This document shows positions 1-64,000 of a DNA stretch of 64,000 nt, piece by piece. The position numbers were made by a program, and so were the translations under genes. How positions within the stretch are numbered: the first letter of the stretch is position 1; every line of letters starts with the position of its first letter. A model generated the notes under the pieces. The model was not told where the DNA came from and searched no databases. It saw only the letters and a list, made by a program, of their open reading frames with translations. This DNA is from Candidatus Electrothrix rattekaaiensis. Lineage in GTDB: Bacteria > Desulfobacterota > Desulfobulbia > Desulfobulbales > Desulfobulbaceae. Where the stretch lies: positions 992,001-1,056,000 of the forward strand of contig JAVQMD010000002.1 of the NCBI GenBank assembly GCA_032595675.1. The letters run 5' to 3'.

Positions 1-84
1 TTCTCCTGGGATACCGCTGAACAGATGCCAGATCGCGTTGTGTTTTGCATGTGGGACAACTCCGGCTGTTCAATCATGGATTGA
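1..84 (+). CDS. C-terminal end of an unidentified protein (partial)
   Basis: Frame 1 is open from the first base to a TGA at 82-84 and gives 27 residues with ordinary composition, including two Trp and two Cys. It is probably the tail of a gene that begins before the window. No motif identifies the family. The evidence is only an open frame with protein-like composition just before a repeat array, so this could be chance. Confidence 0.35.
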   Translation, partial: FSWDTAEQMPDRVVFCMWDNSGCSIMD

Positions 85-200
85 GTATAACGGATTTTTG
101 AGGTATTCTGCTATATCATAATGTCTGCATGTAAAATGAGGTGCAAGGCACCGCCGCTGTGTCCGACAACGGCTGAGTGCCGGTAAGCAAAGAATGTTCT

Positions 201-500
201 TTGGCGGCGCAAGGAAAGCATGCGGTATTGCAAACCTGCAACGTAGCATTGTCGATTTGCAATGAGGCGTTGTAAACCGACAATGAGGCAGATGAAGCAT
301 GCAATGGGGCATAGCAAGCATGAAATACCTCGTTTCACGCTTACAACGGGACGATGTAAGTTTACATTGAGGCATTGTAAGCTTGCAATGAGGCATGTGA
401 AGCTTACATTAAGGCATTGTAAGCTTACAATACAGCATGTGAAGCATGACATGAGGCAGATGAAGCTTGCTTTGAGGTAAGTCAAGCGTGACATGAGACG
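201..500. repeat. Degenerate 21-bp tandem array 1 with palindromic core
   Basis: About 14 units of exactly 21 bp; unit boundaries fall at 222, 243, 264, 285, 306, 327, 348, 369, 390, 411, 432, 453 and 474. The consensus is GAGGCATTGTAAGCTTACAA plus T. The best units, around 369-430, contain the perfect 16-bp palindrome ATTGTAAGCTTACAAT. Units differ at several positions but keep the period and the dyad. Frames are open on both strands because 21 is a multiple of three, but none has a Shine-Dalgarno (SD) site or a signal peptide. I read it as a DNA- or RNA-level array rather than a gene. Confidence 0.85.
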
Positions 501-593
501 GAGAAAGTGTCCTTTGCGGTATCAGAAACCGCTCCGGTCTCAGATGGTAACGCCTTCGCATGGGAATTTAACTAATTAAGATTCCGAAATTAT

Positions 594-1502
594 ATGAATG
601 AAATTCCAAAAAGTGTGGCTGATCATCAGCAGTTACTCCGCACCGCTTTTGATGCTTATCTGAAGCAACTGAACAGGGGAGGATTGGAACCAAAGGAAAG
701 CTATTTTCCTTATGATTTTGAGGAGGAGATTAATATCCGTCAGTGGAGTTTTCCTTTTGGAATAATTAGTGAAATTGTTAAGGGGGAGCTAAGGGAGCTG
801 ACGAATGACCTGAACCGGTGGCATGAGTCATTGAAAATATGGTGTGCATGGAACAAAGTTATTCAGCCCTACAACATAGACGAAATGAAAGCGTTGTACT
901 TACGGCGCGAGTTCCTTGAATCGCTAGTATTTTATTGCCTCTTTCAGCCAGCTTCAAGTCGTGACAGATTCACCTTTGTTGTCACCAATGCAATGCATCA
1001 GGTGCGATTAAAGACAGAGGACAGATATCAGGACTATCTTAAAGGTGATCCTAGAACGCCTGATGAGGTAACAAAGCCAAAATATTTGAGCAGACGTAAG
1101 AAAGAGAACCGTTTGTCCAATCTGATTTCGATCTGGCCGGAAAGAGAAGAGTTCATGGCACTGCTTCGAGCTATAGACGACGAGGCGTATAAAAATGAAA
1201 CCTCGAACTACCGAAACTTGCATAGCCACATTATTGGGCCTCGGCTGGGTCTTGGTCATGTCCAAACCGTTGTTCGTTCCGTTAGGGAGCATACAACGAT
1301 GAAGAAACAGCCCAATGGCACCTATATAAAGACACTAACTGGTAAGGTGGTGCCAAGCTATGGTTTTGGCGGAACGCCACCACTTGATCTGGAAAAAGCA
1401 CATGCCGCAAACCTTGAGCAATATCGGCGTGCGAGAAAATGCTACGAAAGTTACCGTAAGCTTTTGGCTACTGGTATGGAAGCAATGCCATTAGCAAAGT
1501 AA
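594..1502 (+). CDS. Hypothetical protein with a possible HEPN RNase motif
   Basis: This 302-residue soluble protein is not a family I can name with certainty. Residues 207-212 read RNLHSH, which fits the R-N-x3-H signature of HEPN ribonucleases, and the surrounding sequence is predicted helical. No transmembrane segment or signal peptide is seen. The start is the first ATG after the repeat array, with no clear SD. It lies upstream of an antitoxin/PIN pair on the same strand, which suits a defence or toxin role. The HEPN assignment is inferred from a short motif; a structure prediction would settle it. Confidence 0.6.
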   Translation: MNEIPKSVADHQQLLRTAFDAYLKQLNRGGLEPKESYFPYDFEEEINIRQWSFPFGIISEIVKGELRELTNDLNRWHESLKIWCAWNKVIQPYNIDEMKALYLRREFLESLVFYCLFQPASSRDRFTFVVTNAMHQVRLKTEDRYQDYLKGDPRTPDEVTKPKYLSRRKKENRLSNLISIWPEREEFMALLRAIDDEAYKNETSNYRNLHSHIIGPRLGLGHVQTVVRSVREHTTMKKQPNGTYIKTLTGKVVPSYGFGGTPPLDLEKAHAANLEQYRRARKCYESYRKLLATGMEAMPLAK

Positions 1503-1560
1503 TCTCAGATAGAACAGGCAAAAGAATGTGCTGATGGGAAAATAACATAAGAGGGAAACT

Positions 1561-1803
1561 GTGAACGCGAAACTGACCTTGAACATGGAGAAACACTTGA
1601 TTGATTCGGCAGAAGAATATGCCGCAAAAAACGGGAAGCCTCTATCTCGCCTTGTGGCGGATTTTTTTCAAATGCTGAAAAATAGCAATGCGGAAAAGGA
1701 GCCACAGCTTCCGCCAACCGTAGCGTCTCTCAAGGGCGTGTTAAAAGGGAGCGGCATACAAGAGGAAGATTATAAACAATATCTGGAAGAGAAGTATTTA
1801 TGA
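1561..1803 (+). CDS. DUF6364-like antitoxin of a PIN toxin
   Basis: An 80-residue protein starting at GTG and preceded by an AGAGGGAAA ribosome site. The N-terminal half (NAKLTLNMEKHLIDSAEEYA, then KNGKPLSRLVADFF) matches the ribbon-helix-helix-like pattern of DUF6364 antitoxins, which bind operator DNA and cap a PIN nuclease. The C-terminal half, rich in charged residues, would wrap the toxin. It overlaps the PIN gene by four bases (ATGA), the usual arrangement for translationally coupled antitoxin-toxin pairs. The protein probably represses its own promoter. Confidence 0.8.
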   Translation: MNAKLTLNMEKHLIDSAEEYAAKNGKPLSRLVADFFQMLKNSNAEKEPQLPPTVASLKGVLKGSGIQEEDYKQYLEEKYL

Positions 1804-2228
1804 AAGTCCTTTTTGACACCAACGTCATTCTGGATGTGCTGCTGGACAGAGAGCCGTTCTCAAAAAATGCGGCTCTCCTTATGGCAAAAGTGGAGCAATC
1901 GGAAATAGTCGGTTTCGCCTGTGCAACTACAATAACAACCATCCATTATCTCAGCACAAAAATACTTGACCAGGAAGCCGCTTCCCGTCATGTCCAGTCG
2001 CTGCTTTCTCTGTTTGCCATAGCTCCTGTGAACCGGCTGGTCCTTGAAAATGCCTTTGCCGCCGGATTTAAAGATTTTGAAGATGAGGTTCTTCACGAAG
2101 CGGCTGTCCATGCGGGAGTACAGCATATTGTCACGAGAAATATCAAAGATTTTACAAAGGCATCCTTGCCAGTCCATGAACCGGGAAAATTTCTCGGTAT
2201 CTTGGAGTTATTAAAAAAGACAGACTGA
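1800..2228 (+). CDS. PIN-domain toxin (VapC-like)
   Basis: A 142-residue PIN-domain endoribonuclease. The N-terminus MKVLFDTNVILDVLLDRE carries the first catalytic acid (Asp6) in the usual FDTN setting. A central FEDEVLHEAA segment and a late TRNIKDF motif supply the remaining metal-binding acids. Length and motif order are normal for the family, so it looks intact. Proteins of this type cleave tRNA or rRNA when free of antitoxin. The ATG is embedded in the end of the upstream antitoxin gene, which indicates coupled translation. Confidence 0.88.
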   Translation: MKVLFDTNVILDVLLDREPFSKNAALLMAKVEQSEIVGFACATTITTIHYLSTKILDQEAASRHVQSLLSLFAIAPVNRLVLENAFAAGFKDFEDEVLHEAAVHAGVQHIVTRNIKDFTKASLPVHEPGKFLGILELLKKTD

Positions 2229-2290
2229 TTTTCGGCGGTTCAGTCGCCTTATGTGCTGGTGGGTCGATAAGATTTAACAGGTAATAAACT

Positions 2291-3226
2291 ATGCATTTCT
2301 TAGATGTAAAAACCGATTTCGCCTTTAAAAAGGTCTTCGGTAGTGAGCAGTCGAAGAATGTACTGATAAGCTTCCTCAATGCGATCATTGATTTCGGCGA
2401 GGAACGGGTCACCGACCTGACCATAGTTGATCCCTATCAGATCCCTCTGCTCAAGGGCATGAAGGATAGCTATGTGGATGTTAAGGCGGTGCTCTCGAAT
2501 CAGAGCAAGGTCATTGTGGAGATGCAGGTGCTCAATGTGGAGGGGTTTGAGAAAAGAGTGCTGTATAATGCAGCAAAGCTCTATTCGACCCAGCTGAAAA
2601 AATCCGGGAAGTATACAACATTGGAGCCGATTATCGCCCTGACGCTTACGGATTTTGAGATGTTTCCTGAATTCGCCAAGACGATTTCTTACTGGAATCT
2701 TCGGGAACGTGAAGTCCTTCTTCAATACAGCAATGATATTGAACTCATTTTTGCGGAATTACCCAAGTTTACCAAAACAGAAGCGGAACTTTCCTCCATC
2801 ACCGATAAATGGTTGTACTTTGTGAAACATGCCGGTGATCTGGAATTCGTGCCAGAATCATTTACCGAACCTCAACTGCTGGAAGCCTTTGATATTGCCA
2901 ATACTGCTGGCTTGAGCGAGGAGGAGTTGGATATCCAATTCAAACGACAGGATTTTATTGCCATGCAGCAAGGTGCATTGGAAAAGGCCGCTAAAGATGG
3001 ACTGGCCCAAGGTCTTGCCAAGGGCCTTGAGCAAGGTATTGCCAAGGGCCTTGAACAAGGTATTGAAAAAGGGCTTGAACAAGGGCTTGAGCAGGGAGTC
3101 GCCCAAGGAAAACTGGAGACGGCCCGAAATATGCTGCGTGATCAGATTCCTCTGGAAACGATCTGTAAATATACCGGGCTCGACAAAGAGATAATTGAGC
3201 AGCTGCGGCAGAGAGATGAAGAATAA
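2291..3226 (+). CDS. Rpn family recombination-promoting nuclease
   Basis: This 311-residue protein belongs to the PD-(D/E)XK Rpn/transposase-like family. Asp63 and the EMQ motif at 77-79 form the nuclease core (D-x13-E-x-Q). The N-terminus DVKTDFAFKKVFG is the family hallmark. The C-terminus, about residues 236-270, is a run of GLxKGLEQG octads that probably form a coiled coil, followed by a short helical tail. Rpn proteins make DNA breaks and promote RecA-independent recombination; some take part in phage defence. The gene sits immediately upstream of an orphan sdhB, which may reflect a past rearrangement. Confidence 0.88.
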   Translation: MHFLDVKTDFAFKKVFGSEQSKNVLISFLNAIIDFGEERVTDLTIVDPYQIPLLKGMKDSYVDVKAVLSNQSKVIVEMQVLNVEGFEKRVLYNAAKLYSTQLKKSGKYTTLEPIIALTLTDFEMFPEFAKTISYWNLREREVLLQYSNDIELIFAELPKFTKTEAELSSITDKWLYFVKHAGDLEFVPESFTEPQLLEAFDIANTAGLSEEELDIQFKRQDFIAMQQGALEKAAKDGLAQGLAKGLEQGIAKGLEQGIEKGLEQGLEQGVAQGKLETARNMLRDQIPLETICKYTGLDKEIIEQLRQRDEE

Positions 3227-3248
3227 TTACAGACAGGAAAATAAGGCA

Positions 3249-4010
3249 ATGGCGGCAAAAAATATATCCATCACAGTAAAGATCTGGCGACAGGCAAATG
3301 AAACCGCAAAAGGCTATCTGGAAACCTATGCGCTAAAGGAGATCAGCACGGATATGTCCTTTCTGGAGATGCTGGACGTTCTGAATGAACAGCTGACGCT
3401 GGAAGGAAAAGAACCTGTGGTCTTTGATCATGATTGCCGGGAGGGAATCTGTGGTACGTGCGGAGCCGTGGTTGACGGAATTGCCCATGGGCCGGAACAG
3501 GGAACGACTCTTTGTCAGCTGCATATGCGTCATTTTAAGGACGGGCAGGTAATCTGCATTGAACCCTTTCGCGCCAAGGCCTTTCCCCTGGTAAAAGATT
3601 TGATGGTGGATCGTTCTGCTTTTGATCGAATCATTCAGGCAGGCGGTTTTGTCTCGATTAATGCAGGGTCTGCCCCGGATGCCAATACGGTCGCGGTGCC
3701 TCAGCAGCAGGCGGAGCAGGCAATGGATGCGGCAGCCTGTATCGGCTGCGGGGCCTGCGTTGCTTCCTGTCCCAATGCGGCGGCCATGCTCTTTACTTCA
3801 GCCAAAATATCGCAGCTGGCCCTTATGCCCCAAGGGCGACCTGAACGGAAACGGCGGGCCTTATCTATGGTAGGGGCTATGGATGAGGAAGGATTCGGTT
3901 CGTGCAGCAACCACCGGGAATGCGAGCAGGTCTGCCCAAAGGGAATTTCTATCCGTCATATTGCCCGAATGAATCGGGAGTACCTTGCAGCGACTTTGTT
4001 TGGCGAGTAA
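3249..4010 (+). CDS. sdhB: Succinate dehydrogenase/fumarate reductase iron-sulfur subunit
   Basis: A 253-residue iron-sulfur subunit that passes electrons between the flavoprotein SdhA and membrane quinone. It has a plant-type 2Fe-2S motif (CREGICGTC, with a fourth Cys in TLCQ), then a 4Fe-4S motif (CIGCGACVASCP) and a 3Fe-4S motif (CSNHRECEQVCPKG). Sequence style matches the non-classical B subunits found with SdhC-A-B sets in Desulfobacterota and Campylobacterota. I place the start at ATG 3249, after AGGAAAATAAGG, rather than at an upstream in-frame codon lying inside the Rpn gene. Neither sdhA nor sdhC is adjacent; an Rpn gene occupies their expected place. Confidence 0.9.
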   Translation: MAAKNISITVKIWRQANETAKGYLETYALKEISTDMSFLEMLDVLNEQLTLEGKEPVVFDHDCREGICGTCGAVVDGIAHGPEQGTTLCQLHMRHFKDGQVICIEPFRAKAFPLVKDLMVDRSAFDRIIQAGGFVSINAGSAPDANTVAVPQQQAEQAMDAAACIGCGACVASCPNAAAMLFTSAKISQLALMPQGRPERKRRALSMVGAMDEEGFGSCSNHRECEQVCPKGISIRHIARMNREYLAATLFGE

Positions 4011-4099
4011 ACTGATTGCGGTGAAGTAGACAAAGGGCAGGAGCTGATCGGGTAACGAGCCGAAGAAACGAGCAGAAGAAGCGAGTAGAAGACGCACGC

Positions 4100-6433
4100 A
4101 TGAAAAAATCAATAGGCATAGACCTCGGGACCACCAACTCTGTTGTTGCCGTCAAAAAGGTGAGCACAGAGGTTCTCAAGAACGCAGAGGGTGAATACAT
4201 CACACCCTCCTGCGTGATGGTGAAAAAGCGCCTGATGCGCAAGCCGGAATTCATTGTTGGTCGTGATGCTCTGGAGTGGCTGCGCCAGGAACCGGAACAT
4301 ACCATAACAGCGGTTAAGCGGCTCATCGGTCGAAATTTCCATGAGAAAGAGGTGCAGGAGCTGATCAGCAAGCAAAGTCTGCCCTATCAGCTTTCCACCC
4401 ATTCACGGGGATCAGCTAATAGTCTTGCTCTTCAGATCGGCGGCAGAGAATTTACTCCAGAAGAGATTTCCGCCAAGATCCTGGCCAAGCTGAAAACAGA
4501 TGCGGAAGCCGTTCTTGGCGACGAGGTTGATGCCGCAGTTATCACGGTGCCAGCCTATTTCAATGATAAGCAGAAACACGGGACGAGAACAGCAGCTGCC
4601 TTGGCTGGACTCAAGGTACGTCGTCTTCTGCCGGAGCCCACTGCTGCGGCAATTTCCTTTGGAGTTGATAAAATATCCGGCGATGATGGACGAACCGTGC
4701 TGGTCTTTGACTTTGGCGGCGGCACCTTGGATCTCTCCATCCTTACCATCAGCGGCGGTCGGATCATCGAGATGGGCAAGGGCGGTGATATGTGGCTGGG
4801 CGGTGAAGATATTGACCAGTTGCTGATCGACTATGTTTTGGAGGAGACGGCAAAAGAAGAGGGCATTGCGGATATCCGTGCCCTGATTGAGCAGCAGAAA
4901 CCGGCCCGGAAAAATAAGTTCCTTGCCGAACTGAAGACTGCTGTGGAAAAGGCCAAGATCGCCTTGAGCGATCAGGAGGAGACCTGTATTGAAATCCTCG
5001 GGGTGCTGCTGGATCAGGACGGAGATCCTCTTGATGTTGAGGTGGAACTGCCACGCACTCGTTTCGATGTCATGATGACTTCCTTGCTTGAATCTATGCT
5101 GGGGCTGGTCCGAGGCGTGATTGCTGATGTCCATTTTACCGAAGACCTGATTGATAATGTGCTGCTTGTCGGGGGAAGCTCCCGCATCCCCTGCGTTATT
5201 CATGCCTTGCAGAAGGAGTTCGGACAGAAAAAAGTGCTGCTGCACGAACGCCCTATGCTCGCTGTTGCCGAAGGGGCAGCTATCCTCAGTCATCGTCTTG
5301 CAGATACGGTTGAATGCCCCCAATGTACCAGAAATACGGCGCAGAATGTCACCACCTGTTCGCATTGCGGTTTTGATCTGGAGGGGCATACGATAGAACA
5401 CGGGGTTGTTGAGATCGTGCATGCGGCTGCCCATGATTATTATATCAAGCTGGAGAATGATGAACGCTTCCTGATGGTGGAAAAAAACACCCCGCTGCCC
5501 TGTTCCAGCACCGAGGTCTTTCAGCTGGTTGATACGGAGCAGGAACTTATCCACATGAAGTTTTATAATGTGGTCAACAGGAAAGAGCAGGGGATCGGGG
5601 ATCTTTGGCTGGGCATTGATCGGGACGAAGAACAGGGAAAAAAGGAGGAGGAAGATGCGCCTCGGAAGCCTGTGATGCCTTCCCGGATTGAAATTACCCT
5701 GGATATTGATGAAAATAATCTCGTTTCCGTCAATGCGTCCCTACTGAATCATCCTGAGATAGCGATTTCAAGAACGCTGTCTCGCGGACATGCAGATGAA
5801 AAACTCTTTCTTGAGCTTGAACAGGCGATTGCCGATGCTGATAATAAGCAATATTCCGCCTATACCATCATTGACTTGCAGAACCGGGCACGGTCTCTCA
5901 TTCAATCCATTAACGGGGTTGTTGATCCGAAAAACGACACAGTGGATGAGCAGCGATATGAGCAGGCCCGCAACCAAATTCACAAGGCCATCAAAATTGC
6001 GGCCAATGAAGAAGCTCCTCTGACCCAGCTCTACTACGCGGAAAGTATGCTGGATGATTACGCCGTGTTGATTGAGCCGAGGATCCAGGAGCAGCTTAGG
6101 GACAAGATAGAACGGCTGCGTCAGGTTGATGAAAACGGCTCATATGAGCAGACGATGCGGGCTTCTGTTGCCCTTTCTGCGGCCTTGGATGATAAAAGGC
6201 TTGCTCAGGTCAACACCCTGATGCAGATAGAAAACGCCAGTGAGATTTGCTTTACAACCTATCCGGGCAAGGCCAAGAAATTTCTGCGGGTTATTTCCGA
6301 GGTTCTGGAGGCCGCTGAAAAACAGGATGGTTCTGTGGAGGAGAAGCTGCAAGCCATCCTGCCGGAGGTGGATGAGGTTCTGGAAAATTATGCTCTGAGC
6401 ACCCGGAAAATCCACAGGGATATTCGGAAATAA
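4100..6433 (+). CDS. Divergent Hsp70 (DnaK-like) with an internal zinc ribbon
   Basis: A 777-residue Hsp70. The nucleotide-binding domain (about 1-390) has the phosphate loop DLGTTNS at 8-14, the second phosphate motif DFGGGTLD near 203 and the adenosine motif LVGGSSRIP near 356. A C4 zinc ribbon (Cys406, 409, 420, 423) sits where canonical DnaK has its linker. A beta-rich substrate-binding region (about 440-570) and a long helical tail follow; there is no C-terminal EEVD-like motif. It is longer than DnaK (about 640) and is not housekeeping DnaK. It heads a cassette with its own J-like and GrpE proteins, so it probably works with those and a specialised client. Confidence 0.9.
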   Translation: MKKSIGIDLGTTNSVVAVKKVSTEVLKNAEGEYITPSCVMVKKRLMRKPEFIVGRDALEWLRQEPEHTITAVKRLIGRNFHEKEVQELISKQSLPYQLSTHSRGSANSLALQIGGREFTPEEISAKILAKLKTDAEAVLGDEVDAAVITVPAYFNDKQKHGTRTAAALAGLKVRRLLPEPTAAAISFGVDKISGDDGRTVLVFDFGGGTLDLSILTISGGRIIEMGKGGDMWLGGEDIDQLLIDYVLEETAKEEGIADIRALIEQQKPARKNKFLAELKTAVEKAKIALSDQEETCIEILGVLLDQDGDPLDVEVELPRTRFDVMMTSLLESMLGLVRGVIADVHFTEDLIDNVLLVGGSSRIPCVIHALQKEFGQKKVLLHERPMLAVAEGAAILSHRLADTVECPQCTRNTAQNVTTCSHCGFDLEGHTIEHGVVEIVHAAAHDYYIKLENDERFLMVEKNTPLPCSSTEVFQLVDTEQELIHMKFYNVVNRKEQGIGDLWLGIDRDEEQGKKEEEDAPRKPVMPSRIEITLDIDENNLVSVNASLLNHPEIAISRTLSRGHADEKLFLELEQAIADADNKQYSAYTIIDLQNRARSLIQSINGVVDPKNDTVDEQRYEQARNQIHKAIKIAANEEAPLTQLYYAESMLDDYAVLIEPRIQEQLRDKIERLRQVDENGSYEQTMRASVALSAALDDKRLAQVNTLMQIENASEICFTTYPGKAKKFLRVISEVLEAAEKQDGSVEEKLQAILPEVDEVLENYALSTRKIHRDIRK

Positions 6434-7584
6434 TGCCTGACCGGTTAACCTGTCCTGTCTGTGAACGACCGGGTGTTTCTCCTGATAGCAAGAAATGTCC
6501 GCAATGCGATGCGGATTTGACCTGCTTTCAGGCCTTGGATACTCTGGCTGAGCAGTCAGCAGCGGAGGGGCTCGCAGTACCTGCAAACATGGCAGAGAAG
6601 GCGGGGAGAGGAAGCAATCGGCGTACTGTTCTTCTCCTTGTACTGCTTCTTGTCCTTCTTGCAGCAAGTTTTTTCTTGTTCTCCTTAAAGGCAAAGGACC
6701 GTGTGTCCGACCTGAATCAACAGGTGATCGCCTTAAAGACGGATCTCAAGAGAACTCGGCAGAACAAAGATCTGCCCGAACAGGTGTTGTGCGTCCTGCC
6801 TGATTCTGAGAAAATTGGTTCCGTCGAAAAAGATACCTTTGAAGAGGATGATCCGCTTATATACGAAGAGGATAAGGTAAAGGATAAGGTGAGGGATAAG
6901 TCGAAGAAGACCTTATCAAAATCATCCGAATCATCCGAATCATCCGAATTATCCACGTCAGCCAAAGTCGGTGGGGCAGAGAAAGCAGTCGTTGCCTCTG
7001 CTGCGTCAGAAGGAGATGCAGCAGAAGGAAATGTAACAGAAGGAGAGGGAGCAGGGCAGGAGGCAGCAGCCAGCGATAGTGCGGAGAGTGTACCAATCGT
7101 CGTCGTAGAGGCCGTATCTAAGAAAATAGAACTTGGTCGGTCCTCTGAAGATGAGGGCGCAAAGGCGGAGGAACCTCAAGTCATCAAGTCCTCGCCCTTG
7201 CTGCCTGAAGAAAGATGGTCGGAGAGAACCTTTTTGTACCTGATCAAGGAAACCGATACCTTATGGGATCTTGCTGAGCATTTTTACGGTGACGGCAAGT
7301 ATTATCCCGTGATCATGGAGCAGAATCCAGGTCTTGTTATCAGTGACATCCATGATGAAGAAATTCTGCGTCTTTTTAATGAACGCACCGTGCTGGAGGA
7401 TATTTATAAACGCCGGATAGAATGGCGGGATGGCTTGGTGCTGTGGAAGCATAAGGTTGGGACTGGAGAAACACGACAATCCATAGAGAATCGTTTTGCT
7501 TCTCCCGGCTCTTCCGGTAGAGTATTTTACGAGAAAGCACCGGATATTCAGCCCGGCGCAACGGTTCGGATTATCTTGCACTGA
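6433..7584 (+). CDS. Zinc-ribbon, single-pass membrane protein with LysM-like domain
   Basis: A 383-residue protein whose start overlaps the Hsp70 stop by one base (TAATG), so the two are translationally coupled. The N-terminus has a C4 zinc ribbon (Cys7, 10, 22, 25), then one transmembrane helix at about 65-85 and a short coiled coil. A long Glu/Ser/Ala-rich linker follows. The C-terminal domain from about residue 265 (YLIKETDTLWDLAEHFYG) resembles LysM and may bind peptidoglycan. The orientation suggests a cytoplasmic ribbon, possibly pairing with the Hsp70 ribbon, and a periplasmic LysM. It would tether the chaperone to the envelope; that is an inference. Confidence 0.75.
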   Translation: MPDRLTCPVCERPGVSPDSKKCPQCDADLTCFQALDTLAEQSAAEGLAVPANMAEKAGRGSNRRTVLLLVLLLVLLAASFFLFSLKAKDRVSDLNQQVIALKTDLKRTRQNKDLPEQVLCVLPDSEKIGSVEKDTFEEDDPLIYEEDKVKDKVRDKSKKTLSKSSESSESSELSTSAKVGGAEKAVVASAASEGDAAEGNVTEGEGAGQEAAASDSAESVPIVVVEAVSKKIELGRSSEDEGAKAEEPQVIKSSPLLPEERWSERTFLYLIKETDTLWDLAEHFYGDGKYYPVIMEQNPGLVISDIHDEEILRLFNERTVLEDIYKRRIEWRDGLVLWKHKVGTGETRQSIENRFASPGSSGRVFYEKAPDIQPGATVRIILH

Positions 7585-7653
7585 GTTTTGCACTGAGTTG
7601 AGAGCCGGTAAGAGTGGATAAGGAGAAAGACCGTATTAAGGGGCTTGAACAGG

Positions 7654-9117
7654 ATGGGCAGGATGGCAGGAAAAACGCAGAACACCTCATCGTCATTTTT
7701 GAAAAAAGCAGAGGCCCCGAATTCCCTTGCAGCTTGTTGCCGATCTTTGTCCTTGATCCGACTTTGGCAGGAGGGACGAATCCGAGAGATCAGAGAGGTC
7801 AGCTTGGAGTCGGATTTCTTGCATCCTGTTGTGTTGGAACTGCACGCAAAGGCTGCCTATGCGGTGTTACAGGAAGAGGGCAGACAGGCGGAGCCTGCTG
7901 AGGTACGGCATTTTATTGATTGCTGGCTCTCTTTTCTTTTTCAGCCAACGCTGTTTCGTTCTTTGCCGAGAAAGCAGGAGGACGCGGAACAACAACAGCT
8001 TGATCGCCTTGGTCGTCTTGGTCGTCTTGGTCGCCAAGATCTGCTTGAGGCTGGCGAGAAGCTGGTGCGAAAATATGCTGAGCAGCAGGAAGACTGTGGT
8101 GAGCAGTTTATCCGGCATTGGGAGGAGGATTCTGCTTTGCTCAAGATTCTTTCCGGTATGAAAAAGGAGGAAGAGGAAATACCGCTCTATACCCCGGCCT
8201 TGGCAAGGCAGAGCGGAATTGCTGACCAGGTTTTTGCTCTTTTTTTTAAGGATATGCAGGGGCGGCAGAATGCCTTTGCAGATCAAGAAGGTTTTCTAGC
8301 AGCCGGTGCGCTGTATTCTGCGGTTGGCCCCGCCCTTCTGCTGGTTCGAAAAGGCCAATATGATGCAGCGAGCAACGAGCTGATCTCTCTGAAGAAAAAG
8401 GGTGCGGAAAAGAATGCTAATTTGTTTGTAAGCTACGGCCTTGCCCGTGTTAACATCGCATGTGGGCTTCAGTTGTTGGACCAGGGGCATTACGAAGAGG
8501 CGGAGAAAATGCTCATTAAGCTTCTGCCGCTCCCTTTGCATTCTTCCCGGCTGGAGCAGGAACTGCTTGTTGTCCTTGATCGAGACGACAAGTATCTGGA
8601 TCTGGATTGGCTGGCTGTAAGTATGCATGTTTTGAGTGACATGCACAAACTTTGTCCTACGAAGAGTAAGGAAGTGGAGAGGGCACTCTGCTCCGTGTTG
8701 ACGCACCACGCTGTTTTGTTGCATCGTGAAGGGGCAATTGACGGGAAGGTTTTTCTGAGCTCAATGGAAAAGGCGGTCAGCCTGAATCCAAATGATGAAT
8801 TCGCTCGCATAACCTGTGATGATGCCCGGATGGATGCGGAAATCCTTTCCTTGCACCGGAATATGAGTGCTGGCAAGCTGACTAAGGCATCACGGATTGC
8901 GAAAAAAAGTTCCTACCAGGAGGTGGCGGATCAGTTTTTTATCTTTGCTGCTCAGGTGATGGCGCAGGTTGAAGCCGAGGATTATCCAGATGATGAATCA
9001 GCTTTTTTTATGGTCCGTCAGCTGCTGGAGGGTGCGTTGCAGGTTGATCCTGAGCACCGAATGGTGCAGGAGATTGCTTGGCTCCTGGATGACCTCGAAG
9101 AACGACTAGAGGAGTAG
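7654..9117 (+). CDS. Helical-repeat protein of the Hsp70 cassette
   Basis: A soluble, largely alpha-helical protein of about 487 residues. I choose ATG 7654 because AAGGGG lies ten bases upstream; a TTG nine bases earlier would leave no room for that site. The middle and C-terminal parts contain TPR-like helical pairs (for example GHYEEAEKMLIKLLPL, and a later AVSLNPNDEFARI), but no repeat is canonical. Such proteins usually bind partners or clients. It lies between the membrane-anchored zinc-ribbon gene and the J-like gene on the same strand with short gaps, so it is probably part of the same operon and complex. Confidence 0.7.
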   Translation: MGRMAGKTQNTSSSFLKKAEAPNSLAACCRSLSLIRLWQEGRIREIREVSLESDFLHPVVLELHAKAAYAVLQEEGRQAEPAEVRHFIDCWLSFLFQPTLFRSLPRKQEDAEQQQLDRLGRLGRLGRQDLLEAGEKLVRKYAEQQEDCGEQFIRHWEEDSALLKILSGMKKEEEEIPLYTPALARQSGIADQVFALFFKDMQGRQNAFADQEGFLAAGALYSAVGPALLLVRKGQYDAASNELISLKKKGAEKNANLFVSYGLARVNIACGLQLLDQGHYEEAEKMLIKLLPLPLHSSRLEQELLVVLDRDDKYLDLDWLAVSMHVLSDMHKLCPTKSKEVERALCSVLTHHAVLLHREGAIDGKVFLSSMEKAVSLNPNDEFARITCDDARMDAEILSLHRNMSAGKLTKASRIAKKSSYQEVADQFFIFAAQVMAQVEAEDYPDDESAFFMVRQLLEGALQVDPEHRMVQEIAWLLDDLEERLEE

Positions 9118-9140
9118 AGGATGAGAAGATTAGAGGCCCT

Positions 9141-9446
9141 ATGAATCCCTATAGGCTTTTGAATATCACCCCGGAGGCCACACCTCGGGAGATTGTGCAG
9201 GCTTCAGCATTAGCCTTACGGGAAAATAAGCATTCTGCTCGCGATATTGCTGAAGCGAGAAAACAGCTTATGAGTCCTGCGACCAAGTTCATCCTTGATT
9301 TCGTCCACACCGTTGATCTTGAGCCGCTCCTTGATGATATAAAAAAGGGGTTGGGTGAACTGGAAGAGAGGGAGGAGAGCGAAATAGTCGATTTGGTTAA
9401 AATGATTGATTTGGAACGATTGGACATTTTTGACAAACAGGTATGA
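9141..9446 (+). CDS. J-domain-like protein lacking HPD
   Basis: A 101-residue protein. The first 55 residues follow the J-domain layout: a NPYRLLNITPEATPREI opening, helix II, a short loop, then a helix III ending in the MSPATKF segment that matches the usual LSDPxKR region. The loop that should contain His-Pro-Asp, essential for stimulating Hsp70 ATPase, reads KHSARD. The C-terminal 40 residues are acidic and helical. It may have become a scaffold or a J-like regulator for the neighbouring Hsp70. It overlaps the longest grpE-like frame, and the grpE start follows within a few bases. Confidence 0.7.
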   Translation: MNPYRLLNITPEATPREIVQASALALRENKHSARDIAEARKQLMSPATKFILDFVHTVDLEPLLDDIKKGLGELEEREESEIVDLVKMIDLERLDIFDKQV

Positions 9447-9450
9447 CCGT

Positions 9451-9942
9451 ATGACCATGTCAAAGCAGGGAGAACAGACAGCCCCGGATGCCTTATTACG
9501 GGAAAAACTGATCGGGTTTCAGCGAGAAATCGCTGAGCTCAAGCAAAGCAACAAGGAGCAGGAAGAAGCAGCGGAACAGCGAGAGCAAGAGTTGCTTTTT
9601 GGCCTTTTTGAGGTCTTGGATGCCTTTGACAACCTGGAAAAGAATATTCAGGGTAAAGAGGGGCTCCTGGATAAGACAGGCCAGCGTTATGTGAAGAGCA
9701 CCCGCGCGGTGCAGCGAAAACTTCTGCGCCTGCTCCGATCCCGCCATGTGGAACCGTTGGAATTCCTGGATAACAAGGCCAGGATGGAGCAGTGCAAAAT
9801 TATTGCCACCCAAAATGATCCGGCTTTGGAAAACGAAGAGATCATCTCCGTGGAGAAAAAAGGGTATATGGAGACCGAGTGCAAGAGGATCCTCCGTAAG
9901 GCCGAGGTGGTGACGGTGTGCAATGACACCGCTCTGGGGTAA
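9451..9942 (+). CDS. grpE: GrpE-like nucleotide exchange factor
   Basis: A protein of about 163 residues with GrpE layout: an N-terminal coiled coil (about 15-60), then the exchange domain with helices and a C-terminal beta wing (EEIISVEKKGYM, then RILRKAEVVTV). I place the start at ATG 9451, with an ACAGG site ten bases upstream; ATG 9457 is also possible. It would release ADP from the divergent Hsp70 encoded by the first gene of the cassette. Sequence is diverged from housekeeping GrpE, consistent with a dedicated paralogue. The last 57 bases of its 3' part are duplicated exactly at 10662-10718. Confidence 0.85.
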   Translation: MTMSKQGEQTAPDALLREKLIGFQREIAELKQSNKEQEEAAEQREQELLFGLFEVLDAFDNLEKNIQGKEGLLDKTGQRYVKSTRAVQRKLLRLLRSRHVEPLEFLDNKARMEQCKIIATQNDPALENEEIISVEKKGYMETECKRILRKAEVVTVCNDTALG

Positions 9943-9948
9943 AAAAAA

Positions 9949-10242
9949 TTATTTTAAGGATGAGGGCCATTTCATGGAGGTGTGCAGGATTCGAAGAATA
10001 ATGACATCACTGTTTTGTTCGAGATAGGGAATAATATACGGTAAACCTGCGATAACCAATTCTCTGGTTCCGGTAACTCGACCTGGTCTTCCGATTCCAG
10101 GCTGATCTGCAAGAAGTTCGACAGACTCTCTTATTGTTTGGGCGACTTTTTGTGCAGCCGCAGGATTATCTGCCGCAATATACTCTACTGCCGCATCAAG
10201 GTTTTCAAGTGCTTTGTTTGTCCATCTAATCCGCATTGACAT
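9949..10242 (-). CDS. ParE/RelE-family toxin
   Basis: A 97-residue toxin of the RelE/ParE superfamily. MRIRWTNKALENLDAAVEYI is the typical first strand and helix, a PGIGRPGRVTGTRELVI segment forms the central strands, and YIIPY plus VIILRILH supply the C-terminal strands. ParE members poison DNA gyrase, RelE members cleave mRNA on the ribosome; the sequence looks closer to ParE. It is downstream of, and overlaps by 17 bases, the antitoxin gene. The pair is inserted on the opposite strand between grpE and rph and is bordered by a duplication scar. Confidence 0.88.
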   Translation of the reverse strand: MSMRIRWTNKALENLDAAVEYIAADNPAAAQKVAQTIRESVELLADQPGIGRPGRVTGTRELVIAGLPYIIPYLEQNSDVIILRILHTSMKWPSSLK

Positions 10243-10465
10243 TCCACCGGGAAAAACGCTCTGCCACTTGCTTGTCCGAGGCTAAATCTCCGTTTGCCGC
10301 TTCATCAAGTCCAGAGTTTACTTCATGAACAAACCATTCCTCGTAACTGAGAAAACGTTGAATCGCTTGATTGATAACCCAAGTGCGTGAACGGTTCATG
10401 ACTTTTGCCATAGAATCGACACGAGTAAGCACACTGTCTTCCATGCGGATTGTTGTTGCCTTCAT
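10226..10465 (-). CDS. Ribbon-helix-helix antitoxin
   Basis: A 79-residue antitoxin. The N-terminal half, with ATTIRMEDSVLTRVD followed by SRTWVINQAIQRFL, is a clear ribbon-helix-helix DNA-binding domain of the CopG/ParD type. The acidic C-terminal half would neutralise the overlapping ParE-like toxin. The antitoxin comes first in the operon, as is usual, and probably represses the promoter upstream (about 10466-10560) together with the toxin. Length is normal, so the module looks functional. Confidence 0.85.
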   Translation of the reverse strand: MKATTIRMEDSVLTRVDSMAKVMNRSRTWVINQAIQRFLSYEEWFVHEVNSGLDEAANGDLASDKQVAERFSRWNVNAD

Positions 10466-10592
10466 CTTAACCCTCTCAGATGGAGTTAATTGTGGTCAAT
10501 TGTAATCGAATGTATTCATCATGAATATATAGTAGCATTGGTTACGTATTTTAAGCAAGAGGAATAAAAGACTCGCTACTCTACCGCTACTT

Positions 10593-10718
10593 CATGGCCA
10601 AGGCAATAAGCCGATCCAGCAGGGCCGAGAAGTCGAGCCCGGCTTGGAGAGCTGTTCTGGTCGAGTGCAAGAGGATCCTCCGTAAGGCCGAGGTGGTGAC
10701 GGTGTGCAATGACACCGC
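10593..10718. repeat. Mosaic scar made of ddl-end and grpE-end copies
   Basis: Two fragments of neighbouring genes are fused here. 10593-10647 matches 11503-11557 (the 3' end of ddl) at 52 of 55 positions. 10662-10718 is identical over 57 bp to 9876-9932 (the 3' part of the grpE-like gene). The scar lies between the TA module and rph. The perfect grpE copy therefore brackets the TA module as a direct repeat, which suggests the module arrived by a recent duplication or recombination event. Confidence 0.9.
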
Positions 10719-10735
10719 CCACCGATGACCTCTGC

Positions 10736-11437
10736 TTATTCCTCCCAGAATTCTAATAATTCCTGAATTCCCTTCCAGGCCAGCCTAGCCATGTCCGTAA
10801 ACTGCTCTGGAGCAAAGGGCTGGCCTTCAGCTGTTGCTTGGGCCTCAATCCAACGACCATCTGCTGCCATGATGAAATTGGTGTCCACCTCGGCAGAGGA
10901 ATCCTCCTTATAATCCAGATCCAGAATTGCCTTGCCGTCAACGATACCAACACTGACCGCAGCAATGGGCAGGATGTCGGGTAGGGCGGCGAGCTTTTCC
11001 TGTTCCACCATCTTTTTTAGGGCCATGCGCAGGGCTAGCCCGGCACCAGTGATGGATGCACAACGGGTGCCGCCATCAGCATTGATAACGTCGCAATCTA
11101 CCCGCAGGGTATATTCTCCCAGGGTTTTTAGATCCACCATCATCCGCAGGGAACGACCGATCAGACGCTGAATTTCATAGGTCCGTCCTGTTCTACCGGA
11201 AGCTGCTTCCCGTCGGCTTCGGCTGTTGGTGGCGCAGGGCAGCATGCCGTATTCCGCTGTGATCCAGCCCTGCCCAGAATCTTTGAGAAAGGGCGGGACC
11301 TTGTCTTCCACAGAGACCCCACAGAGGACGTGGGTGTTGCCCATGCGGATTAGGACAGAGCCGTCTGCATGGAGCTGGGTTCCGTACTCAATGGTTACGG
11401 GGCGCAGCTCATCGGCTGCGCGGTTGTTTTTTCGCAT
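10736..11437 (-). CDS. rph: Ribonuclease PH
   Basis: A 233-residue phosphorolytic 3'-5' exoribonuclease that trims tRNA 3' ends using inorganic phosphate. The start region ([18 protein letters not shown]) and the body segments [25 protein letters not shown] and [17 protein letters not shown] are diagnostic. The ADGGTR segment and the Arg-rich loop form the phosphate and active-site region. Length is close to the usual 238. It lies just downstream of ddl on the same strand with a 60-bp gap. The gene appears intact. Confidence 0.95.
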
Positions 11438-11496
11438 GATCCTCGTTTTGAAGGTATTGGGTTAAATGTATCGGGAAAAGAATGATCCGGTGCAGT

Positions 11497-12423
11497 TCAC
11501 TCCATTGCCAAGGCAATCAGCCGATCCAGCAGGGCCGAGAAGTCGAGTCCGGCTTGGGCTGCTGCTTGGGGCAGGAGGCTGGTCGGGGTCATGCCGGGAA
11601 TGGTATTGGTTTCCAGAAGGAAGATTTCATCGTCCTGGATGATCATATCAGTGCGGCTGTAGCCCCGCAGCTGCAAAGCGCGGTGTGCGGTGAGGCCGTA
11701 CTGTTGCGCCTTATCGCGAATGCTGTCGTCCACCTCTGCCGGGCAGACCTCGCGAGTGGCACCGGGTTGGTACTTAGCCTCGTAATCAAAGAACGCGTAT
11801 TTTGCATCAGGGATGACCTCCACCAGGGGCAGGGGGGTCAGCTCGTCATTGCCGAGCACACCCACGGTGATTTCCCGACCTTGGATAAACTCTTCCACCA
11901 TAACCTGATTGTCGTGCTCAAAGGCGGTGGCCAGGGCAGGGGAGAGCTGTTCCGGTTCACGGACAAGGGACATGCCCAGGGAGGAGCCTTGGCGGATGGG
12001 TTTGACCACCACGGGCAGGGTGAGTTTAGCGAGCAGAGGGGCGGAATCGGCGATATGCTCCTTGCTCGCCATTTCCCAGGCTGCAATTGGCAGGCCGTGC
12101 AGGCGGTACATGGTTTTGGCGAGGTTTTTATCCATTGCTAGGGCACTGCCCAAGACTCCGGCTCCCTGGTAGGGGATGCCCAGTAGCTCCAGCATACCCT
12201 GGACGGTACCGTCTTCGCCGTGGATGCCGTGTAGGAGGATGAAGGCGGCATCCAGCTGCTCTGCATCAGCGGCAAGACGGGCTAGGTCGGTGGCCGGGTC
12301 GTAGCGCACAACCTCGTATTTTTCTTTATTCAGGGCCTGTTCTACTCCGGCGGCTCCTTTCAGGGAGACCTCACGTTCGCCGGATGTGCCTCCGGCGATC
12401 AGGGCTAAGCGTATTTTGTTCAT
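11497..12423 (-). CDS. ddl: D-alanine--D-alanine ligase
   Basis: A 308-residue ATP-grasp enzyme that joins two D-alanines for peptidoglycan in the cytoplasm. The N-terminus has the GGTSGEREVSL loop and the catalytic HGIHGEDG region. The central part has the ATP-grasp segment with VVKPIRQGSSLGM, and the C-terminus has LLETNTIPGMTPTSLLPQ, which carries the metal-binding Glu and Asn. Length is normal. Its last 55 bases occur again, 52 of 55 identical, at 10593-10647. It probably shares a transcript with rph downstream. Confidence 0.95.
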   Translation of the reverse strand: MNKIRLALIAGGTSGEREVSLKGAAGVEQALNKEKYEVVRYDPATDLARLAADAEQLDAAFILLHGIHGEDGTVQGMLELLGIPYQGAGVLGSALAMDKNLAKTMYRLHGLPIAAWEMASKEHIADSAPLLAKLTLPVVVKPIRQGSSLGMSLVREPEQLSPALATAFEHDNQVMVEEFIQGREITVGVLGNDELTPLPLVEVIPDAKYAFFDYEAKYQPGATREVCPAEVDDSIRDKAQQYGLTAHRALQLRGYSRTDMIIQDDEIFLLETNTIPGMTPTSLLPQAAAQAGLDFSALLDRLIALAME

Positions 12424-12511
12424 GGTGTTGTTTAATGTTTTTGATGAACTGAGGAGTCTTCTTGTTTAACGGACTCCTTTTTGAAAGGGGTGCAATTTTG
12501 TATAAAATTCG

Positions 12512-15283
12512 TTATGTAACCTTAATCAACCCCTCATTCTCTGCGGTCAATTCCTCGTACAGGGCAAAAAGGAACTGCATCCTGTTCAGCTCGTTGGGGA
12601 AAGGTTGGGGGCGGTAGCATGTATCAACGGCTTTGTCTAAGGCGGCATGGGCCTTGGTGAGTTGCGCGGGCATGGTCAGCGGGTCGTAGAGGTCAGCAAG
12701 GGTGCTGTCCGGGAAAGCGGCGCGGGCTGCAAGCACGGCCTGAGCTGCCTGTTCCACCTTTGCTTTCTGCTTATCTGTTGCGTTGAGGGGCCAGGGGTAG
12801 TTGTTGTAGACAACTGTGCTTGAATAGCTATAATCGCTCTTCAGCCTTCCACATATATATTTTGTCCAGGTCATGTGTATTTCAGATGTTAACACGCCAA
12901 AATGATATAAAGTCGCATTTGGAACAAGCTGAATCTTATTGCTAGCAATCACATCCTTTTTTACATAGGCAATGGGAATATAACGCCTTCTTTCGGAAGA
13001 AACTTCAGGAACTGCGAGATAATCAGAATCCGGTTGACGATCCTCAGCAAACAATGTCGGATAAGCTGCCCACTTTTGCGTCGCTGTTTTTTTGCTCTCT
13101 GAACGCATCTGTTTTACCTGTTCAACTCTTCGCAATACGTTTGGGAGCTTTTGCAGTTCTGCCGGAGAAATCCCTTTTAACCAAAGACAATATCTATGAT
13201 TATTGTGGATAAGGTCTTGTCCTCCCTGAAAAGGTCTGATCCATTTTTCCGCTCCGGTTTCTTCCTCGACAAACTTGTTTTTTTCTTCTTCATTCTGAAA
13301 AATAAGATGTCCGCCATCAGTAGGTTTACTGCCCCATACCATTTTTGCTACATCGCAGAGAGGCTTTTTTCGTTTGGCAAGAACGAGCGAACCGGCATCA
13401 ACAAGATACGGGTTAATATTTTTCGCTTTTATCTCTTTTGGTTCACCTGAGATCTCAGCATAATCAAAGATTAATTTATTGTTAACCTCTGTGTCTGCAA
13501 AGCCAACAATGACAACATGAACAGCAGCGTTACCTTTTGCCTCGTTATTCCATCTGAATGTCCTGTGAGCAAAATTGATTACCATGCCATAGTTGTCAAT
13601 CAGTTCTTTCCACAGGATAGAAACCTGTTCCCCTTGAGTTATTGAGTTTGTCGATACAAAGGCAACTTTTATTTCAGTTTCTTGAACATATCTTGCTGCC
13701 AAAATGTACCACGCTGCAACATAATCCAGAACTCTTGCTCCCGAAATACCGGAAAAAATATTTTTCAGCTCGTTCTTCTGTTCAGCAGTTTGGTAATGCT
13801 TGCCGATAAAGGGCGGATTCCCGAGAATATAAGAAAGCCGCTCCTGCGCGACCACGCTTTCCCAGGGGATTTGCAACGCATTACCATGGACAATATTGGC
13901 AGTGGATTTCAACGGAATACGGGCAAAGTACATGCCAAAGGCTTCGGAAACCTTCAGGTTTATCTGATGATCCACCAGCCACATGGCAACCTGAGCAATC
14001 TGGGCCGGGAACTCTTCGTATTCAATGCCGTAAAACTGATCCACATTGACCCGGATCAGCTGCCCAAGCGTGAAGAGTTGTCCCTGTCTGGCCTGCCCTG
14101 AAAACGACTTCAGTTCTTTTTCAGGATAAAGTGCTTGCAGCACTTCCAGTTCCAGCAGGCGCAATTCTCTGTAGGTGATGACCAGAAAATTCCCGCAACC
14201 GCAGGCCGGATCAAGAAAGGTGAGTCGGGACAGTTTGGCGTGGAACTCGGCAAGTTTCTTTTTCGATTTTTTGACCCGAGCAAACTCGGCTTGCAGCTCT
14301 TCCAGAAAAAGGGGATTGATCAACTTGAGAATATTTGTTTCAGAGGTGTAATGCGCTCCCAGATTGCGCCGCTCTTTTGCATCCATGACCGACTGAAACA
14401 GACTACCGAAGATAGCCGGAGAAATCCCGGCCCAATCCAGCTCGCAGGCATCAAGCAGCATATTGCGCATGTCGGCATTGAAACCGGCCACGGGCAGCGA
14501 TTCAGCGAACAGATCCCCGTTGATATATTCAAAGGCCGCTAAATGTTCCGGCAGGGTTTGCAGCCGTTGTTCATGGGGCGTGTTGAGCACCTGAAAAAGA
14601 TGATTCAGGCGGTCGGCAAGGTCAGAACCGTCTTCAGCCGTATGGATTTGAATAAGGTCACGCAACAGGTTCTTTTCAAAGATGCCGGTGTCTTCGGCAA
14701 AGAGACAGAAGAGCAGGCGGACAAGATACCGCTCCAGATCATGGCCCGCATACCCGATAGCCTTGAGCTCATCATGGAGGCGACCCATTTTTTCCGCCGC
14801 CTTGATGTTAACGGGATGTTCCGGGGGAAGCTCCGTTACCGTCCAGCCCGCCATAAAGGCGAAATGCTTGATATTGGCGGGCAGGTCCACAAGCTGGAAC
14901 TCGGCAACGATGTCCCCACCTTGATCATAGTCATAGAGTCGGAAGTGGTCGAAATCGGAAACCAGAATGAACTTGGGCAGCTCTTTCTCGGTCAGGCCGG
15001 AAAAATAGTCGCTTGCCTGCTGATGGGCGCGGTCAAGGTCACGGCCCTTGGATTTATGTTCAATCAGCAGGGTGCCTTTCCAAAGCAAATCAATAAACCC
15101 GGCTTTGCCGTCGCCCTTTTTGATGTGCTGCTCAAAGCTGGCCACCCGCCTGCGGGATATCCCGAACACATTGAAAAAATCATCCCAGAACGATTTCGCT
15201 TCAGCGTGTTCGCTGGTTTCGTCCTTCCATTCCGCAGCAAAGGCAAAGGCCCGGTTGCGTATTTCATTCCATGACAGGGGCAT
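12512..15283 (-). CDS. Single-chain type II restriction-modification enzyme, MmeI-like
   Basis: A 923-residue polypeptide with the order of the type IIL MmeI family. An N-terminal nuclease domain has Asp65 and the ExK pair Glu75/Lys77 in IEHKSKG. A helical connector follows, then an amino-methyltransferase with the SAM motif DPACGCGNFL and the catalytic NPPF motif, and finally a target-recognition and C-terminal region. One chain therefore methylates adenine on one strand and cuts at a distance. No partner subunit is needed and none is present. The gene looks intact. It is bordered by a 21-bp repeat array, typical of an accessory locus. Confidence 0.9.
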   Translation of the reverse strand: MPLSWNEIRNRAFAFAAEWKDETSEHAEAKSFWDDFFNVFGISRRRVASFEQHIKKGDGKAGFIDLLWKGTLLIEHKSKGRDLDRAHQQASDYFSGLTEKELPKFILVSDFDHFRLYDYDQGGDIVAEFQLVDLPANIKHFAFMAGWTVTELPPEHPVNIKAAEKMGRLHDELKAIGYAGHDLERYLVRLLFCLFAEDTGIFEKNLLRDLIQIHTAEDGSDLADRLNHLFQVLNTPHEQRLQTLPEHLAAFEYINGDLFAESLPVAGFNADMRNMLLDACELDWAGISPAIFGSLFQSVMDAKERRNLGAHYTSETNILKLINPLFLEELQAEFARVKKSKKKLAEFHAKLSRLTFLDPACGCGNFLVITYRELRLLELEVLQALYPEKELKSFSGQARQGQLFTLGQLIRVNVDQFYGIEYEEFPAQIAQVAMWLVDHQINLKVSEAFGMYFARIPLKSTANIVHGNALQIPWESVVAQERLSYILGNPPFIGKHYQTAEQKNELKNIFSGISGARVLDYVAAWYILAARYVQETEIKVAFVSTNSITQGEQVSILWKELIDNYGMVINFAHRTFRWNNEAKGNAAVHVVIVGFADTEVNNKLIFDYAEISGEPKEIKAKNINPYLVDAGSLVLAKRKKPLCDVAKMVWGSKPTDGGHLIFQNEEEKNKFVEEETGAEKWIRPFQGGQDLIHNNHRYCLWLKGISPAELQKLPNVLRRVEQVKQMRSESKKTATQKWAAYPTLFAEDRQPDSDYLAVPEVSSERRRYIPIAYVKKDVIASNKIQLVPNATLYHFGVLTSEIHMTWTKYICGRLKSDYSYSSTVVYNNYPWPLNATDKQKAKVEQAAQAVLAARAAFPDSTLADLYDPLTMPAQLTKAHAALDKAVDTCYRPQPFPNELNRMQFLFALYEELTAENEGLIKVT

Positions 15284-15481
15284 AGCTCAGAAGTTCCTTT
15301 GTTGTAAAGGCCGGTTGGGTACTGTTGCAGAGAACTAACCATTCCGGTCGGCAAAAGTAAACAACAACCTTGCCAGCAGCTGGGGAAAAGTATTCATGCC
15401 GGTAGCACAGGCCGAAATGAGAGGAATAATTGAGGGGCGGAACCCAATGAATACAGGCTCTGCCTTTTTCCGGCGGCAGCT

Positions 15482-15733
15482 GATCTTTTAAAATCCAAGC
15501 CTCGCCTTTTTAAAGTAAGCCATGACTTTTAAAAAGTCACGACCCTGTTTTAAAAAATGAGGTCTCACCTTTAAAAGGAGAGTCCTCTTCTTTTAAAATA
15601 TAGCGTCCACTTTTTAAAGATGAGGGCTTACCTTTAAAAATATAGTGCCCACTTTTTAAAGGTGAGGGGTTGGAATTAAAAGCATGGCACCCACCTTTTA
15701 AAGGTGAGTCCCCTTCTTTAAAAAATAGGCCCG
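15482..15733. repeat. Degenerate 21-bp tandem array 2 with TTTTAAA core
   Basis: Twelve consecutive units of exactly 21 bp (starts at 15482, 15503, 15524 and so on to 15713). Each has a T3-5A3-6 core flanked by short C/G-rich segments; ACTTTTTAAAGGTGAGG is a representative part. The core gives in-frame TAA codons and no long frame crosses the array on either strand, so it does not encode a protein. The exact period persists although the flanks vary, which suggests selection or slippage at the DNA level. The stretch 15284-15481 before it holds no gene that I can see. Confidence 0.88.
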
Positions 15734-15841
15734 CATTTTCTTTTACTGGCAGCCCGCTATGAAAAGGTATGCCCCTGTAAGTAAATCAGGGACACATGAT
15801 AAAAAAGTATTCATATCGGTATCACAAGGTAAAATCAAACC

Positions 15842-15886
15842 GCGCAGCCGGGCGGGGCCACAGGTTCGAATCCCAATCTCCGGGCA
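15842..15886 (+). other. tRNA 3'-end-like fragment
   Basis: The segment contains GGTTCGAATCC followed by CAATCTCCGGGCA, which resembles a tRNA T-loop and acceptor 3' strand. The T-stem pairs at only two positions and no matching 5' half lies upstream, so it cannot be a working tRNA. It may be a remnant attachment site left by an integrated element, since tRNA 3' ends are common integration targets. Chance similarity is also possible. Confidence 0.3.
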
Positions 15887-15923
15887 AAAAGAAACCGGGT
15901 CACGCGCTACGCACGTACCCGGT
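15886..15923 (-). terminator. Rho-independent terminator of the exported-protein gene
   Basis: Read on the minus strand, ACCGGGT pairs with ACCCGGT (15917-15923 with 15894-15900) and is followed by TTTCTTTTT (15886-15893). It lies 33 bases after the stop of the minus-strand gene 15956-16330, the right place for its terminator. Confidence 0.7.
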
Positions 15924-15955
15924 AAAGAGGAGCCATCATGCAAACTTTCTTTTCT

Positions 15956-16330
15956 TCAAATTGTGCATCTCGTTTTATCACAATTACGGGGCTTTTTTTC
16001 GACCACTCTACTCGCCTCGTCCAGATCGCAAGCAGAAGTATGATGCACAGTAGAGTAGATAACAGCAACAAACTTACCTTTAACTTTCTTCGGTAATAGA
16101 TGGATCTGCATATTATCTTTCATCAATCCTGCCCCTATTTTCCTGTCCGTATTGTTAAGAAGATTGACAGCAGCATGGAACGCCTCATCAGCAGTATTTC
16201 CATACGCTTTGAAACAATCGTTATCGGCAGCAAAAGCAGAGGATACAGAAAAAATACAGGCAAAAGGAGTAGCGGCAATTAAAAATGCAGCTATGGTGAG
16301 ATCTCTCTTGAGAGTAGTGGTGTTTTTCAT
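15956..16330 (-). CDS. Small exported protein under a riboswitch
   Basis: A 124-residue protein with a signal peptide (hydrophobic stretch about 11-33, cleavage near SAFAA-D). The mature part, about 90 residues, has four Cys (in NDCFKAYG, TSACDLDEA, PRNCDKTRCT) that could form disulfides in the periplasm or outside. A strong GGAGGAATGTT ribosome site precedes the ATG. I do not recognise the family. The 5' leader carries a GEMM-like aptamer, so expression is probably set by a cyclic dinucleotide, which would link it to surface lifestyle, motility or extracellular traits. Confidence 0.75.
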   Translation of the reverse strand: MKNTTTLKRDLTIAAFLIAATPFACIFSVSSAFAADNDCFKAYGNTADEAFHAAVNLLNNTDRKIGAGLMKDNMQIHLLPKKVKGKFVAVIYSTVHHTSACDLDEASRVVEKKPRNCDKTRCTI

Positions 16331-16360
16331 AACATTCCTCCTGGAATTATAGAATTTGAA

Positions 16361-16440
16361 AGTAGGTAACTCGGCTATCTCTTAAAAGAGACCCGTGGCT
16401 TTCCGACACCGCTTCGCAACGGCTGTGGTCTTATCAACTT
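16361..16440 (-). ncRNA. Probable cyclic-di-GMP-I (GEMM) riboswitch
   Basis: On the minus strand the leader has a P2 hairpin CCGTT-GCGA-AGCGG with a GNRA tetraloop, then GGAAAGCCACGGGTCTC, a stem closed by TTTTAA, and AGAGATAGCCGAGTTACC. The AAAGCCACGGGTCTC and AGCCGAGTTACC blocks match the 3' half of the GEMM-I aptamer, where the P2 tetraloop docks into a receptor in P3. The segment before P2 (GACCACAG) is shorter than the usual GGCAAACC version, so a variant ligand such as cGAMP is possible. The ATG is about 30 bases downstream. An 8-bp hairpin (CTTTCTGG/CCAGAAAG) lies just upstream of the aptamer. Confidence 0.55.
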
Positions 16441-16958
16441 TCTGGTTCCGATCATCCAGAAAGTGTGTCACCTCAAAGAACATGCCATAAAAATATAACT
16501 TCAATTTGGCTATACTTTTTTTATATACTATTCATCACGAAATTGTCAAGTGATTTATAGTATAAGTTATCAAGAGAGATTTTTTCTTAAAAAGATGTTC
16601 ATGGAAAACGGTTAGGAACCGTCGTTTTATAAGAAATAAATCAGAGGAAAGCTTCGATTGAATACCAGCGATTTTAATTTACCAAAGATACATTGTTACC
16701 CTTTCCGTCCCAAACTCCTCAACGCTCACTTTTTTTTCGTGTCAAAGAATAAAAAATCCTGTTTGACAAAATCTAACTTTTCTAATAAAGATTAAGATCT
16801 GTTTTTCCGTGAAGGATACAGACTCCTCCCCACCGACGGACTCATTGAGCACCAAGCCTGCCATGCAGAGGTATACATGACCTTCACGCCATAGATTTGT
16901 AGTCAGGCAGTTTTATTCTTCTCGAACATGTTCAACAATAACCGAAGGAATACGTGAT
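16441..16958. other. AT-rich intergenic region between divergent genes
   Basis: This stretch separates the riboswitch-controlled gene (minus) from the lipoprotein gene (plus). It is AT-rich and must hold both promoters. I see no open frame, RNA gene or repeat that I can support. Confidence 0.5.
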
Positions 16959-17597
16959 ATGAAACGTGATATGAAATATCTTGCTCTCCCCCTGATTGTA
17001 ATGCTCCTTCTTTTTTCAGGCTGTGACTTGCTGGATGATGACGATGATGACTCCAGCGATGGAGGGACAGAAGTCGTAGCAACAGATGAATCTTCTTCAG
17101 CAGCCACCAGTACCTCTTCTTCGGCAGCAACGACAACATCAACAACATCATCATCATCATCATCATCATCCACTGTCGTGCTGGGGGCGTTCTCTGATTT
17201 CAGTTGCTCCAGCGGTTGGACAAATCGTGATGGAGCTCTGGGGTTGTCCCCTCATTCAGGAAGCGGTACCTGCCAGGCCGCCTTTCCTGGCACATCAGGT
17301 ACCTATCGTATCACCATTACTGTTCAAATTGAATTTGACGGCAATTCTCCCTATGCTTTGTATATTAATGATGCCGGTGCGGCTTCGGGTTCTTATCCCT
17401 TGGCATCCGGTTGTGAGAATGATTGCCACCCCGACGATTGGCATAGTCAATGCCCTGATCAGAAGAAAAATATTGATGCAGGCACCCATAGTATTTCCCA
17501 GGGCGACATCATAAAGTTTTACGGAGCAGAAGACTGGAACTGCGATGATCACGGTGCCTATGCTAAATGGCATAAGATCACCTTTACGCGTGTCTAA
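16959..17597 (+). CDS. Lipoprotein with acidic/Ser-Thr linker
   Basis: A 212-residue lipoprotein. The hydrophobic N-terminus ends in the lipobox LLLFSGC, so it is lipidated at Cys22. A run of Asp and a Ser/Thr/Ala-rich low-complexity linker (about 25-75) follow. The C-terminal domain of about 135 residues has six Cys and aromatic residues and may be a beta-sandwich binding domain. The Asp after the lipid Cys is the inner-membrane retention signal in enterobacteria, but that rule is not reliable here. An AAGGA site precedes ATG 16959. The family is not recognised. Confidence 0.75.
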   Translation: MKRDMKYLALPLIVMLLLFSGCDLLDDDDDDSSDGGTEVVATDESSSAATSTSSSAATTTSTTSSSSSSSSTVVLGAFSDFSCSSGWTNRDGALGLSPHSGSGTCQAAFPGTSGTYRITITVQIEFDGNSPYALYINDAGAASGSYPLASGCENDCHPDDWHSQCPDQKKNIDAGTHSISQGDIIKFYGAEDWNCDDHGAYAKWHKITFTRV

Positions 17598-17612
17598 CCT
17601 CATTATTCAGTC

Positions 17613-18062
17613 ATGAGTTGGAAAATGGGTGGGTTGCTTTGGCTCACCCTTGTTTATCTTTTCATCGCAGGACCAGCACTTGCTTCGTCCTCTGATTTCA
17701 CCTCTGTCAACAGCGGGTTATATAAGGATAAAACCTTTGTTAAGGCGATCACTGTCTTTACCCCGTATGAAAAAATTTACCTGCTGGTAGAGTTCCAACA
17801 GCTGCAACCGGGAAAATTTACCCTGACAACAGATTGGCTGACCCCTTGGGGCAAGCTGGAGCATCAAAGCAATTATTCTTTTGAAATTACAGAGTGTACA
17901 CCTGTCTGGAAGGTTTATTCTTGGCTCCATCTCTGGAAGAACGGTCCGGTAAAGCGTTTGCTGACTGGTGAGGATTTTAAAAAAGAATTTTATGGGACAT
18001 GGACGGTCCGGCTCTTTCTCAATGGCAAACCAATCCATAGCCAGAGCTTTGACGTGCAGTAG
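17613..18062 (+). CDS. Exported protein of unknown function
   Basis: A 149-residue protein with a signal peptide (hydrophobic stretch about 7-22, cleavage near ALAS-S). The mature part is predicted mostly beta (YLLVEFQQL, GKFTLTTDWLTPWG, GTWTVRLFLNGKPI), like an Ig- or C2-like sandwich. It lies 15 bases after the lipoprotein gene on the same strand, so the two are probably co-transcribed and act together in the envelope. No catalytic motif is seen. Confidence 0.7.
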   Translation: MSWKMGGLLWLTLVYLFIAGPALASSSDFTSVNSGLYKDKTFVKAITVFTPYEKIYLLVEFQQLQPGKFTLTTDWLTPWGKLEHQSNYSFEITECTPVWKVYSWLHLWKNGPVKRLLTGEDFKKEFYGTWTVRLFLNGKPIHSQSFDVQ

Positions 18063-18113
18063 GTCAGGCTTCCTCCATGATCTTCCCTTTTTTGCACAAG
18101 GCAGGAATGTCCC

Positions 18114-18984
18114 ATGCAGCCATCCGGCATCATAAGCCTGATAACTGATTTCGGTCTGATTGATCCCTATGTTGGCCAGATGAAGGGATCGGTTCTCCGG
18201 CGTAACCCAAGGGCTCAGCTGGTGGATCTCAGTCATGCGATTCCCAGGCAGGATATTATCGGCGCCGCCATTGTTCTGCACAGCAGTTACGCCTTCTTTC
18301 CAGTGGGAACCGTGCATCTGATTGTTGTTGATCCCGGAGTGGGTAGCCAACGGAGAATTTTGGCTGCTGCGGGTGATGAGCAGATTTTTATGGCCCCGGA
18401 TAACGGGATATTCTCCCTGCTTCTGCGGGATCAGATTGTCACTAGGGTATATCAGCTTGAAAAAAAGGAGCTTTTTTCCGACGTTGTCAGTTCGACGTTT
18501 CACGGACGGGACATCATGGGGCCAGTGGCGGCTGCCTTGGCAGGAGGGCTGGTGGAACCAGCAGCTGTTGGGGCCAGAGGTTTCGCTTGCCTCCTGTGTG
18601 TGTCTCGACCTCCCTGTAGCGCATGTTGCAGAGGGGAAGATTACAGGGCAGGTGCTCGGGATTGATCATTTCGGCAATATCCGCACGACCATCCGCAGTA
18701 CGGACTTGGAGCACCTGACGTACCTGAAGCATCTTGCTGGCTTGCAACGTTGTCAGGTGCAGGTGCAGGTGAACGAGCAGCTCGTTCTCCAGAGCATCAG
18801 TACCACCTATGCCGAGGCTGAGCCGGGGGAGTTCATCGCCCTGATCGACAGCGCCGGTTATCTTGAGATTGCGGTGAATAGGGGAAGCGCGGCAGAACTG
18901 ATCCGGTGCTGCTGCGGAGATCCTGTTCAGGTTGACTGCCGGTCGGAAGAGCTTCGACCCGCCGGCAGAAATATAGAAATATGA
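18114..18984 (+). pseudogene. SAM hydroxide adenosyltransferase (DUF62), frameshifted
   Basis: The family splits S-adenosylmethionine using water. The N-terminal half reads in frame from 18114 (ITDFGLIDPYVGQMKGS, VDPGVGSQRR, PDNGIFS). The C-terminal half, with GQVLGIDHFGNIRTTI and the terminal RGSAAELI, reads in the +1 frame. The switch falls at about 18555-18600, around CAGCAGCTGTTGGGG; a TGTGTGTG run lies just after. Both halves are otherwise well conserved, so the lesion is recent, or a sequencing error, or a programmed shift. The C-terminal half might be translated separately, but it lacks a good start. Confidence 0.85.
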
Positions 18985-19003
18985 ACAGGGCGGAGGATGG
19001 GGC

Positions 19004-20710
19004 TTATTTTCTCGGGCTCCTGCCTTTCCAAGGTTTGCGGGAACTTCCCGCATTACCGTATCGTCGTCCGCTGCCACCACCAGTAGGTGCTTGGATGACC
19101 TTTGCGGTTACGGCTTTGCCGTTGACCTTGAAATGCTGAAAGGCACCCAGTATCTGAGAGATGAAACGACTGTCTCCTTCAATGGTCGCGGTATTGCGCA
19201 TAATTTCTATCTTACCCACCTTGATGCGACCACCGCCTGGAGCTGCATTGATCGTGCTGATCAGGTTTTCCGGCAAAATACCGTTGCGCCGTCCGACATT
19301 GAGGTGAACGCGAGTAAAGGCATTATTTGTTTGCGAGCTTCTTGAATTTTTTTGGAAGGAGCTTTGTCGATCTTTGCCGCTGACCTGCTGGTTGAGATCA
19401 GGGGCATTTTTATAGTATTGCAGGAAGCGATTGAATTCCAAAGAAATAAATTTCTTGATCAGCTGCTCTCGGTCCAAATGTTCAAGTTGCTGCTCAATAT
19501 CCGCATACAGGGGATCAATCTGGTCATGATCCACCTCGGTCTTGCTGATAACCTCCATCAGACTGCGCAGCTGCTTGGTGCAGATCTCTTTGCCCGTAGG
19601 AACCTGGGCCTTTTTGAACTGTTTATTGATCTTCTGCTCAATATGTCTGATCCGATGGCGTTCCCGCATGTCAACCAGAGCAATGGAGGTGCCGCTGCTT
19701 CCGGCCCGCCCGGTACGACCGCTACGATGCGTATAGCCAGCAATATCATCGGGCAGGCTGTAGTTGATGACATGGGTTAGGTCGTTGACATCCAAGCCAC
19801 GGGCTGCGACATCAGTGGCCACCAGCAATTGCAGGTGTTTTTTGCGGAATTTATCCATAACTAGATCCCGCTGCGCTTGGCTCAATTCTCCGTGTAGGGA
19901 ATCCGCTCGGTAGCCGTCCTGAATCAGCTTGTCCGCCACTTCCTGGGTGTCTCTTCTGGTTCGGCAGAAAATAATAGAGTAGTTGTTCGGGTTATTATCC
20001 ACGATCCGTTTTAAGGCGGGATAGCGGTCTCTGCCGTTGATCAGGTAATACTCGTGGGTCACATTTTCAGCACCGGCATTCTTTTTTCCCATGGTTATTT
20101 CCACGGGATTGGTCATGTACCTGCTGGCAATATTGGCAACCTCTCTGGACATGGTTGCGGAGAACAACAGGGTGTTTTTTTCTTTCGGGGTTTCGGCCAG
20201 GATAGCGTTGAGTTCATCCTGGAAACCCATTTGCAGCATTTCATCAGCCTCGTCAAAGACCGCATACCGAACAGCCGAGATATCAACTCTGCCCCGTTTA
20301 ATCAGATCCCGCAGGCGTCCTGGTGTAGCAACGATAATCTGCACACCTTTACGGAGTTCGCGCATCTGCTGTTCAATGCTTGCTCCGCCGTAAATTGCCA
20401 ATACTTTGATTCCTCTGGAGAAACGAGAAAAGCTTTCCAGGTCTCTCGACACCTGCATGCAAAGCTCACGGGTCGGACAGAGGACCAAACCCTGGGTTCG
20501 TTTTTCTTTCGGGTCGATCAGCTGGATCAACGGCAAACCAAAGGCAGCGGTCTTGCCGGTTCCGGTCTGGGCTAGGCTGACGATATCAATTTCCTGCTCC
20601 AGCATCAGCGGGATAACCTTGATCTGTACCGGGGTTGGTTCTGTAAATCCCAGGGCGGCAAGAGCCTGAAGGAGTTCATCATTCAGGCCGATGTCTGTAA
20701 ATGTGGTCAT
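19004..20710 (-). CDS. deaD: DEAD-box ATP-dependent RNA helicase
   Basis: A 568-residue RNA helicase. Motif I AQTGTGKT is at 47-54 and the DEAD box at 153-156. SAT, the GRTGRAG segment and the other family motifs are present. The C-terminal part (about 470-545) resembles the DbpA/CsdA RNA-binding domain, followed by a basic Gly/Arg/Ser tail. Such enzymes remodel rRNA during ribosome assembly and are often cold-induced. The upstream region (20711-20985) is long and contains short GAATGTA/GCGAA repeats, which may belong to a long leader. Confidence 0.93.
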   Translation of the reverse strand: MTTFTDIGLNDELLQALAALGFTEPTPVQIKVIPLMLEQEIDIVSLAQTGTGKTAAFGLPLIQLIDPKEKRTQGLVLCPTRELCMQVSRDLESFSRFSRGIKVLAIYGGASIEQQMRELRKGVQIIVATPGRLRDLIKRGRVDISAVRYAVFDEADEMLQMGFQDELNAILAETPKEKNTLLFSATMSREVANIASRYMTNPVEITMGKKNAGAENVTHEYYLINGRDRYPALKRIVDNNPNNYSIIFCRTRRDTQEVADKLIQDGYRADSLHGELSQAQRDLVMDKFRKKHLQLLVATDVAARGLDVNDLTHVINYSLPDDIAGYTHRSGRTGRAGSSGTSIALVDMRERHRIRHIEQKINKQFKKAQVPTGKEICTKQLRSLMEVISKTEVDHDQIDPLYADIEQQLEHLDREQLIKKFISLEFNRFLQYYKNAPDLNQQVSGKDRQSSFQKNSRSSQTNNAFTRVHLNVGRRNGILPENLISTINAAPGGGRIKVGKIEIMRNTATIEGDSRFISQILGAFQHFKVNGKAVTAKVIQAPTGGGSGRRYGNAGSSRKPWKGRSPRK

Positions 20711-20985
20711 AATCTCTCTTCTCTGTTAAGTAAATACGGTATCAGGAAGTCTCCCCGGACTGTCGGACGGAACCCCCGAATCGCTATGGGGCGAAGAATG
20801 GCGAATGTATCGAATGTAGCGAAAGTATACGCCGTAACAGGAGAGACTAATAAAAAATGTGTGAATAATGAACGATAACCTACTCTGTATTGACAAGAAA
20901 ACAAACCGTTTTCTGCGGACTAAAATGTTTTTTAAACATATTTTTCGGCTCAGACGGTCAATGCCGTTTAATGCCGTTTTGATAC

Positions 20986-23100
20986 ATGCCTTCAATAAAT
21001 AACGAATTGCAGCTGGCAAACGACTTTGTTCGCTTTACTGATCGCAACATTTTTCTAACCGGTAAGGCCGGAACCGGCAAAACCACCTTTCTCCATAATC
21101 TGGAAAAGGATTCGGCCAAGCGGATGATTATCACGGCTCCCACTGGTGTTGCGGCGATCAATGCTGGCGGAGTGACCTTGCATTCTTTTTTTCAGCTGCC
21201 CTTTGGTCCCTTTGTGCCGGGCAGCGAGGCATACGAGCGCACCCAGCAGCACCAATTCCGTTTCAGTAAGGAGAAGAAAAAAATCATCAAGAGTCTTGAT
21301 CTGCTGGTGATTGATGAAATAAGCATGGTTCGGGCTGATCTCTTGGATGCCGTGGATGAGGCCCTGCGGCACCATCGCCGCAACAGTCTGCCCTTTGGTG
21401 GCGTGCAGGTGCTGATGATCGGCGATCTGCACCAGTTGGCTCCGGTGGCGAAACGCAATGAATGGCAGCTGCTGGAGAATCATTACGCTTCCATCTATTT
21501 TTTCAGCAGCAAGGTGCTTAGCCGCACCGAGCTGGTCACCATTGAGCTGCAACATATTTATCGCCAGTCCGATGACAGCTTTATCAAACTCCTCAACCGG
21601 GTGCGTAACAACTGGCTTGATCAGCGCTCCATTCATGCGTTGAACCAACGTTATCTTCCCCAATTTAGCCCGCAGGAGGATGACGGCTACATCACCCTGA
21701 CCACTCATAATCGCAGTGCCGACACCATTAACAGCAAGCAACTGAACGAACTCGACACAAAGGAGTTCCGTTTTACTGCCGAGATTTCCGGGGATTTCCC
21801 GGAACACACCTATCCGGCTCCGGCAGACCTGCGTCTGAAAAAAGGGGCGCAGGTGATGTTTGTCCGCAATGATCCTTCTGCGGAGAAACGATATTATAAC
21901 GGCAAGATCGGTCGGGTAAGCAAAATAACCGGGACGAAAATCACCGTGCTCTGCCCTGATGATGAGCAGGAGATTGCGGTGCAGCCCATTGTCTGGGAAA
22001 ATATCAAATACACCTTGAATCAGGAAAACAGCGAGATTGAAGAAGAAGTTATCGGCAAGTTTGAGCAATACCCCCTGAAAACGGCTTGGGCCATCACCAT
22101 CCACAAGAGTCAGGGCCTGACCTTTGAAAAGGCGATCATTGATGCCCAAGCAGCCTTTGCCCACGGTCAGGTGTACGTGGCTCTGAGCCGCTGCAAGACC
22201 TTTGAAGGTCTGGTGCTCAGCTCGCCCATCTCGGACTGCGGTGTTGCCACGGATACGGCGGTTTTAGGTTTTGCCGAGCAGGCCCGCAACAATCCTCCCT
22301 CTGAAGATAAGCTCCAAGAGGCCAAAATCGGTTTTCAGCAGAAATTGCTGGTAGAGTGTTTTGATTTCAAGCAACTGCGCGACCGGCTGGGCTATTTTCT
22401 TCACCTGCTTCAGGGCAATGACCGGCTTGTGCAGGTCATGGGGATCAGTGTTGCCGATCTTGAGGTGCTGGAGGAACGGGCTGTGCAGGAGATCTTTCTG
22501 ATCAGCGAGAATTTCAGGAACCAACTGCACGATATTTTCGCGGCGGGCAAGCTACCCGAATCGGACGCGCATATCCAGGAACGAGCCTGCAAGGCATCGG
22601 GCTGGTTTCAGGAGAAATTCAAGCTGATCTTTGCTGATTCCATCTCCAAGCTGCATATTGATACGGATAATAAGGAGCTGGGCAAAAAGATAAATAATGT
22701 CCTGAATAACCTGAAGCTGGATCTGGCTGTGAAGCTGGCCGGAGTTCGCTCCTGCGAGCAGGGGGTTGCACCGTCAAAATATCTGCGGGCTGTTTCTGCG
22801 GCTGAGATCAATTTTGTCCCGGAAAAGGCGAAAAAGCAGCAGGGGCCGGAATACTCTGAAGTGGATGTCGAACATCCTGAGCTGTTCAAGACCTTGAAGA
22901 AATGGCGGGCAAAAAAGGCTCAAGAGCTGGATCTTGCTCATTTTCAGATTCTGCATCAGCGGACCCTGATTCAGATCGCTGTTGCTCTGCCGGAGAATTT
23001 GGTTGCCCTGAAGAAGATTCATGGGGTAGGGAAGATGACGGTGCAGAAGTACGGTGTGGAGCTGGTGGGGTTGGTTGGGGAGTATCGAGGCAGGGAGTGA
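20986..23100 (+). CDS. PIF1-like helicase with C-terminal HRDC-like domain
   Basis: A 704-residue superfamily 1B helicase. Walker A GKAGTGKT is at 26-33, with VIDEISMVRADLLD as motif II and a later GQVYVALSRCKTFEGL as motif VI. The C-terminal 75 residues resemble an HRDC helix bundle (LPENLVALKKIHGVGKMTVQ), a nucleic-acid-binding module. The enzyme probably unwinds DNA 5'-3' during repair or replication-fork processing. It is divergently oriented from deaD. The protein looks complete. Confidence 0.9.
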   Translation: MPSINNELQLANDFVRFTDRNIFLTGKAGTGKTTFLHNLEKDSAKRMIITAPTGVAAINAGGVTLHSFFQLPFGPFVPGSEAYERTQQHQFRFSKEKKKIIKSLDLLVIDEISMVRADLLDAVDEALRHHRRNSLPFGGVQVLMIGDLHQLAPVAKRNEWQLLENHYASIYFFSSKVLSRTELVTIELQHIYRQSDDSFIKLLNRVRNNWLDQRSIHALNQRYLPQFSPQEDDGYITLTTHNRSADTINSKQLNELDTKEFRFTAEISGDFPEHTYPAPADLRLKKGAQVMFVRNDPSAEKRYYNGKIGRVSKITGTKITVLCPDDEQEIAVQPIVWENIKYTLNQENSEIEEEVIGKFEQYPLKTAWAITIHKSQGLTFEKAIIDAQAAFAHGQVYVALSRCKTFEGLVLSSPISDCGVATDTAVLGFAEQARNNPPSEDKLQEAKIGFQQKLLVECFDFKQLRDRLGYFLHLLQGNDRLVQVMGISVADLEVLEERAVQEIFLISENFRNQLHDIFAAGKLPESDAHIQERACKASGWFQEKFKLIFADSISKLHIDTDNKELGKKINNVLNNLKLDLAVKLAGVRSCEQGVAPSKYLRAVSAAEINFVPEKAKKQQGPEYSEVDVEHPELFKTLKKWRAKKAQELDLAHFQILHQRTLIQIAVALPENLVALKKIHGVGKMTVQKYGVELVGLVGEYRGRE

Positions 23101-23104
23101 GATG

Positions 23105-23185
23105 AGTAGATCTGATTGAGTGCAGCGAAATCAGACAATTTAAGGAATTAACTGTCTGCTTTCGTTTTACTCAAGCAGACCTACT
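23105..23185. repeat. REP-doublet element, copy 1
   Basis: An 81-bp inverted-repeat element. The left arm AGTAGATCTGATTGAGTGC pairs loosely with the right arm, which ends CAGACCTACT, and each arm can also fold on itself (TCTGATT/AATCAGA). Copies recur at 24722-24802 and 26286-26360, always between genes. It has the layout of a bacterial REP/BIME element and may act as an mRNA-end hairpin. Confidence 0.8.
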
Positions 23186-23230
23186 CGGCTTAGACTAAAG
23201 GGACTATTGAAAATTTATCCATACGAAATC

Positions 23231-23896
23231 ATGAAAAATATTTTAACTATTATCATAGGCTGCGGATTTTTTATCAACATATTCTGCCAACCGGTGGCGG
23301 CTTTCAATCCGGATCATATAAAGAGGCTTTTGGCAACCAATAAGTGCAGAGGGTGTAATCTCCGCGATGCTGATCTAAAGGGAGCTGACTTGAAGGGAGC
23401 TGATCTGAGGGGAGCTGATCTGGAAAATGTTTTTATTTCCATGGCAAATCTGGCAAACGCAAACCTAGCAAACGTTAATTTCAGAGGAGGTCGTGGTTCC
23501 AAAGCCAATTTTTCCTCAGCTGTTTTGTCCGGTGCGGATTTTCATGATGCTAATCTTGCCGAATCGAATTTCTCTGCTGCTGATCTTTCCGGTGCTGATT
23601 TGAGTATTGCATACTTAGAAAAAGCCGACTTTCAAAGAGCCAACCTGACAGGTTGCAATCTGAAGAAAACAAATTTGAGGATGGCAAACCTGCAACATGC
23701 CATCCTCAACCAAGCTGATTTGCAAGAAGCTAGCTTGAGGAGTGCGGAGCTTACCGGAGTACAGCTCATAGGCGCTACTATGCAGGAGGCGTATATGTGG
23801 AATACAAAAATGGACGATGCAACCCGCGAGTACGCCCAAAACAACGGAGCAGTTTTTAAAAAAAAGGCACCGGTCAAAGAATGCTGCGATGATTAG
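23231..23896 (+). CDS. Exported pentapeptide-repeat protein, copy 1
   Basis: About 221 residues. A signal peptide (ILTIIIGCGFFINIF, cleavage near VAAF) is followed by a short Cys pair (NKCRGCNLRD) and about 25 A(D/N)LxX pentapeptides, which form a right-handed quadrilateral beta-helix. A C-terminal KECCDD tail follows. I choose ATG 23231 because it aligns with the start of the next paralogue; an upstream TTG (23207) has a better SD but no matching sequence. Function is unknown; periplasmic or surface structural roles are likely. It is the first of a tandem pair. Confidence 0.8.
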   Translation: MKNILTIIIGCGFFINIFCQPVAAFNPDHIKRLLATNKCRGCNLRDADLKGADLKGADLRGADLENVFISMANLANANLANVNFRGGRGSKANFSSAVLSGADFHDANLAESNFSAADLSGADLSIAYLEKADFQRANLTGCNLKKTNLRMANLQHAILNQADLQEASLRSAELTGVQLIGATMQEAYMWNTKMDDATREYAQNNGAVFKKKAPVKECCDD

Positions 23897-23934
23897 ATGA
23901 ATAACCATGGGAACCCGATCAGTAAAAAAAGATT

Positions 23935-24597
23935 ATGAGAAAAAATATTATCATCTATATGATAACAGGGCTTGTCGTGCAACTGTCCTGCCATCCAGCT
24001 GCCGCTTTTGATCCAAATGACCTGAAGAAACTGCTGGCAACAAATGAATGCAGGAGTTGCGACCTCCGCGGTGCCGATCTGCGGAAAGCTGATCTGGAAG
24101 GAGCTGATCTGGAAGGGAGTGATTTGACAAGCGCCAATCTCAGCGACTCCAACCTGAAGGGAGCCAATCTGAAAAAAGTCCGTATGGAAAATGGATCCGC
24201 CTTTAATACGGACTTTTCTTCCGCAAATTTATCCGGGGCGAATCTGCACGACAGAGCTCTTGCCCGAGCGAATTTTTCCGATGCCAATCTTTCCGATGCC
24301 GATCTTAGTCTCACATATTCGGAGAAAGTTAACTTCGAAAGAGCCGACCTCACAGCCTGCAATCTTGAAAAGGCCCGTTTAAGGACAGCTAATTTACAGA
24401 ATGCCGTCCTGATGAATGCCAACCTGCAACGAGCTGGCTTGAGCAATGCTGATCTCAGGGGAGTACAGTTGACAGGGGCGAATATGCAGGAGGCATATAT
24501 GTGGAGGACAAAATTAGACTATGAGGCTCATGAGTATGCCCAAAAAAATGGAGCGATTTTAAAAAAAAGAGTGCGTAAGGATTGCTGCAATGATTAG
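23935..24597 (+). CDS. Exported pentapeptide-repeat protein, copy 2
   Basis: A 220-residue paralogue of the preceding protein, 38 bases downstream. It has the same signal peptide layout (cleavage near AAAF), the same Cys pair (NECRSCDLRG), about 25 A(D/N)L repeats and a closing KDCCND. The two copies are similar along their whole length, so they arose by tandem duplication. They may form a mixed helix or act on similar partners. No enzymatic motif is seen. Confidence 0.82.
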   Translation: MRKNIIIYMITGLVVQLSCHPAAAFDPNDLKKLLATNECRSCDLRGADLRKADLEGADLEGSDLTSANLSDSNLKGANLKKVRMENGSAFNTDFSSANLSGANLHDRALARANFSDANLSDADLSLTYSEKVNFERADLTACNLEKARLRTANLQNAVLMNANLQRAGLSNADLRGVQLTGANMQEAYMWRTKLDYEAHEYAQKNGAILKKRVRKDCCND

Positions 24598-24615
24598 GGA
24601 AAACAAGAGGATCAA

Positions 24616-24726
24616 ATGAACAAAGGTTCTGATATGAAAAAATTGGTGATTTACCTTTTTGCTTACTGTCTACTGACTGCGGAGTCGCTTAGATCTCGCA
24701 GTGAAATTTCACGCTCAGATGAGTAG
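24616..24726 (+). pseudogene. Truncated third exported-protein gene, cut by a REP element
   Basis: A 36-codon frame starts with an ATG and a signal-peptide-like KKLVIYLFAYCLLTAES, 18 bases after the second pentapeptide gene. It runs into the REP element at 24722, where it stops. The position and N-terminus suggest the beginning of a third family member, the rest replaced when the repeat arrived. A random short frame cannot be excluded. Confidence 0.4.
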
Positions 24727-24802
24727 GTCGGATTGAGTGCAGCGAAATCAGACAATGTGGAAAATGAGCTGTCCGTTTTCGTTGACCTCAAACAGACCTA
24801 CT
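24722..24802. repeat. REP-doublet element, copy 2
   Basis: An 81-bp copy of the element at 23105, starting AGTAGGTCGGATTGAGTGC and ending CAGACCTACT. It lies between the truncated third exported-protein frame and the convergent nitroreductase gene. Confidence 0.82.
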
Positions 24803-24828
24803 TGGCTGCTTATGTGCTTACTATGTTG

Positions 24829-25434
24829 CTATGCAAAACTGTTTTTGATAACAACATCGTCAAGATCAAGCTGCCCCGGTCTCGGCCACGCCTCTTTTGT
24901 GCCCTTGCCAATTGCCACAAACAGTGCAATGACATGGTCCGCAGGGAGCTTGATAAGTTCAGCAACTTTTTCGAAATCAAAGCCATCCATTGGGCATGAA
25001 TCATAGCCCATTGATTTTGCAGAAATCATTAATGTTTGTGCGGCGATGCCACAAGATCTCATCGCCTCATCTCTCTGGACCTGATCTTTGCCTCGATAGT
25101 AAGCATCAATAGCTGGAATCATAAATTCCTGAACTTCTTTTGGAGCATTAACCCAGTATCGATCAGGTTTTTTCTCCCATGATTTCAGATCGGCACAGAG
25201 AACAATGAATAAGGATGCATCTGTCACTTGCGCTTGATCCCAAGATACTTCCCTGATTTGTTTCCGTAACTCTGTATCTGTTACCACAACAAAACGCCAG
25301 TTTTGAATATTGAATGCTGTAGGAGAGAGAATGGCTAATGATAAGATCTCATTAATCTCTTCGGGTGTCATCTCGTGGTTTGCATCATAGTGCTTTACAG
25401 CTCGTCGTGATTCTATTGCTTGTTTTGTCTTCAT
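24829..25434 (-). CDS. Nitroreductase-family NAD(P)H oxidoreductase
   Basis: A 201-residue flavin-dependent enzyme. The SRRAVKHYD opening contacts the FMN phosphate, PTAFNIQNWRFVVV lines the flavin, and AAQTLMISAKSMGYDSCPM is the conserved later helix. The enzyme reduces nitro, quinone or related substrates as a homodimer in the cytoplasm. I start at ATG 25434, eight bases after GGCGGAG, rather than at the upstream GTG. Upstream, about 25465-25500, CGTTAC-type direct repeats could be an operator. Confidence 0.88.
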   Translation of the reverse strand: MKTKQAIESRRAVKHYDANHEMTPEEINEILSLAILSPTAFNIQNWRFVVVTDTELRKQIREVSWDQAQVTDASLFIVLCADLKSWEKKPDRYWVNAPKEVQEFMIPAIDAYYRGKDQVQRDEAMRSCGIAAQTLMISAKSMGYDSCPMDGFDFEKVAELIKLPADHVIALFVAIGKGTKEAWPRPGQLDLDDVVIKNSFA

Positions 25435-25569
25435 AATTTTCACTCCGCCTTTGTTTTTTGTTACATAACGTTACTTAATCGTTACTCAAACGTTCCGTGT
25501 CGAACAACTGGCTGTGTAATTTTCCTCCTTATTTTAAGTTTCTGAGAGAGCCGATGCAGACCTATCCGA

Positions 25570-26268
25570 CTACAGCTGCCGAAACAGTCTGATAAAATCA
25601 TCCGGTATCCCCGTGTCAAAAGTCATGAGCTTATGGGTGAAGGGATGAGGGAAAGAGATTGAGCGGGCATGGAGGGCAAGCCGTTTTAAAGCGACGTTCT
25701 TGGTCTCGTATTTCCTGTCTCCGGCGACAGGATGGCCTTTTTCCGCAAAGTGTACGCGAATCTGATGCTTGCGGCCAGTGAGAAGATGAATATCAACCAA
25801 GCTGAACCCTTTTGATTCTTTTGCAACTTTGTAGGCCGTATGTGAGAGCTTCCCCTGAGCAGGATTACGGGTCGAGTAAACCTTCTGGGCTTTATTCTCG
25901 ACCAGATAGGAGGAGATCGTTCCCTCTTTCTCTGTCAGTCGACCGTGAACAATAGCCAAGTAGTGTTTTTCGGTATTCCCCCAGTTCTCCTGCAAGATTT
26001 TTTTAGTTTGTTCGCTTTTGGCAAAAATAAGTATCCCGGACGTGTCCTTATCCAGGCGATGGACCACATAGACCCTCTTGCGTGATTTGGGATTCCCCTT
26101 GCGGACATAATCATTGAGCAGATAATGGGCCGTTCTTGATTTTTCCCGATCAGTGCCGACGGTCAGCAGCCCAGCCGATTTCACCACCACAATGATATCC
26201 TTGTCCTCGTGCAGGATGGGCAGTCCTCTTGGTTGATGCTTCTTAGGAGGCTGGTTTGTTTTGATCAT
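25570..26268 (-). CDS. RluA-family pseudouridine synthase
   Basis: About 232 residues. The catalytic motif VHRLDKDTSGIL contains the essential Asp, with GRKHQIRVHFA and HPVAGDRKY following. The family converts uridine to pseudouridine in rRNA or tRNA. There is no S4 domain, so it is the short RluA/TruC-like type; the exact target cannot be told. I start at ATG 26268; the frame is open further upstream, but that part overlies a REP element and has no family similarity. Confidence 0.9.
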   Translation of the reverse strand: MIKTNQPPKKHQPRGLPILHEDKDIIVVVKSAGLLTVGTDREKSRTAHYLLNDYVRKGNPKSRKRVYVVHRLDKDTSGILIFAKSEQTKKILQENWGNTEKHYLAIVHGRLTEKEGTISSYLVENKAQKVYSTRNPAQGKLSHTAYKVAKESKGFSLVDIHLLTGRKHQIRVHFAEKGHPVAGDRKYETKNVALKRLALHARSISFPHPFTHKLMTFDTGIPDDFIRLFRQL

Positions 26269-26285
26269 ATTATTCAAGAGAGGTG

Positions 26286-26360
26286 AGTAGGTCGGATTGA
26301 GTGCAACGAAATGAGGACAATTTGAGGAGTGAGCTGTCTGTTTTCCCCTAACCCAAAGCC
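26286..26360. repeat. REP-doublet element, copy 3 (right arm degraded)
   Basis: The left arm AGTAGGTCGGATTGAGTGC is nearly identical to copies 1 and 2. The right arm loses similarity after GAGCTGTCTGTTTTC. It lies just upstream of the pseudouridine synthase gene. Confidence 0.75.
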
Positions 26361-26433
26361 GGGGAACTGAACTATAGCCGATTTGCAATACCCTGGAAAG
26401 GCAGTGTGGGCTGCAAGCTTTCGCAAAGAAAGG

Positions 26434-27360
26434 TCAGGAGGATAACCCGAGACAGCTTTTCGCTTCAGACTCTGTCATCCCGGAATCGACAAGGGCTTGG
26501 ATCGCCTTGGCTAATGCCTTATCCTTTTCCGCTAAAATTTTGGACTTCTCCGCCAAGGCTTCGTTTTTCTCTGCCAGAACCTTACCCTGTTCCTCAAGAG
26601 CCTTTTCTTTCTTCAAGACAGCCCGCTCCAACGACTCCAGTTCATCAAGGATATCATCTTCCAGATCCATTGTCTCGCAGACATCTTCTTCCACAGCAGC
26701 CTTGAGAAGCTGCCGGATGACAATTCGGAACTCTTCGGGATAGGCTTCTTCGTCTAGGTTGAGGAAATGGCGACTGTCCGATGTCTGCTGGCTCTGATCA
26801 AAGATACTGAGGAGAACTTCCAGGTCATTTCGGCGTTTTTCTTTAAGCCGTGGGATCTGGATAATATAGCTATCATGGGTAAGGCTTTCGATGAATTCTT
26901 CTCTGTGTGCCAATTCTTCCTGAGTGGCCGCATCAATATAGCTGCGTTGCACCTTGACCACCGGGCTTTCGGTATATTGCAGGGGGTGTCCCAGGAAGTA
27001 AATGCAGATAATGGGCAGGGCCTTTTCTTCGGCTCCCTCGCCTGTCGTGTAGACATTATTGGGATCCTGATAATGACCGCCGAGATACTTGCGAAAGCGC
27101 ATGATGTCGGTGGGCAGCTTTGCCTTTTGGATTTCGATCAGCACCAGTTTGCTGCTGCCGTCTGGTTGGAGGATGACAGCGGAAAAGTCGATGCGAAAGA
27201 CGGTGAGGTTCAGGCCGATTTTCTTTCTGAACTCAGTGGGTTTGAGTTCCAGGCTTTCTATTTCCTGATCAAGGATTTTGGAGAGGATCAGCTTGGCGAT
27301 GCGCATATCGCCCATCAGGAATTTGAAAACAACGTCGTATATGGGGTTGGCTACTCGCAT
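26434..27360 (-). CDS. Rpn/PD-(D/E)XK nuclease family protein
   Basis: A 308-residue protein of the same broad family as the one at 2291, but a different branch. The opening NPIYDVVFKFLMGD is typical. The nuclease core is formed by an Asp in FRIDFSAVI and the LIEIQKAK motif. The C-terminus (about 245-300) is a coiled coil of KxEALAEK-type heptads, as is common in Rpn proteins. The intergenic stretch 27361-27675 beyond its start shows no gene or repeat. It may mediate DNA breakage or defence. Confidence 0.85.
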   Translation of the reverse strand: MRVANPIYDVVFKFLMGDMRIAKLILSKILDQEIESLELKPTEFRKKIGLNLTVFRIDFSAVILQPDGSSKLVLIEIQKAKLPTDIMRFRKYLGGHYQDPNNVYTTGEGAEEKALPIICIYFLGHPLQYTESPVVKVQRSYIDAATQEELAHREEFIESLTHDSYIIQIPRLKEKRRNDLEVLLSIFDQSQQTSDSRHFLNLDEEAYPEEFRIVIRQLLKAAVEEDVCETMDLEDDILDELESLERAVLKKEKALEEQGKVLAEKNEALAEKSKILAEKDKALAKAIQALVDSGMTESEAKSCLGLSS

Positions 27361-27675
27361 GGTCGACCGGGTTGTTTGGTGTGTCTTGGGAAGTCGGGAG
27401 ATGGTATAGTTAACGAACCATCAGGTAGATGCAGTATACTCGGTAATCGGGAAGGGGGCAATTGAGAGTTTGTCTGCGGGGGCTTGTGTTTCGTGTTCAG
27501 GAGGTGATGCAGGTTTTTTTTTGTGCATGAAGTGGATAATGGCTGACTCCACCAAGCCGCCGTGAATTTACCATAAATTACGGACAATTCAAGGGGCAAC
27601 GATTAATCGAAAAGAGCCGGATTTGGTAACGATCAGGTGTGTTGACTGGTCAGCCTATTTTTTGATGTCAGGTTA
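27361..27675. other. Intergenic region without a recognised gene
   Basis: 315 bp between the Rpn gene and the HVO_A0114-type regulator, both on the minus strand. It must hold the Rpn promoter. I see no supported frame, hairpin with a T-tract, or repeat. Confidence 0.5.
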
Positions 27676-28050
27676 TTATATTTCTGCTTTAAATTCAATT
27701 TTTTCATTACCATATGTTGATTCTATCACCTTATGTATCCCGTGACCGGGGTTTGGCTCTTTAACTATTTTGACTAATTGACATTTTAACAAAATTTTCA
27801 AGTCATTATTAAGACTGACAGGTGTTCTGTGCATTTCAGCCATTAATTCTGAAAAAATAACTCGCTGCTTTTTACGTAAATATTGAACTATTCGTGTTCT
27901 CTCCGGCTTCAGGATCGCCATTAAATCGCTCGGCTCCACCCATACGATATTTTTTCGGGTTATCTTCTTTCCTTCATCAATTTCTTTGGCTGTTTCTTTG
28001 GCAGAAGCAAAGAAATTATTGATTGATCCGGATTTCAACTCTACACTCAT
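27676..28050 (-). CDS. HVO_A0114-family DNA-binding protein (antitoxin)
   Basis: A 124-residue winged-helix protein. KPERTRIVQYLRK and the following VIFSELMAEMHRTPVSLNNDL form the helix-turn-helix, and LVKIVKEPNPGHG the wing. Members pair with DUF6516 proteins as TA modules and probably repress their own operon. Its ATG overlaps the stop of the upstream DUF6516-like remnant (ATGA). The partner is truncated, so this antitoxin or regulator is now orphaned. Confidence 0.78.
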   Translation of the reverse strand: MSVELKSGSINNFFASAKETAKEIDEGKKITRKNIVWVEPSDLMAILKPERTRIVQYLRKKQRVIFSELMAEMHRTPVSLNNDLKILLKCQLVKIVKEPNPGHGIHKVIESTYGNEKIEFKAEI

Positions 28051-28240
28051 TTTACGAACCCATTAATTTCCTGCTCGAATCGTTCCATCAATTCCTGATA
28101 ACTGACGAAATCATCGACCTCAGATATTTCACCGAAATAGTGCCTATGGTGAAAGTTGTGCGAATTGTCGTAGCCAAGCACTCGACCATTGTCACCTGAG
28201 AATACTAAAGTCGCCCGCCCGAGCATCGCTACGAGATGAC
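28047..28240 (-). pseudogene. DUF6516-like toxin remnant
   Basis: The minus-strand frame ending at 28047 encodes a C-terminal toxin-like segment, with GRVLGYDNSHNFHHRHYFG followed by FVSYQELMERFEQEI. The YDN and HHRHY motifs match the C-terminus of DUF6516 proteins that accompany HVO_A0114 antitoxins. Similarity fades upstream, close to a dispersed repeat starting at 28266, and there is no suitable start codon. The repeat probably removed the 5' half. Confidence 0.6.
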
Positions 28241-28265
28241 GGGGGTTGGTTCTCTCATCATCTCC

Positions 28266-28424
28266 ACAAGAGAAGAGTACCTGATGTGAACAGACAGGGC
28301 AAGGATATCGCGGAGATAAAAACGCCCTGAATCATGCGACTCAGGGCGTTGTTGCCGGTGGAGAGGGGGGAGGTTATTTTTCAACGGCTTCTGCTCGGTA
28401 TCAGCAGTGACGGAGAATCTGCAT
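28266..28424. repeat. Dispersed repeat A, copy 1, with hairpin
   Basis: About 159 bp, similar to 29191-29360. It contains GAGTACCTGATGTGAACAGA, then a stem ACGCCCTGA/TCAGGGCGT. The hairpin is conserved in both copies, with compensating changes partly kept, and may be a terminator. The two copies bracket the PIN toxin/antitoxin pair. Confidence 0.75.
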
Positions 28425-28597
28425 CAATTGCCCATTTTCGGTTGCAACAGTCGTGGCTTGCGATGCACAATCTTACGCCCGGAAGTTCTTTCAAATTCAC
28501 GTAATGCTTTGCAAATACGCTTGAGGTCGTGACCGTATTTTTCAGCGTGCTCGCTACGAAAACGACGAATCTCAGCAACTATTGGATCTTCAATCAT
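28424..28597 (-). CDS. Small antitoxin partner of the PIN toxin
   Basis: A 57-residue basic protein, starting at ATG 28597 (DPIVAEIRRFRSEHAEKYG). It matches the short DPIV-E-R-IR-type proteins that are encoded directly downstream of a class of PIN-domain toxins. A helical, charged N-terminus and a KIVHRKPR tail are seen. The start overlaps the end of the toxin gene, so here the toxin comes first. It is the presumed antitoxin; no DNA-binding motif is obvious. Confidence 0.65.
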   Translation of the reverse strand: MIEDPIVAEIRRFRSEHAEKYGHDLKRICKALREFERTSGRKIVHRKPRLLQPKMGN

Positions 28598-29070
28598 ATC
28601 TCTTCTCCTAACTCCTCTGGGGAGCACAGAATCGGGCAGGTAAATCCATGTGTTTCAACAACCGACACGATCTTTTTCTTTGTTTGGGCGTTATTGATGT
28701 GCTTGAAATTCCATGTGAGCAAATAGTCAATACCTGCCGATGCCGCAAGACCTATATGCAGGGCATCTTCTTCGCTATTGACCGGAATAGCCCCTTGAGC
28801 AATTAATTCCTCAGCAACTGACAAGGCTTGATCAGATGTTTGCAGCAAAGGAAGACCTTCTGTGGCATTAATTCGCTGTTGCGCAGCATGTTCATCACTT
28901 TTGGAAATTTCCTTTATCACCAATGCAGAGATAAACAGCTCAAATTCTGTACGGTGGTTGTGCCACCAGCCTAACGTAATAGCCTGACGTGCAGTTATGA
29001 CAACATCTCTATTTGGACGAGCGGTCAAGTAACTGATGACCGAAGATTCTATGTAGACGGATTCAACCAT
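28594..29070 (-). CDS. PIN-domain toxin (VapC family)
   Basis: A 158-residue PIN-domain protein. The first strand reads VYIESSVISYL, with Glu in place of the usual Asp, a pattern known in this subgroup. SEEDALHIGLAASAGIDYLLTWNFKH provides the central acids and the TWN motif. It is probably an RNase controlled by the small protein encoded immediately downstream. Both genes lie between the two copies of dispersed repeat A, so the module may have moved with them. Confidence 0.85.
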   Translation of the reverse strand: MVESVYIESSVISYLTARPNRDVVITARQAITLGWWHNHRTEFELFISALVIKEISKSDEHAAQQRINATEGLPLLQTSDQALSVAEELIAQGAIPVNSEEDALHIGLAASAGIDYLLTWNFKHINNAQTKKKIVSVVETHGFTCPILCSPEELGEEI

Positions 29071-29190
29071 GAGGAAGTTTTTTCTTGTTTTTGAGTTTGG
29101 TTACTGACAACAAGTTTACTCTCCTGTAACGGGGTTGGAGACTGCATCTTGCCCGGTTGGAGGCGGAAGCGATGCTGCACAATTTCTTTC

Positions 29191-29360
29191 ACAAGAGAAT
29201 ATTACCTGATGTAAGCAGACAGGGCAAGGATATGGCGGAGATAAAAGAAAGGCCCTGAATCATGCTTGACTCAGAGCCTTGTTTGTTAGTGTTGAGGGGA
29301 GAGGTTGTTTTCCTGGCGGCTCCTGCTTCGGTATCAACCGTGCCGGAGATCATCCGCACC
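29191..29360. repeat. Dispersed repeat A, copy 2, with hairpin
   Basis: A copy of 28266-28424, with the hairpin GGCCCTGA-TCAGAGCC at about 29249-29278. It is followed directly by dispersed repeat B. No gene is supported in 29071-29688. Confidence 0.75.
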
Positions 29361-29383
29361 TTAACGAAATTCGCGTCTTGGGC

Positions 29384-29656
29384 AAAGGATATGCTGCTGG
29401 GGGAGGCAATATTTCAAGTGCCATTTCTTTTCTGGTTTTGTCTGTTTCGGCGTGTACGCAACTGCTCTGTTCTCCTGCTCCAGAATGCAAGTTCCTGCTC
29501 ACGAGACATGCCAGAAGTCAATGAAGCGACTCTTTCCGCACCTTTTCGTTTCCACTGAATACATTTCGGTTCATTCATCTTCATAAAAAATTACCGATGA
29601 CGGAGGATAGATGTTGATCTCAAAGGAAGTGCGGACAGGCCGCTTTTGCTGGTGAG
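29384..29656. repeat. Dispersed repeat B, copy 1
   Basis: About 273 bp, nearly identical to 30916-31187 (1,532 bp apart). It contains a short open frame ending LTRHARSQ that is probably not a gene. The last part, CAGGCCGCTTTTGCTGGTGA, also occurs alone at about 30193-30235. It may be a non-autonomous element or a segment copied by recombination. Confidence 0.85.
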
Positions 29657-29688
29657 AGGGTCTGCCCCCTATTTTCCTCTTTCAATAG

Positions 29689-29895
29689 TCAGTCTGGTTC
29701 GTTCGATTGGCGGGTTGCCATTGTCTCAGTTGGGAAATTGTCGGAAGTTAATTTCTCACGAATAATTTTTCCATCCCGCCAGTACACGATTTCATTACCC
29801 ATTGCCCTGTGGAGCAACAACGCGGACTTAACAGATTTTTTTGCCGTTTCTTCTATCCCCTGTTCAGTAAAGCTGGGATGTTCATTTCGTTTCAT
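29689..29895 (-). CDS. Small protein associated with a Zeta-like toxin
   Basis: A 68-residue protein with an AGAGGA ribosome site seven bases before the ATG. EIVYWRDGKIIREK resembles the conserved VWRDGKVV ending of small proteins encoded next to chromosomal Zeta-like kinases, where they are presumed antitoxins. The adjacent Zeta-like gene is broken, so this gene may be the surviving half of a dead module. DNA-binding features are not visible. Confidence 0.6.
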   Translation of the reverse strand: MKRNEHPSFTEQGIEETAKKSVKSALLLHRAMGNEIVYWRDGKIIREKLTSDNFPTETMATRQSNEPD

Positions 29896-29934
29896 TATTA
29901 ATCCTCTGCATACTCTCCCATTGTTTCTGTCGCT

Positions 29935-30177
29935 TCACAGTAACATTATACACCGCATTGCCCTCTGCAAAAGATATTTGATCCTTTTGAACATTAGCCG
30001 ACTTGCTTCGATTGCTACGGCCTCCGGTTGAAATGCGGATAGCCCGGAAGCAATGATGTCTGCATTGACAAGCTCAGAGATTGCAAAATGCTTTTTAAGC
30101 AGATCAGGTCCGCATGTAGATTTTCCAGCTCCGTTCGGACCGGCGATAATTGCGACATGTCGCGACACGTTTTCCAT
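29935..30177 (-). pseudogene. Truncated Zeta-like toxin (UDP-GlcNAc kinase family)
   Basis: The N-terminal 65 residues match Zeta-like toxins: HVAIIAGPNGAGKST is Walker A, VNADIIASGLSAFQPEAVAIEA is the substrate segment. After RLMFKRIKYLL the family similarity stops and the frame ends 15 residues later, at 80 residues instead of about 190-200. Another frame (NAVYNVTVKRQKQW) continues from near this point towards the small protein gene. An internal deletion plus frameshift explains this. The product lacks most of the kinase fold and should be inactive. Confidence 0.75.
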
Positions 30178-30255
30178 GTATTCCTACAATGTCAAGGCGG
30201 GGCAGGCCGTTTTTGCTGGTGAGTGTTTCAGGGCTAATTGGGGTACGTCCCTTAT

Positions 30256-30591
30256 TTACTCAGGAATACGGACAGCCGGCACGGGAACACGGACAGCCGG
30301 CACGGGAACACGGACAGCCGGCACGGGAACACGGACAGCCGGCACGGGAACACGGACAGCCGGCACGGGAACACGGACAGCCGGCACGGGAACACGGACA
30401 GCTGGCACGGGAACACGGACAACCGGCACGGGAACACGGACAGCCGGTGCTTGACTGGCAGAAGCAGCGGGAGGCTTAAAAAACAATAACAACGAAACAA
30501 GAAAAAGAACGATACACAGCCTTATCATATCTAATGATTGTTTTTGGATACCTGCCCCCTCGTGCTGCTCAATAAGTTGTAAAAAACTCAT
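30256..30591 (-). CDS. Membrane or secreted heptapeptide-repeat protein encoded by array 4
   Basis: A 111-residue frame starting at ATG 30591, five bases after a perfect GGAGG. A hydrophobic helix (about 25-41, IVLFLVSLLLFF) with a possible signal-peptidase site AASAS-Q is followed by about eight AVRVPVP heptads encoded by the 21-bp array. In this frame one unit variant is synonymous and another is Ala to Val. The strong ribosome site and export signal favour real translation, unlike the other arrays. The repeat part would be an extended Pro/Val-rich stalk. Function is unknown. Confidence 0.55.
   Translation of the reverse strand: MSFLQLIEQHEGAGIQKQSLDMIRLCIVLFLVSLLLFFKPPAASASQAPAVRVPVPVVRVPVPAVRVPVPAVRVPVPAVRVPVPAVRVPVPAVRVPVPAVRVPVPAVRIPE
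30268..30456. repeat. 21-bp tandem array 4, nearly perfect
   Basis: Nine units of ACGGACAGCCGGCACGGGAA plus C, exactly 21 bp each. Two internal units have single substitutions and the last diverges after CCGGTG. It is GC-rich and far more uniform than arrays 1-3, so it is the youngest. Frames are open in several phases. Confidence 0.95.
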
Positions 30592-30915
30592 TCTTTCCTC
30601 CATAACTATTATTAGAACTTAAGATGTTAAAAATACCCGGGCAGGGAAAAAGGAGGGGTTCCCCCCCCCTACCAGAGTGTTTCGGGTTAAGCCTTGTAAC
30701 AAATGTAGCAGACGAAAGATGAACAGAAGATTAACGCGGCATAAAAAAAACACCCTTTCCCTATCATACCCCTCTCTCAACCTGCGCAGTAAAGCTGGGT
30801 ACTTCCACAATTCCCCCTCTCCCCCTCCACAGCACCCCCGTCTCCCCGAAAATTCATCGCGTATCAAAAGGATCATTCATCGAGTATGGCCCTATCTATT
30901 TAACGTCCCCTATTT

Positions 30916-31187
30916 AAAGGATATGCTGCTGGGGGAGGCAATATTTCAAGTGCCATTTCTTTTCTGGTTTTGTCTGTTTCGGCGTGTACGCAACTGCTCT
31001 GTTCTCCTGCTCCAGAATGCAAGTTCCTGCTCACGAGACATGCCAGAAGTCAATGAAGCGACTCTTTCCGCACCTTTTCGTTTCCACTGAATACATTTCG
31101 GTTCATTCATCTTCATAAAAAATTACCGACGACGGAGGATAGATGTTGATCTCAAAGGAAGTGCGGGGCAGGCTGCTTTTGCTGGTG
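30916..31187. repeat. Dispersed repeat B, copy 2
   Basis: About 272 bp, nearly identical to 29384-29656. It starts at AAAGGATATGCTGCTGGGGG and ends in the TTTTGCTGGTGAG tail shared with the fragment near 30193. The rest of 30604-31228 has C-rich runs but no gene that I can support. Confidence 0.85.
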
Positions 31188-31228
31188 AGTGTTGCAGGGT
31201 CAGCCAATAGGAGATTTTTCCCAGGCAG

Positions 31229-31468
31229 TTAACAAGAGGAATCTTGAGTATTTTTATTACAGGAACGATTTATTATTACTCCTCCTGAAATATTTGTAAA
31301 TGAGTCCCCGCCTACTGTCTTTTGCCCATTTGTTATCTCGCCTCTTTCCTCATCTTCTTTTTCTGTATTTTTTTTGTATTTCGTTATAAGTAAAGATATA
31401 AAAAATACACCAATACCACTAAAAATCCATTTAATGTTTTCTGATAGCCATATAAGTAAATCATTCAT
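31229..31468 (-). CDS. Small single-pass membrane protein
   Basis: A 79-residue protein with GAGGAATAAA before its ATG. One transmembrane helix (about 14-30) is followed by a charged segment and a C-terminal GDSFTNISGGVIINRS motif. That Gly/Asn-rich turn resembles tails seen in small partners of bacterial conflict systems, but I cannot name a family. It lies one base downstream of the DUF6232-like gene on the same strand, in DNA that is more AT-rich than its surroundings. The pair therefore looks horizontally acquired and co-functional. Confidence 0.6.
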   Translation of the reverse strand: MNDLLIWLSENIKWIFSGIGVFFISLLITKYKKNTEKEDEERGEITNGQKTVGGDSFTNISGGVIINRSCNKNTQDSSC

Positions 31469-31469
31469 T

Positions 31470-32063
31470 TTATTCCTCTATATTTTCTGAACGGTTTTTT
31501 ATAAAAGAATTTTCTATTTCGCTAAATTTATCTCCTAAGACATGATCTCCCATTTTTATTTTACAATTTTCATAGAGGGTAATTGGTCCTGAAACTTCAT
31601 GTCTGTTGTAGTTTTTTATAAGGACTATTAGTCTCATCCAAAGTTCTGTTGAAGTTTCTTTATCTTTTGTTATGAGTTGATCTATAGTTCCTCCATCTGT
31701 TTGTATTTGCACACCGTACCTTTTATAAAATAATGCATCTAAAAGTAATAATAAAAGAATGAAAGAAACAATCATTATAAAACCTATATGTATATGAAAT
31801 CCGATACCTATATCAATCAAACCTGAATCATTCATCTCAGATAAGCCAATGAACGGGAGAGGTAACGAATTTATATTTAAAAAGATCATAATTAACCTAT
31901 ATTTACATGTTCTTTTCATGATATAAGAGGTCAATCTTGATATATTTTGAATTTGTATTGTTATTGAGCCAAATATTAATAAATTATCGTCAAGAGTTAC
32001 TTGCTTGAACCCCTCACTTGAGCCTTCATTTGCTGAACTTGTTATAATATTTCCAAAAGACAT
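31470..32063 (-). CDS. DUF6232-like membrane protein
   Basis: A 197-residue protein. A cytoplasmic N-terminal part (about 1-55) leads to two hydrophobic segments (about 57-75 and 90-112), then YGVQIQTDGGTIDQLITKDKETSTE, which matches the pattern of DUF6232 proteins. The tail is hydrophilic. A GAGGAAATATA site precedes the start. Function is unknown. Base composition is AT-rich compared with flanking genes, and the neighbour is a small membrane protein, which fits an acquired two-gene unit of defence or signalling type. Confidence 0.6.
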   Translation of the reverse strand: MSFGNIITSSANEGSSEGFKQVTLDDNLLIFGSITIQIQNISRLTSYIMKRTCKYRLIMIFLNINSLPLPFIGLSEMNDSGLIDIGIGFHIHIGFIMIVSFILLLLLLDALFYKRYGVQIQTDGGTIDQLITKDKETSTELWMRLIVLIKNYNRHEVSGPITLYENCKIKMGDHVLGDKFSEIENSFIKNRSENIEE

Positions 32064-32404
32064 GATTATATTTCCTCGTTATATTAAGTTTTAATTTTCT
32101 GACTTATCCTATTGTTCTGTTATGAAAAGATTAATGATTATTATCTTGCTATAATTAGTTTCTTGGCATCAACCATGACTCGGGATGATTTACGTTTGTA
32201 GGCCACGGGACTTCCTCCCTGTAGTAGGAATTTTCCTTGAAGAAGAGCTGGTTGGAGATGACTATTAATCTGCTTAAACCGTTTTGTTTTGCCTGTCAAG
32301 AAGTAAAAGGGAGGTTAAGCAGGAGAACCCAAGAGGATATAGAGGTTTTTCTTTCTGCGGCAAGGAAATTTCGTTTAATGATACTTGTTGTCGTATTGCT
32401 CGCC
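32064..32404. other. AT-rich intergenic region
   Basis: 341 bp between the DUF6232-like gene start and array 3. It should contain the promoter of the two membrane-protein genes. No gene, hairpin terminator or repeat is supported. Confidence 0.5.
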
Positions 32405-32823
32405 AACCCTTGTTGATGACGCAACCTTCCTTGCTGATAGGCAACAGATCCTTGTTGATAGCTGACAACCTTCCTGCAAGAGCAAACAACCTTCTGTTGA
32501 TAGCTGCGAACCTTTTGTCAGTAACAAATAACCTTCTGTTTGTTACCAACAACCTTCCTGCAAGAGCAAACAACCTTCTGTTAAGAGCTGCGAACCTTTT
32601 GTTAGTAACAAATAACCTTCTGTTTGTTACCAACAACCTTCTGTTAGCAGCAAACAACTCCTTGTTTGTTACGAACAGCTTCCTGTTAGGAACAAAATAC
32701 CTTTTGTTTGCTCTTAACAACCTTCTTTCAACAACAAACAACTCTTTGTTGGTTATCACGAACCTTCTGTCAGGAACAAAGAACCTCTTGTTATTAACCG
32801 ACAACCTTCTTGTAATAAGCTAT
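32405..32823. repeat. Degenerate 21-bp tandem array 3 with TTGTTA/TAACAA dyads
   Basis: About 20 units; from 32467 onward the spacing is exactly 21 bp (32467, 32488, 32509, 32530 and so on to 32803). The common start is AACCTTCTGTT and several units carry the dyad TTGTTAGTAACAA. A higher-order pattern is present: a block of four units starting at 32488 recurs at 32572. A minus-strand frame reads heptads such as TNRRLFV, but it lacks a good start and SD. No gene is supported in 32824-33037. Confidence 0.88.
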
Positions 32824-33037
32824 AAACAATTAATATTTCGGCAAAAGGAATGTAAAACACTGTGGAACACCTTGTCTGGTGGCGGGAAAAGCCGGGCAGG
32901 ATGCAGCAAGAAGAAATTTGTTGACGGGAAGCAAAGAAGAAATGCTGAGAAAGCAAATGGAAGGACTGGAGATGGACTGTTCATCCAGGATGGCTGATGC
33001 AAAGAACCTGCATCAACCACCCCGGCGTATTGCTTAC

Positions 33038-33343
33038 TTACTCCCCGGCAAGCGTCACCTCTTTGCCCTCATCCTCAGCAGTCACCTTGCGGGTGTTGCC
33101 GTCCTTGACCTTCATTTCACTGTCGGTCTTCAACGCTTGGTTCTGGCTTGTGCCCGGCTCAATGGTGGTGGTGAAGTTGCCACCGTACTGATCAATCAAT
33201 TCTACCTCAATGGCTGCGGAAGAGTTGTTTTTCAGGATGACATTGACCGCATCAGCGGCCCAGCCCATTGCCGCGCCAATAAACATGGTGCTGCAAAGCA
33301 ATAACAAACAGATGGCCTTCCGTACTGCATTTTTCTTGTGCAT
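33038..33343 (-). CDS. Small exported protein
   Basis: A 101-residue protein with a signal peptide (about 10-28, cleavage near GWAA-D). The mature 70 residues are mostly beta (VNVILKNNSSAAIEVELID, then MKVKDGNTRKVTAED), without Cys. It resembles a small beta-sandwich such as an Ig-like domain, but no family is recognised. It lies on the same strand as, and 57 bp downstream of, the SLOG-like gene. A periplasmic or extracellular location is expected. Confidence 0.7.
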   Translation of the reverse strand: MHKKNAVRKAICLLLLCSTMFIGAAMGWAADAVNVILKNNSSAAIEVELIDQYGGNFTTTIEPGTSQNQALKTDSEMKVKDGNTRKVTAEDEGKEVTLAGE

Positions 33344-33400
33344 GGTATGCTCCTTTCTGCTGAAAGTGAGAGAGTGTATGAAATACGCTGTTGTGAAAGA

Positions 33401-33952
33401 CTATGCCTCGAAACTGTCCGCATAGAGTTTCTCAATAGCCTCTTTGCCCTCATCGCTCAGATAGCGGGTGCCGGAACCCACATAGGTATCAAAGGAGATT
33501 TTGGGCTGCTCTTCAGCCTGCCAACTCTCACTCTTCCAGCCGAACCAGCCCTGGCGATTTTGATCATAGACATGCAGGGGACGGTTGAACAGTTTAGCCA
33601 GCTCCACAGCCCAGCCGGTTCCACCTTTTACCGAGTTGTCATCAAGAATGGTACCAACCACAAAGACCTGATGGCCCTTATTGACCATGTGAAAGATAGC
33701 CTGCAAGACGCGGCGGATTTTTTCGGTCTCGTAATAGGTGCGGTTCATCATTCTGGAGGCGATCTCCATGCTGATATCACCGCGTTGCAGGTCTTCCTCG
33801 CTCAGGGAAACCGCATTGCGGTCCCGGTTGAGACGGTGTCCTTCAAAGGTGAAGATGACCTCGTTAACGCCGTATTTTTCTGCCAATTCGCCGAACACGG
33901 TCTCAGCACCTTTGAGACCACCATGATATAATGTGCATTCTTCCGCCTTCAT
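33401..33952 (-). CDS. SLOG-like Rossmann protein of unknown function
   Basis: A 183-residue soluble protein. The opening ECTLYHGGLKGAETVFGE has the glycine-rich strand-loop-helix seen in the LOG/SLOG superfamily of nucleotide-binding proteins. VFVVGTILDDNSVKGGTGWA, with its Gly-rich loop, and RPLHVYDQNRQGWFGW follow. The family occurs widely as an uncharacterised protein. SLOG domains sense or process nucleotides, often in conflict systems, so a nucleotide-linked role is inferred here. The gene looks complete and starts with the ATG at 33952. Confidence 0.65.
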   Translation of the reverse strand: MKAEECTLYHGGLKGAETVFGELAEKYGVNEVIFTFEGHRLNRDRNAVSLSEEDLQRGDISMEIASRMMNRTYYETEKIRRVLQAIFHMVNKGHQVFVVGTILDDNSVKGGTGWAVELAKLFNRPLHVYDQNRQGWFGWKSESWQAEEQPKISFDTYVGSGTRYLSDEGKEAIEKLYADSFEA

Positions 33953-34012
33953 GATATCTTTCCTTGGTTTGAATTATTCTTAAACTGTTTTGATCCAGGC
34001 TCTCGCACTGTG

Positions 34013-35002
34013 TTATTTCTTTTCTGCTTTGAAAAAGACCCGCCAAGGGGCAGGGTAGCCCTCTATTGTAAACTCAGGGTTCTGCTTGTCAATAAAATCC
34101 TGATAGGATTCAAAAACCATCCAGTCGGTTTTCCGCTGTTCCGTGCTGTTCATGGGATGGGAACAAAAGCATTTGATGTTGATAAAACCGGCCCGCTGCA
34201 ACCAGTTATGGAGGCAGGCCGCTGTGGGGACAAACCAGGTTCCAGGCACCTTGGCATAGGTTTTTTCCGGGAACAGGGCCATAGATTCCTCACCAGGAAT
34301 GGCCTGGGATTCCAGCAACAGGCAACCGCCCGGCTTCAAGGCTGTGAGGAGATCCCGCAGGGCATCAATGGGGGAGGGGCGATGATAGAGGATACCCAGG
34401 CAGAAGATCACATCAAAGCAGGTGGGGAACAGGGGCAGGTGTTCTATGCCCAGCAGGTCGATGCAGAGCTTTTCTAGCCCGGCAAAGCTGTTCAGGGCTT
34501 TGAAGGTGTAATAATGATGAACATAGGGCTCAAAGCCCAGGACAAACTTCGGGGCCTGCTCTGCCATGCGGAACATGTAATAGCCATTATTGCAGCCAAT
34601 ATCCGCCACCACCTTATCCTTGAGATTAGGCATCTCCGGCAAGAGGCGGTTCCATTTGCGCCAGCTCTGCCATTCCGCATCAATGTTGATATCAAAGACA
34701 GAAAAGGGGCCCTTGCGCCAGGGCATAAAGTTTTTCAGGAGTTGCAGGACCTGCTCATGCTCCTGGTCGCTCAGATCCTCCCGTTTGCCGATCCGCACTT
34801 CATCCCCGCTGAGATCCAGGAAGGAAGCACGAAGATGGGCAACGGCCTTCAATGGTTCGCAATAGCGGAGAAAGCCCTTTTTGGGTTGATTGACCCAGAT
34901 TTGCTTTTCTGTGTAGACCTGCTGTAACTCATCCTGGAGAGCATCCGGGAAGAATTTGAGGTAGGGGGGCTTTTGGGGATTTTCGTGCTGCGTGTCGTTC
35001 AT
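34013..35002 (-). CDS. cmoB: tRNA U34 carboxymethyltransferase
   Basis: A 329-residue enzyme that uses carboxy-SAM to modify wobble uridine 34 in tRNA (the cmo5U pathway). The N-terminal part includes FMPWRKGPFSVFDI and the Rossmann SAM site VVADIGCNNGYYMFRM, followed by GFEPYVHHYYTFKAL and the LGILYHRPSPIDAL segment typical of CmoB. I start at ATG 35002; an open frame further upstream crosses an 11-bp repeat and lacks similarity. CmoA, which supplies carboxy-SAM, is not in the window. Confidence 0.93.
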   Translation of the reverse strand: MNDTQHENPQKPPYLKFFPDALQDELQQVYTEKQIWVNQPKKGFLRYCEPLKAVAHLRASFLDLSGDEVRIGKREDLSDQEHEQVLQLLKNFMPWRKGPFSVFDINIDAEWQSWRKWNRLLPEMPNLKDKVVADIGCNNGYYMFRMAEQAPKFVLGFEPYVHHYYTFKALNSFAGLEKLCIDLLGIEHLPLFPTCFDVIFCLGILYHRPSPIDALRDLLTALKPGGCLLLESQAIPGEESMALFPEKTYAKVPGTWFVPTAACLHNWLQRAGFINIKCFCSHPMNSTEQRKTDWMVFESYQDFIDKQNPEFTIEGYPAPWRVFFKAEKK

Positions 35003-35039
35003 GCTCTGTTCTTCATGAAGAGGTGTTTTATACTGTATA

Positions 35040-35083
35040 CATTTGCCAACCATTTGCCAACTGTTTGCCAACTGTTTGCCAAC
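35040..35083. repeat. Four 11-bp direct repeats upstream of cmoB
   Basis: CATTTGCCAAC occurs twice and TGTTTGCCAAC twice, head to tail at 11-bp spacing, about one helical turn. A partial fifth copy (GTTTGTCAAC) follows. They lie 38-81 bp upstream of the cmoB start, so they may be an operator for a regulator binding one face of DNA. Confidence 0.8.
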
Positions 35084-35306
35084 CGAGCAGTTTGTCAACA
35101 GGGTGGCGAGCGAGAAAGGGGGCATTATACTGTTTTCGCCAGCAAGATACCAGTGCGTAGTTTTACTCTTTGCGGTTCCTTGTGTAATGTACACTAAGGA
35201 ACAGCGGGAAAAGGGAGAATTCCTTGACATATTTTGTTCACCGGGTAAACAGAAAAAGAGGGTTTTGCCAACAGCTTCTGCCGATCAAGGTTTATATGAA
35301 AATTCC

Positions 35307-35328
35307 GGGTGACTCCTTGGAGTCACCC
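35307..35328. terminator. Perfect 10-bp hairpin between cmoB and the permease gene
   Basis: GGGTGACTCC-TT-GGAGTCACCC is a perfect stem. No U-tract follows directly; TTATTTTTTGTTG lies about 20 bases on. It may be a weak terminator or a protein-binding site ahead of the permease gene, 100 bp upstream of its start. Confidence 0.4.
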
Positions 35329-35429
35329 TGCCCAACATTTCCAACATTTATTTTTTGTTGTCCCCCCCCAAAAAAAAGGGAGAAAGGGAAGGGATGGGTG
35401 TTTATCAAAAATAAAATCAGAGAGGAAAA

Positions 35430-37070
35430 ATGCTCCTTCTGCAACCGTTTCTTCATAATATTCGTAACCGTTTTTTTCGGGGCCGTTTAGTTCTGCGTAC
35501 CGGGGCTATCCTCGCCTTTGGAGCAGTGCTTTTCACAGGGCTGTATTTTGCCAGCCTTCGATTCATAACCTATTTTCACAGCCAGAACGAGCTGGGGATC
35601 ATCCTGAGCCTGAAGATTTTTCAGATGGCTTGGATGATCATGTTTTCCATGCTCCTCTTTTCCTCTATGGTCTCGGCGGTCTCTTCGCTCTACCTGTCGT
35701 CGGATAACGAGATCCTCTATAGTGCCCCGATTCATGAGCGGCAACTTTTCGGGATGCGCTTCCTGACCTCGTTTCTCTATACTTCCTGGATGATGGTGAT
35801 CTTTTCCCTGCCCATTTTCGGGGCCTACGGGACCATCTTTCATGCCGACATCCTCTATTACCCGTTGCTGATGCTTGCGGTCCTGAGCACGGCCTTGACA
35901 GCTAATGCTATCGGCTTGGCTGCGACGGTCCTGCTGGTCAGGCTGTTTCCGGCCAAACAGACCAAGGATATTGCGGTCTATTTATCCATGTTGTTCGGTA
36001 TCCTGCTCTATCTGGTTATTCGGCTCATGCGACCGGAAGAGATGGCAGACCCGGACCGCTTCCCGGATTTTATTGAATATCTCTCCAGTATGCAAACTCC
36101 GGCCCTGTCTCTGCTGCCCCCGGCCTGGGCCAATCAGCTGCTCAATGGCTATCTCCAGGATCGCCTGATCGACTGGATCGCAGTGGGTTTATTGCTGCTC
36201 ACGCCTATCGTGTTGTACTGGGGAGGGGAATGGTTGATGGAACGTTTTTTTGCAGGTGGTTTCAGCAAGGCCCAAGAGTCTTTTGGCGGCTACCATACCT
36301 TTACCCCGAAGCCCTATCGTCCCTCCCCCCTGCTTCGTATCTTTCATAAGGAGGCCAAGCTCTTTCTGCGGGATTCTTCGGAATGGTCACAGCTCTTTCT
36401 CATCGGTGCCCTGATTGTGGTGTATTTGTATAATTTTAAGGCCCTTCCTCTTGAACGTTCCTTTCTTGCGGCAGATAAGATCGCCAATATCATCGCTTTT
36501 GCTAATATCGGGGCAGCTGGTTTTGTGGCAACCTCTTTGGCGACCCGGTTTGTTTATCCCGCCATTGGGGCTGAAGGCATGGCCTTTGCCATGATTCGTT
36601 CTTCCCCTCTGACCCTGCAACGGTATTTGGGGTGTAAATATCTTTTTTACTGCATTCCCTTTACGGTGGTCATTCTTTTCTTGATCATCACCTCCAACTA
36701 TCTACTCCAGATCAGCGGCCCGATGTGGTGGGTTTCTATTGCCATGAGCCTGATTATAACCTGGGGGGCCTTGGCCCAGGCCTTGGGCTTTGGGGCCATG
36801 TATGCTGATTTTAAGATCGAAAGTCGGGCTGCGGTGCAAGGGAGTTTCGGGGCCATCCTCTTTCTTTTTAGCGGACTTGCTGTCCAGCTCCTGATTCTTG
36901 TACTGGGATTTATGGGGAATTTTCGTTTGCTGAAGGGCTGGCTGCTTTGGGATCAGATTGATAGCCTAGGGGTGCTGCTTTCCTGCCTGACCATTATTGG
37001 GCTGGCGGCGTTGACCTTGCTCTTTTCACTTTGGTGTGTGCGGAAGGGGATCAGGACGCTGGAAGGGTGA
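35430..37070 (+). CDS. ABC transporter permease without adjacent ATPase
   Basis: A 546-residue inner-membrane protein with about 12 hydrophobic segments, split by a central cytoplasmic stretch (about 270-300, then KEAKLFLRDSSEWSQ). It matches the large putative ABC permease family whose members are normally encoded next to an ATP-binding subunit. Here the upstream neighbour is divergent cmoB and the downstream one is waaF on the other strand, so the ATPase must be elsewhere. The substrate is unknown. The start follows AGAGAGGAAAA. Confidence 0.82.
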   Translation: MLLLQPFLHNIRNRFFRGRLVLRTGAILAFGAVLFTGLYFASLRFITYFHSQNELGIILSLKIFQMAWMIMFSMLLFSSMVSAVSSLYLSSDNEILYSAPIHERQLFGMRFLTSFLYTSWMMVIFSLPIFGAYGTIFHADILYYPLLMLAVLSTALTANAIGLAATVLLVRLFPAKQTKDIAVYLSMLFGILLYLVIRLMRPEEMADPDRFPDFIEYLSSMQTPALSLLPPAWANQLLNGYLQDRLIDWIAVGLLLLTPIVLYWGGEWLMERFFAGGFSKAQESFGGYHTFTPKPYRPSPLLRIFHKEAKLFLRDSSEWSQLFLIGALIVVYLYNFKALPLERSFLAADKIANIIAFANIGAAGFVATSLATRFVYPAIGAEGMAFAMIRSSPLTLQRYLGCKYLFYCIPFTVVILFLIITSNYLLQISGPMWWVSIAMSLIITWGALAQALGFGAMYADFKIESRAAVQGSFGAILFLFSGLAVQLLILVLGFMGNFRLLKGWLLWDQIDSLGVLLSCLTIIGLAALTLLFSLWCVRKGIRTLEG

Positions 37071-37088
37071 AATTCACTGGTTTCCGAT

Positions 37089-37193
37089 CCCAGCCTTGAA
37101 AGGCTGGGCTATTTTCGGCAGTCCCTTCGGGACGCTGTTTTGTCCACTGCCCCGGAGGGGCAATCGAACATAGCCCACCGTTTTAACGGTGGG
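37089..37193. repeat. Cluster of short palindromes between convergent genes
   Basis: Four hairpins lie in a row: CCCAGCCTT-GA-AAGGCTGGG (37089-37108), GTCCC-TTC-GGGAC (37121-37133), GCCCC-GGA-GGGGC (about 37149-37161) and CCCACCGTT-TT-AACGGTGGG (37174-37193). This looks like a composite REP-type intergenic element. It may also end both convergent transcripts. Confidence 0.8.
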
Positions 37194-37214
37194 TACCGAG
37201 GCCGGATCAGCTCA

Positions 37215-38273
37215 TTATGCTTTTTTGTTTAACCAGAGTAAAGCAGCCTGCTCCACCTTCTGTACCGTGATGCCTTCCATGCATTGGAAATGGCCCTTGG
37301 GGCAATGGGTTTTCATGCAGGGGCTGCATTCCACCGGGCGACGAACGACGGTTGCCTGCTCGGAATAGGGGCCGGTGGCGATATGATCGGTCGAGCCGAA
37401 CACCGCAACCAGCGGGGTGTTGAGGGCCGCAGCCACATGCATGAGGCCGGAGTCATTGGTAACAAAGACGGAGCAGCGGGCAATGCAGGCCAAGGCCTGG
37501 GCTAGGGTGGTCTTGCCGGTGAGATCCAGGACCCGTTCGCCAGCAGCCGCACTGATCTCGGCAGCAGCTTCCTGATCAGCAGCAGTCCCGAAAATTACGA
37601 TGAGTCCACCGGTTTTTTCGGAGAAACGGCCTGCCAGCTCGGCGTATTTCGCTACGGGCCAGCACTTGGCCGGGCCATAGGCCGCCCCCGGATTCAGGCC
37701 GATGATCGGTATGTCATCTATTTCCTCTCCCTGCAAGGCCTCCTTGATGAGGGCATCTGCATCCTGCTCCGCTGCCGGATCAAGAAAAAGCTCCAGACTG
37801 TTTTCGCTGCGCTGGAGTCCCAACCCTTCCAGCATTTCCTGATAATAATGAACCTGATGCTTGGTTTTGATTGCAGGGTGCTTGCGCACCCCGTGGGTGA
37901 GCAGCAGGCCCCGACCATCGGTGGTGTAACCGCCCCGAACCGGAATCCGGGCCAGAAAGGTGATCAGGGCTGCTTCAAAGGCGTTTTGCAGAAGGATGGT
38001 GAGGTCGTAGTTTTCCTGGCGCAGCTCGGCTGCCAGGAGCAGCTTGCCCCGGAGTCCCCCGTGTTTCCCTTGCTTATCATAGATGAAAATCTGGTCGATA
38101 TGGGGGCAGGCCCTGAACACATCTGCAACCCAGGGCAGGGCCAGTAGGGTGATCTTTGCCTCCGGGAAGTTGCGGCGGATGCTGCGTACTGCCGGGGTGG
38201 TCATGATGGCGTCGCCGATCCAGTTGGTGGAGCGGATGAGGATGTTGCGGGTGTTTTTTGGGATGGGGGGCAT
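37215..38273 (-). CDS. waaF: Lipopolysaccharide heptosyltransferase II
   Basis: A 352-residue GT9 glycosyltransferase that adds the second heptose to the LPS inner core at the inner face of the inner membrane. The N-terminus ILIRSTNWIGDAIMTTPA is diagnostic. GLNPGAAYGPAKCWP and TNDSGLMHVAAAL line the ADP-heptose site. The C-terminus has the CMKTHCPKGHFQCM cysteine cluster found in this family. Length is normal. It shows that the host has heptose-containing LPS. Confidence 0.93.
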   Translation of the reverse strand: MPPIPKNTRNILIRSTNWIGDAIMTTPAVRSIRRNFPEAKITLLALPWVADVFRACPHIDQIFIYDKQGKHGGLRGKLLLAAELRQENYDLTILLQNAFEAALITFLARIPVRGGYTTDGRGLLLTHGVRKHPAIKTKHQVHYYQEMLEGLGLQRSENSLELFLDPAAEQDADALIKEALQGEEIDDIPIIGLNPGAAYGPAKCWPVAKYAELAGRFSEKTGGLIVIFGTAADQEAAAEISAAAGERVLDLTGKTTLAQALACIARCSVFVTNDSGLMHVAAALNTPLVAVFGSTDHIATGPYSEQATVVRRPVECSPCMKTHCPKGHFQCMEGITVQKVEQAALLWLNKKA

Positions 38274-38368
38274 GGGTATCTTGCCTGCTTCAGTTTTTGG
38301 TGTTGAGTGCGTGGGACAGGATACCGGGTGAGGGGGGAGGATGCAAGGAGGGAGTGGGTTTTTCAGGA

Positions 38369-38707
38369 TTACAGAGTGTCCCGGAGTTGGTCGTCGGGTT
38401 GCTCCCTCTTTTCCATGAAATCGTCGGAGACTTCTGGTGCATCAAACCAATCGTCTTGGGTTTGATCATTCGGAGTAATACTGCGGTGATCAAGAGATGG
38501 AGTGGAGGTGACAGGTTTTTTTAACGGAACCTTTTGAGGTATTCTGCCTCGCATTTTTTTAAAGTCATTTGCGTCAAGAAGTCTGGCATCGGGATCAGTA
38601 TCCACAATTTCTGTAATGGTCTCATCGCTTATTGCGTCAACCCGTTGCCAGTCTGTTTCTGATTTCATTTTTTTCAGTTGGTTCGCTGTGTATTGAATTG
38701 TGTTCAT
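38369..38707 (-). CDS. Orphan antitoxin-like protein (BrnA-like N-terminus)
   Basis: A 112-residue hydrophilic protein starting at ATG 38707. Its first 55 residues (YTANQLKKMKSETDWQRVDA, then DPDARLLDANDF) look like the N-terminal region of BrnA-type antitoxins. The expected ribbon-helix-helix segment after it is missing; instead there is a Pro-rich stretch and a tail DDFMEKREQPDDQ that resembles VapB C-termini. No toxin lies on its downstream side. It follows the HigBA-like pair with a 34-bp gap. It may be a chimera or a decayed antitoxin. Confidence 0.55.
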   Translation of the reverse strand: MNTIQYTANQLKKMKSETDWQRVDAISDETITEIVDTDPDARLLDANDFKKMRGRIPQKVPLKKPVTSTPSLDHRSITPNDQTQDDWFDAPEVSDDFMEKREQPDDQLRDTL

Positions 38708-38741
38708 GATGAATATATTCGAGTCAGGCTTTGGCCGGAGC

Positions 38742-39032
38742 TTAACCCCGTACCAGTCTGATCTCCAAGTGACAGCCAACTGCTTCGGCGTATTTACGGA
38801 GCGTGGATATTGAGGGAGAATGTCGTTTGTTTCCGCCTCCGGCCTCCAATCTGGCAATTGCCGGTGTTTTGGTCCCCATACGATCGGCTACCTCTGCTTG
38901 GGTGAGTCCTGCCTGCATTCTGGCGTTTAGCAACTCATCAAAAAGGGTGAATTCTTTTTTAAGGGCATCGTATTCCACCTTCACATCGGGGTTGCTCAAC
39001 ATTTTCTTTTTTAGTTCTTCATGTGTCAGCAT
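38742..39032 (-). CDS. HigA-like Xre-family antitoxin
   Basis: A 96-residue antitoxin with a helix-turn-helix: MQAGLTQAEVADRMGTKTPAIARLE, then SISTLRKYAEAVGCHLEIRL. It binds its operator and the HigB-type toxin encoded just upstream, whose gene it overlaps by 14 bases. Toxin-first order is typical of HigBA modules. Length and motif are normal. Confidence 0.88.
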   Translation of the reverse strand: MLTHEELKKKMLSNPDVKVEYDALKKEFTLFDELLNARMQAGLTQAEVADRMGTKTPAIARLEAGGGNKRHSPSISTLRKYAEAVGCHLEIRLVRG

Positions 39033-39354
39033 TTTCTTTCACCTCTTTCATTCTTTTGAGAGCCAAGTTGAGTTCGCGTCGAGGAGTTTTTTGTGATTTT
39101 TTGACAAACGAATGCAGCATGACAATTTGTTGATTGACCGCAGTGCAGTAAAAAACGCGACCGATGCCTTCTTTGGATTTCATGCGCAGCTCGAACAATC
39201 CGGGTTTCATTGCCTTGGTGTGCGGCATGCCGAGGTTTGGGCCGTGCGTTTCCATTCGTTCGGTAAGATGGATGTATCTTGCCTGAATCCCGGTGGGCAG
39301 CTCCAGAAGGTCTTTTTGCAATGCTTCGCTATAATAACAGATGGTCCAGTTCAT
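39019..39354 (-). CDS. HigB-like toxin (RelE superfamily, Gp49-like)
   Basis: A 111-residue mRNA interferase-like protein. LPTGIQARYIHLTERM is the N-terminal helical pair. LFELRMKSKEGIGRVFYCTAV and IVMLHSFVKKSQKTPRRELNLA are the characteristic strands and the basic C-terminal helix with the KKSQKTP motif. Such toxins cut translating mRNA. The promoter is probably in the AT-rich stretch from 39355 to about 39400 (TATATTTATATTAAC). Confidence 0.9.
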   Translation of the reverse strand: MNWTICYYSEALQKDLLELPTGIQARYIHLTERMETHGPNLGMPHTKAMKPGLFELRMKSKEGIGRVFYCTAVNQQIVMLHSFVKKSQKTPRRELNLALKRMKEVKENADT

Positions 39355-39531
39355 ATATTTATATTAACATATTTGTTAACCAGCTGCAAAAGAGAAAATT
39401 CAGCTTTCACTTTTCTTACTGCTTCTCGGCCCATTCCAGCACTTGGTCGAATTTGCTTTGGCCGGGGGCGGGGGTGCGAGCAGGATGCCGTATTTTTTTA
39501 GGTCTGCTGGGGTGCGGCCTTGCAGATTCTT

Positions 39532-42036
39532 TTATCGTGGAAGAATTATTTCAACTTCAATTCCACCATTCTTTGGGTTGTGAATAGACCACTCTCCATT
39601 ATGATTATTGACAAATCGTCCAACTAACGTGTCCCCAATATCAAGTATATAACTCGGTGGGACATAGTAAGGTATTTTTATTTCAGAATATCTGTTAGCT
39701 CGGACGTAAATACGGATCTGATCATTTTTTGAAGATGCTTCGATGTTCAATCTCCCCTCCATTCCGATTGCTTTAATTGCGTTGCGAAGAAGATGTATCA
39801 GTACTTGTTTCATTTGTCGAAGATCAACTTTACATATTATTTTTTCTGAAATATTCAGCTGGTAGTCAATTTTGTGTATTTCCATTTCTTTACGAAAAAA
39901 GGTTATGAGATTCATAGTAAATGGCAAAAGAGCCACTTGCTCTTGTTTCAAGGGGGCACTATCGTTGAAACTGAATGCATCTTTTATAGTTTCTTCAATG
40001 CTTGTGATCTCCATACTCAACAAATCTAGAAATTTTAACAGTTGGGGATTTTCATTCTTACGCCTGAGAAAATCAACCGTCGCAGCAATAGAAATTATCG
40101 GATTACGAAGATTCTGAGACAACTGACTGACGATCTGGTCAATTGCGGTACAACGCTCTGTCTGTATTCTTTTTTGTAAAACCATTGTGTTACGTCTCTC
40201 GTCTGTCCATTGCCGCAAAGTCCGCCAACGACGAATCAACGCCTCATGCACCACCTCAACCGTCTCTTCCCCGCGTTCTTCATCCCGTCCGGTAACGATC
40301 AGTCGCTTATCAGCCAGCCGGGTAATTAAGGCCCGATCTTCTGCCCGAATTTGCTCTAAGTTCGCCACTTGTCGGGTATCCTCAGTCCCCTGTCCCGGAC
40401 GCACCAGCTTGAGAAAGATATGCCGGAGCTGCTCCCGCTCCTGTTCCGTGAACTCCGCATAGACCGCATCCGCATGATTCGCCAGGGCCTGCTGCACTCC
40501 GCCGATGGCCTTATAGGCATCATGGCTGATCTGCCGGAATTCCTGCCGTTCCCACAACTGGGTCAGGCAGAACTCCAGCAGAGGCAGGCTACCCGGTTCC
40601 TTGCCCACATCGCTGGCAATCAGGTCGGTCAGGCCCGGCTCGAAGTACACACCGAGTACGTTGGCGGGTTGCTCAACGACCTCTCGCAAACCCTGTTCAT
40701 CAAGCTGAGGCAGAATGATGGGCGCATAGCTGTCCAGAGACTCGGCAAGGGCAGGGTGGCTGACAGCAGCGGCAAAGAAATCCGCCCGCATGGTGAGCAG
40801 CACAGTGAAGTCTTCCGTGCGCAGGCATTCCAGCAGGATGCCGATATATTGCCGGATCAATTTCTGATCCGTATTCAGGGTAAACAGCTCCTCGAACTGA
40901 TCCACGATCAGGAGGAAATGCTGGCTCTCTTGTTGTTTCCTTTGTTCCCTAATTTGGCGGATAATTCCAAGCAATCCGACCGAACCGGCATGTAATTTTT
41001 CTTTCAGCTCGTCGGTTTTCTCCGAGCGAAGAATGGGGTCATCGTAAAGCAAAGGAATCAGGCAGGCGGACAGCTCGTAAAAAGGCTCTTTTTTCGGACG
41101 GCAATGAGCGATCAGCCAATCTCCGGTCTGGCGCAGGGCCGGAATCAGGCCCGCAAAGACCACCGAGGATTTACCGCTACCACTGGCCCCGATCACTGCT
41201 GCAAAGGGTTGGTCAGCAACAACCTGTTGCAGCCGGGTAATGGTCTGTTCCCTGCCAAAATAGAGATTGGCATCCTTTTCTCGGAAGGCTTCCAGGCCGC
41301 GATAGGGATTGGCCGGACGGCTGTGCTGATCCAGCTTGGGAAAGGCCCGAATCAAGGTAGATGCAGGCAGCATGTAGCCGGTAATAACCGGGCCATTTTC
41401 CTGGTCCGGCTTTCTTCGCAGCCTGCTGCTGATCATGCCGCAGACCGCATTCTCTTGCACGGCCCAGACCGCTGTGCCGCTGAAACCCTGCTCAATCGGC
41501 CTGTTTTTGTCCAGCGGGTGGATTTCCCAATAACCAGCCCCGGTTCGCCCTTTGAGCATCCCGTCAATATGTGTACCCTGATCAACACCACCGGGAAAAC
41601 CACACATCCTTAGTCGTTGATCAATTATAGAGGCTGCGTTGTCCAAGGCGACAAGGGGCGCAGGCTGGGCTTCAGCAGGCAGAGGTGTTTCCGGGGACAG
41701 CTCCAGGACGGCAATGTCCTCAAGCTTGTCGAGCGTACCGGTCGCAGAATTATCTGTCACCGGAAACCAATGCAGGATTTTTGCCCGCAGCAGGGAGTGG
41801 TTATTCAGCAGGGGGAAATCAAGAAAGATCTCGGAAGCAGGAGTAGGCTGGTCAGGTACGTTGAGGCTACGACCCAAGGCCGCATTGACCACATGGGCAC
41901 AGGTGAGAACGTGTTTGGGCGTGACCAGAAAGCCCGCGCCCACAGGTCGGCGAGGTTCCAGGTCATTAATCAGGATACGGACAAGGGAGGATTCCAGGGA
42001 TGGGGAGGGCATGGAGTTCCTTTCTGCCTGATTCAT
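39532..42036 (-). CDS. Trypsin / STAND NTPase / degenerate histidine-kinase fusion
   Basis: An 834-residue cytoplasmic protein. Residues 15-230 are a trypsin-like domain with a complete triad (His48 in CAHV, Asp107 in EDIAV, Ser186 in GFSGTA). Residues 245-620 are an nSTAND1-type NTPase with Walker A GASGSGKSS at 283-291 and Walker B LLIVDQFEE ending at 383, then a helical winged part. Residues 630-834 look like a histidine kinase, but the H-box reads LSQNLRNP (Gln641 replaces His) and the ATP lid is degenerate, though Asn752 remains. It should sense a trigger and release protease activity. It is last in a five-gene operon. Confidence 0.88.
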   Translation of the reverse strand: MNQAERNSMPSPSLESSLVRILINDLEPRRPVGAGFLVTPKHVLTCAHVVNAALGRSLNVPDQPTPASEIFLDFPLLNNHSLLRAKILHWFPVTDNSATGTLDKLEDIAVLELSPETPLPAEAQPAPLVALDNAASIIDQRLRMCGFPGGVDQGTHIDGMLKGRTGAGYWEIHPLDKNRPIEQGFSGTAVWAVQENAVCGMISSRLRRKPDQENGPVITGYMLPASTLIRAFPKLDQHSRPANPYRGLEAFREKDANLYFGREQTITRLQQVVADQPFAAVIGASGSGKSSVVFAGLIPALRQTGDWLIAHCRPKKEPFYELSACLIPLLYDDPILRSEKTDELKEKLHAGSVGLLGIIRQIREQRKQQESQHFLLIVDQFEELFTLNTDQKLIRQYIGILLECLRTEDFTVLLTMRADFFAAAVSHPALAESLDSYAPIILPQLDEQGLREVVEQPANVLGVYFEPGLTDLIASDVGKEPGSLPLLEFCLTQLWERQEFRQISHDAYKAIGGVQQALANHADAVYAEFTEQEREQLRHIFLKLVRPGQGTEDTRQVANLEQIRAEDRALITRLADKRLIVTGRDEERGEETVEVVHEALIRRWRTLRQWTDERRNTMVLQKRIQTERCTAIDQIVSQLSQNLRNPIISIAATVDFLRRKNENPQLLKFLDLLSMEITSIEETIKDAFSFNDSAPLKQEQVALLPFTMNLITFFRKEMEIHKIDYQLNISEKIICKVDLRQMKQVLIHLLRNAIKAIGMEGRLNIEASSKNDQIRIYVRANRYSEIKIPYYVPPSYILDIGDTLVGRFVNNHNGEWSIHNPKNGGIEVEIILPR

Positions 42037-42164
42037 TGAGGCGGTTCCGGTTCTTCTTCATCTCCCCAGCCTGCCAGCCAATTCATGACCTCTTCACTTG
42101 CGATGACTCTGCCGTCCTCAATATCTTCAAGGGCTTCCAAGGTCTCCTCATGTCGACGGATCAT
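42033..42164 (-). CDS. 43-residue antitoxin-like peptide inside the Trypco operon
   Basis: A short frame starting MIRRHEETLEALEDIEDG and followed by RVIASEEVMNWLAGWG, with an acidic Pro-rich tail. It overlaps both neighbours by four bases (ATGA at each end), which argues strongly for real translation. The sequence resembles the C-terminal toxin-binding region of small RelB/CopG-like antitoxins that read (A)GRVIS-EEV-W---WG. It lacks a DNA-binding domain. It may hold the STAND protease in check, or be a decoy for RelE-type toxins. Confidence 0.65.
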   Translation of the reverse strand: MIRRHEETLEALEDIEDGRVIASEEVMNWLAGWGDEEEPEPPQ

Positions 42165-42490
42165 TTTTTCTCGTTGGTCCATTTCAACGAAACCTTAAAG
42201 GTGGCCTCACTGTCTGCCGAGGCAAAGACCACCCCGGTTTTGGCATTGAATTTCAGCCCGAACTCCAAGCCGATTTCATCCGGGGTGTTCATCTCCTGAA
42301 AGGCCTTGAGCACCACCTCGGCAGCCGGTCTGATCCGGGCCACTGCATCAACAAAGCGGGATTCCGCTTGCAGCGGTTTATTCTCCTCGCCCCGGCTGAC
42401 CCGTTGCATCTCAGCCTCAGAGACCTCGGCCTCCACATAAACCGGCTGGCCGTCCATTTCGTCCATTTCAAATGCGATCATTTTTTTCAT
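42161..42490 (-). CDS. Trypco1-domain protein (CU044_2847 family)
   Basis: A 109-residue protein. The N-terminal strand IAFEMDEMDGQPVYVEAEVS, the central helix RFVDAVARIRPAAEVVLKAF and the strands GLEFGLKFNAKTGVVFA, then FKVSLKW, match the trypsin-co-occurring domain 1. These proteins are encoded beside trypsin-like proteases and STAND NTPases in predicted conflict systems. It overlaps the 43-residue gene by four bases. It may recognise a target or hold the protease inactive. Confidence 0.8.
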   Translation of the reverse strand: MKKMIAFEMDEMDGQPVYVEAEVSEAEMQRVSRGEENKPLQAESRFVDAVARIRPAAEVVLKAFQEMNTPDEIGLEFGLKFNAKTGVVFASADSEATFKVSLKWTNEKK

Positions 42491-42537
42491 GGTGTTTCAC
42501 AGGATGAGGTTATCTCTGTCTTGCATTACTTGGTGGA

Positions 42538-42825
42538 TTATTGAGCACCGGAGAGTTTTTGCTTCCTTTCCGCCGTAAACGCCCACCACGGAAGCGGTTC
42601 CCCGCCGTCCATAAAATCAATCACCGCCATAAACACATCAAGCAGGCAGGGATCATGTCGTACCCCGGTTTGAGCACAGAGAAGATCATACAACGCAAAG
42701 GCATCCTTGTCGATGAGTTGCTGCGGCTGATCTATCCCGATGGCGCGGAGATCAGCCGCTATGGCCTTGCCAATATTCGGCAGGTCTTCAAGGCGGGCAA
42801 CGGTTGCTCTGTCGGGATTTTTCAT
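42538..42825 (-). CDS. Cdd1-type helix-hairpin-helix protein
   Basis: A 95-residue protein. ARLEDLPNIGKAIAADLRAI is a helix-hairpin-helix motif; HDPCLLDVFMAVIDFMDGG and PWWAFTAERK complete the Cdd1 (pathogenicity locus) domain. Such proteins are expected to bind DNA without sequence specificity. Its start overlaps the stop of the YcaO gene by four bases. A 47-base gap separates it from the Trypco1 gene, so all five genes may be one operon. Confidence 0.85.
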   Translation of the reverse strand: MKNPDRATVARLEDLPNIGKAIAADLRAIGIDQPQQLIDKDAFALYDLLCAQTGVRHDPCLLDVFMAVIDFMDGGEPLPWWAFTAERKQKLSGAQ

Positions 42826-44576
42826 GCCTCAGTCTCTTTCTCCAGCAAGAGAGCCAAATTTTCCGCTGCAAACTCAATACCGGCATCCTGGCCCAGGGCG
42901 ATCTGATAATTAGTGATTGCCTCCTGATTGCGCCCAAGCCGTTGTTGGTTCAGGGCCAGATTAGCGTAATCAATGGACGAGACCGGGTTCAGCTGCACGG
43001 CCCGCTGAAAATGGTGGATAGCCTGCTCAAAGCGGTCTTCCTTAAAATGGCAGACCCCGAGGATGTTATGGATGTCCGGGCGTTCTTCGTCACAGGCCAG
43101 TCCTTGTTCCAGCACCGGCACAGCCTCCTCAAACCGTCCCAGATCCCGGAGGCAGCTGCCGAGATACGAATAAATATACGGCTTATCCTCCTCATTGGGC
43201 TGCATGGTCAGGGACTGTTCAAAACAGGGCAGGGCTGCGTCAATCATACCTTGCTCATAGAAATTACGCCCCCGGTAGAACTCCAAATAATAGGCATCAG
43301 GAAGATGCGCCTGCATTTCCGCCAATTTCGTTTCTAATTCGGCTGGTTCCAGCAGGTCCGCAGCCAGCTTTGCGGCAAACAGGGGGGCATCGCCGGAGGC
43401 GGCTCTTTCCCGGAAATGAGCACCGGGAATAATGGTATAGGCCGCCGGGATTTGAAGGTCAGGATGGATGGTATTGACCATCAGGACTTCCATGTTAATC
43501 GCCCGGAGGGCCTCAAGGCAGTTGTGCAGCTCCTCAAGCATATCGTCCGATTCGATTTGGGGGAGTTGGTCGATACTAAGAGTTTGTTCCGGGGTAAACA
43601 GATAATCCACCTCATCCAGACTGAGCGGTTTAGGCAGGCCCGAGGCTACATAATTGGACCCGGATTCAAAATCACCGGCCAGTTGCGCCACCTCTGTCAG
43701 AGCGCGGATCAGTGCCTTATCAGCTCCGGGAGTGGTGCCAGCGGTGTAGACCAGTTCACTTTTTTCAGGGAAGGTTGTCGGATCCCAGGCTAGGGCCGCC
43801 ACAGTCGGGATGCCGGTATCCAGAGAGAAATCATTGAGCTGTACTGTAATGCCGTTATGCCGGAACTTTTCAATCAGGGTACGGGCCACCGGATCAATCA
43901 CAGAACTTGGATCAATGGTGGGCGTACGGATTTTTTTTAGGGCAACCACGGCGCAGACATGGCGTTCCACCACCTCGGAGATGCCCTGAAGAACCGCCTC
44001 CTCAATGGTATTGCCTGCACAGGGGCCGTTAAATTCATTAATGGCGTAAAACCAGGAAAAGGGCACCAGTACGTCCTCGTCCTTGGTGATATTCCTTGCC
44101 CAAGTCCAGCGTAGGGGCAGGCCGGTCAATAACTGTTCCAGATCCTCCGGGCTGCGTTCCTCATCATGGACAGAATGGAGCAGGGCCGAGACCGGCAGGA
44201 CCGGGTACCCGGCTTCTTCCATGGTCGGATAATCACCGATGATGAAATTTTCTGGATTTTTAAGAAAGGAGAAAAAACTGAAGCGCTCTGCCAGCTCCAT
44301 GCAGGCACTGGCCCTGGATTGCTCAGGTGTGGAACCTTTGCCCATCTGCTTTTTGGTGCCGATGGTTGCCAGGGCATCCTTGCCACAGACACTGAAGAAA
44401 ACCGGGATATCCAGCCGACCCGTGTCAATGCGTTTCACCTCTTTGAGAATATCCAGGCCAGTGGCTTTGAGTTTTTCATGAAAGCGTTCTACGGTCTGCT
44501 CAGGAGAACATGCCTTATCCTGATCATAGGTGTATTCTTTGAGACAGCTGTGCAGGCGGATGGTGTTTTTTTTCAT
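42822..44576 (-). CDS. YcaO domain protein with C-terminal TPRs
   Basis: About 584 residues, starting at ATG 44576. The YcaO domain (about 50-395) has the ATP/Mg-binding helices SRASACMELAERFS and EEAVLQGISEVVERH. The C-terminal third (about 425-580) contains about four tetratricopeptide repeats, such as FEEAVPVLEQGLACDEERP and FEQAIHHFQRAVQLNP. YcaO enzymes activate backbone amides with ATP to make azolines, thioamides or amidines; some act on ribosomal proteins. No precursor peptide or dehydrogenase is nearby. Close coupling with Cdd1 suggests a joint role. Confidence 0.88.
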   Translation of the reverse strand: MKKNTIRLHSCLKEYTYDQDKACSPEQTVERFHEKLKATGLDILKEVKRIDTGRLDIPVFFSVCGKDALATIGTKKQMGKGSTPEQSRASACMELAERFSFFSFLKNPENFIIGDYPTMEEAGYPVLPVSALLHSVHDEERSPEDLEQLLTGLPLRWTWARNITKDEDVLVPFSWFYAINEFNGPCAGNTIEEAVLQGISEVVERHVCAVVALKKIRTPTIDPSSVIDPVARTLIEKFRHNGITVQLNDFSLDTGIPTVAALAWDPTTFPEKSELVYTAGTTPGADKALIRALTEVAQLAGDFESGSNYVASGLPKPLSLDEVDYLFTPEQTLSIDQLPQIESDDMLEELHNCLEALRAINMEVLMVNTIHPDLQIPAAYTIIPGAHFRERAASGDAPLFAAKLAADLLEPAELETKLAEMQAHLPDAYYLEFYRGRNFYEQGMIDAALPCFEQSLTMQPNEEDKPYIYSYLGSCLRDLGRFEEAVPVLEQGLACDEERPDIHNILGVCHFKEDRFEQAIHHFQRAVQLNPVSSIDYANLALNQQRLGRNQEAITNYQIALGQDAGIEFAAENLALLLEKETEA

Positions 44577-44779
44577 TTTTTTTCTATGAGGGTACAAGTA
44601 GATGATATACGGTTTGTTCGGTTTAACCGGAAAAATGCCGATAAAGAGAAGATGAGGAATAAGAATAGGTCGTTATCCGCATCTTCTCGCAATAATGCTT
44701 ACATCGTAGCATTTTGTCGGCAAAAAAGTCCAGGGTAAAGCAGAGGGCGAATACAGGAAAAAAAAGGAAATGAGCCGTG

Positions 44780-45295
44780 TTAAAGATTCCGGCTGTTCGG
44801 GCGAGTTAGGGCGAGTCTGGAGGACAATGTTGCAATGCGAGAAGCCCAAGAGTCCCCATGAGGCTGGAGAAGACAGATCCTGGTCGTCTCATTGACTGCT
44901 TTCAGAGTGAGATCAAGACGCTCTTGGGGTTGCAGACTCCCCAATCGGTCCGGCCATTCAATGAGGGTCAGGCCGGGCCCGCCGATATACTCGGCCAGTC
45001 CGGCTCCTTCAATATCCTCTTCTCCCGACAGGCGATAGCAGTCCATATGAAAGAGCGGAAGACGACCAAGATACTCGTGCATCAGGGCAAAGGAAGGGCT
45101 AGAGACATACTGGTCTTTTGGTACCTCCAGGCCTTGGGCGATGAATTGAGTCAGGGTGGTCTTGCCTACACCTAGGTCGCCGTGGAGAAGGATGATATCT
45201 CCTTTTTGGGCTATTTGCCCCAGCTGTCGGCCCAGAGTAGCTGTTGCTGTGATATCTTGCAAGGTATGTTGAACTGATGATGTTGCCGGTGACAT
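44780..45295 (-). CDS. tsaE: tRNA threonylcarbamoyladenosine biosynthesis ATPase
   Basis: A 171-residue P-loop protein. Walker A GDLGVGKTT is at 39-47, with FHMDCYRLSGEEDIE and LTLIEWPDRLG as the following family motifs. TsaE works with TsaB and TsaD to make t6A37 on ANN-decoding tRNAs. Length is a little above the usual 150 owing to a C-terminal extension. It lies 30 bp from the hybrid kinase gene on the same strand. The 200 bp before the YcaO gene start (44577-44779) shows no gene. Confidence 0.92.
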   Translation of the reverse strand: MSPATSSVQHTLQDITATATLGRQLGQIAQKGDIILLHGDLGVGKTTLTQFIAQGLEVPKDQYVSSPSFALMHEYLGRLPLFHMDCYRLSGEEDIEGAGLAEYIGGPGLTLIEWPDRLGSLQPQERLDLTLKAVNETTRICLLQPHGDSWASRIATLSSRLALTRPNSRNL

Positions 45296-45325
45296 TGCTT
45301 GTGTTGTACGTGTTTTTTTTGGGTC

Positions 45326-46489
45326 TTATTTTTTTTCTTTCCCGTCAAAATCAAAGGGAATGGTGAAGGAAACGGTTGTTCCTTGATTGATGATGGACTG
45401 AATATCAAACGTACCACCAAGCATCTTGACCCGTTCCGACATAGCTGTCAGGCCTATTCCGCGCCGAATCTGGGGGCGGGCCAGGACCTTTTGGACATGA
45501 AATCCCTTGCCGTTATCTGCGAGGGAGAGGAAAATCTGCACCAGATCGACTTTTATGGAGAAATTAATATGGGTAGCCTCGGCATGATTGCAGATATTAT
45601 TCAGACTTTCTTGGACAAGACGGTAGACTATCCGTTTTCCCTCGGTGGAGGTGATATCCTGAAGAGGAGCCGATTGAAAGGAGCAGGAGATCCCGTGTGC
45701 TTCAGTGAAATTATCAATAAGCTGCTGAAGAGCCGCGTCAAGGCCGAGATCCTCAATAATGACTGGGCTGAGGTTTTTAGATAAGAGACGCACATCCTCA
45801 ATTATTTGGCTTATGCTGGTGCGGAGTACAGTTGACCAGTGCTTTATTTTTTCCTGCTGCACTTTTCCCGCCGGAAGGAAGTCATGTTCCATGATTCGGG
45901 TCTGCATTTTTAACGCAGCCAGAGATTGCCCGAGTTCATCATGGAGCTCCATGGCGATTCGCCGTTGCTCTTCCTCTCTGGCTGTAAAGAGCGAGATGGA
46001 GAGATTGCGCAGCGTTTGTTTCGAGGTGTGCAGACGTTTGTTCGCCTGGGTGAGTAAATAATTCTGGGTCAGGAGCTCTTTTTGTAATTCACTATTTTCT
46101 TGTTTTAATTTCCATGTGTATGTTGCCTGAGAGAGCACCATTCGCATCTGGACAATTTCCCAGGGTTTAACGATGAATTGATAGATATGTCCTTTGTTGA
46201 TAGCCGCGATAATATCGGTTGTATTGAGAAAACCAGTTATGATTATGCGGATAACGGATTCATTCTGTTGGTAGATATGGGTCAGGAGATCCACTCCTGT
46301 CATTCCGGGCATGGCTTGGTCCGAGAGCACCATAGCGATATCGTCTTCTTGTTCAAAGAGTTCAAGAGCTTCCTCTCCAGAGGTTGCACAGAGGATGGTG
46401 TACTCCTCTTGAAAACAGTTCACAAAAAAATCCATGCTTTCCTGATTATCTTCGACCAGGAGGATTTTCAGCTGTTCGTACTCTTTCAT
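45326..46489 (-). CDS. Response regulator-histidine kinase hybrid (NarL-type kinase)
   Basis: A 387-residue cytoplasmic protein. Residues 1-125 are a receiver domain with phosphoacceptor Asp57 in VLSDQAMPG. A coiled-coil linker leads to a HisKA_3 dimerisation domain with His183 in RIAMELHDELGQS. The HATPase domain follows, with VQESLNNICNHA as N box and LADNGKGF as the G1 box. It has no membrane segment, so it receives signal through the receiver from another kinase. The partner output regulator is not adjacent. Confidence 0.9.
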   Translation of the reverse strand: MKEYEQLKILLVEDNQESMDFFVNCFQEEYTILCATSGEEALELFEQEDDIAMVLSDQAMPGMTGVDLLTHIYQQNESVIRIIITGFLNTTDIIAAINKGHIYQFIVKPWEIVQMRMVLSQATYTWKLKQENSELQKELLTQNYLLTQANKRLHTSKQTLRNLSISLFTAREEEQRRIAMELHDELGQSLAALKMQTRIMEHDFLPAGKVQQEKIKHWSTVLRTSISQIIEDVRLLSKNLSPVIIEDLGLDAALQQLIDNFTEAHGISCSFQSAPLQDITSTEGKRIVYRLVQESLNNICNHAEATHINFSIKVDLVQIFLSLADNGKGFHVQKVLARPQIRRGIGLTAMSERVKMLGGTFDIQSIINQGTTVSFTIPFDFDGKEKK

Positions 46490-46567
46490 AGCAGATACCT
46501 GCTGTTGTATACCGAATCAATGAGGTCATTGAATGAGGTTGAGGGGGGCAGCGAGCCCAGTTTCCCG

Positions 46568-48427
46568 TTACTCCTCCTGAAACCACCAAGTATAGAGCAG
46601 ATCATAGGGATTATAATACACCGGCAACTGCTTGGGTTGTTTGAACCTGGCGGAAAAGGCGAGGCGGTGATAGGCCAGATACCAATTCGGCACCACATAA
46701 TATCCATACCAAAGCACCCGATCCAGGGCCTTGCAGGCTGCTGTCAGCTCTTCCCGTGTTTCAGCATAGATGAGCGAATTCACCAGACTGTCCACGACCG
46801 GCGATTGAATGCCTGCCAGATTTGCGGACCCGTTGCGGGAAGCGGCTGCGGAAGTCCATTTATCCCGCTGTTCGTTGCCCGGTGACTGCGATTGCCCGAA
46901 CACGGTAACGGTCATGTCAAAGTCAAAATTTTTCAGCCGATCCGTGTACAGGGCCGGATCAATGGTGCGATAGCTTGCCTTGATGCCGAGTTTTTCGAGA
47001 TTTTTGACATAGGGTGCCATGACCCGTTCAAAAGAGGGACTGGCAAGAAGGATCTCGAATGCAAAAGGCTGTTTACCGTCTGCCGAGGTCAAAATTCCGT
47101 CTTTGACCTTCCAGCCTTGCTCAACCAAGATTTTTTGGGCCTGACGGAGGTTGCCGCGCAGGCTGTTCGGCGGAGTCGTTGTCGGCGGGGTGAGCGGGGT
47201 CGTAAAAACCTCGGGCGGAAGATCCCCCGGATATTTTTCTTTGAGCGGATTGAGAAGCTTGAGCTCGGCTTCGCTGGGCAGCCCGGTCGCCGCCAGATCC
47301 GAGTTGCTGAAATAGGAATTTGCTCGGGTATACTGATTAAAAAAGAGCGCGTTATTGGTCCATTCAAAATCAAAGGCCAGCCCTAGTGCCTGACGTACTT
47401 TTGGGTTGTTAAACAGCTCTTTTCTGGTGTTGAAAACAAAACCCTGCATCCCCTGGTTGTTTTTATGCGCAAAGGTCTTTTTGACCAGTTTGCCCTGATC
47501 AAACGGGCGACCGACCAGATCGCGTTGCCATTGTTTGGCAATATTTACCCACATGAAATCAAATTCTCCGGCCTTAAAAGCCTCAAGGCTGACAATCTGA
47601 TCCTTAAAATACTTCACGGTAATAGTGTTGTAGTTAAACAGCCCTTTGCGGGTCGGATGATCAACAGCCCAGTAATCGGGATTGCGTTTGTATGTAATTG
47701 ATTTTCCGGGATTGACCTCTTTGGCTATGTACGGGCCGCTGCCGACGGGCGGCAGCATGGGATCGCCTTTGTTCTCGGCACCGAAGCCGTGTTCTGTATA
47801 GAATTTTTTACTGAGCACGGGCAGAGCCGAGGCGATTATATGGAGTTCCCGATTGGGACGTTTGAAGAGAAAACGGATTTTCCCTTGCGCCTTATCCTCT
47901 ATTTTCGCCCCGATGATATCCTGGTAATAGATTTGATACGAGGGATGGGCCAGATCAGATTTGAGGGTATCCAAGGAAAATTTGACATCCTCTACCGTTA
48001 CCGGCATGCCGTCGGAAAAACGGGCCTTCTCGTTCAGGGTAAAGAGAACCGACTTTTTATCCGCTGCCAGCTCGATATCTTTGGCAATCAGGCCGTAGGC
48101 CGCAAAGGGTTCATCCAGGCTACCCACAGCCAGGGTTTCAAAAATCAGGCTGTTTTCAATCCCGAACAGACCGAACGCCTCGGTGCCCTTGAGGGTAAAG
48201 GGATTCATCTTGTCAAAGCTGCCTGTGGCGTGTAAGGTCAGCAGCCCGCCTTTGTTCGCTTCCGGTGCAACATAATCAAAATGGTCAAACCCAGCAGGGT
48301 ATTTCAACGAGCCATCAAGAGACACACCGTGGGCCGCATAGACGCTGTTGGGAGAGAGGTGAACTAGGAAGACGGAACACAGGACAAGGGCGAGGAAAAA
48401 GTTTTTTGATAAGCGCATAATGTGCAT
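46568..48427 (-). CDS. YejA-like periplasmic solute-binding protein
   Basis: A 619-residue extracellular solute-binding protein of the SBP_bac_5 family. A signal peptide (about 9-31, cleavage near VYAA) leads to the mature domain beginning GVSLDGSLKYPAGFDHFDYV, the YejA-type start. LFTLNEKARFSDGMPVTVEDV and GSGPYIAKEVNPG are family landmarks. It delivers peptides or microcin-like substrates to an ABC permease. No permease genes are adjacent, so it is an orphan binding protein. The ATG at 48418 is an alternative start. Confidence 0.9.
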   Translation of the reverse strand: MHIMRLSKNFFLALVLCSVFLVHLSPNSVYAAHGVSLDGSLKYPAGFDHFDYVAPEANKGGLLTLHATGSFDKMNPFTLKGTEAFGLFGIENSLIFETLAVGSLDEPFAAYGLIAKDIELAADKKSVLFTLNEKARFSDGMPVTVEDVKFSLDTLKSDLAHPSYQIYYQDIIGAKIEDKAQGKIRFLFKRPNRELHIIASALPVLSKKFYTEHGFGAENKGDPMLPPVGSGPYIAKEVNPGKSITYKRNPDYWAVDHPTRKGLFNYNTITVKYFKDQIVSLEAFKAGEFDFMWVNIAKQWQRDLVGRPFDQGKLVKKTFAHKNNQGMQGFVFNTRKELFNNPKVRQALGLAFDFEWTNNALFFNQYTRANSYFSNSDLAATGLPSEAELKLLNPLKEKYPGDLPPEVFTTPLTPPTTTPPNSLRGNLRQAQKILVEQGWKVKDGILTSADGKQPFAFEILLASPSFERVMAPYVKNLEKLGIKASYRTIDPALYTDRLKNFDFDMTVTVFGQSQSPGNEQRDKWTSAAASRNGSANLAGIQSPVVDSLVNSLIYAETREELTAACKALDRVLWYGYYVVPNWYLAYHRLAFSARFKQPKQLPVYYNPYDLLYTWWFQEE

Positions 48428-48557
48428 AATCCCTTTGCTGAAAAAAGATATTGAGGTTTAATAGAGATCAATGAGCAATCATAATCGAAATCAGTTAAGA
48501 GAACAAGTTTTGTACGGCTCTCCTTTTTGTGGGAAAGTCTTCTGAAAGAACGGCGTG

Positions 48558-50120
48558 ATGCTTTCCCAATCAACAAAAAAAACACGTTATATCCGGTTGA
48601 CCTGGCTGATTCTCGGCGCAGGACTCGCTGTTCGTCTGCTGATCAGCGGGCAGTTTTTTCTTGTGCCGGATGAGGCTAATTATTGGCAGTGGAGTCGGTA
48701 TCTCGCCCTTGGCTATTACGACCATCCGCCCATGATCGCCTGGGGGATCTGGTTGGCAACGTACCTTTTCGGTCATACCGAATTCGCTGTCCGTCTGCCC
48801 ACTGTTCTTGCCCTGGCATTTTCCTCAATCTATCTCTGTCTACTCGCGGCACACTGGTTTTCCTGGCGCACAGCCTCTCAGGTCGCCCTGCTTACACAAG
48901 GCATTCTGCTGATGATCGGGTCCGCCCTGATCGCCACTCCCGACGGGATGCTGCTCCTGTGCTGGGCCGCTGCCTGCTATCATGCTGCACGGGCTGTTGA
49001 GGAAGATACCCTATCGCAATGGCTGGTTACTGGTATCTGGTTCGGCCTGGGCCTACTTTCCAAATATACCATGCTGCTCTTTCTGCCGTCGCTCTTTTCT
49101 GCGATGATTTTTACCGGAGCGTATCGGAAGCGGCTGTTCAGTGCTAGGCCGTGGCTGGGATTGATGACAGGCTGCCTGCTCTTTACCCCGGTTATCCTCT
49201 GGAATGCGCAAAATAACTGGGTCACTTTCCGGCATGTGCTGTTTCAGGGAGGAGTGGATGAGTCGGTTTTTCTGACTTGGGCATATCTTCCTGATTTTTT
49301 GGGCACGCAGGCGGCCTTGCTTTCTCCCGTCATTTTTTTATTTATTATCGTTGGTTGGGCCAAAGGATGGACCGGAAATCGGATTCCGCGCCCACGGGCA
49401 TCGTTTCTCATCTGGATGTCGTTGACTACCTTTCTGGTTTTTATCCTGCTGGCCCTGCATGTTCGTATCTACGGCAACTGGCCCGCTCCTGCCTATCTGA
49501 CAGCCTTTGTTCTGATCGCTGCTCTGTACAGTCCGGGACAGGTCGGGGAACAGGCTGGAGATAAAGCTTCCCGATATCGTTTATGGCGGTTTGGACTGGG
49601 TCTGGCCTTTTTGGTTTCAACGCTTGTTTTGGCGCAGCTTCTTTATCCGATTTTGCCACTCAGGGTTGGCTTGGATCGTACTGCTAGGGAAACCAAGGGC
49701 TGGGATACTCTGGGGAAGATCGTTGATAAGGAGTTACAGGGCATGAAACGACCTGAGCAGACCTTTATTTTCGGTCTTCGTTACCAGCTTGCCAGTGAAC
49801 TGGCCTTTTATATGAAGGGGCAGCCGCGTACGGTATCTATTAACCGCTGGTCCCGACCTAATGTGTATGATTTTTGGTTTACGGACGAGATGTTGCTTGG
49901 AAAAGATGCTGTTGGTATTTTTGAGCATAAACCGGTTATCACGGTGCTGCCCGAGGTCTTTGAACGGGTCGATCCGGTCGTTACAGTAACCCTCCGCCGT
50001 ACCGGACCCTGGTTTGGTGAGGAAACAGTCCATACCTTATACATGGCCCGCTGCTACGGCTTTAAAGGCGGACTGGCCTGGGTGCCGAAAAATTCCGCTG
50101 ATGTTCGGGCGGTACAATAA
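48558..50120 (+). CDS. GT39-family (ArnT-like) glycosyltransferase
   Basis: About 520 residues with about 11 transmembrane segments. The first periplasmic loop has VPDEANYWQWSRYL, containing the Asp-Glu pair found in ArnT/PMT-type transferases, and later YYDHPPM. Such enzymes move a sugar from polyprenyl phosphate to lipid A or protein on the periplasmic side. The C-terminal part (about 380-520) is periplasmic. It is followed 42 bp later by uppP, which recycles the same lipid carrier, so the pairing makes sense. GTG 48555 is an alternative start. Confidence 0.88.
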   Translation: MLSQSTKKTRYIRLTWLILGAGLAVRLLISGQFFLVPDEANYWQWSRYLALGYYDHPPMIAWGIWLATYLFGHTEFAVRLPTVLALAFSSIYLCLLAAHWFSWRTASQVALLTQGILLMIGSALIATPDGMLLLCWAAACYHAARAVEEDTLSQWLVTGIWFGLGLLSKYTMLLFLPSLFSAMIFTGAYRKRLFSARPWLGLMTGCLLFTPVILWNAQNNWVTFRHVLFQGGVDESVFLTWAYLPDFLGTQAALLSPVIFLFIIVGWAKGWTGNRIPRPRASFLIWMSLTTFLVFILLALHVRIYGNWPAPAYLTAFVLIAALYSPGQVGEQAGDKASRYRLWRFGLGLAFLVSTLVLAQLLYPILPLRVGLDRTARETKGWDTLGKIVDKELQGMKRPEQTFIFGLRYQLASELAFYMKGQPRTVSINRWSRPNVYDFWFTDEMLLGKDAVGIFEHKPVITVLPEVFERVDPVVTVTLRRTGPWFGEETVHTLYMARCYGFKGGLAWVPKNSADVRAVQ

Positions 50121-50162
50121 TATGTTCACGGGCGAGTTGTCCGGTTTGTCAAGGGAGAAAAA

Positions 50163-50975
50163 ATGACTTTTTTGCAGGCAATTATTCTTGGTATTGTGCA
50201 GGGACTTACAGAGTTTATTCCGGTGTCCAGCTCCGGTCATCTGGTGCTGGTTCCTCATTTTTTGGGTTGGCATTTTGGAAAAGAGCAGGGCTTTATTTTT
50301 GATGTGCTGGTCCAGTGGGGTACTCTGTTTTCCGTTTTTATTTATTTTTGGAAAGATCTGACAACGATTGCAAAGACCTTCATCCAGGGTGTTATTCAGG
50401 GAAATTCCTTTGCCGAGCCGGATTCGCGGATGGGTTGGTATCTGATTATAGCAACTCTACCTGCTGTTGTGTTCGGTTTGCTGGGCAAGGGCTTGATTGA
50501 GCATGCCTTTGCCAGTGCAAAGATGACTGGGTATTTTCTTTTTTTAACGGCAATTCTGCTGGTCATTGCGGAGACCGTCGGTCAACGGAACCGGCGTATG
50601 GAGGAAATAACTTGGCTGGACAGTCTGCTGATCGGTTTTTCTCAGGTTCTTGCTCTGCTGCCCGGAGTCTCCCGTTCCGGTGCGACCATTGCTGGGGGGA
50701 TGACCTGTCATCTGGACCGGTCGGCAGCAGCTCGTTTCTCTTTTCTGATGTCTGTGCCGGTGATGCTGGGTGCCGGGTTACTTGCTCTCAAGGATTTGGC
50801 AGAGCTTCCGGGTCTGAGCGATTTTCTTCTTCCCTTGTTGGCTGGGTTTTTCGCTGCTCTGGTATCCGGCTATATTGCGATCCGTTGGTTGATTGCCTAT
50901 TTGAGCAAACATTCTCTGTATCTCTTTGCCGTGTACTGTACCGTACTCGGCTTGATCGTTTTCCTTTCGGTTTGA
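50163..50975 (+). CDS. uppP: Undecaprenyl-diphosphatase
   Basis: A 270-residue integral membrane phosphatase (BacA type) that removes a phosphate from undecaprenyl pyrophosphate, renewing the carrier for peptidoglycan and LPS. GLTEFIPVSSSGHLVLV near the N-terminus and LLPGVSRSGATIAGGM are the two catalytic motifs. About eight membrane segments. A good GGGAGAAAAA site precedes the ATG. It is the second gene after the GT39 transferase. Confidence 0.95.
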   Translation: MTFLQAIILGIVQGLTEFIPVSSSGHLVLVPHFLGWHFGKEQGFIFDVLVQWGTLFSVFIYFWKDLTTIAKTFIQGVIQGNSFAEPDSRMGWYLIIATLPAVVFGLLGKGLIEHAFASAKMTGYFLFLTAILLVIAETVGQRNRRMEEITWLDSLLIGFSQVLALLPGVSRSGATIAGGMTCHLDRSAAARFSFLMSVPVMLGAGLLALKDLAELPGLSDFLLPLLAGFFAALVSGYIAIRWLIAYLSKHSLYLFAVYCTVLGLIVFLSV

Positions 50976-51595
50976 GTTCTTTCACATTTTTTTCTCCTGA
51001 TCCCAGGAGCACGTTGCTTTCTTCTCTGTTCTGGACGTTATGTTTCTTTGTCCCCCTCTTCGCCTCTTTATGCCTATATTAACCTTTTAATGGGTGTGGA
51101 TCTTTTGCTTCGACGGTCACGAAAAGTCAGTTAGTTAGTTACGGGTACCATGGTATTTTTTCTAATAAAATCAATGGTAGTTGTTTTAAAAGAGCCACAC
51201 CCCCTTTTAATATAGAAGGAGAAAACGTTTTATTTGCAAGAGGCTTTGGATCGCTTGTTTGAACGTTTCGGGTAATATTTGCCCCCTTTATTTCCCCTTT
51301 TTCCTGTTATTGCGCTTTTCTTTATAAAAGTATAAAATGTTTTTAAATAAAAAAAATTGTACTTTGTAAGAAAGGTGCTGTAAAAGAGAGGGCGGATGAG
51401 TGCCAGAAAGAGTGAGAGAAGTTTTTTCTGATTAGATAATCTCTTCTATCATGGACGACCTATCTTTTATTTTATGATATAGGGCGTAGAATGTTTCACT
51501 TGAATGCGTCATAGTAGAATCTTGTGGCCATTCTCGGAGATTGTTAGAAAATTCTGCGTACAATTTGGCTTCAGAGATCGGGTTGGGTGTTTATT
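50976..51595. other. Intergenic region before the PilZ gene
   Basis: 620 bp. The part after uppP has a weak stem CTCCTG/CAGGAG without a T-tract on the plus strand. The stretch about 51290-51370 is strongly AT-rich. No gene or repeat is supported; promoter elements of the PilZ gene should lie here. Confidence 0.5.
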
Positions 51596-51985
51596 ATGAC
51601 TAAAAATGTTGAAAAGCGCAGGCAGCCAAGAATGCAATTAGATGGTTACAGCGCAAATATTGCCAGCGATGGATTTGTCTACACAGCAACAGTCCAGGAT
51701 GTATCTCTTAAGGGGATTCAGTTACAGGGGTTGCCTGCGAGATTTACCGCAGTGAAAGGTGAGCAGTTTAGTGTTGTTATTTCCGACTATCAGGATCTAA
51801 CGCATTATAAATTAACCGTGCATTCGAAATGGAGAAAGAAAGATGGGCGACTCGTGGCTGTTGGATTTCATATTAAGAATGCTCCTGTGAGCTGGAAGCA
51901 GCTTATTTCACAGGAGATGCCGACCCCGGACCATGATGCCTCTGAAGGTGATCCTTGGGATCAGTATGTCGGGGCACGGGTCTAA
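51596..51985 (+). CDS. PilZ-domain protein (probable c-di-GMP receptor)
   Basis: About 129 residues. EKRRQPRMQLDGY supplies the Arg-rich RxxxR motif and VQDVSLKGIQLQG the (D/N)xSxxG motif that together bind c-di-GMP. The rest follows the PilZ beta barrel. No other domain is attached, so it probably acts as a stand-alone receptor controlling motility, adhesion or export. Its presence, together with the GEMM-like riboswitch at 16.4 kb, shows that c-di-GMP signalling matters in this organism. An upstream GTG at 51587 is an alternative start. Confidence 0.85.
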   Translation: MTKNVEKRRQPRMQLDGYSANIASDGFVYTATVQDVSLKGIQLQGLPARFTAVKGEQFSVVISDYQDLTHYKLTVHSKWRKKDGRLVAVGFHIKNAPVSWKQLISQEMPTPDHDASEGDPWDQYVGARV

Positions 51986-52034
51986 CATACAGGGGAATCT
52001 TCTTGTGTTTTTTCCGAGATATCATTATCAAGTA

Positions 52035-52063
52035 TACAAAGGAGTTCTATGAACTCCTTTGTA
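52035..52063. terminator. Perfect 13-bp hairpin after the PilZ gene
   Basis: TACAAAGGAGTTC-TAT-GAACTCCTTTGTA is a perfect 13-bp stem with a 3-base loop, about 50 bp after the PilZ stop and 100 bp before epmA. There is no U-tract. It may stop transcription, stabilise mRNA, or bind a dimeric protein. Confidence 0.5.
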
Positions 52064-52162
52064 AGCTAATATCCTTTCATGCCTCTTGTTCTGTAACACA
52101 TTCGCCTGTATGGCCCAAACCAGTTGCAGAGTACTGGTAATGAGCTACTGAGTAGATATTTT

Positions 52163-53056
52163 ATGTTGTCACTTGAAGGGCTTGCACAGCGTGCTCTCCT
52201 CATACAGAGGATTCGTGATTTTTTCCGCCACCGGAAATATATAGAGGTTGACACACCAATCCGTCTTCCGGTGCTGATTCCAGAAGCAGAAATTATTCCC
52301 CTTGCCTCTGAAAGCTGGTTTCTGCAAACCTCTCCTGAGCTCTGTATGAAACGAGTACTGGCTCAAGGTTGCTCGCAGATTTTTCAGATTTGTCCCTGCT
52401 TTCGCAAAGGAGAACGGGGACGGCTTCATCAAGAAGAATTCACCATGCTGGAGTGGTACCATACCGAATGGAGCTATCTGGAGCTGATGAAAGAATGTGA
52501 GCAGATGATCCAGCAGGTTGCAGGAAAAGACAGTATCTGTCGATCCGGTAGACGAATCTCTCTGGTGGCCCCTTGGCAGCGACTGACGGTGAACGATGCC
52601 TTTCGGTGCTATGCTGGGATGTCGGCTCAAGAGGCTGTTGATACAGGGAGGTTTGATATGTTGCTGGTAGAAAAGGTGGAACCGGAACTCGGCTGGGAAT
52701 CTCCGGTTTTTCTCTATGATTATCCGATTGAGTTGGCTTCATTGGCTCGGCCTAAGCCGGGATTTTATGAACTGGCGGAGCGCTTTGAGCTCTATATTGG
52801 TGGTATTGAATTGGCGAACGGCTTTTCCGAGTTGGTAGATCCTGTCGTACAGAGGCGTCGTTTTAACGAGGAGATCCGCAAGGTTGATATTGATAGCAGC
52901 GACAACACCGGTAAGGTCCCGGAAAAGTTCCTTGCAGCACTTGAAAAACTGCCCGACTGCGCGGGTATAGCTCTTGGGCTGGATCGTTTATTCATGCTCC
53001 TGATGGAACGAAACAGTCTTGCCGAAGTACTCCCCTTTTCTGAGGCTGACCTGTAA
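52163..53056 (+). CDS. epmA: Elongation factor P--(R)-beta-lysine ligase
   Basis: About 297 residues. It is a stand-alone class II lysyl-tRNA synthetase catalytic domain without the anticodon-binding domain. Motif 2 appears as FRKGERGRLHQEEFTMLEW; IGGIELANGF and ALGLDRLFML are the later active-site segments. EpmA joins beta-lysine to EF-P. EpmB, which makes beta-lysine, is not in the window. The start at 52163 aligns with family starts; the frame is open to a TTG at 52124. Confidence 0.92.
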   Translation: MLSLEGLAQRALLIQRIRDFFRHRKYIEVDTPIRLPVLIPEAEIIPLASESWFLQTSPELCMKRVLAQGCSQIFQICPCFRKGERGRLHQEEFTMLEWYHTEWSYLELMKECEQMIQQVAGKDSICRSGRRISLVAPWQRLTVNDAFRCYAGMSAQEAVDTGRFDMLLVEKVEPELGWESPVFLYDYPIELASLARPKPGFYELAERFELYIGGIELANGFSELVDPVVQRRRFNEEIRKVDIDSSDNTGKVPEKFLAALEKLPDCAGIALGLDRLFMLLMERNSLAEVLPFSEADL

Positions 53057-53253
53057 AGTTGTATTTTTTATGTCGTGTTACCCTGTTGTGTTTTTCCCTT
53101 TCAGTTATCCCTTCGGTATCTTTTCTTGAAAAGACAGATTTTTGTTTGTTTTTGCGCTGTTTTATGGTTAAACAGTTCTCTATTTATAGAAATATTTCCT
53201 TCAAAAGAAGGAAGTAACTAGTTTCTTGAGAAGAAAAGAAGGAGGATATACTT

Positions 53254-53814
53254 ATGAATTCCGGTAGATTATTTCAGATCCTCGGCGTAGTGACGGTTAT
53301 TGTTTTGTTAGGACTGAGTTTTTCTGGATCTGCTTTTGCCCAGTCTGACTATGAACAGCAGCCTGTTCAACATGTTTTTTCCGTTGCAGGGCGTTTTGGT
53401 GTCGGGGGGATGGTAAATTCGGTGAATTACGGTGCTGGCCCGACTGCAGAATACTGGTTTACCGAGCATGTTGGCGCAATGTGTACCCTTGGGGTAACCG
53501 GCGATTTTAAGACGACAGCACTTCGCGGGCATTACATGTTTAATTCACTGGTTGTGATGAGCTCCTTCGCAATGCGGCCTTATCTTGGGATAGGTTATGC
53601 GCATGTCGAAGCGGACAGGACACATGGGGGAATTCATTTTGAAGCGGAAGAGGACGGGTTCGAGGGGTATGCTGGCATTATGCATAATGCGAAGTGGCTT
53701 CATGAAAATCTTTTCTTTCGCGGAGAAATTGGGTTGTCAGCATATGATCTGGCGTTGCCTGATGATGATTTAAGCAATTTTACAGCTAATTTCGGGGTGG
53801 CCCTTCTTTTTTAG
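53254..53814 (+). CDS. Outer-membrane beta-barrel protein
   Basis: A 186-residue protein with a signal peptide (about 9-30, cleavage near AFAQ-S) and alternating hydrophobic strands, ending in a terminal Phe (ANFGVALLF), the sign of an outer-membrane barrel. It has the size of an eight-stranded OmpW/OmpA-like barrel. AAGGAGGATATACTT gives a strong ribosome site. Function is unknown; small barrels often act in adhesion or as channels. Confidence 0.82.
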   Translation: MNSGRLFQILGVVTVIVLLGLSFSGSAFAQSDYEQQPVQHVFSVAGRFGVGGMVNSVNYGAGPTAEYWFTEHVGAMCTLGVTGDFKTTALRGHYMFNSLVVMSSFAMRPYLGIGYAHVEADRTHGGIHFEAEEDGFEGYAGIMHNAKWLHENLFFRGEIGLSAYDLALPDDDLSNFTANFGVALLF

Positions 53815-53840
53815 TCTCCTCCCCCTTCTTCCGCTGTGTC

Positions 53841-53865
53841 TCGGCAGAGGATACTTCTCTGCCGA
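53841..53865. terminator. Hairpin between convergent genes
   Basis: TCGGCAGAG (53841-53849) pairs perfectly with CTCTGCCGA (53857-53865). It lies between the barrel gene (plus) and the coiled-coil gene (minus), 27 bp and 24 bp from their stops, so it probably ends both transcripts. No clear T-tract is seen. Confidence 0.55.
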
Positions 53866-53888
53866 TTCCGTCCTGATTCGCTGCTTGT

Positions 53889-54416
53889 TTAGAGGCTTTT
53901 TCCCGTCTTTTTAACCGCTGCGGCGTAGTCGTCTTTGTAGTAGGGCTGACCGTTACATTCTTTTTCTAATTGAGCACCTTTTTCTTGGTAAGGAGCACTC
54001 TTTTTGTTGTACGCCGTTTCAAGCTCTTTCAGCTCTTCTATCTTCTTATTATAGATCTCTACCTGCTCGTTGTGCTCATCAACGACCTTTTCGTCGTTGT
54101 TATCTAACTTTTCTTTGTTTTCCTTCAGGGATGCCGCAAGGTTACTGGTCTCGTTATTGAGGGCATCAAATTCTTCCTTGGAAGCACTGATTTTTTCATA
54201 CTCTTCGTCAATATCTGCTTTGAGGTTTATGCAGGCTTCAAGCATTTTTGGGGTCAGGGCTCCTTCACCGGTTTTTGTTTTTCGATACTTACGTTCTGAT
54301 TTTTTTGTGTCTGCATTCAGGGCCTCAGCTGAAGCTGTGTGGAAACCGGGCACTATAATGGCCAAGGAGATAACACCGGCAAATAAGAGTTGCGTTGTGG
54401 AGATGGATGTGGGCAT
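53889..54416 (-). CDS. Exported coiled-coil protein, paralogue 1
   Basis: About 175 residues, starting at ATG 54416, eight bases after AGGAG. The frame is open for 22 more codons but those lack a ribosome site. A signal peptide (about 10-31, cleavage near ASAEA) is followed by a GEGALTPKMLEACI motif, a long charged coiled coil (about 75-145) and a C-terminal ECNGQPYYKDDYAA motif with a conserved Cys. The paralogue at 55228 shares this layout. Function is unknown; it is probably periplasmic. Confidence 0.75.
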   Translation of the reverse strand: MPTSISTTQLLFAGVISLAIIVPGFHTASAEALNADTKKSERKYRKTKTGEGALTPKMLEACINLKADIDEEYEKISASKEEFDALNNETSNLAASLKENKEKLDNNDEKVVDEHNEQVEIYNKKIEELKELETAYNKKSAPYQEKGAQLEKECNGQPYYKDDYAAAVKKTGKSL

Positions 54417-54747
54417 GGGAGAGACTCCTTTCTTGTATCGTTGAATGATGAGGTTAGCTGTTTTCTTGAGTCGGATGTTCATTTATTTGCGCTTGTCATT
54501 CTCGTGGGGTGAAAAAAAATAAAGGTGAATCGGGGTACCAGTACCTTTGTCGATTTCTGATTCCCTGCCGGAAATGCGGGAGGTTGTGCGGAGAAGAGAA
54601 GAATGGGGAGGTGGCGTAAATTTGGCATTTGTGAGCAATTGCTGAAAAGAAGGGCCAGCAAGGACGAGGACGGGAGGTCAAGTTCCGTCTCTTGTGGCTC
54701 CTTGTGGAGAAAACGATTTTTTTTGCTCCAGCCGAGTCGTTTTCCGG

Positions 54748-55203
54748 TTACAAGCCAGTGTGCCCAAATCCCCCCTCGCCCCGCTCTGTTTTCTCCAGCT
54801 CTTGCACTTGCCGTAATTGAGCTTGGCATACCGGAGCAAGAATCAGTTGGGCAATGCGATCGCCCCGTTGAACAGTAAAAGAGGCGTTGCCGAGATTAAT
54901 CAGGCCAATCTTGACCTCGCCTCGGTAGTCGGCATCTATAGTCCCTGGTGCATTGACGACTGTGACGCCGTGCTTGATTGCCAAGCCGGATCTCGGGCGT
55001 ACCTGCATCTCAAAACCATCCGGCAGGGCGACGGCAAATCCGGTGGGAAAAAGTTTGATTTCCCCTGGATGAAGCACTGTGTCCTCAGTTGTTGCCGCCG
55101 CTGCATCCATTCCCGCTGCCTGTCTGGTGGCGTAGGCGGGTAAAGAAAGATCCCGACAGCTGTCGGGATCAAGCCAGCAAAATTGTACGTCTATAACCTG
55201 CAT
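54748..55203 (-). CDS. dut: Deoxyuridine 5'-triphosphate nucleotidohydrolase
   Basis: A 151-residue dUTPase that makes dUMP and keeps uracil out of DNA. The five family motifs are present in order: [42 protein letters not shown] and [10 protein letters not shown]. Length is normal and the protein should be a trimer. It lies between two paralogous exported coiled-coil genes on the same strand. The stretch 54417-54747 upstream of the first paralogue holds no gene. Confidence 0.95.
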
Positions 55204-55227
55204 GTTTTTTTAAGAGGTTGCCTTATC

Positions 55228-55755
55228 CTACAATCCGCGACCCAATTTTTCCTCAATCGCTTTGTAGTCGTCTTCGTAATAGGGCTGGTTATTGCAGTTC
55301 TGCTCAAATTGCCCCTCTTTTTTCTTGTAGGGTTTGATCATATCTTGGTATTGTTGGGTTTTCTGCTTCAATATAGGAATTCTGGAATTATACTCTTTTA
55401 CCTTGGTATCATATTCTTTGCGGGCAGAGCTGTTGTCGTTTTCGTCGAATTGTCCTTTATTATTCTTGAGATAGGCTCCGAGGTCTTTTACTTCATTATT
55501 CAGTTTTCCTAGCTCCTGTCTCAGGTTTTCTAGGTTGGCAGCATCTTTCTCCATATCAATTCTCAGGACAACACAGGACTCGATCATTTCCTTGGTTAAC
55601 GCTCCTGGGCCGTTCTTCATCTCCCTGTATTCCCGTGCCATCATGTCTGTGTCGATATCACCACTTGGTGGTGGAGACGTAGCTGCATGAATGCCAGATG
55701 GTGAGATTATACCGATAAGGGCCAGCAGGCCTAATGTTAATGAAGTTTTCTGCAT
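55228..55755 (-). CDS. Exported coiled-coil protein, paralogue 2
   Basis: A 175-residue protein. A signal peptide (about 6-24, cleavage near IHAA) is followed by NGPGALTKEMIESCV, a charged coiled coil, and the C-terminal QNCNNQPYYEDDYKAI motif. These two motifs are shared with the protein at 53889, so the pair are paralogues separated by dut. The two conserved Cys, one in each motif, may form a disulfide closing the coil as a hairpin. No family is recognised. Confidence 0.75.
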   Translation of the reverse strand: MQKTSLTLGLLALIGIISPSGIHAATSPPPSGDIDTDMMAREYREMKNGPGALTKEMIESCVVLRIDMEKDAANLENLRQELGKLNNEVKDLGAYLKNNKGQFDENDNSSARKEYDTKVKEYNSRIPILKQKTQQYQDMIKPYKKKEGQFEQNCNNQPYYEDDYKAIEEKLGRGL

Positions 55756-56163
55756 TTTCTTCCTCTTATATTGAATTCATCTAACTGCGATTCAAATGTA
55801 TCCTCAACGTGTATCGTATATAACATAAATTTTGGCGAGATTCACAGGAAAACATACAGACAGCTTAACATAGTCATGTGGAAATCTATGAGAGTAAATT
55901 TGAGGGTTGAACATGGTGTCCGGAAAGGGCAATACTCCTCTCTCATATTTAAATGAAACACTGGACAATTATTATGGATACTTTATATTGTTTGTCTGCT
56001 GAGCAGATGCAAACTTCTCATTCAAAGAATGAGGGCGAGAGAGGTAGTTCATGGCTGGACTGTTTTGAAAAAACATTGAAGATTGGTTATAGAAAAGGTG
56101 CTGAGAGAATGGCCTTTTCGATGAAAGAAGAAACGATATCTTGTTGCGGCAAAAGAGAACGGC
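55756..56163. other. Divergent intergenic region
   Basis: 408 bp between the exported coiled-coil gene (minus) and the zinc-ribbon membrane protein gene (plus). Short open frames run through it but none has a convincing ribosome site. No RNA or repeat is supported. Confidence 0.5.
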
Positions 56164-57123
56164 ATGAAATGTCCCGAATGCGGTGTTGAACAAAAAAAAG
56201 ATGGCGAACTTCGCTGTTGTTGCGGCTATCAGTTTATCTTTCAGGTGGGAAATGCTCAGGAGATGACCGATGCGAAGTTTTTCAATTTGCTTCGACGGGC
56301 CGGGGGGAACGGGCGTTTTTATTTTACCTTTCCTCAGCTTTACAGCACTTGGTGTCAACAGGATGCTGAGGAGAGGATTTTCCTGTTACGGAAAAAAATC
56401 GCCGCTGTCGGAGGGCTTTTGCTCATTCTTTGTATATATTGTTTCCTTTTATTCGGCTGGGTTGGCGGGTTGCTCAGTTTGATCCTTTCAATTGGTCCTT
56501 GTTGGCTCTTGATTCGGCAGTATCGTCGACAGCTGCCACCAGATTTAGGGAAATTGAAAGTACTGCTCAAACAATGGCAAGCAGGTCATGGTGGGGGGGA
56601 TGAGATGTTGTTGCTCCGTCCGGGCCTGCATGAACCACCATCTGATTTTCCAGAAATGGATCTTTTTGATTATGGGGTTGAGCGAATTATTATTGTTGAG
56701 CGCCCCCTTTTGGTAGACTTGTTGGTTAAGAACGGTTTTCATGCTGACCAGAACGCCCTTGTTTTTTCACGGGATGGTTACCCTGCCTATATTGTTCAGC
56801 GGGCCCAGAAAGTGCTCAAAGAGAGAGCATCGTTACCTGTTTATTTGCTGCATGATGCCAGTGAGGCGGGCAAGGCTATGTCCCAAAAAACCAGAATGTC
56901 AGGCCGCACAGTCATTGATCTCGGTATTAGCCCGGAGCATTTAGGGAAAATGCATTTTCTTAACGCGTTGCAACTGCTGAGAAAGGGCTGTAAGGCACCT
57001 CTTGATATACTTCCCTATCCTGTTTTGGCGACAATGTGCGGGACGGCGATCCGTGAAGAACGCACGTTGTTTGAGGTGTTGGAGCAGTGGGATACTGAAA
57101 GAGTACGGAAGCCTCGCTTGTGA
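56164..57123 (+). CDS. Zinc-ribbon membrane protein with a Toprim-like segment
   Basis: A 319-residue protein. The N-terminus has a C4 ribbon (MKCPECG, then RCCCGYQF). Two membrane helices lie at about 80-120. The cytoplasmic C-terminal part (about 165-275) has RIIIVERPLLVDLLVKNGF and a later PVYLLHDASEAGKAM, a layout like Toprim or nucleotide-binding folds, though catalytic acids cannot be fixed. It is 49 bp upstream of the asparagine-synthetase-like gene on the same strand, so the two probably act together. The family is not recognised. Confidence 0.6.
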   Translation: MKCPECGVEQKKDGELRCCCGYQFIFQVGNAQEMTDAKFFNLLRRAGGNGRFYFTFPQLYSTWCQQDAEERIFLLRKKIAAVGGLLLILCIYCFLLFGWVGGLLSLILSIGPCWLLIRQYRRQLPPDLGKLKVLLKQWQAGHGGGDEMLLLRPGLHEPPSDFPEMDLFDYGVERIIIVERPLLVDLLVKNGFHADQNALVFSRDGYPAYIVQRAQKVLKERASLPVYLLHDASEAGKAMSQKTRMSGRTVIDLGISPEHLGKMHFLNALQLLRKGCKAPLDILPYPVLATMCGTAIREERTLFEVLEQWDTERVRKPRL

Positions 57124-57172
57124 TGCAACGAGATAGAATCGGAAAAAAGAGTACGAGCAGGTAGGGGGTGTA

Positions 57173-58879
57173 ATGGGAGCAATTTTTGGCTGTTCCGGTT
57201 GGAGCGGGAAAAAAAATCGGGCTATGGCAGATGCATTGAGTCATCGGGGAACTCCTCCGGCTCGTACCCACGCCTCAATTCGTTCAACGGCCTGTTGGCT
57301 TCCTTCCCGTTCAAATCACGGAGGTATCATTGAGCATCGAGGGCAGGTTGTTGCCCTTGCCGGACATCTTTTTACAGATCAGAAAAAAACGCATATGGCA
57401 CCTCTCCTGCGCAGTTATAGGGAAAAGGGGTTGGGTTTTATTAGGGATTTGCGAGGGGCTTATGTTCTTGCTGTGCTTGATGAGGACCGTATACATCTTG
57501 GACGGGATCCTGCCGGGCTCCGTACGATCTATTACGGACTGTACAATGATCGGTTTATCTTTGCTGTTGAACCGAAAGGGGTGCTGGCTTGGTCCGGTTT
57601 TGCCCGTAACCTGCGACCGGCAGCTGTGGCACAGTATTTTGCCTATGGCTTTGTTCCGGGCACGGAGACCATGTTAGAAAATCTCTGGGAGTTGCCTCCG
57701 GGACATACGGTGACCTTTGCCCAGGGAAAGGTGGAACCGCCGCGTCGTTTTTTCTTTCCTGAGCAGGTGGGCAAGGAGGAAAGGAGCGAGCAGGAATGGG
57801 AAAATGAATTCACCTCTCTTCACGGACAGGCTCTTGATGATCACTTGCCTGTTCACGGTTCTGTTGGTCTTTTTCTTTCCGGGGGACTCGGCTCCGCTGC
57901 GATTGGCGCAGAGGCTCTCAGACAACATGAGAGAAAAATATCGAGTTGGTCGATCTGTTTTAACGACGATCAAAGAGGGTTGGGTCATGCCGGAGCTGTC
58001 GCTGACTATATCGGTACTGATCACCGGGAAATTTTGATTCAGCCGAAGGACTTCTTGAAGAGTCTTGGCGATGCTGTGCTTGCTGCGGGTGAGCCCGTTG
58101 GAGATCCGTCATCAGTTCTCATGTATATGCTTTCTTCAATTGCGGCCGAAGAAGTGGGATACGTCTTGAATGGGGCGGGTAGTTCCTTGCTCTTGGGCGG
58201 CACACATGTGCTTCCTGTTCTGCTGCGACATTGGTACGGGGGGATTGAGAAAGGACCTTTTTTTCGTGAACAGGCATATCTTTCCTGCTGTTGTGGTGTT
58301 TATGACGATTTGAATACTCTGCTTACCCCGGAATGGCGCAGTTTGTATAATAGTCATGAGGCTCTTGAGGGGCTTTTAGCACCTTTTTTTCAAGCAGGCC
58401 GAGCAGAAAATTTTCTCGATATGCTTTCTATTGCGAATATCCAGCTGAAGGGTGGACATATGCAGCTTCCATTGATGGAAAGAATGACCGGCGCATACGG
58501 GATAAATTCGCTCTCTCCTTTATTTGATCAGCGGTTGATTGATATGAGTTTTCGCATGGATCCTGCTTTGAAAATTCGTCGAGGCATTGAAAAAAGGATT
58601 ATTCGTCAGGCTTATAACAAGCCTTTGCCTAAAAGTATTATTGAACGACCAAAGAGTGGGGTAGATTTTCCAGCCCATTTTTGGCTCAGTAGAGAGTGTA
58701 AAAAATATGCTCGTAAGGTTCTGAGCAGAAGAGTGATCAAGAGGGCTGGAATTTTTAACCCAGGTAGGGTTGAAGAGCTGCTCGCTCTTACACCTGAGCA
58801 GACTCTGCCCCAGCATGAACGTGCCTTGTGGCTCTTGATAACTTTTGAGTTGTGGCGGCGGAAAGTGGGGGTGGAATGA
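57173..58879 (+). CDS. Asparagine-synthetase-like protein with altered active sites
   Basis: A 568-residue protein with the two-domain layout of AsnB: an N-terminal class II glutaminase (about 1-200) and a C-terminal synthetase (about 215-560). Active enzymes need Cys2 in MCGI; here the start is MGAIFG. The PP-loop SGGxDS is SGGLGS, so the key Asp is Gly. Many structural segments remain (RDLRGAYVLAVLDEDRIHLG, SPLFDQRLIDMSF, PKSGVDFP), so the fold is kept. It may have become a binding or regulatory protein. The ribosome site TAGGGGG and the start look correct. Confidence 0.85.
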   Translation: MGAIFGCSGWSGKKNRAMADALSHRGTPPARTHASIRSTACWLPSRSNHGGIIEHRGQVVALAGHLFTDQKKTHMAPLLRSYREKGLGFIRDLRGAYVLAVLDEDRIHLGRDPAGLRTIYYGLYNDRFIFAVEPKGVLAWSGFARNLRPAAVAQYFAYGFVPGTETMLENLWELPPGHTVTFAQGKVEPPRRFFFPEQVGKEERSEQEWENEFTSLHGQALDDHLPVHGSVGLFLSGGLGSAAIGAEALRQHERKISSWSICFNDDQRGLGHAGAVADYIGTDHREILIQPKDFLKSLGDAVLAAGEPVGDPSSVLMYMLSSIAAEEVGYVLNGAGSSLLLGGTHVLPVLLRHWYGGIEKGPFFREQAYLSCCCGVYDDLNTLLTPEWRSLYNSHEALEGLLAPFFQAGRAENFLDMLSIANIQLKGGHMQLPLMERMTGAYGINSLSPLFDQRLIDMSFRMDPALKIRRGIEKRIIRQAYNKPLPKSIIERPKSGVDFPAHFWLSRECKKYARKVLSRRVIKRAGIFNPGRVEELLALTPEQTLPQHERALWLLITFELWRRKVGVE

Positions 58880-59114
58880 AAAACTTGTAAAGCGTTTATG
58901 CTGTGTGTGTGGAAGCTTCCGGGGAAATGCGGATAAAGGAGGTGTTGGCTTCTTTGTCCGATTTTTTCTGTTGTTTTGCAGCTAGGTTATTGAATGGTCT
59001 TCCTTAGTGAAAGTAGGTATTGTTTTTTAGGGAAAAGTGAAGTATAATTTTTTTTACTATACCGTCTTATTGGTGTTGTGAATTGAACTTTTTCGTTGAG
59101 GCAATGTTTGCGTT

Positions 59115-59393
59115 ATGGAAGAAAAAAATATAAATTGCTGGGAATTCAAGAAATGTGGAAGAGAGTCTGGTGGGGAACATGCATCTGTGGACGGAGTTTG
59201 TCCGGCTGCGATTGAATCCAGAGCAAACGGCATTCATCAAGGTAAGAATGGCGGGCGTTGTTGTTGGGTTATAACTGATTCTTATTGTAATATTGGTGAG
59301 AAAGGTGATCTTTCCAGTCGGTTTGTTCAATGCCGAAATTGTGAATTCTATGCCATAGTAAAAGATTCTAGCCAGTTGTTAGTTGTAGCTTAG
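59115..59393 (+). CDS. Small Cys-rich two-CW-like protein
   Basis: A 92-residue protein. NCWEFKKCGRE and a second CCWVITDSYC repeat the Cys-Trp pattern of two-CW domain proteins, with VCPA and QCRNCEFY adding more Cys (ten in total). It probably binds zinc or an iron-sulfur cluster. Such small proteins are common in Desulfobacterota next to sensors, but none is adjacent here. It is followed by a strong terminator, so it is transcribed alone. Confidence 0.75.
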   Translation: MEEKNINCWEFKKCGRESGGEHASVDGVCPAAIESRANGIHQGKNGGRCCWVITDSYCNIGEKGDLSSRFVQCRNCEFYAIVKDSSQLLVVA

Positions 59394-59455
59394 TATAGTT
59401 TTTTTAATATGCTGCATGTGGCAGGTTAGTTTTTAGAGGAAAGGTTATATTGAGG

Positions 59456-59485
59456 TCCCGGTGTGAACACACCGGGATTTTTTTT
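59456..59485 (+). terminator. Strong rho-independent terminator
   Basis: TCCCGGTGTG-AA-CACACCGGGA is a perfect 10-bp stem followed by eight T, 63 bp after the two-CW gene stop. The rest of 59394-59712 holds no gene; it must carry the promoter of the transglycosylase gene. Confidence 0.92.
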
Positions 59486-59712
59486 GCCTGAGTGAATGCG
59501 ATTCTGTTCGTTCATTTTCGGGAGTTGGGCCACATGCCCCAAATTAGCCGTTTGTTTTTTGAAGTTTGGGAGGAAAAAATACCTTTTTTCCACTTCTTGC
59601 CTTTTTATACAAAAATATTGTACAATAAAACATTATGAGTACTGAGATGAGAATAACTGGGGCACTGTCACAAGGTCGGACGGCTCTACAAAGGATTTAA
59701 CGCGGTGTACCG

Positions 59713-61239
59713 ATGCCTATCATGATCAAAAAAATAACATGCCTCTTTCTGTTTTTTGCAACGGTTTTACTGGTCGACGGACGGTGTGAGGCTGGTACTC
59801 GCTTTCCGATTTATAAGATTATCGCACCCAATGTGCAGTTTTGGGAAAAAATTTACGGCACATATAGCAGTGAGCAAGGTGTATTGCATGATAAAAACGA
59901 TTTGAGCATTATCTATGCTGTTATAGATTTTGTTCCGAGGAAAACACCAGGAGCTCGCACTGTTAATACGCAGCTTGAAAAAATGGTCCGTATGCGCCAT
60001 GAAAATATTCTTGAAAAATTTGCTGACGGCAGGAAACCGAGCACAAGAGAAGAAAAAAAGATTTATGCTCTTTTTAAAGGAAAACAAAAGCCTGCGGTCT
60101 TCCGTGAGGCTAGTGAAAATCTTCGCGTACAGATAGGTCTGAAAGATACCTTTCGTAAAGGAGTTATTCGCTCCGGGGCATATATGCCGCTGATCAAAAA
60201 AATCATGCGGGCCCGCAACCTGCCGGTGGAACTTGCTTATCTTCCTCATGTTGAATCCTCTTTTAATCTCAATGCCCATTCCAAGGCAGCCGCAGTCGGT
60301 CTTTGGCAGTTTACAAAGCATACCGGTCTGGAATATATGACAATTAATGAACTGGTTGATGAGCGTTTTGACGTGTACCTGTCCAGTATGGCGGCGGCAC
60401 GGTTTCTTCAGGAAAATTATCGCCAGCTCGGATCTTGGCCTTCAGCCCTGACTGCCTATAATTATGGTCGGGCAGGGATGGTGCGTGCTCAGAAACAGTG
60501 GGGAACCTATCCGAGAATTATCGCCAACCATGAGACGGCGATCTTTAAGTTTGCTTCAAAGAATTTTTATTCGGAGTTCATCGCGGCTGTTCGTGTAGCC
60601 AGACGCTTGGAAAATGATCGCTCTTTGGTTAAAGATCGTCCTTGGATCAATGTTAGCTTTCGTCTGCCTAAGTATGCCCCTGTAAAGGAACTGACCGACT
60701 ACTTCGGGGTAAGTGATGAAGAGTTTGAGCGGCTGAATCCTGCGATCCGAGGCTCGGCCCTTGAAGGACGGAAATATATCCCGAAAGGTACCCTGGTTCG
60801 TCTGCCTGCGACAAAGCGTATTCGCAAACAGATAAAGAATATTCCCTCCCGACTGTTGTACGCCCAGCAGATTCGTGATAAAGAATACAAAGTCAGGAAA
60901 GGAGATACCGCCCTCAGTATTGCGAAAAAATACAAGGTCTCTTTGAAAGAGCTTGTACAGGCGAATAACCTGGGCAGGAAGGCGGGGATACGCTTGGGGC
61001 AGAAGTTAAGGATTCCCGTTTCTGCTGTTGCAGCGGAGTTCACGAGCCGCAGCAATGTAGTGGTTATCTTGGAGGCCACACCGAAAGAAAAGGTGAGGGA
61101 AAAGGTCGAACTGGCGGTCCAAAAGGACGCAAAGGGGTCGGAAGCAGGGGGGGCGGAAGTGAAAGAAGTTCCGATGGCCCTTGCTGACAGCGGTAACAGT
61201 GTTCTCACCCTCAATAAGTTATCCAAAAGAACCCCCTAA
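59713..61239 (+). CDS. MltD-like lytic transglycosylase with LysM
   Basis: A 508-residue murein hydrolase. A signal peptide (about 8-27) is followed by a helical N-terminal region and an SLT-type catalytic domain with Glu181 in LPHVESSFN, then KAAAVGLWQF and ALTAYNYGRAG. One clear LysM domain (about 395-440, YKVRKGDTALSIAKKYKVS) binds peptidoglycan, and a weaker LysM-like stretch precedes it (about 335-375). The Lys/Glu-rich tail is low-complexity. It cleaves glycan strands to 1,6-anhydro products in the periplasm. Confidence 0.92.
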   Translation: MPIMIKKITCLFLFFATVLLVDGRCEAGTRFPIYKIIAPNVQFWEKIYGTYSSEQGVLHDKNDLSIIYAVIDFVPRKTPGARTVNTQLEKMVRMRHENILEKFADGRKPSTREEKKIYALFKGKQKPAVFREASENLRVQIGLKDTFRKGVIRSGAYMPLIKKIMRARNLPVELAYLPHVESSFNLNAHSKAAAVGLWQFTKHTGLEYMTINELVDERFDVYLSSMAAARFLQENYRQLGSWPSALTAYNYGRAGMVRAQKQWGTYPRIIANHETAIFKFASKNFYSEFIAAVRVARRLENDRSLVKDRPWINVSFRLPKYAPVKELTDYFGVSDEEFERLNPAIRGSALEGRKYIPKGTLVRLPATKRIRKQIKNIPSRLLYAQQIRDKEYKVRKGDTALSIAKKYKVSLKELVQANNLGRKAGIRLGQKLRIPVSAVAAEFTSRSNVVVILEATPKEKVREKVELAVQKDAKGSEAGGAEVKEVPMALADSGNSVLTLNKLSKRTP

Positions 61240-61365
61240 CAACGGTTCTGGTCACGGGGCAACAACCTGTCCTGCCCGACTAGGGATCCAACCCGGCAGA
61301 CCTTTCAGTGTCGGACCGTTTGACTGTTCCGCTCACTGAAAATATTTTTAACGCAACTTCGCATA

Positions 61366-62946
61366 ATGACGCATTCCTCTACCCAGGCTGGTGCAACTGT
61401 AACTCCGGCTCTGAAGCTCGGAGCTTTGAAAACAGGGAGCAGGCTCAGCCGCTGGTCCTTTGGCTGCTGCCCTGAAGAAAAGAAGATCATCGGGGGGGTG
61501 CGCAGCCTGCTTCGTATCCTGCTGATCATGGTGCATGAGTTCAGCAACACCAATATCTCCCTCCGTGCCTCGGCCCTGACCTTCTCTGTTATCTTATCTA
61601 TGGTCCCTTTGCTGGCGATGAGTACCGCCATTTTGAAAGGGCTGGGTAATGGGAACCAGATGCGGATCGCGGCCTATCATTTTATTGATCAATTGGACCC
61701 GGAGGCAGGGCAGGTGTTGCCCTCTTTCGATTCCGAATTGCCTCCGCCGGATGATTCGGTTGATTCGGAAATTGCGGTTTCCGAAGATCAATCGGCAGAA
61801 CCGCTGAAACAGGAAGATACGGTCAAGCAGGAAGGGCCAATAGAGGTAATAGAGGAGACAATGAAGGAGGCAATAGAGGTGATAGCAGAAGAACCGCCGC
61901 CCTCGTTGAATCGCCATCTGCATCAGGCCGTTGATACCATCTTTGATTATGTGGATAATACCAATTTTGCCGCCCTTGGGGCCTTTGGTATTGCAGGCCT
62001 TCTGATTGTGGTGGTCATGGTGCTGAGTTCTGTGGAAGATGCCATGAACGCTATCTGGCATACCCGACGCGGCCGCTCCCTGTTCCGCAAAATTATGGAT
62101 TATCTGGCCCTACTTGTCCTTCTCCCCATCTCGGTCAATATTGCCTTGGCCGGTGACGCTATCCTGCAATCGCCCAAGATAATGGAGTACATCATCACCT
62201 TTATTCCGTCAACTTGGGTCGTGCAGATGCTCCTGAAGCTGCTGCCGTTCATCTTCATCACCCTGTCTCTGATGATGATGTATCTTTTTTTTCCCAATGT
62301 GAAGGTCAAAACGACCGCAGCTTTTTGCGGGGCTCTGTTCGGTGCGGTCTTCTGGTTTATTGTCCAGCGTGCCTATGTGGTTCTTCAGATAGGCGTGGCA
62401 AACTATAATGCCATTTATGGATCCTTTGCCACGGTTCCGCTTTTTCTCGTCTGGATTCAGCTGGGCTGGATGTTCGTCCTGCTCGGTGCAGTTCTGGCCT
62501 ATGCTATTCAGCATCGCAACAGCTATCAGTTGTCAGGGACAGAGAGCAATACCCGCCAGGATCTTCAGCGGACCTTTGATATTTTGATTACGGTCTATAA
62601 TAATTTTGCCTTAGGTCGAGCCACCGTGTTGGATCAGCTGGTAGAACAGAGTCAGGTGGTGAACGAGACCGATCTGGCCCGTCCCCTGGATCTGTTGTTT
62701 CATGGCGATTTGCTGCACGAAATCGACCAGGATGGAACAGCCGCCTTTATCCCCTGTCGCCCTCTTGAACAGGTCGATGCGGTCCAGATTATTCGCCTGA
62801 TACTTGGTAAAGACGGAGAAGCGGACTCTGTGGGCGGGCATCTTGCTGATCAGGTTGTCAAAGCGGCAGAGGAGTTTCTTTCGGCGGGAGATTTTCCAGA
62901 TAAATACCTGACCAAAAGTCTCACACATCAAGCGAGTGCGGCATAG
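61366..62946 (+). CDS. YihY/BrkB-family membrane protein
   Basis: A 526-residue inner-membrane protein of the YihY (formerly RNase BN) family. The N-terminal helix pair with ASALTFSVILSMVPLLAM is diagnostic. About six membrane segments follow, including VVVMVLSSVEDAMNAIWHTRRGRS and the FATVPLFLVWIQLGW segment. An acidic Pro/Glu-rich loop (about 120-180) is inserted after the first segment, and a cytoplasmic C-terminal domain (about 390-526) is winged-helix-like. The family's role is unclear, perhaps lipid or solute transport. Confidence 0.9.
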   Translation: MTHSSTQAGATVTPALKLGALKTGSRLSRWSFGCCPEEKKIIGGVRSLLRILLIMVHEFSNTNISLRASALTFSVILSMVPLLAMSTAILKGLGNGNQMRIAAYHFIDQLDPEAGQVLPSFDSELPPPDDSVDSEIAVSEDQSAEPLKQEDTVKQEGPIEVIEETMKEAIEVIAEEPPPSLNRHLHQAVDTIFDYVDNTNFAALGAFGIAGLLIVVVMVLSSVEDAMNAIWHTRRGRSLFRKIMDYLALLVLLPISVNIALAGDAILQSPKIMEYIITFIPSTWVVQMLLKLLPFIFITLSLMMMYLFFPNVKVKTTAAFCGALFGAVFWFIVQRAYVVLQIGVANYNAIYGSFATVPLFLVWIQLGWMFVLLGAVLAYAIQHRNSYQLSGTESNTRQDLQRTFDILITVYNNFALGRATVLDQLVEQSQVVNETDLARPLDLLFHGDLLHEIDQDGTAAFIPCRPLEQVDAVQIIRLILGKDGEADSVGGHLADQVVKAAEEFLSAGDFPDKYLTKSLTHQASAA

Positions 62947-63237
62947 GCTCTCAGGGGAAACTGTGCTCCAACAGCCTGCGCCGGTCGCCGCTAGAACTGA
63001 GCCATATGTCCCTTTTCAAAACCCACTCTCTTGTTTCCCTTTTTCTCCTGTTTATGATAAAGTAGGCAGGATGTAAGCCCTTCAACCGTATTCGCCTGTG
63101 AGAGAGCAGGCGGACAGCAATCCTGCTCCCTTTTTTTGTGCGGCTCCGGGGCTTGTTCCCGTGCTTTACAGGCTATGAACCTTCTCCCTTTGAGGCGGGG
63201 CGGTTCAGTTGAGAATGATGACGTGCTGTGTACAATA

Positions 63238-64000
63238 ATGATCGGAGAAATTATAGCCATCGGCGACGAGCTGACTTCGGGCCGAATAACCAACACCACC
63301 AGTGCCTTTGCCGCCAGAGAGCTTTTTCGGGCCGGTCACGAGATCTATGCCATGCACACCATTGGGGATACGCCCAAGCTGATCGGCGAGGCTTTGCAGC
63401 GGGCAATCCAACGGGTGGATTTTGTCATTGTTACCGGCGGACTGGGCCCGACCACGGATGATCTGACCAATGAGGCAGTTGCCGAGGCCCTGCAACGTCC
63501 GGCCACCTTGAACGAGGCAATCCTGGAAAAGATCCGTTCTCAGTTGCAGGATCCTGATGGACAGCTTGATGCCTTGGAAAAGCTGGCTTGGCTACCGGAA
63601 GGGGCCGAGGTGTTGAGCGCGGAGGAACGGATGGCCGGTCATCTGCTCGTGCATGATGATATCCCTATCTTTTTTCTTCCCGGAGTGCCGATGCAGGCCC
63701 AAAAACTGCTGGTGGATATTGTCCTGCCGCGTTTGTCCGGCTGGAGCGGCTGTAATAAGTATCAGCGGATGCGCTTGTACAAGACCGTAGGGCTGCCTGA
63801 ATACAAAATCAATCAGCTCCTTATGCCGTTGGAGCAGGAAAAAAAGGTGTCAGTTGGCTATTATCCGGTGGATTTTGAGGTGCATGTGAGCCTCAGCGTC
63901 TCCGGCAAGAGTGCCGAGGAAGCGGATGCCTTGTTCATTGATGCCGAGGAGCGGATTCAGGAAGCCCTGGGTGATTATATTTACGGCACAGACCGGGAAA
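63238..64000 (+). CDS. cinA: CinA-like nicotinamide-nucleotide amidase, N-terminal part (partial)
   Basis: The gene starts at ATG 63238 and runs off the window end after 254 codons. The N-terminal MoCF-like domain has IIAIGDELTSGRITNTTS and VTGGLGPTTDDLTNEAV, the ADP-ribose pyrophosphatase active region of CinA. FFLPGVPMQAQKLL follows. The C-terminal amidase domain, if present, lies beyond the window. CinA recycles pyridine nucleotides. The 290 bp upstream shows no gene. Confidence 0.92.
   Translation, partial: MIGEIIAIGDELTSGRITNTTSAFAARELFRAGHEIYAMHTIGDTPKLIGEALQRAIQRVDFVIVTGGLGPTTDDLTNEAVAEALQRPATLNEAILEKIRSQLQDPDGQLDALEKLAWLPEGAEVLSAEERMAGHLLVHDDIPIFFLPGVPMQAQKLLVDIVLPRLSGWSGCNKYQRMRLYKTVGLPEYKINQLLMPLEQEKKVSVGYYPVDFEVHVSLSVSGKSAEEADALFIDAEERIQEALGDYIYGTDRE

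Follow-up and report, generated by a model that had tools for sequence, protein, structure and literature searches.

At positions 4100-9942 of the window, which is the whole 64,000-nucleotide stretch of DNA that was analysed and stems from the genome of a Candidatus Electrothrix cable bacterium, five closely packed genes are found, all on the + strand (Table 1; open reading frames with inspected start codons). They code for an Hsp70 with a zinc ribbon, a membrane/LysM protein, a TPR protein, a J-like protein and a GrpE-family protein, in the place and in the tight order that the original prediction had given. The ATG of gene 2 and the stop codon of the Hsp70 gene overlap by one base, and the N-terminus of gene 3 is shorter than in a 678-aa relative (G140). 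The CIRCE motif, in the form that we assume for it, has no match in the window even when up to 3 mismatches are allowed, and a CIRCE-controlled heat-shock operon was rejected for this reason; scans for promoters (7 versus a shuffle mean of 6.4) and for terminators (10 versus a shuffle mean of 7.8) gave no clear excess.

Table 1. The five genes and their features, in positions of the window
Feature	Position	Strand	Details
Zinc-ribbon Hsp70 (gene 1)	4100..6433	+	777 aa; Pfam PF00012 E 2e-106
Domain order of gene 1			NBD aa 1-401, zinc ribbon aa 406-423, linker-like segment, SBD-beta, long helical C-terminal region
Hsp70 zinc ribbon, CxxC-x10-CxxC	5315..5368	+	between last NBD helix and linker
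Hsp70 linker-like segment GVVEIVHAAAHDY	5402..5440	+	occupies the position of DnaK VLLLDVTPLSLG
Membrane/cell-wall protein (gene 2)	6433..7584	+	383 aa
Order in gene 2			N-terminal zinc ribbon, one TM-like segment, low-complexity spacer, C-terminal LysM region
Gene 2 zinc ribbon, CxxC-x11-CxxC	6451..6507	+	kept in 51/51 homologues
Gene 2 TM-like segment, ~aa 65-83	6625..6681	+	mean Kyte-Doolittle 3.0 over 19 aa
Gene 2 LysM domain, aa 269-306	7237..7350	+	PF01476, under cut-off in window copy
TPR/helical-repeat protein (gene 3)	7645..9117	+	490 aa; start uncertain
Small J-like protein (gene 4)	9141..9446	+	101 aa; predicted J-domain-like fold aa 1-58; without HPD
Predicted GrpE-family nucleotide exchange factor (gene 5)	9451..9942	+	163 aa; PF01025 1.8e-11

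The Hsp70 has kept its ATP site, as D8, T11, K70, E171, D194, T199 and D201, for which we assume the numbering and roles of the E. coli protein, are invariant in an alignment of 42/42 homologues, and the NBD of its AlphaFold model (mean pLDDT 86) matches Hsp70 NBDs with a Z of ~47. The ribbon lies in the Hsp70 frame of 53/54 loci, and at the 54th (L077) this frame is broken and the ribbon is in the second piece. In an alignment of the 42 homologues with the genome's own DnaK, the ribbon falls after the NBD and ahead of the linker, and the place of DnaK's hydrophobic VLLLD linker is taken by the ribbon and a segment with the consensus [VIL]x[DE]IVH[AS]AAHDY (few exceptions at each position among the 42); a structural alignment, spanning DnaK 1-393 and model 1-441, disagrees with the sequence alignment on the linker placement by about two residues. 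The position of the ribbon at the interdomain linker had been overlooked in the original prediction. Gene 1 does not reach the cut-off of the NCBIfam DnaK equivalog TIGR02350 (354.5 vs 822.55 bits), nor the HscA cut-offs (NF003520, 283 vs 620 bits; TIGR01991, 277.9 vs 708.55 bits), and a housekeeping dnaK with its own grpE is present elsewhere in the same genome. A quick tree without bootstrap, which covered 31 zinc-ribbon Hsp70s, 28 DnaKs and one other divergent Hsp70, splits the first group from the rest (SH-aLRT 98). With the missed TIGR02350 cut-off, the separate dnaK and the separate branch, an identity as housekeeping DnaK was rejected, and gene 1 is not the sole housekeeping DnaK of the genome, which would have spoken against the prediction.

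The ribbon of gene 2 is kept in all of its homologues, and in three of the 54 loci (L076, L077 and L079) there is no gene-2 match and the contigs end there. This ribbon and that of the Hsp70 are alike beyond the cysteines (median of 11.1 bits with an HMM of the Hsp70 ribbon vs 2.0 bits), a comparison in which the control was Cys-fixed shuffles, not unrelated natural ribbons, and zinc ribbons in general may have these residues in common. That the two ribbons dock on each other, as the original prediction had suggested, is a conjecture. A hydrophobic segment above a simple hydropathy threshold is found in 50/51 homologues, the exception (L136) being a much longer protein of which only the first 160 residues were searched. 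Ahead of this segment the K+R count is higher in 32/51 homologues, equal in 11 and lower in 8, and the charges weakly suggest the topology of the protein. The LysM of the window copy scores 16.6 bits against a Pfam cut-off of 20.9, and 17/19 members scanned (38 sequences collected) have LysM matches at E<=0.1, the best with 8e-14. The top NCBIfam match is PRK11198 (27.1 bits vs a cut-off of 134), a protein that we take to be cytoplasmic, and the occurrence of LysM in some cytoplasmic proteins can count against a periplasmic LysM. The envelope tethering that had been claimed is likely, judging from the hydrophobic segment with the LysM behind it.

Gene 3 members match TPR_19 at E<=0.1 in 27/29 cases scanned (34 collected), the window copy with 0.013. 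For gene 4, the window copy has no Pfam J-domain match, and PF00226 matches at E<=1 in 15/29 members scanned (30 collected; best 8.4e-5). As the hhalign match with the genome's five J-domains (19 columns, probability 71) is weak alone, the fold was predicted, and aa 1-58 of the model match J-domains with Z up to 9.4 (rmsd 2.2, 58 aligned), values that, as the tool warns, common helical arrangements can give. Among the structural matches listed, 39/50 are J-domain or Hsp40-type by title and the remaining 11 either belong to large complexes or have unclear titles; Foldseek gave a prob of 1.0 with a best E of 0.066. There is thus moderate support for a predicted J-domain fold, but the HPD is found in the J loop (helices II-III) of 0/42 homologues, an absence that the original prediction had overlooked. 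The single HPD string among the homologues is located in a C-terminal tail (L080). Without HPD, gene 4 is not expected to activate the ATPase in the usual way. The five other J-domains of the genome all have HPD, and two of them are in proteins with a TM-like segment. Gene 5 is the second GrpE locus of the genome; it exceeds the PF01025 GrpE cut-off (44.5 vs 25.8 bits) and does not reach the NCBIfam GrpE equivalogs (best 23 vs 137), and its alignment took in 17 of 28 homologues.

Altogether 54 loci were collected, 31 of which extend at least 5.5 kb past the Hsp70 gene, and 30 of these 31 have the full set of five, with order and strand unchanged. The genes are therefore neighbours in other genomes as well, as had been expected, their co-occurrence is not due to chance, and a chance neighbourhood was rejected. 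The flanking genes vary, with the widest-spread flanking family in 5 loci, all of one genus. What is kept together is a unit of an Hsp70 with intact ATP site, a GrpE, a pseudo-J protein, a TPR protein and a ribbon/TM/LysM protein; at one locus (L045, UBA5173) genes 1-2 are present and genes 3-5 are absent behind them. Profile searches found the operon in 8/8 Electrothrix-genus and 4/5 Electronema genomes, in total 12/13 cable-bacteria genomes examined, in 1/60 genomes of the rest of the family, and in 22/340 genomes of the class of Desulfonema magnum. In this 340-genome set gene 1 is present in 22, gene 4 in 20 and both in 18 genomes; in the four genomes with gene 1 and without gene 4 the contigs stop inside or shortly past gene 1, and in the sole remnant without gene 1 (G1045), genes 3 and 4 are both broken. 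The family-to-family pairwise distances of the five families (37 of 40 five-gene loci) correlate with r 0.76-0.92 in a comparison confined to these five, and any shared descent would yield this as well. A search with part of the linker motif as pattern, from which the list of hosts but not the family and class counts came, added Desulfobacter, Desulfocapsa and others. Loci are also found in Spirochaetales, Elusimicrobia and Schekmanbacteria, all from MAGs, and these may be binning errors; in Spirochaetota 1/247 genomes is positive, the one already known. Multicellularity, as in cable bacteria and Desulfonema, was dropped as a common factor because genera that we take to be unicellular, such as Desulfobacter, also have the operon.

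With DnaK-DnaJ-GrpE the system shares an Hsp70 NBD with full ATP site, an SBD-beta with helical lid, and a GrpE-family factor, but its Hsp70 belongs to a separate branch, has the ribbon at the NBD-linker junction, a replaced VLLLD and a longer helical C-terminal region, its J partner has no HPD, and the TPR and membrane/LysM genes are added. A dedicated Hsp70 machine distinct from DnaK-DnaJ-GrpE, which was the core of the original prediction, is well supported by the conserved five-gene order, the separate dnaK/grpE and the SH-aLRT 98 split. Membrane-anchored bacterial J-proteins such as DjlA bring Hsp70 work to the membrane, and an HPD J-protein encoded in the genome (L083) likewise carries a TM-like segment, but in the DjlA type the tether is the J-protein itself, whereas here it would be the ribbon/LysM protein. 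Like HscA and HscC, which the accessible part of PMC8215388 names beside DnaK as bacterial Hsp70 types, the operon Hsp70 is a divergent second Hsp70 with dedicated partners, and for HscC a role at the plasma membrane, together with the tail-anchored DjlB/DjlC, has been suggested; HscA and HscC have, in the same portion of that source, been inferred to work without nucleotide exchange factor, whereas the operon includes a GrpE. Many further bacterial Hsp70 paralogues are known in addition to DnaK, HscA and HscC, for instance among the 15 Hsp70 proteins of Myxococcus xanthus (PMC8265645, from the text available), and the available main text of that paper contains none of the words 'zinc', 'GrpE' and 'TPR'. 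Nor was a description of the operon found in the literature searched (open-licence PubMed Central): in word searches of the main text, to the extent that it was accessible, DnaK, Hsp70, GrpE and LysM are absent from the cable-bacteria genome papers PMC11976967, PMC13047784 and PMC11247825, and 'zinc' from PMC8910936, PMC11019930 and PMC8265645. The closest analogue is the mitochondrial PAM import motor, which consists of mtHsp70, Mge1, Pam18, Pam16 and Tim44, with Hep1/Tim15 as zinc-finger escort (PMC5773037 and PMC4890766, in their accessible sections). On that basis, both systems combine an Hsp70 with a GrpE-type factor, a J-like subunit that is degenerate, a tether on the membrane side (a likely one in the operon), and a zinc finger on NBD and linker, but in the operon Hsp70 the ribbon is built in, and the five genes include neither a Pam18-like HPD J-protein nor a Tim44-like or translocon gene. 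Gene 4 is likened to Pam16 by role, and homology is not implied.

The five genes probably make up a self-contained operon that encodes a specialised Hsp70 machine working on the inner side of the cytoplasmic membrane. Gene 2 would span this membrane, its ribbon facing the cytoplasm and its LysM bound to peptidoglycan, and would in this way keep the machine at the envelope. The Hsp70 ribbon, located where NBD motion meets the linker, could be a docking handle, an allosteric handle, or both, and the pseudo-J protein would fill or organise the J site without triggering ATP hydrolysis, like Pam16. The trigger would come from an HPD-bearing J-protein of the host (one of the five in the genome, two of which have TM-like segments), the TPR protein may bind clients or scaffold the complex, the GrpE of the operon would reset the Hsp70, and the clients would be proteins heading into or through the membrane. 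It is conceivable, though rather doubtful, that the system is by convergence a bacterial counterpart of the PAM motor, with an envelope-anchored Hsp70, a built-in Hep1-like ribbon at the linker, a gate formed by the HPD-less pseudo-J, a reset by its own GrpE, and protein movement or holding at the cytoplasmic membrane. If this PAM-like reading is true, the zinc-ribbon Hsp70s would stand beside DnaK, HscA and HscC as a separate bacterial lineage, judged from a tree of zinc-ribbon Hsp70s, DnaKs and a single other divergent Hsp70, of which bacteria are known to have more.

It is unlikely, to about the same degree as the PAM-like reading, that the genes instead form a soluble stress-specific Hsp70 system with the ribbons as redox or metal sensors, in which zinc loss under oxygen, sulphide or metal stress would shift the linker coupling and switch the Hsp70 on or off, with gene 2 as an envelope sensor. 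The ribbon at the interdomain linker and the second ribbon on the membrane protein fit with such sensors, as do the named hosts of the pattern search, which are presumably mostly sulphate-reducer or cable-bacteria lineages by lifestyle. Also Hep1, the zinc-finger escort of mtHsp70, needs zinc and acts on NBD and linker (PMC4890766, accessible part). However, ribbons can be purely structural, the CIRCE, promoter and terminator scans gave no regulatory site, and most genomes of the family and of the class lack the operon, which is therefore not a general anaerobe stress system.

A less probable alternative is a chaperone for one envelope structure, e.g. fibres, pili or cytochromes, in place of the general membrane-side machine. 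Cable bacteria possess periplasmic conductive fibres (PMC11976967, from the available text), and the operon is found in both of their genera. Gene 2 moreover would extend toward the peptidoglycan, but no neighbouring gene family is common to most lineages, and Desulfobacter, Desulfocapsa and others carry the operon too. We know of no such fibres in these other hosts. A defence or conflict module, i.e. an Hsp70 complex that protects the envelope from phages or toxins and spreads by transfer, would agree with the patchy distribution and with genes near the operon in the window, namely a PDDEXK_2 transposase-family gene and what, read from translations, we take to be a PIN-type toxin pair and a methyltransferase-like gene. 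It is nevertheless very improbable and was rejected, as none of the five proteins matches a PADLOC model at E<=1, no defence-like family is seen (by eye, from first residues) among the flanking families in at least 3 loci, and no relative could be confirmed on plasmids or on viral contigs, where 13 stretches matched the pattern; the presence in 12/13 genomes of the two cable-bacteria genera also stands against it.

In Hsp70s, ATP and client binding are coupled through the interdomain linker, which acts as the switch, and with a ribbon in the linker region, a kept ATP site, and a co-inherited pseudo-J protein and GrpE, the operon offers a natural experiment on how this switch can be re-wired. 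The biology of the cable-bacteria envelope is an open problem, and the operon suggests that some bacteria, the cable bacteria among them, have an Hsp70 machine that works at the membrane.

The original prediction was that the five genes are neighbours also in other genomes, and this holds: where at least 5.5 kb are present behind the Hsp70 gene (31 of 54 loci), all five genes stand in the same order in 30, the sole exception being locus L045 (UBA5173), in which genes 1 and 2 are followed by unrelated genes. Among the 23 shorter loci, 10 contain all five genes and 13 the first one to four, in order. The locus set consists of the window, 40 loci in named genomes, confirmed out of 90 matches to two patterns (query: the C-terminal part of the Hsp70), and 13 further loci; L035, L036 and L040 were left out as duplicates of genomes among the 40, and because the two search patterns are short, distant relatives may be missed. 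Of 340 genomes in the class of Desulfonema magnum, 22 have gene 1, 20 have gene 4 and 18 have both, in searches of the same size with the same listed genome handles. In the genomes with gene 1 only (G855, G944, G970, G1108), the contig stops inside the Hsp70 gene or no further than 3.1 kb past its end; as to the two with gene 4 only, the contig of G1123 has 4.6 kb and begins inside the operon, and in G1045 gene 2 is cut, genes 3 and 4 are broken and gene 1 is absent. In the window, the Hsp70 stop overlaps the start of gene 2 by one base, and genes 2 and 3, 3 and 4, and 4 and 5 are 60, 23 and 4 bases apart if the chosen starts are right, that of gene 3 being uncertain. A flanking family common to more than five loci was not found, and the five-locus case, the iron–sulphur subunit, is restricted to the genus Electrothrix. 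A PDDEXK_2 gene lies 5' of the cassette also in three more loci of that genus (L041, L042, L078).

Features in the window (bases 992001-1056000 of contig 2; genome size 4.48 Mb)
Feature	Position	Strand	Remarks
Repeat arrays	281-521, 15549-15708, 30263-30447, 32408-32810		21-, 42-, 84-base units
Probable antitoxin–toxin pair	1561-2228		5' of cassette; presumably antitoxin/PIN-type toxin (from translations)
PDDEXK_2 transposase-family gene	2291-3226		PF12784, 2.5e-47; internal repeat encoding KGLEQG
Succinate/fumarate dehydrogenase iron–sulphur subunit	3243-4010		immediately 5' of Hsp70; NF005746, 424 bits
Gene 1, Hsp70	4100-6433	+	777 aa
Gene 2	6433-7584	+	383 aa; N-terminal zinc ribbon, TM-like segment, LysM domain
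Gene 3, TPR protein	7645-9117	+	490 aa
Minisatellite in gene 3	7999-8033		9-base unit CTTGGTCGT, 3.9 copies; encodes LGR repeats
Gene 4, J-like protein	9141-9446	+	101 aa
Gene 5, GrpE	9451-9942	+	163 aa
Small gene directly behind cassette	9949-10242	-	presumably RelE/ParE-like (from translations)
Small gene	15956-16330	-	start signal-peptide-like (by eye)
c-di-GMP-I riboswitch	16362-16439	-	51.9 bits
Acido-Lenti-1 RNA	37089-37134	+	
Acido-Lenti-1 RNA	37148-37193	-	

The Hsp70 is not the sole housekeeping DnaK, as had also been predicted: dnaK of the same genome lies on a separate contig behind its own grpE, and a quick tree of the nucleotide-binding domain (NBD), with some long rows and no reference rows for HscA or HscC, has a branch (SH-aLRT 98) with 31 zinc-ribbon sequences on one side and, on the other, 28 DnaKs together with a further divergent Hsp70. 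Identity to the own DnaK is 38% (145/377) in the NBD and 21% (51/248) in the rest. In locus L044 (CSMAG_1653, upstream of 8705), the cassette adjoins, in opposite orientation, a housekeeping dnaK placed in the NBD tree and a grpE-like gene (by eye), and in L072 (Desulfobacter latus, upstream of 4414) a very divergent Hsp70-like gene of 606 aa, encoded on the other strand, precedes the cassette by about 1.1 kb.

In the alignment with the own DnaK, the ATP-site residues are identical in 42 of 42 homologues; R167, a contact point for the J domain and the linker, is kept, R151 is changed to K, and N170 to P or S. An insert with CxxC-x10-CxxC separates the last NBD helix from the linker in 53 of 54 loci; the 54th, L077, has a broken frame, the second piece of which carries the ribbon. 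Where DnaK has its linker motif, there is a segment with the consensus [VIL]x[DE]IVH[AS]AAHDY. Part of this consensus served as search pattern for the named genomes, so that its constancy among those loci is to some extent built in; the matches found by profile in the family and the D. magnum class were not chosen by it. DnaK 1-393 aligns structurally over residues 1-441 of the Hsp70 model (2.0 Å, 387 residues) and stimulating-state DnaK over residues 2-561 (5.2 Å, 487 residues), which suggests, as a prediction from the model, that docking of the linker-like strand on the NBD may still be possible if the ribbon loops out; sequence and structure alignment place the linker about two residues apart.

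All 51 homologues of gene 2 have CxxC-x11-CxxC, and 50 of them also have a strongly hydrophobic segment; the exception is L136, a 753-aa version of which only the first 160 residues were searched. The positive charges around this segment favour a cytoplasmic N-terminus in 32 of the 51, are equal in 11 and oppose it in 8. The two ribbons are alike beyond their cysteines: scored with an HMM of the Hsp70 ribbon, 82% of the gene-2 ribbons (51 in all) exceed the 95th percentile for cysteine-fixed shuffles (1019 of them), the control being shuffles and not natural unrelated ribbons.

The gene 4 model has helices at 3-7, 15-28, 33-44 and 46-57, and a structural search returned J-domain/Hsp40-type titles in 39 of the 50 rows shown (Z up to 9.4), the other 11 being chains of large complexes or unclear titles; Foldseek gave nothing below E 0.066. 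Pfam DnaJ matches at E<=1 occur in 15 of 29 members (best 8.4e-5), and HPD, the J-domain motif, is present in the J loop of none of 42 homologues. Elsewhere in the genome there are five HPD-bearing J-domains, and two of these belong to proteins that have TM-like segments as well. Gene 5 exceeds the Pfam GrpE cut-off and not the NCBI GrpE equivalogs.

In such a machine, gene 2 would tether the complex to membrane and cell wall, the ribbon of the Hsp70 would be a handle beside the switch, the TPR protein would deliver clients or act as a scaffold, and GrpE would reset the cycle. The ribbon at the linker recalls Hep1, which unlike it is a separate zinc-finger protein, with NBD plus linker as minimal target on mtHsp70 (PMC4890766). 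The three bacterial Hsp70 types named in a review are DnaK, HscA and HscC (PMC8215388), and other divergent ones are known besides; Myxococcus xanthus, for instance, has 15 Hsp70 proteins (PMC8265645). A description of the five-gene zinc-ribbon system was not found in the open-licence PubMed Central literature searched, and we class it as an Hsp70 machine whose architecture is apparently new.

Over the best segment of its C-terminal part, the window's Hsp70 shares 88% identity with that of E. marina, 85% with that of E. aarhusensis, 73% with that of E. gigas and 80% with that of MAG S24.Bin023. By profile search, 13 of 73 genomes of the family have this Hsp70, namely 8/8 of the window's genus, 4/5 of Electronema (the fifth being 69% complete), 1/1 of genus g288 and 0/59 of the remainder. 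The profile, made from 22 of 34 sequences, was used also for the D. magnum class, at least two of whose 22 genomes with gene 1 are already among the named-genome loci, for Spirochaetota (1/247, already in the locus set) and for a nine-genome group around loci L073 and L075 (3/9, two already in the set). The order sample gave true copies in 3 of 116 genomes and weak matches, apparently DnaK, in the other 104 with a match, and the phylum sample 2/395, one being the window's genome; searches of viral contigs and plasmids gave no confirmed relative.

Elsewhere in the window, the riboswitch lies about 30 bases upstream of the small gene at 15956-16330, the array at 30263 has 8.8 copies at 96%, and the two Acido-Lenti-1 matches (43.9 and 40.0 bits, gathering 37) face each other with 13 bases between them.
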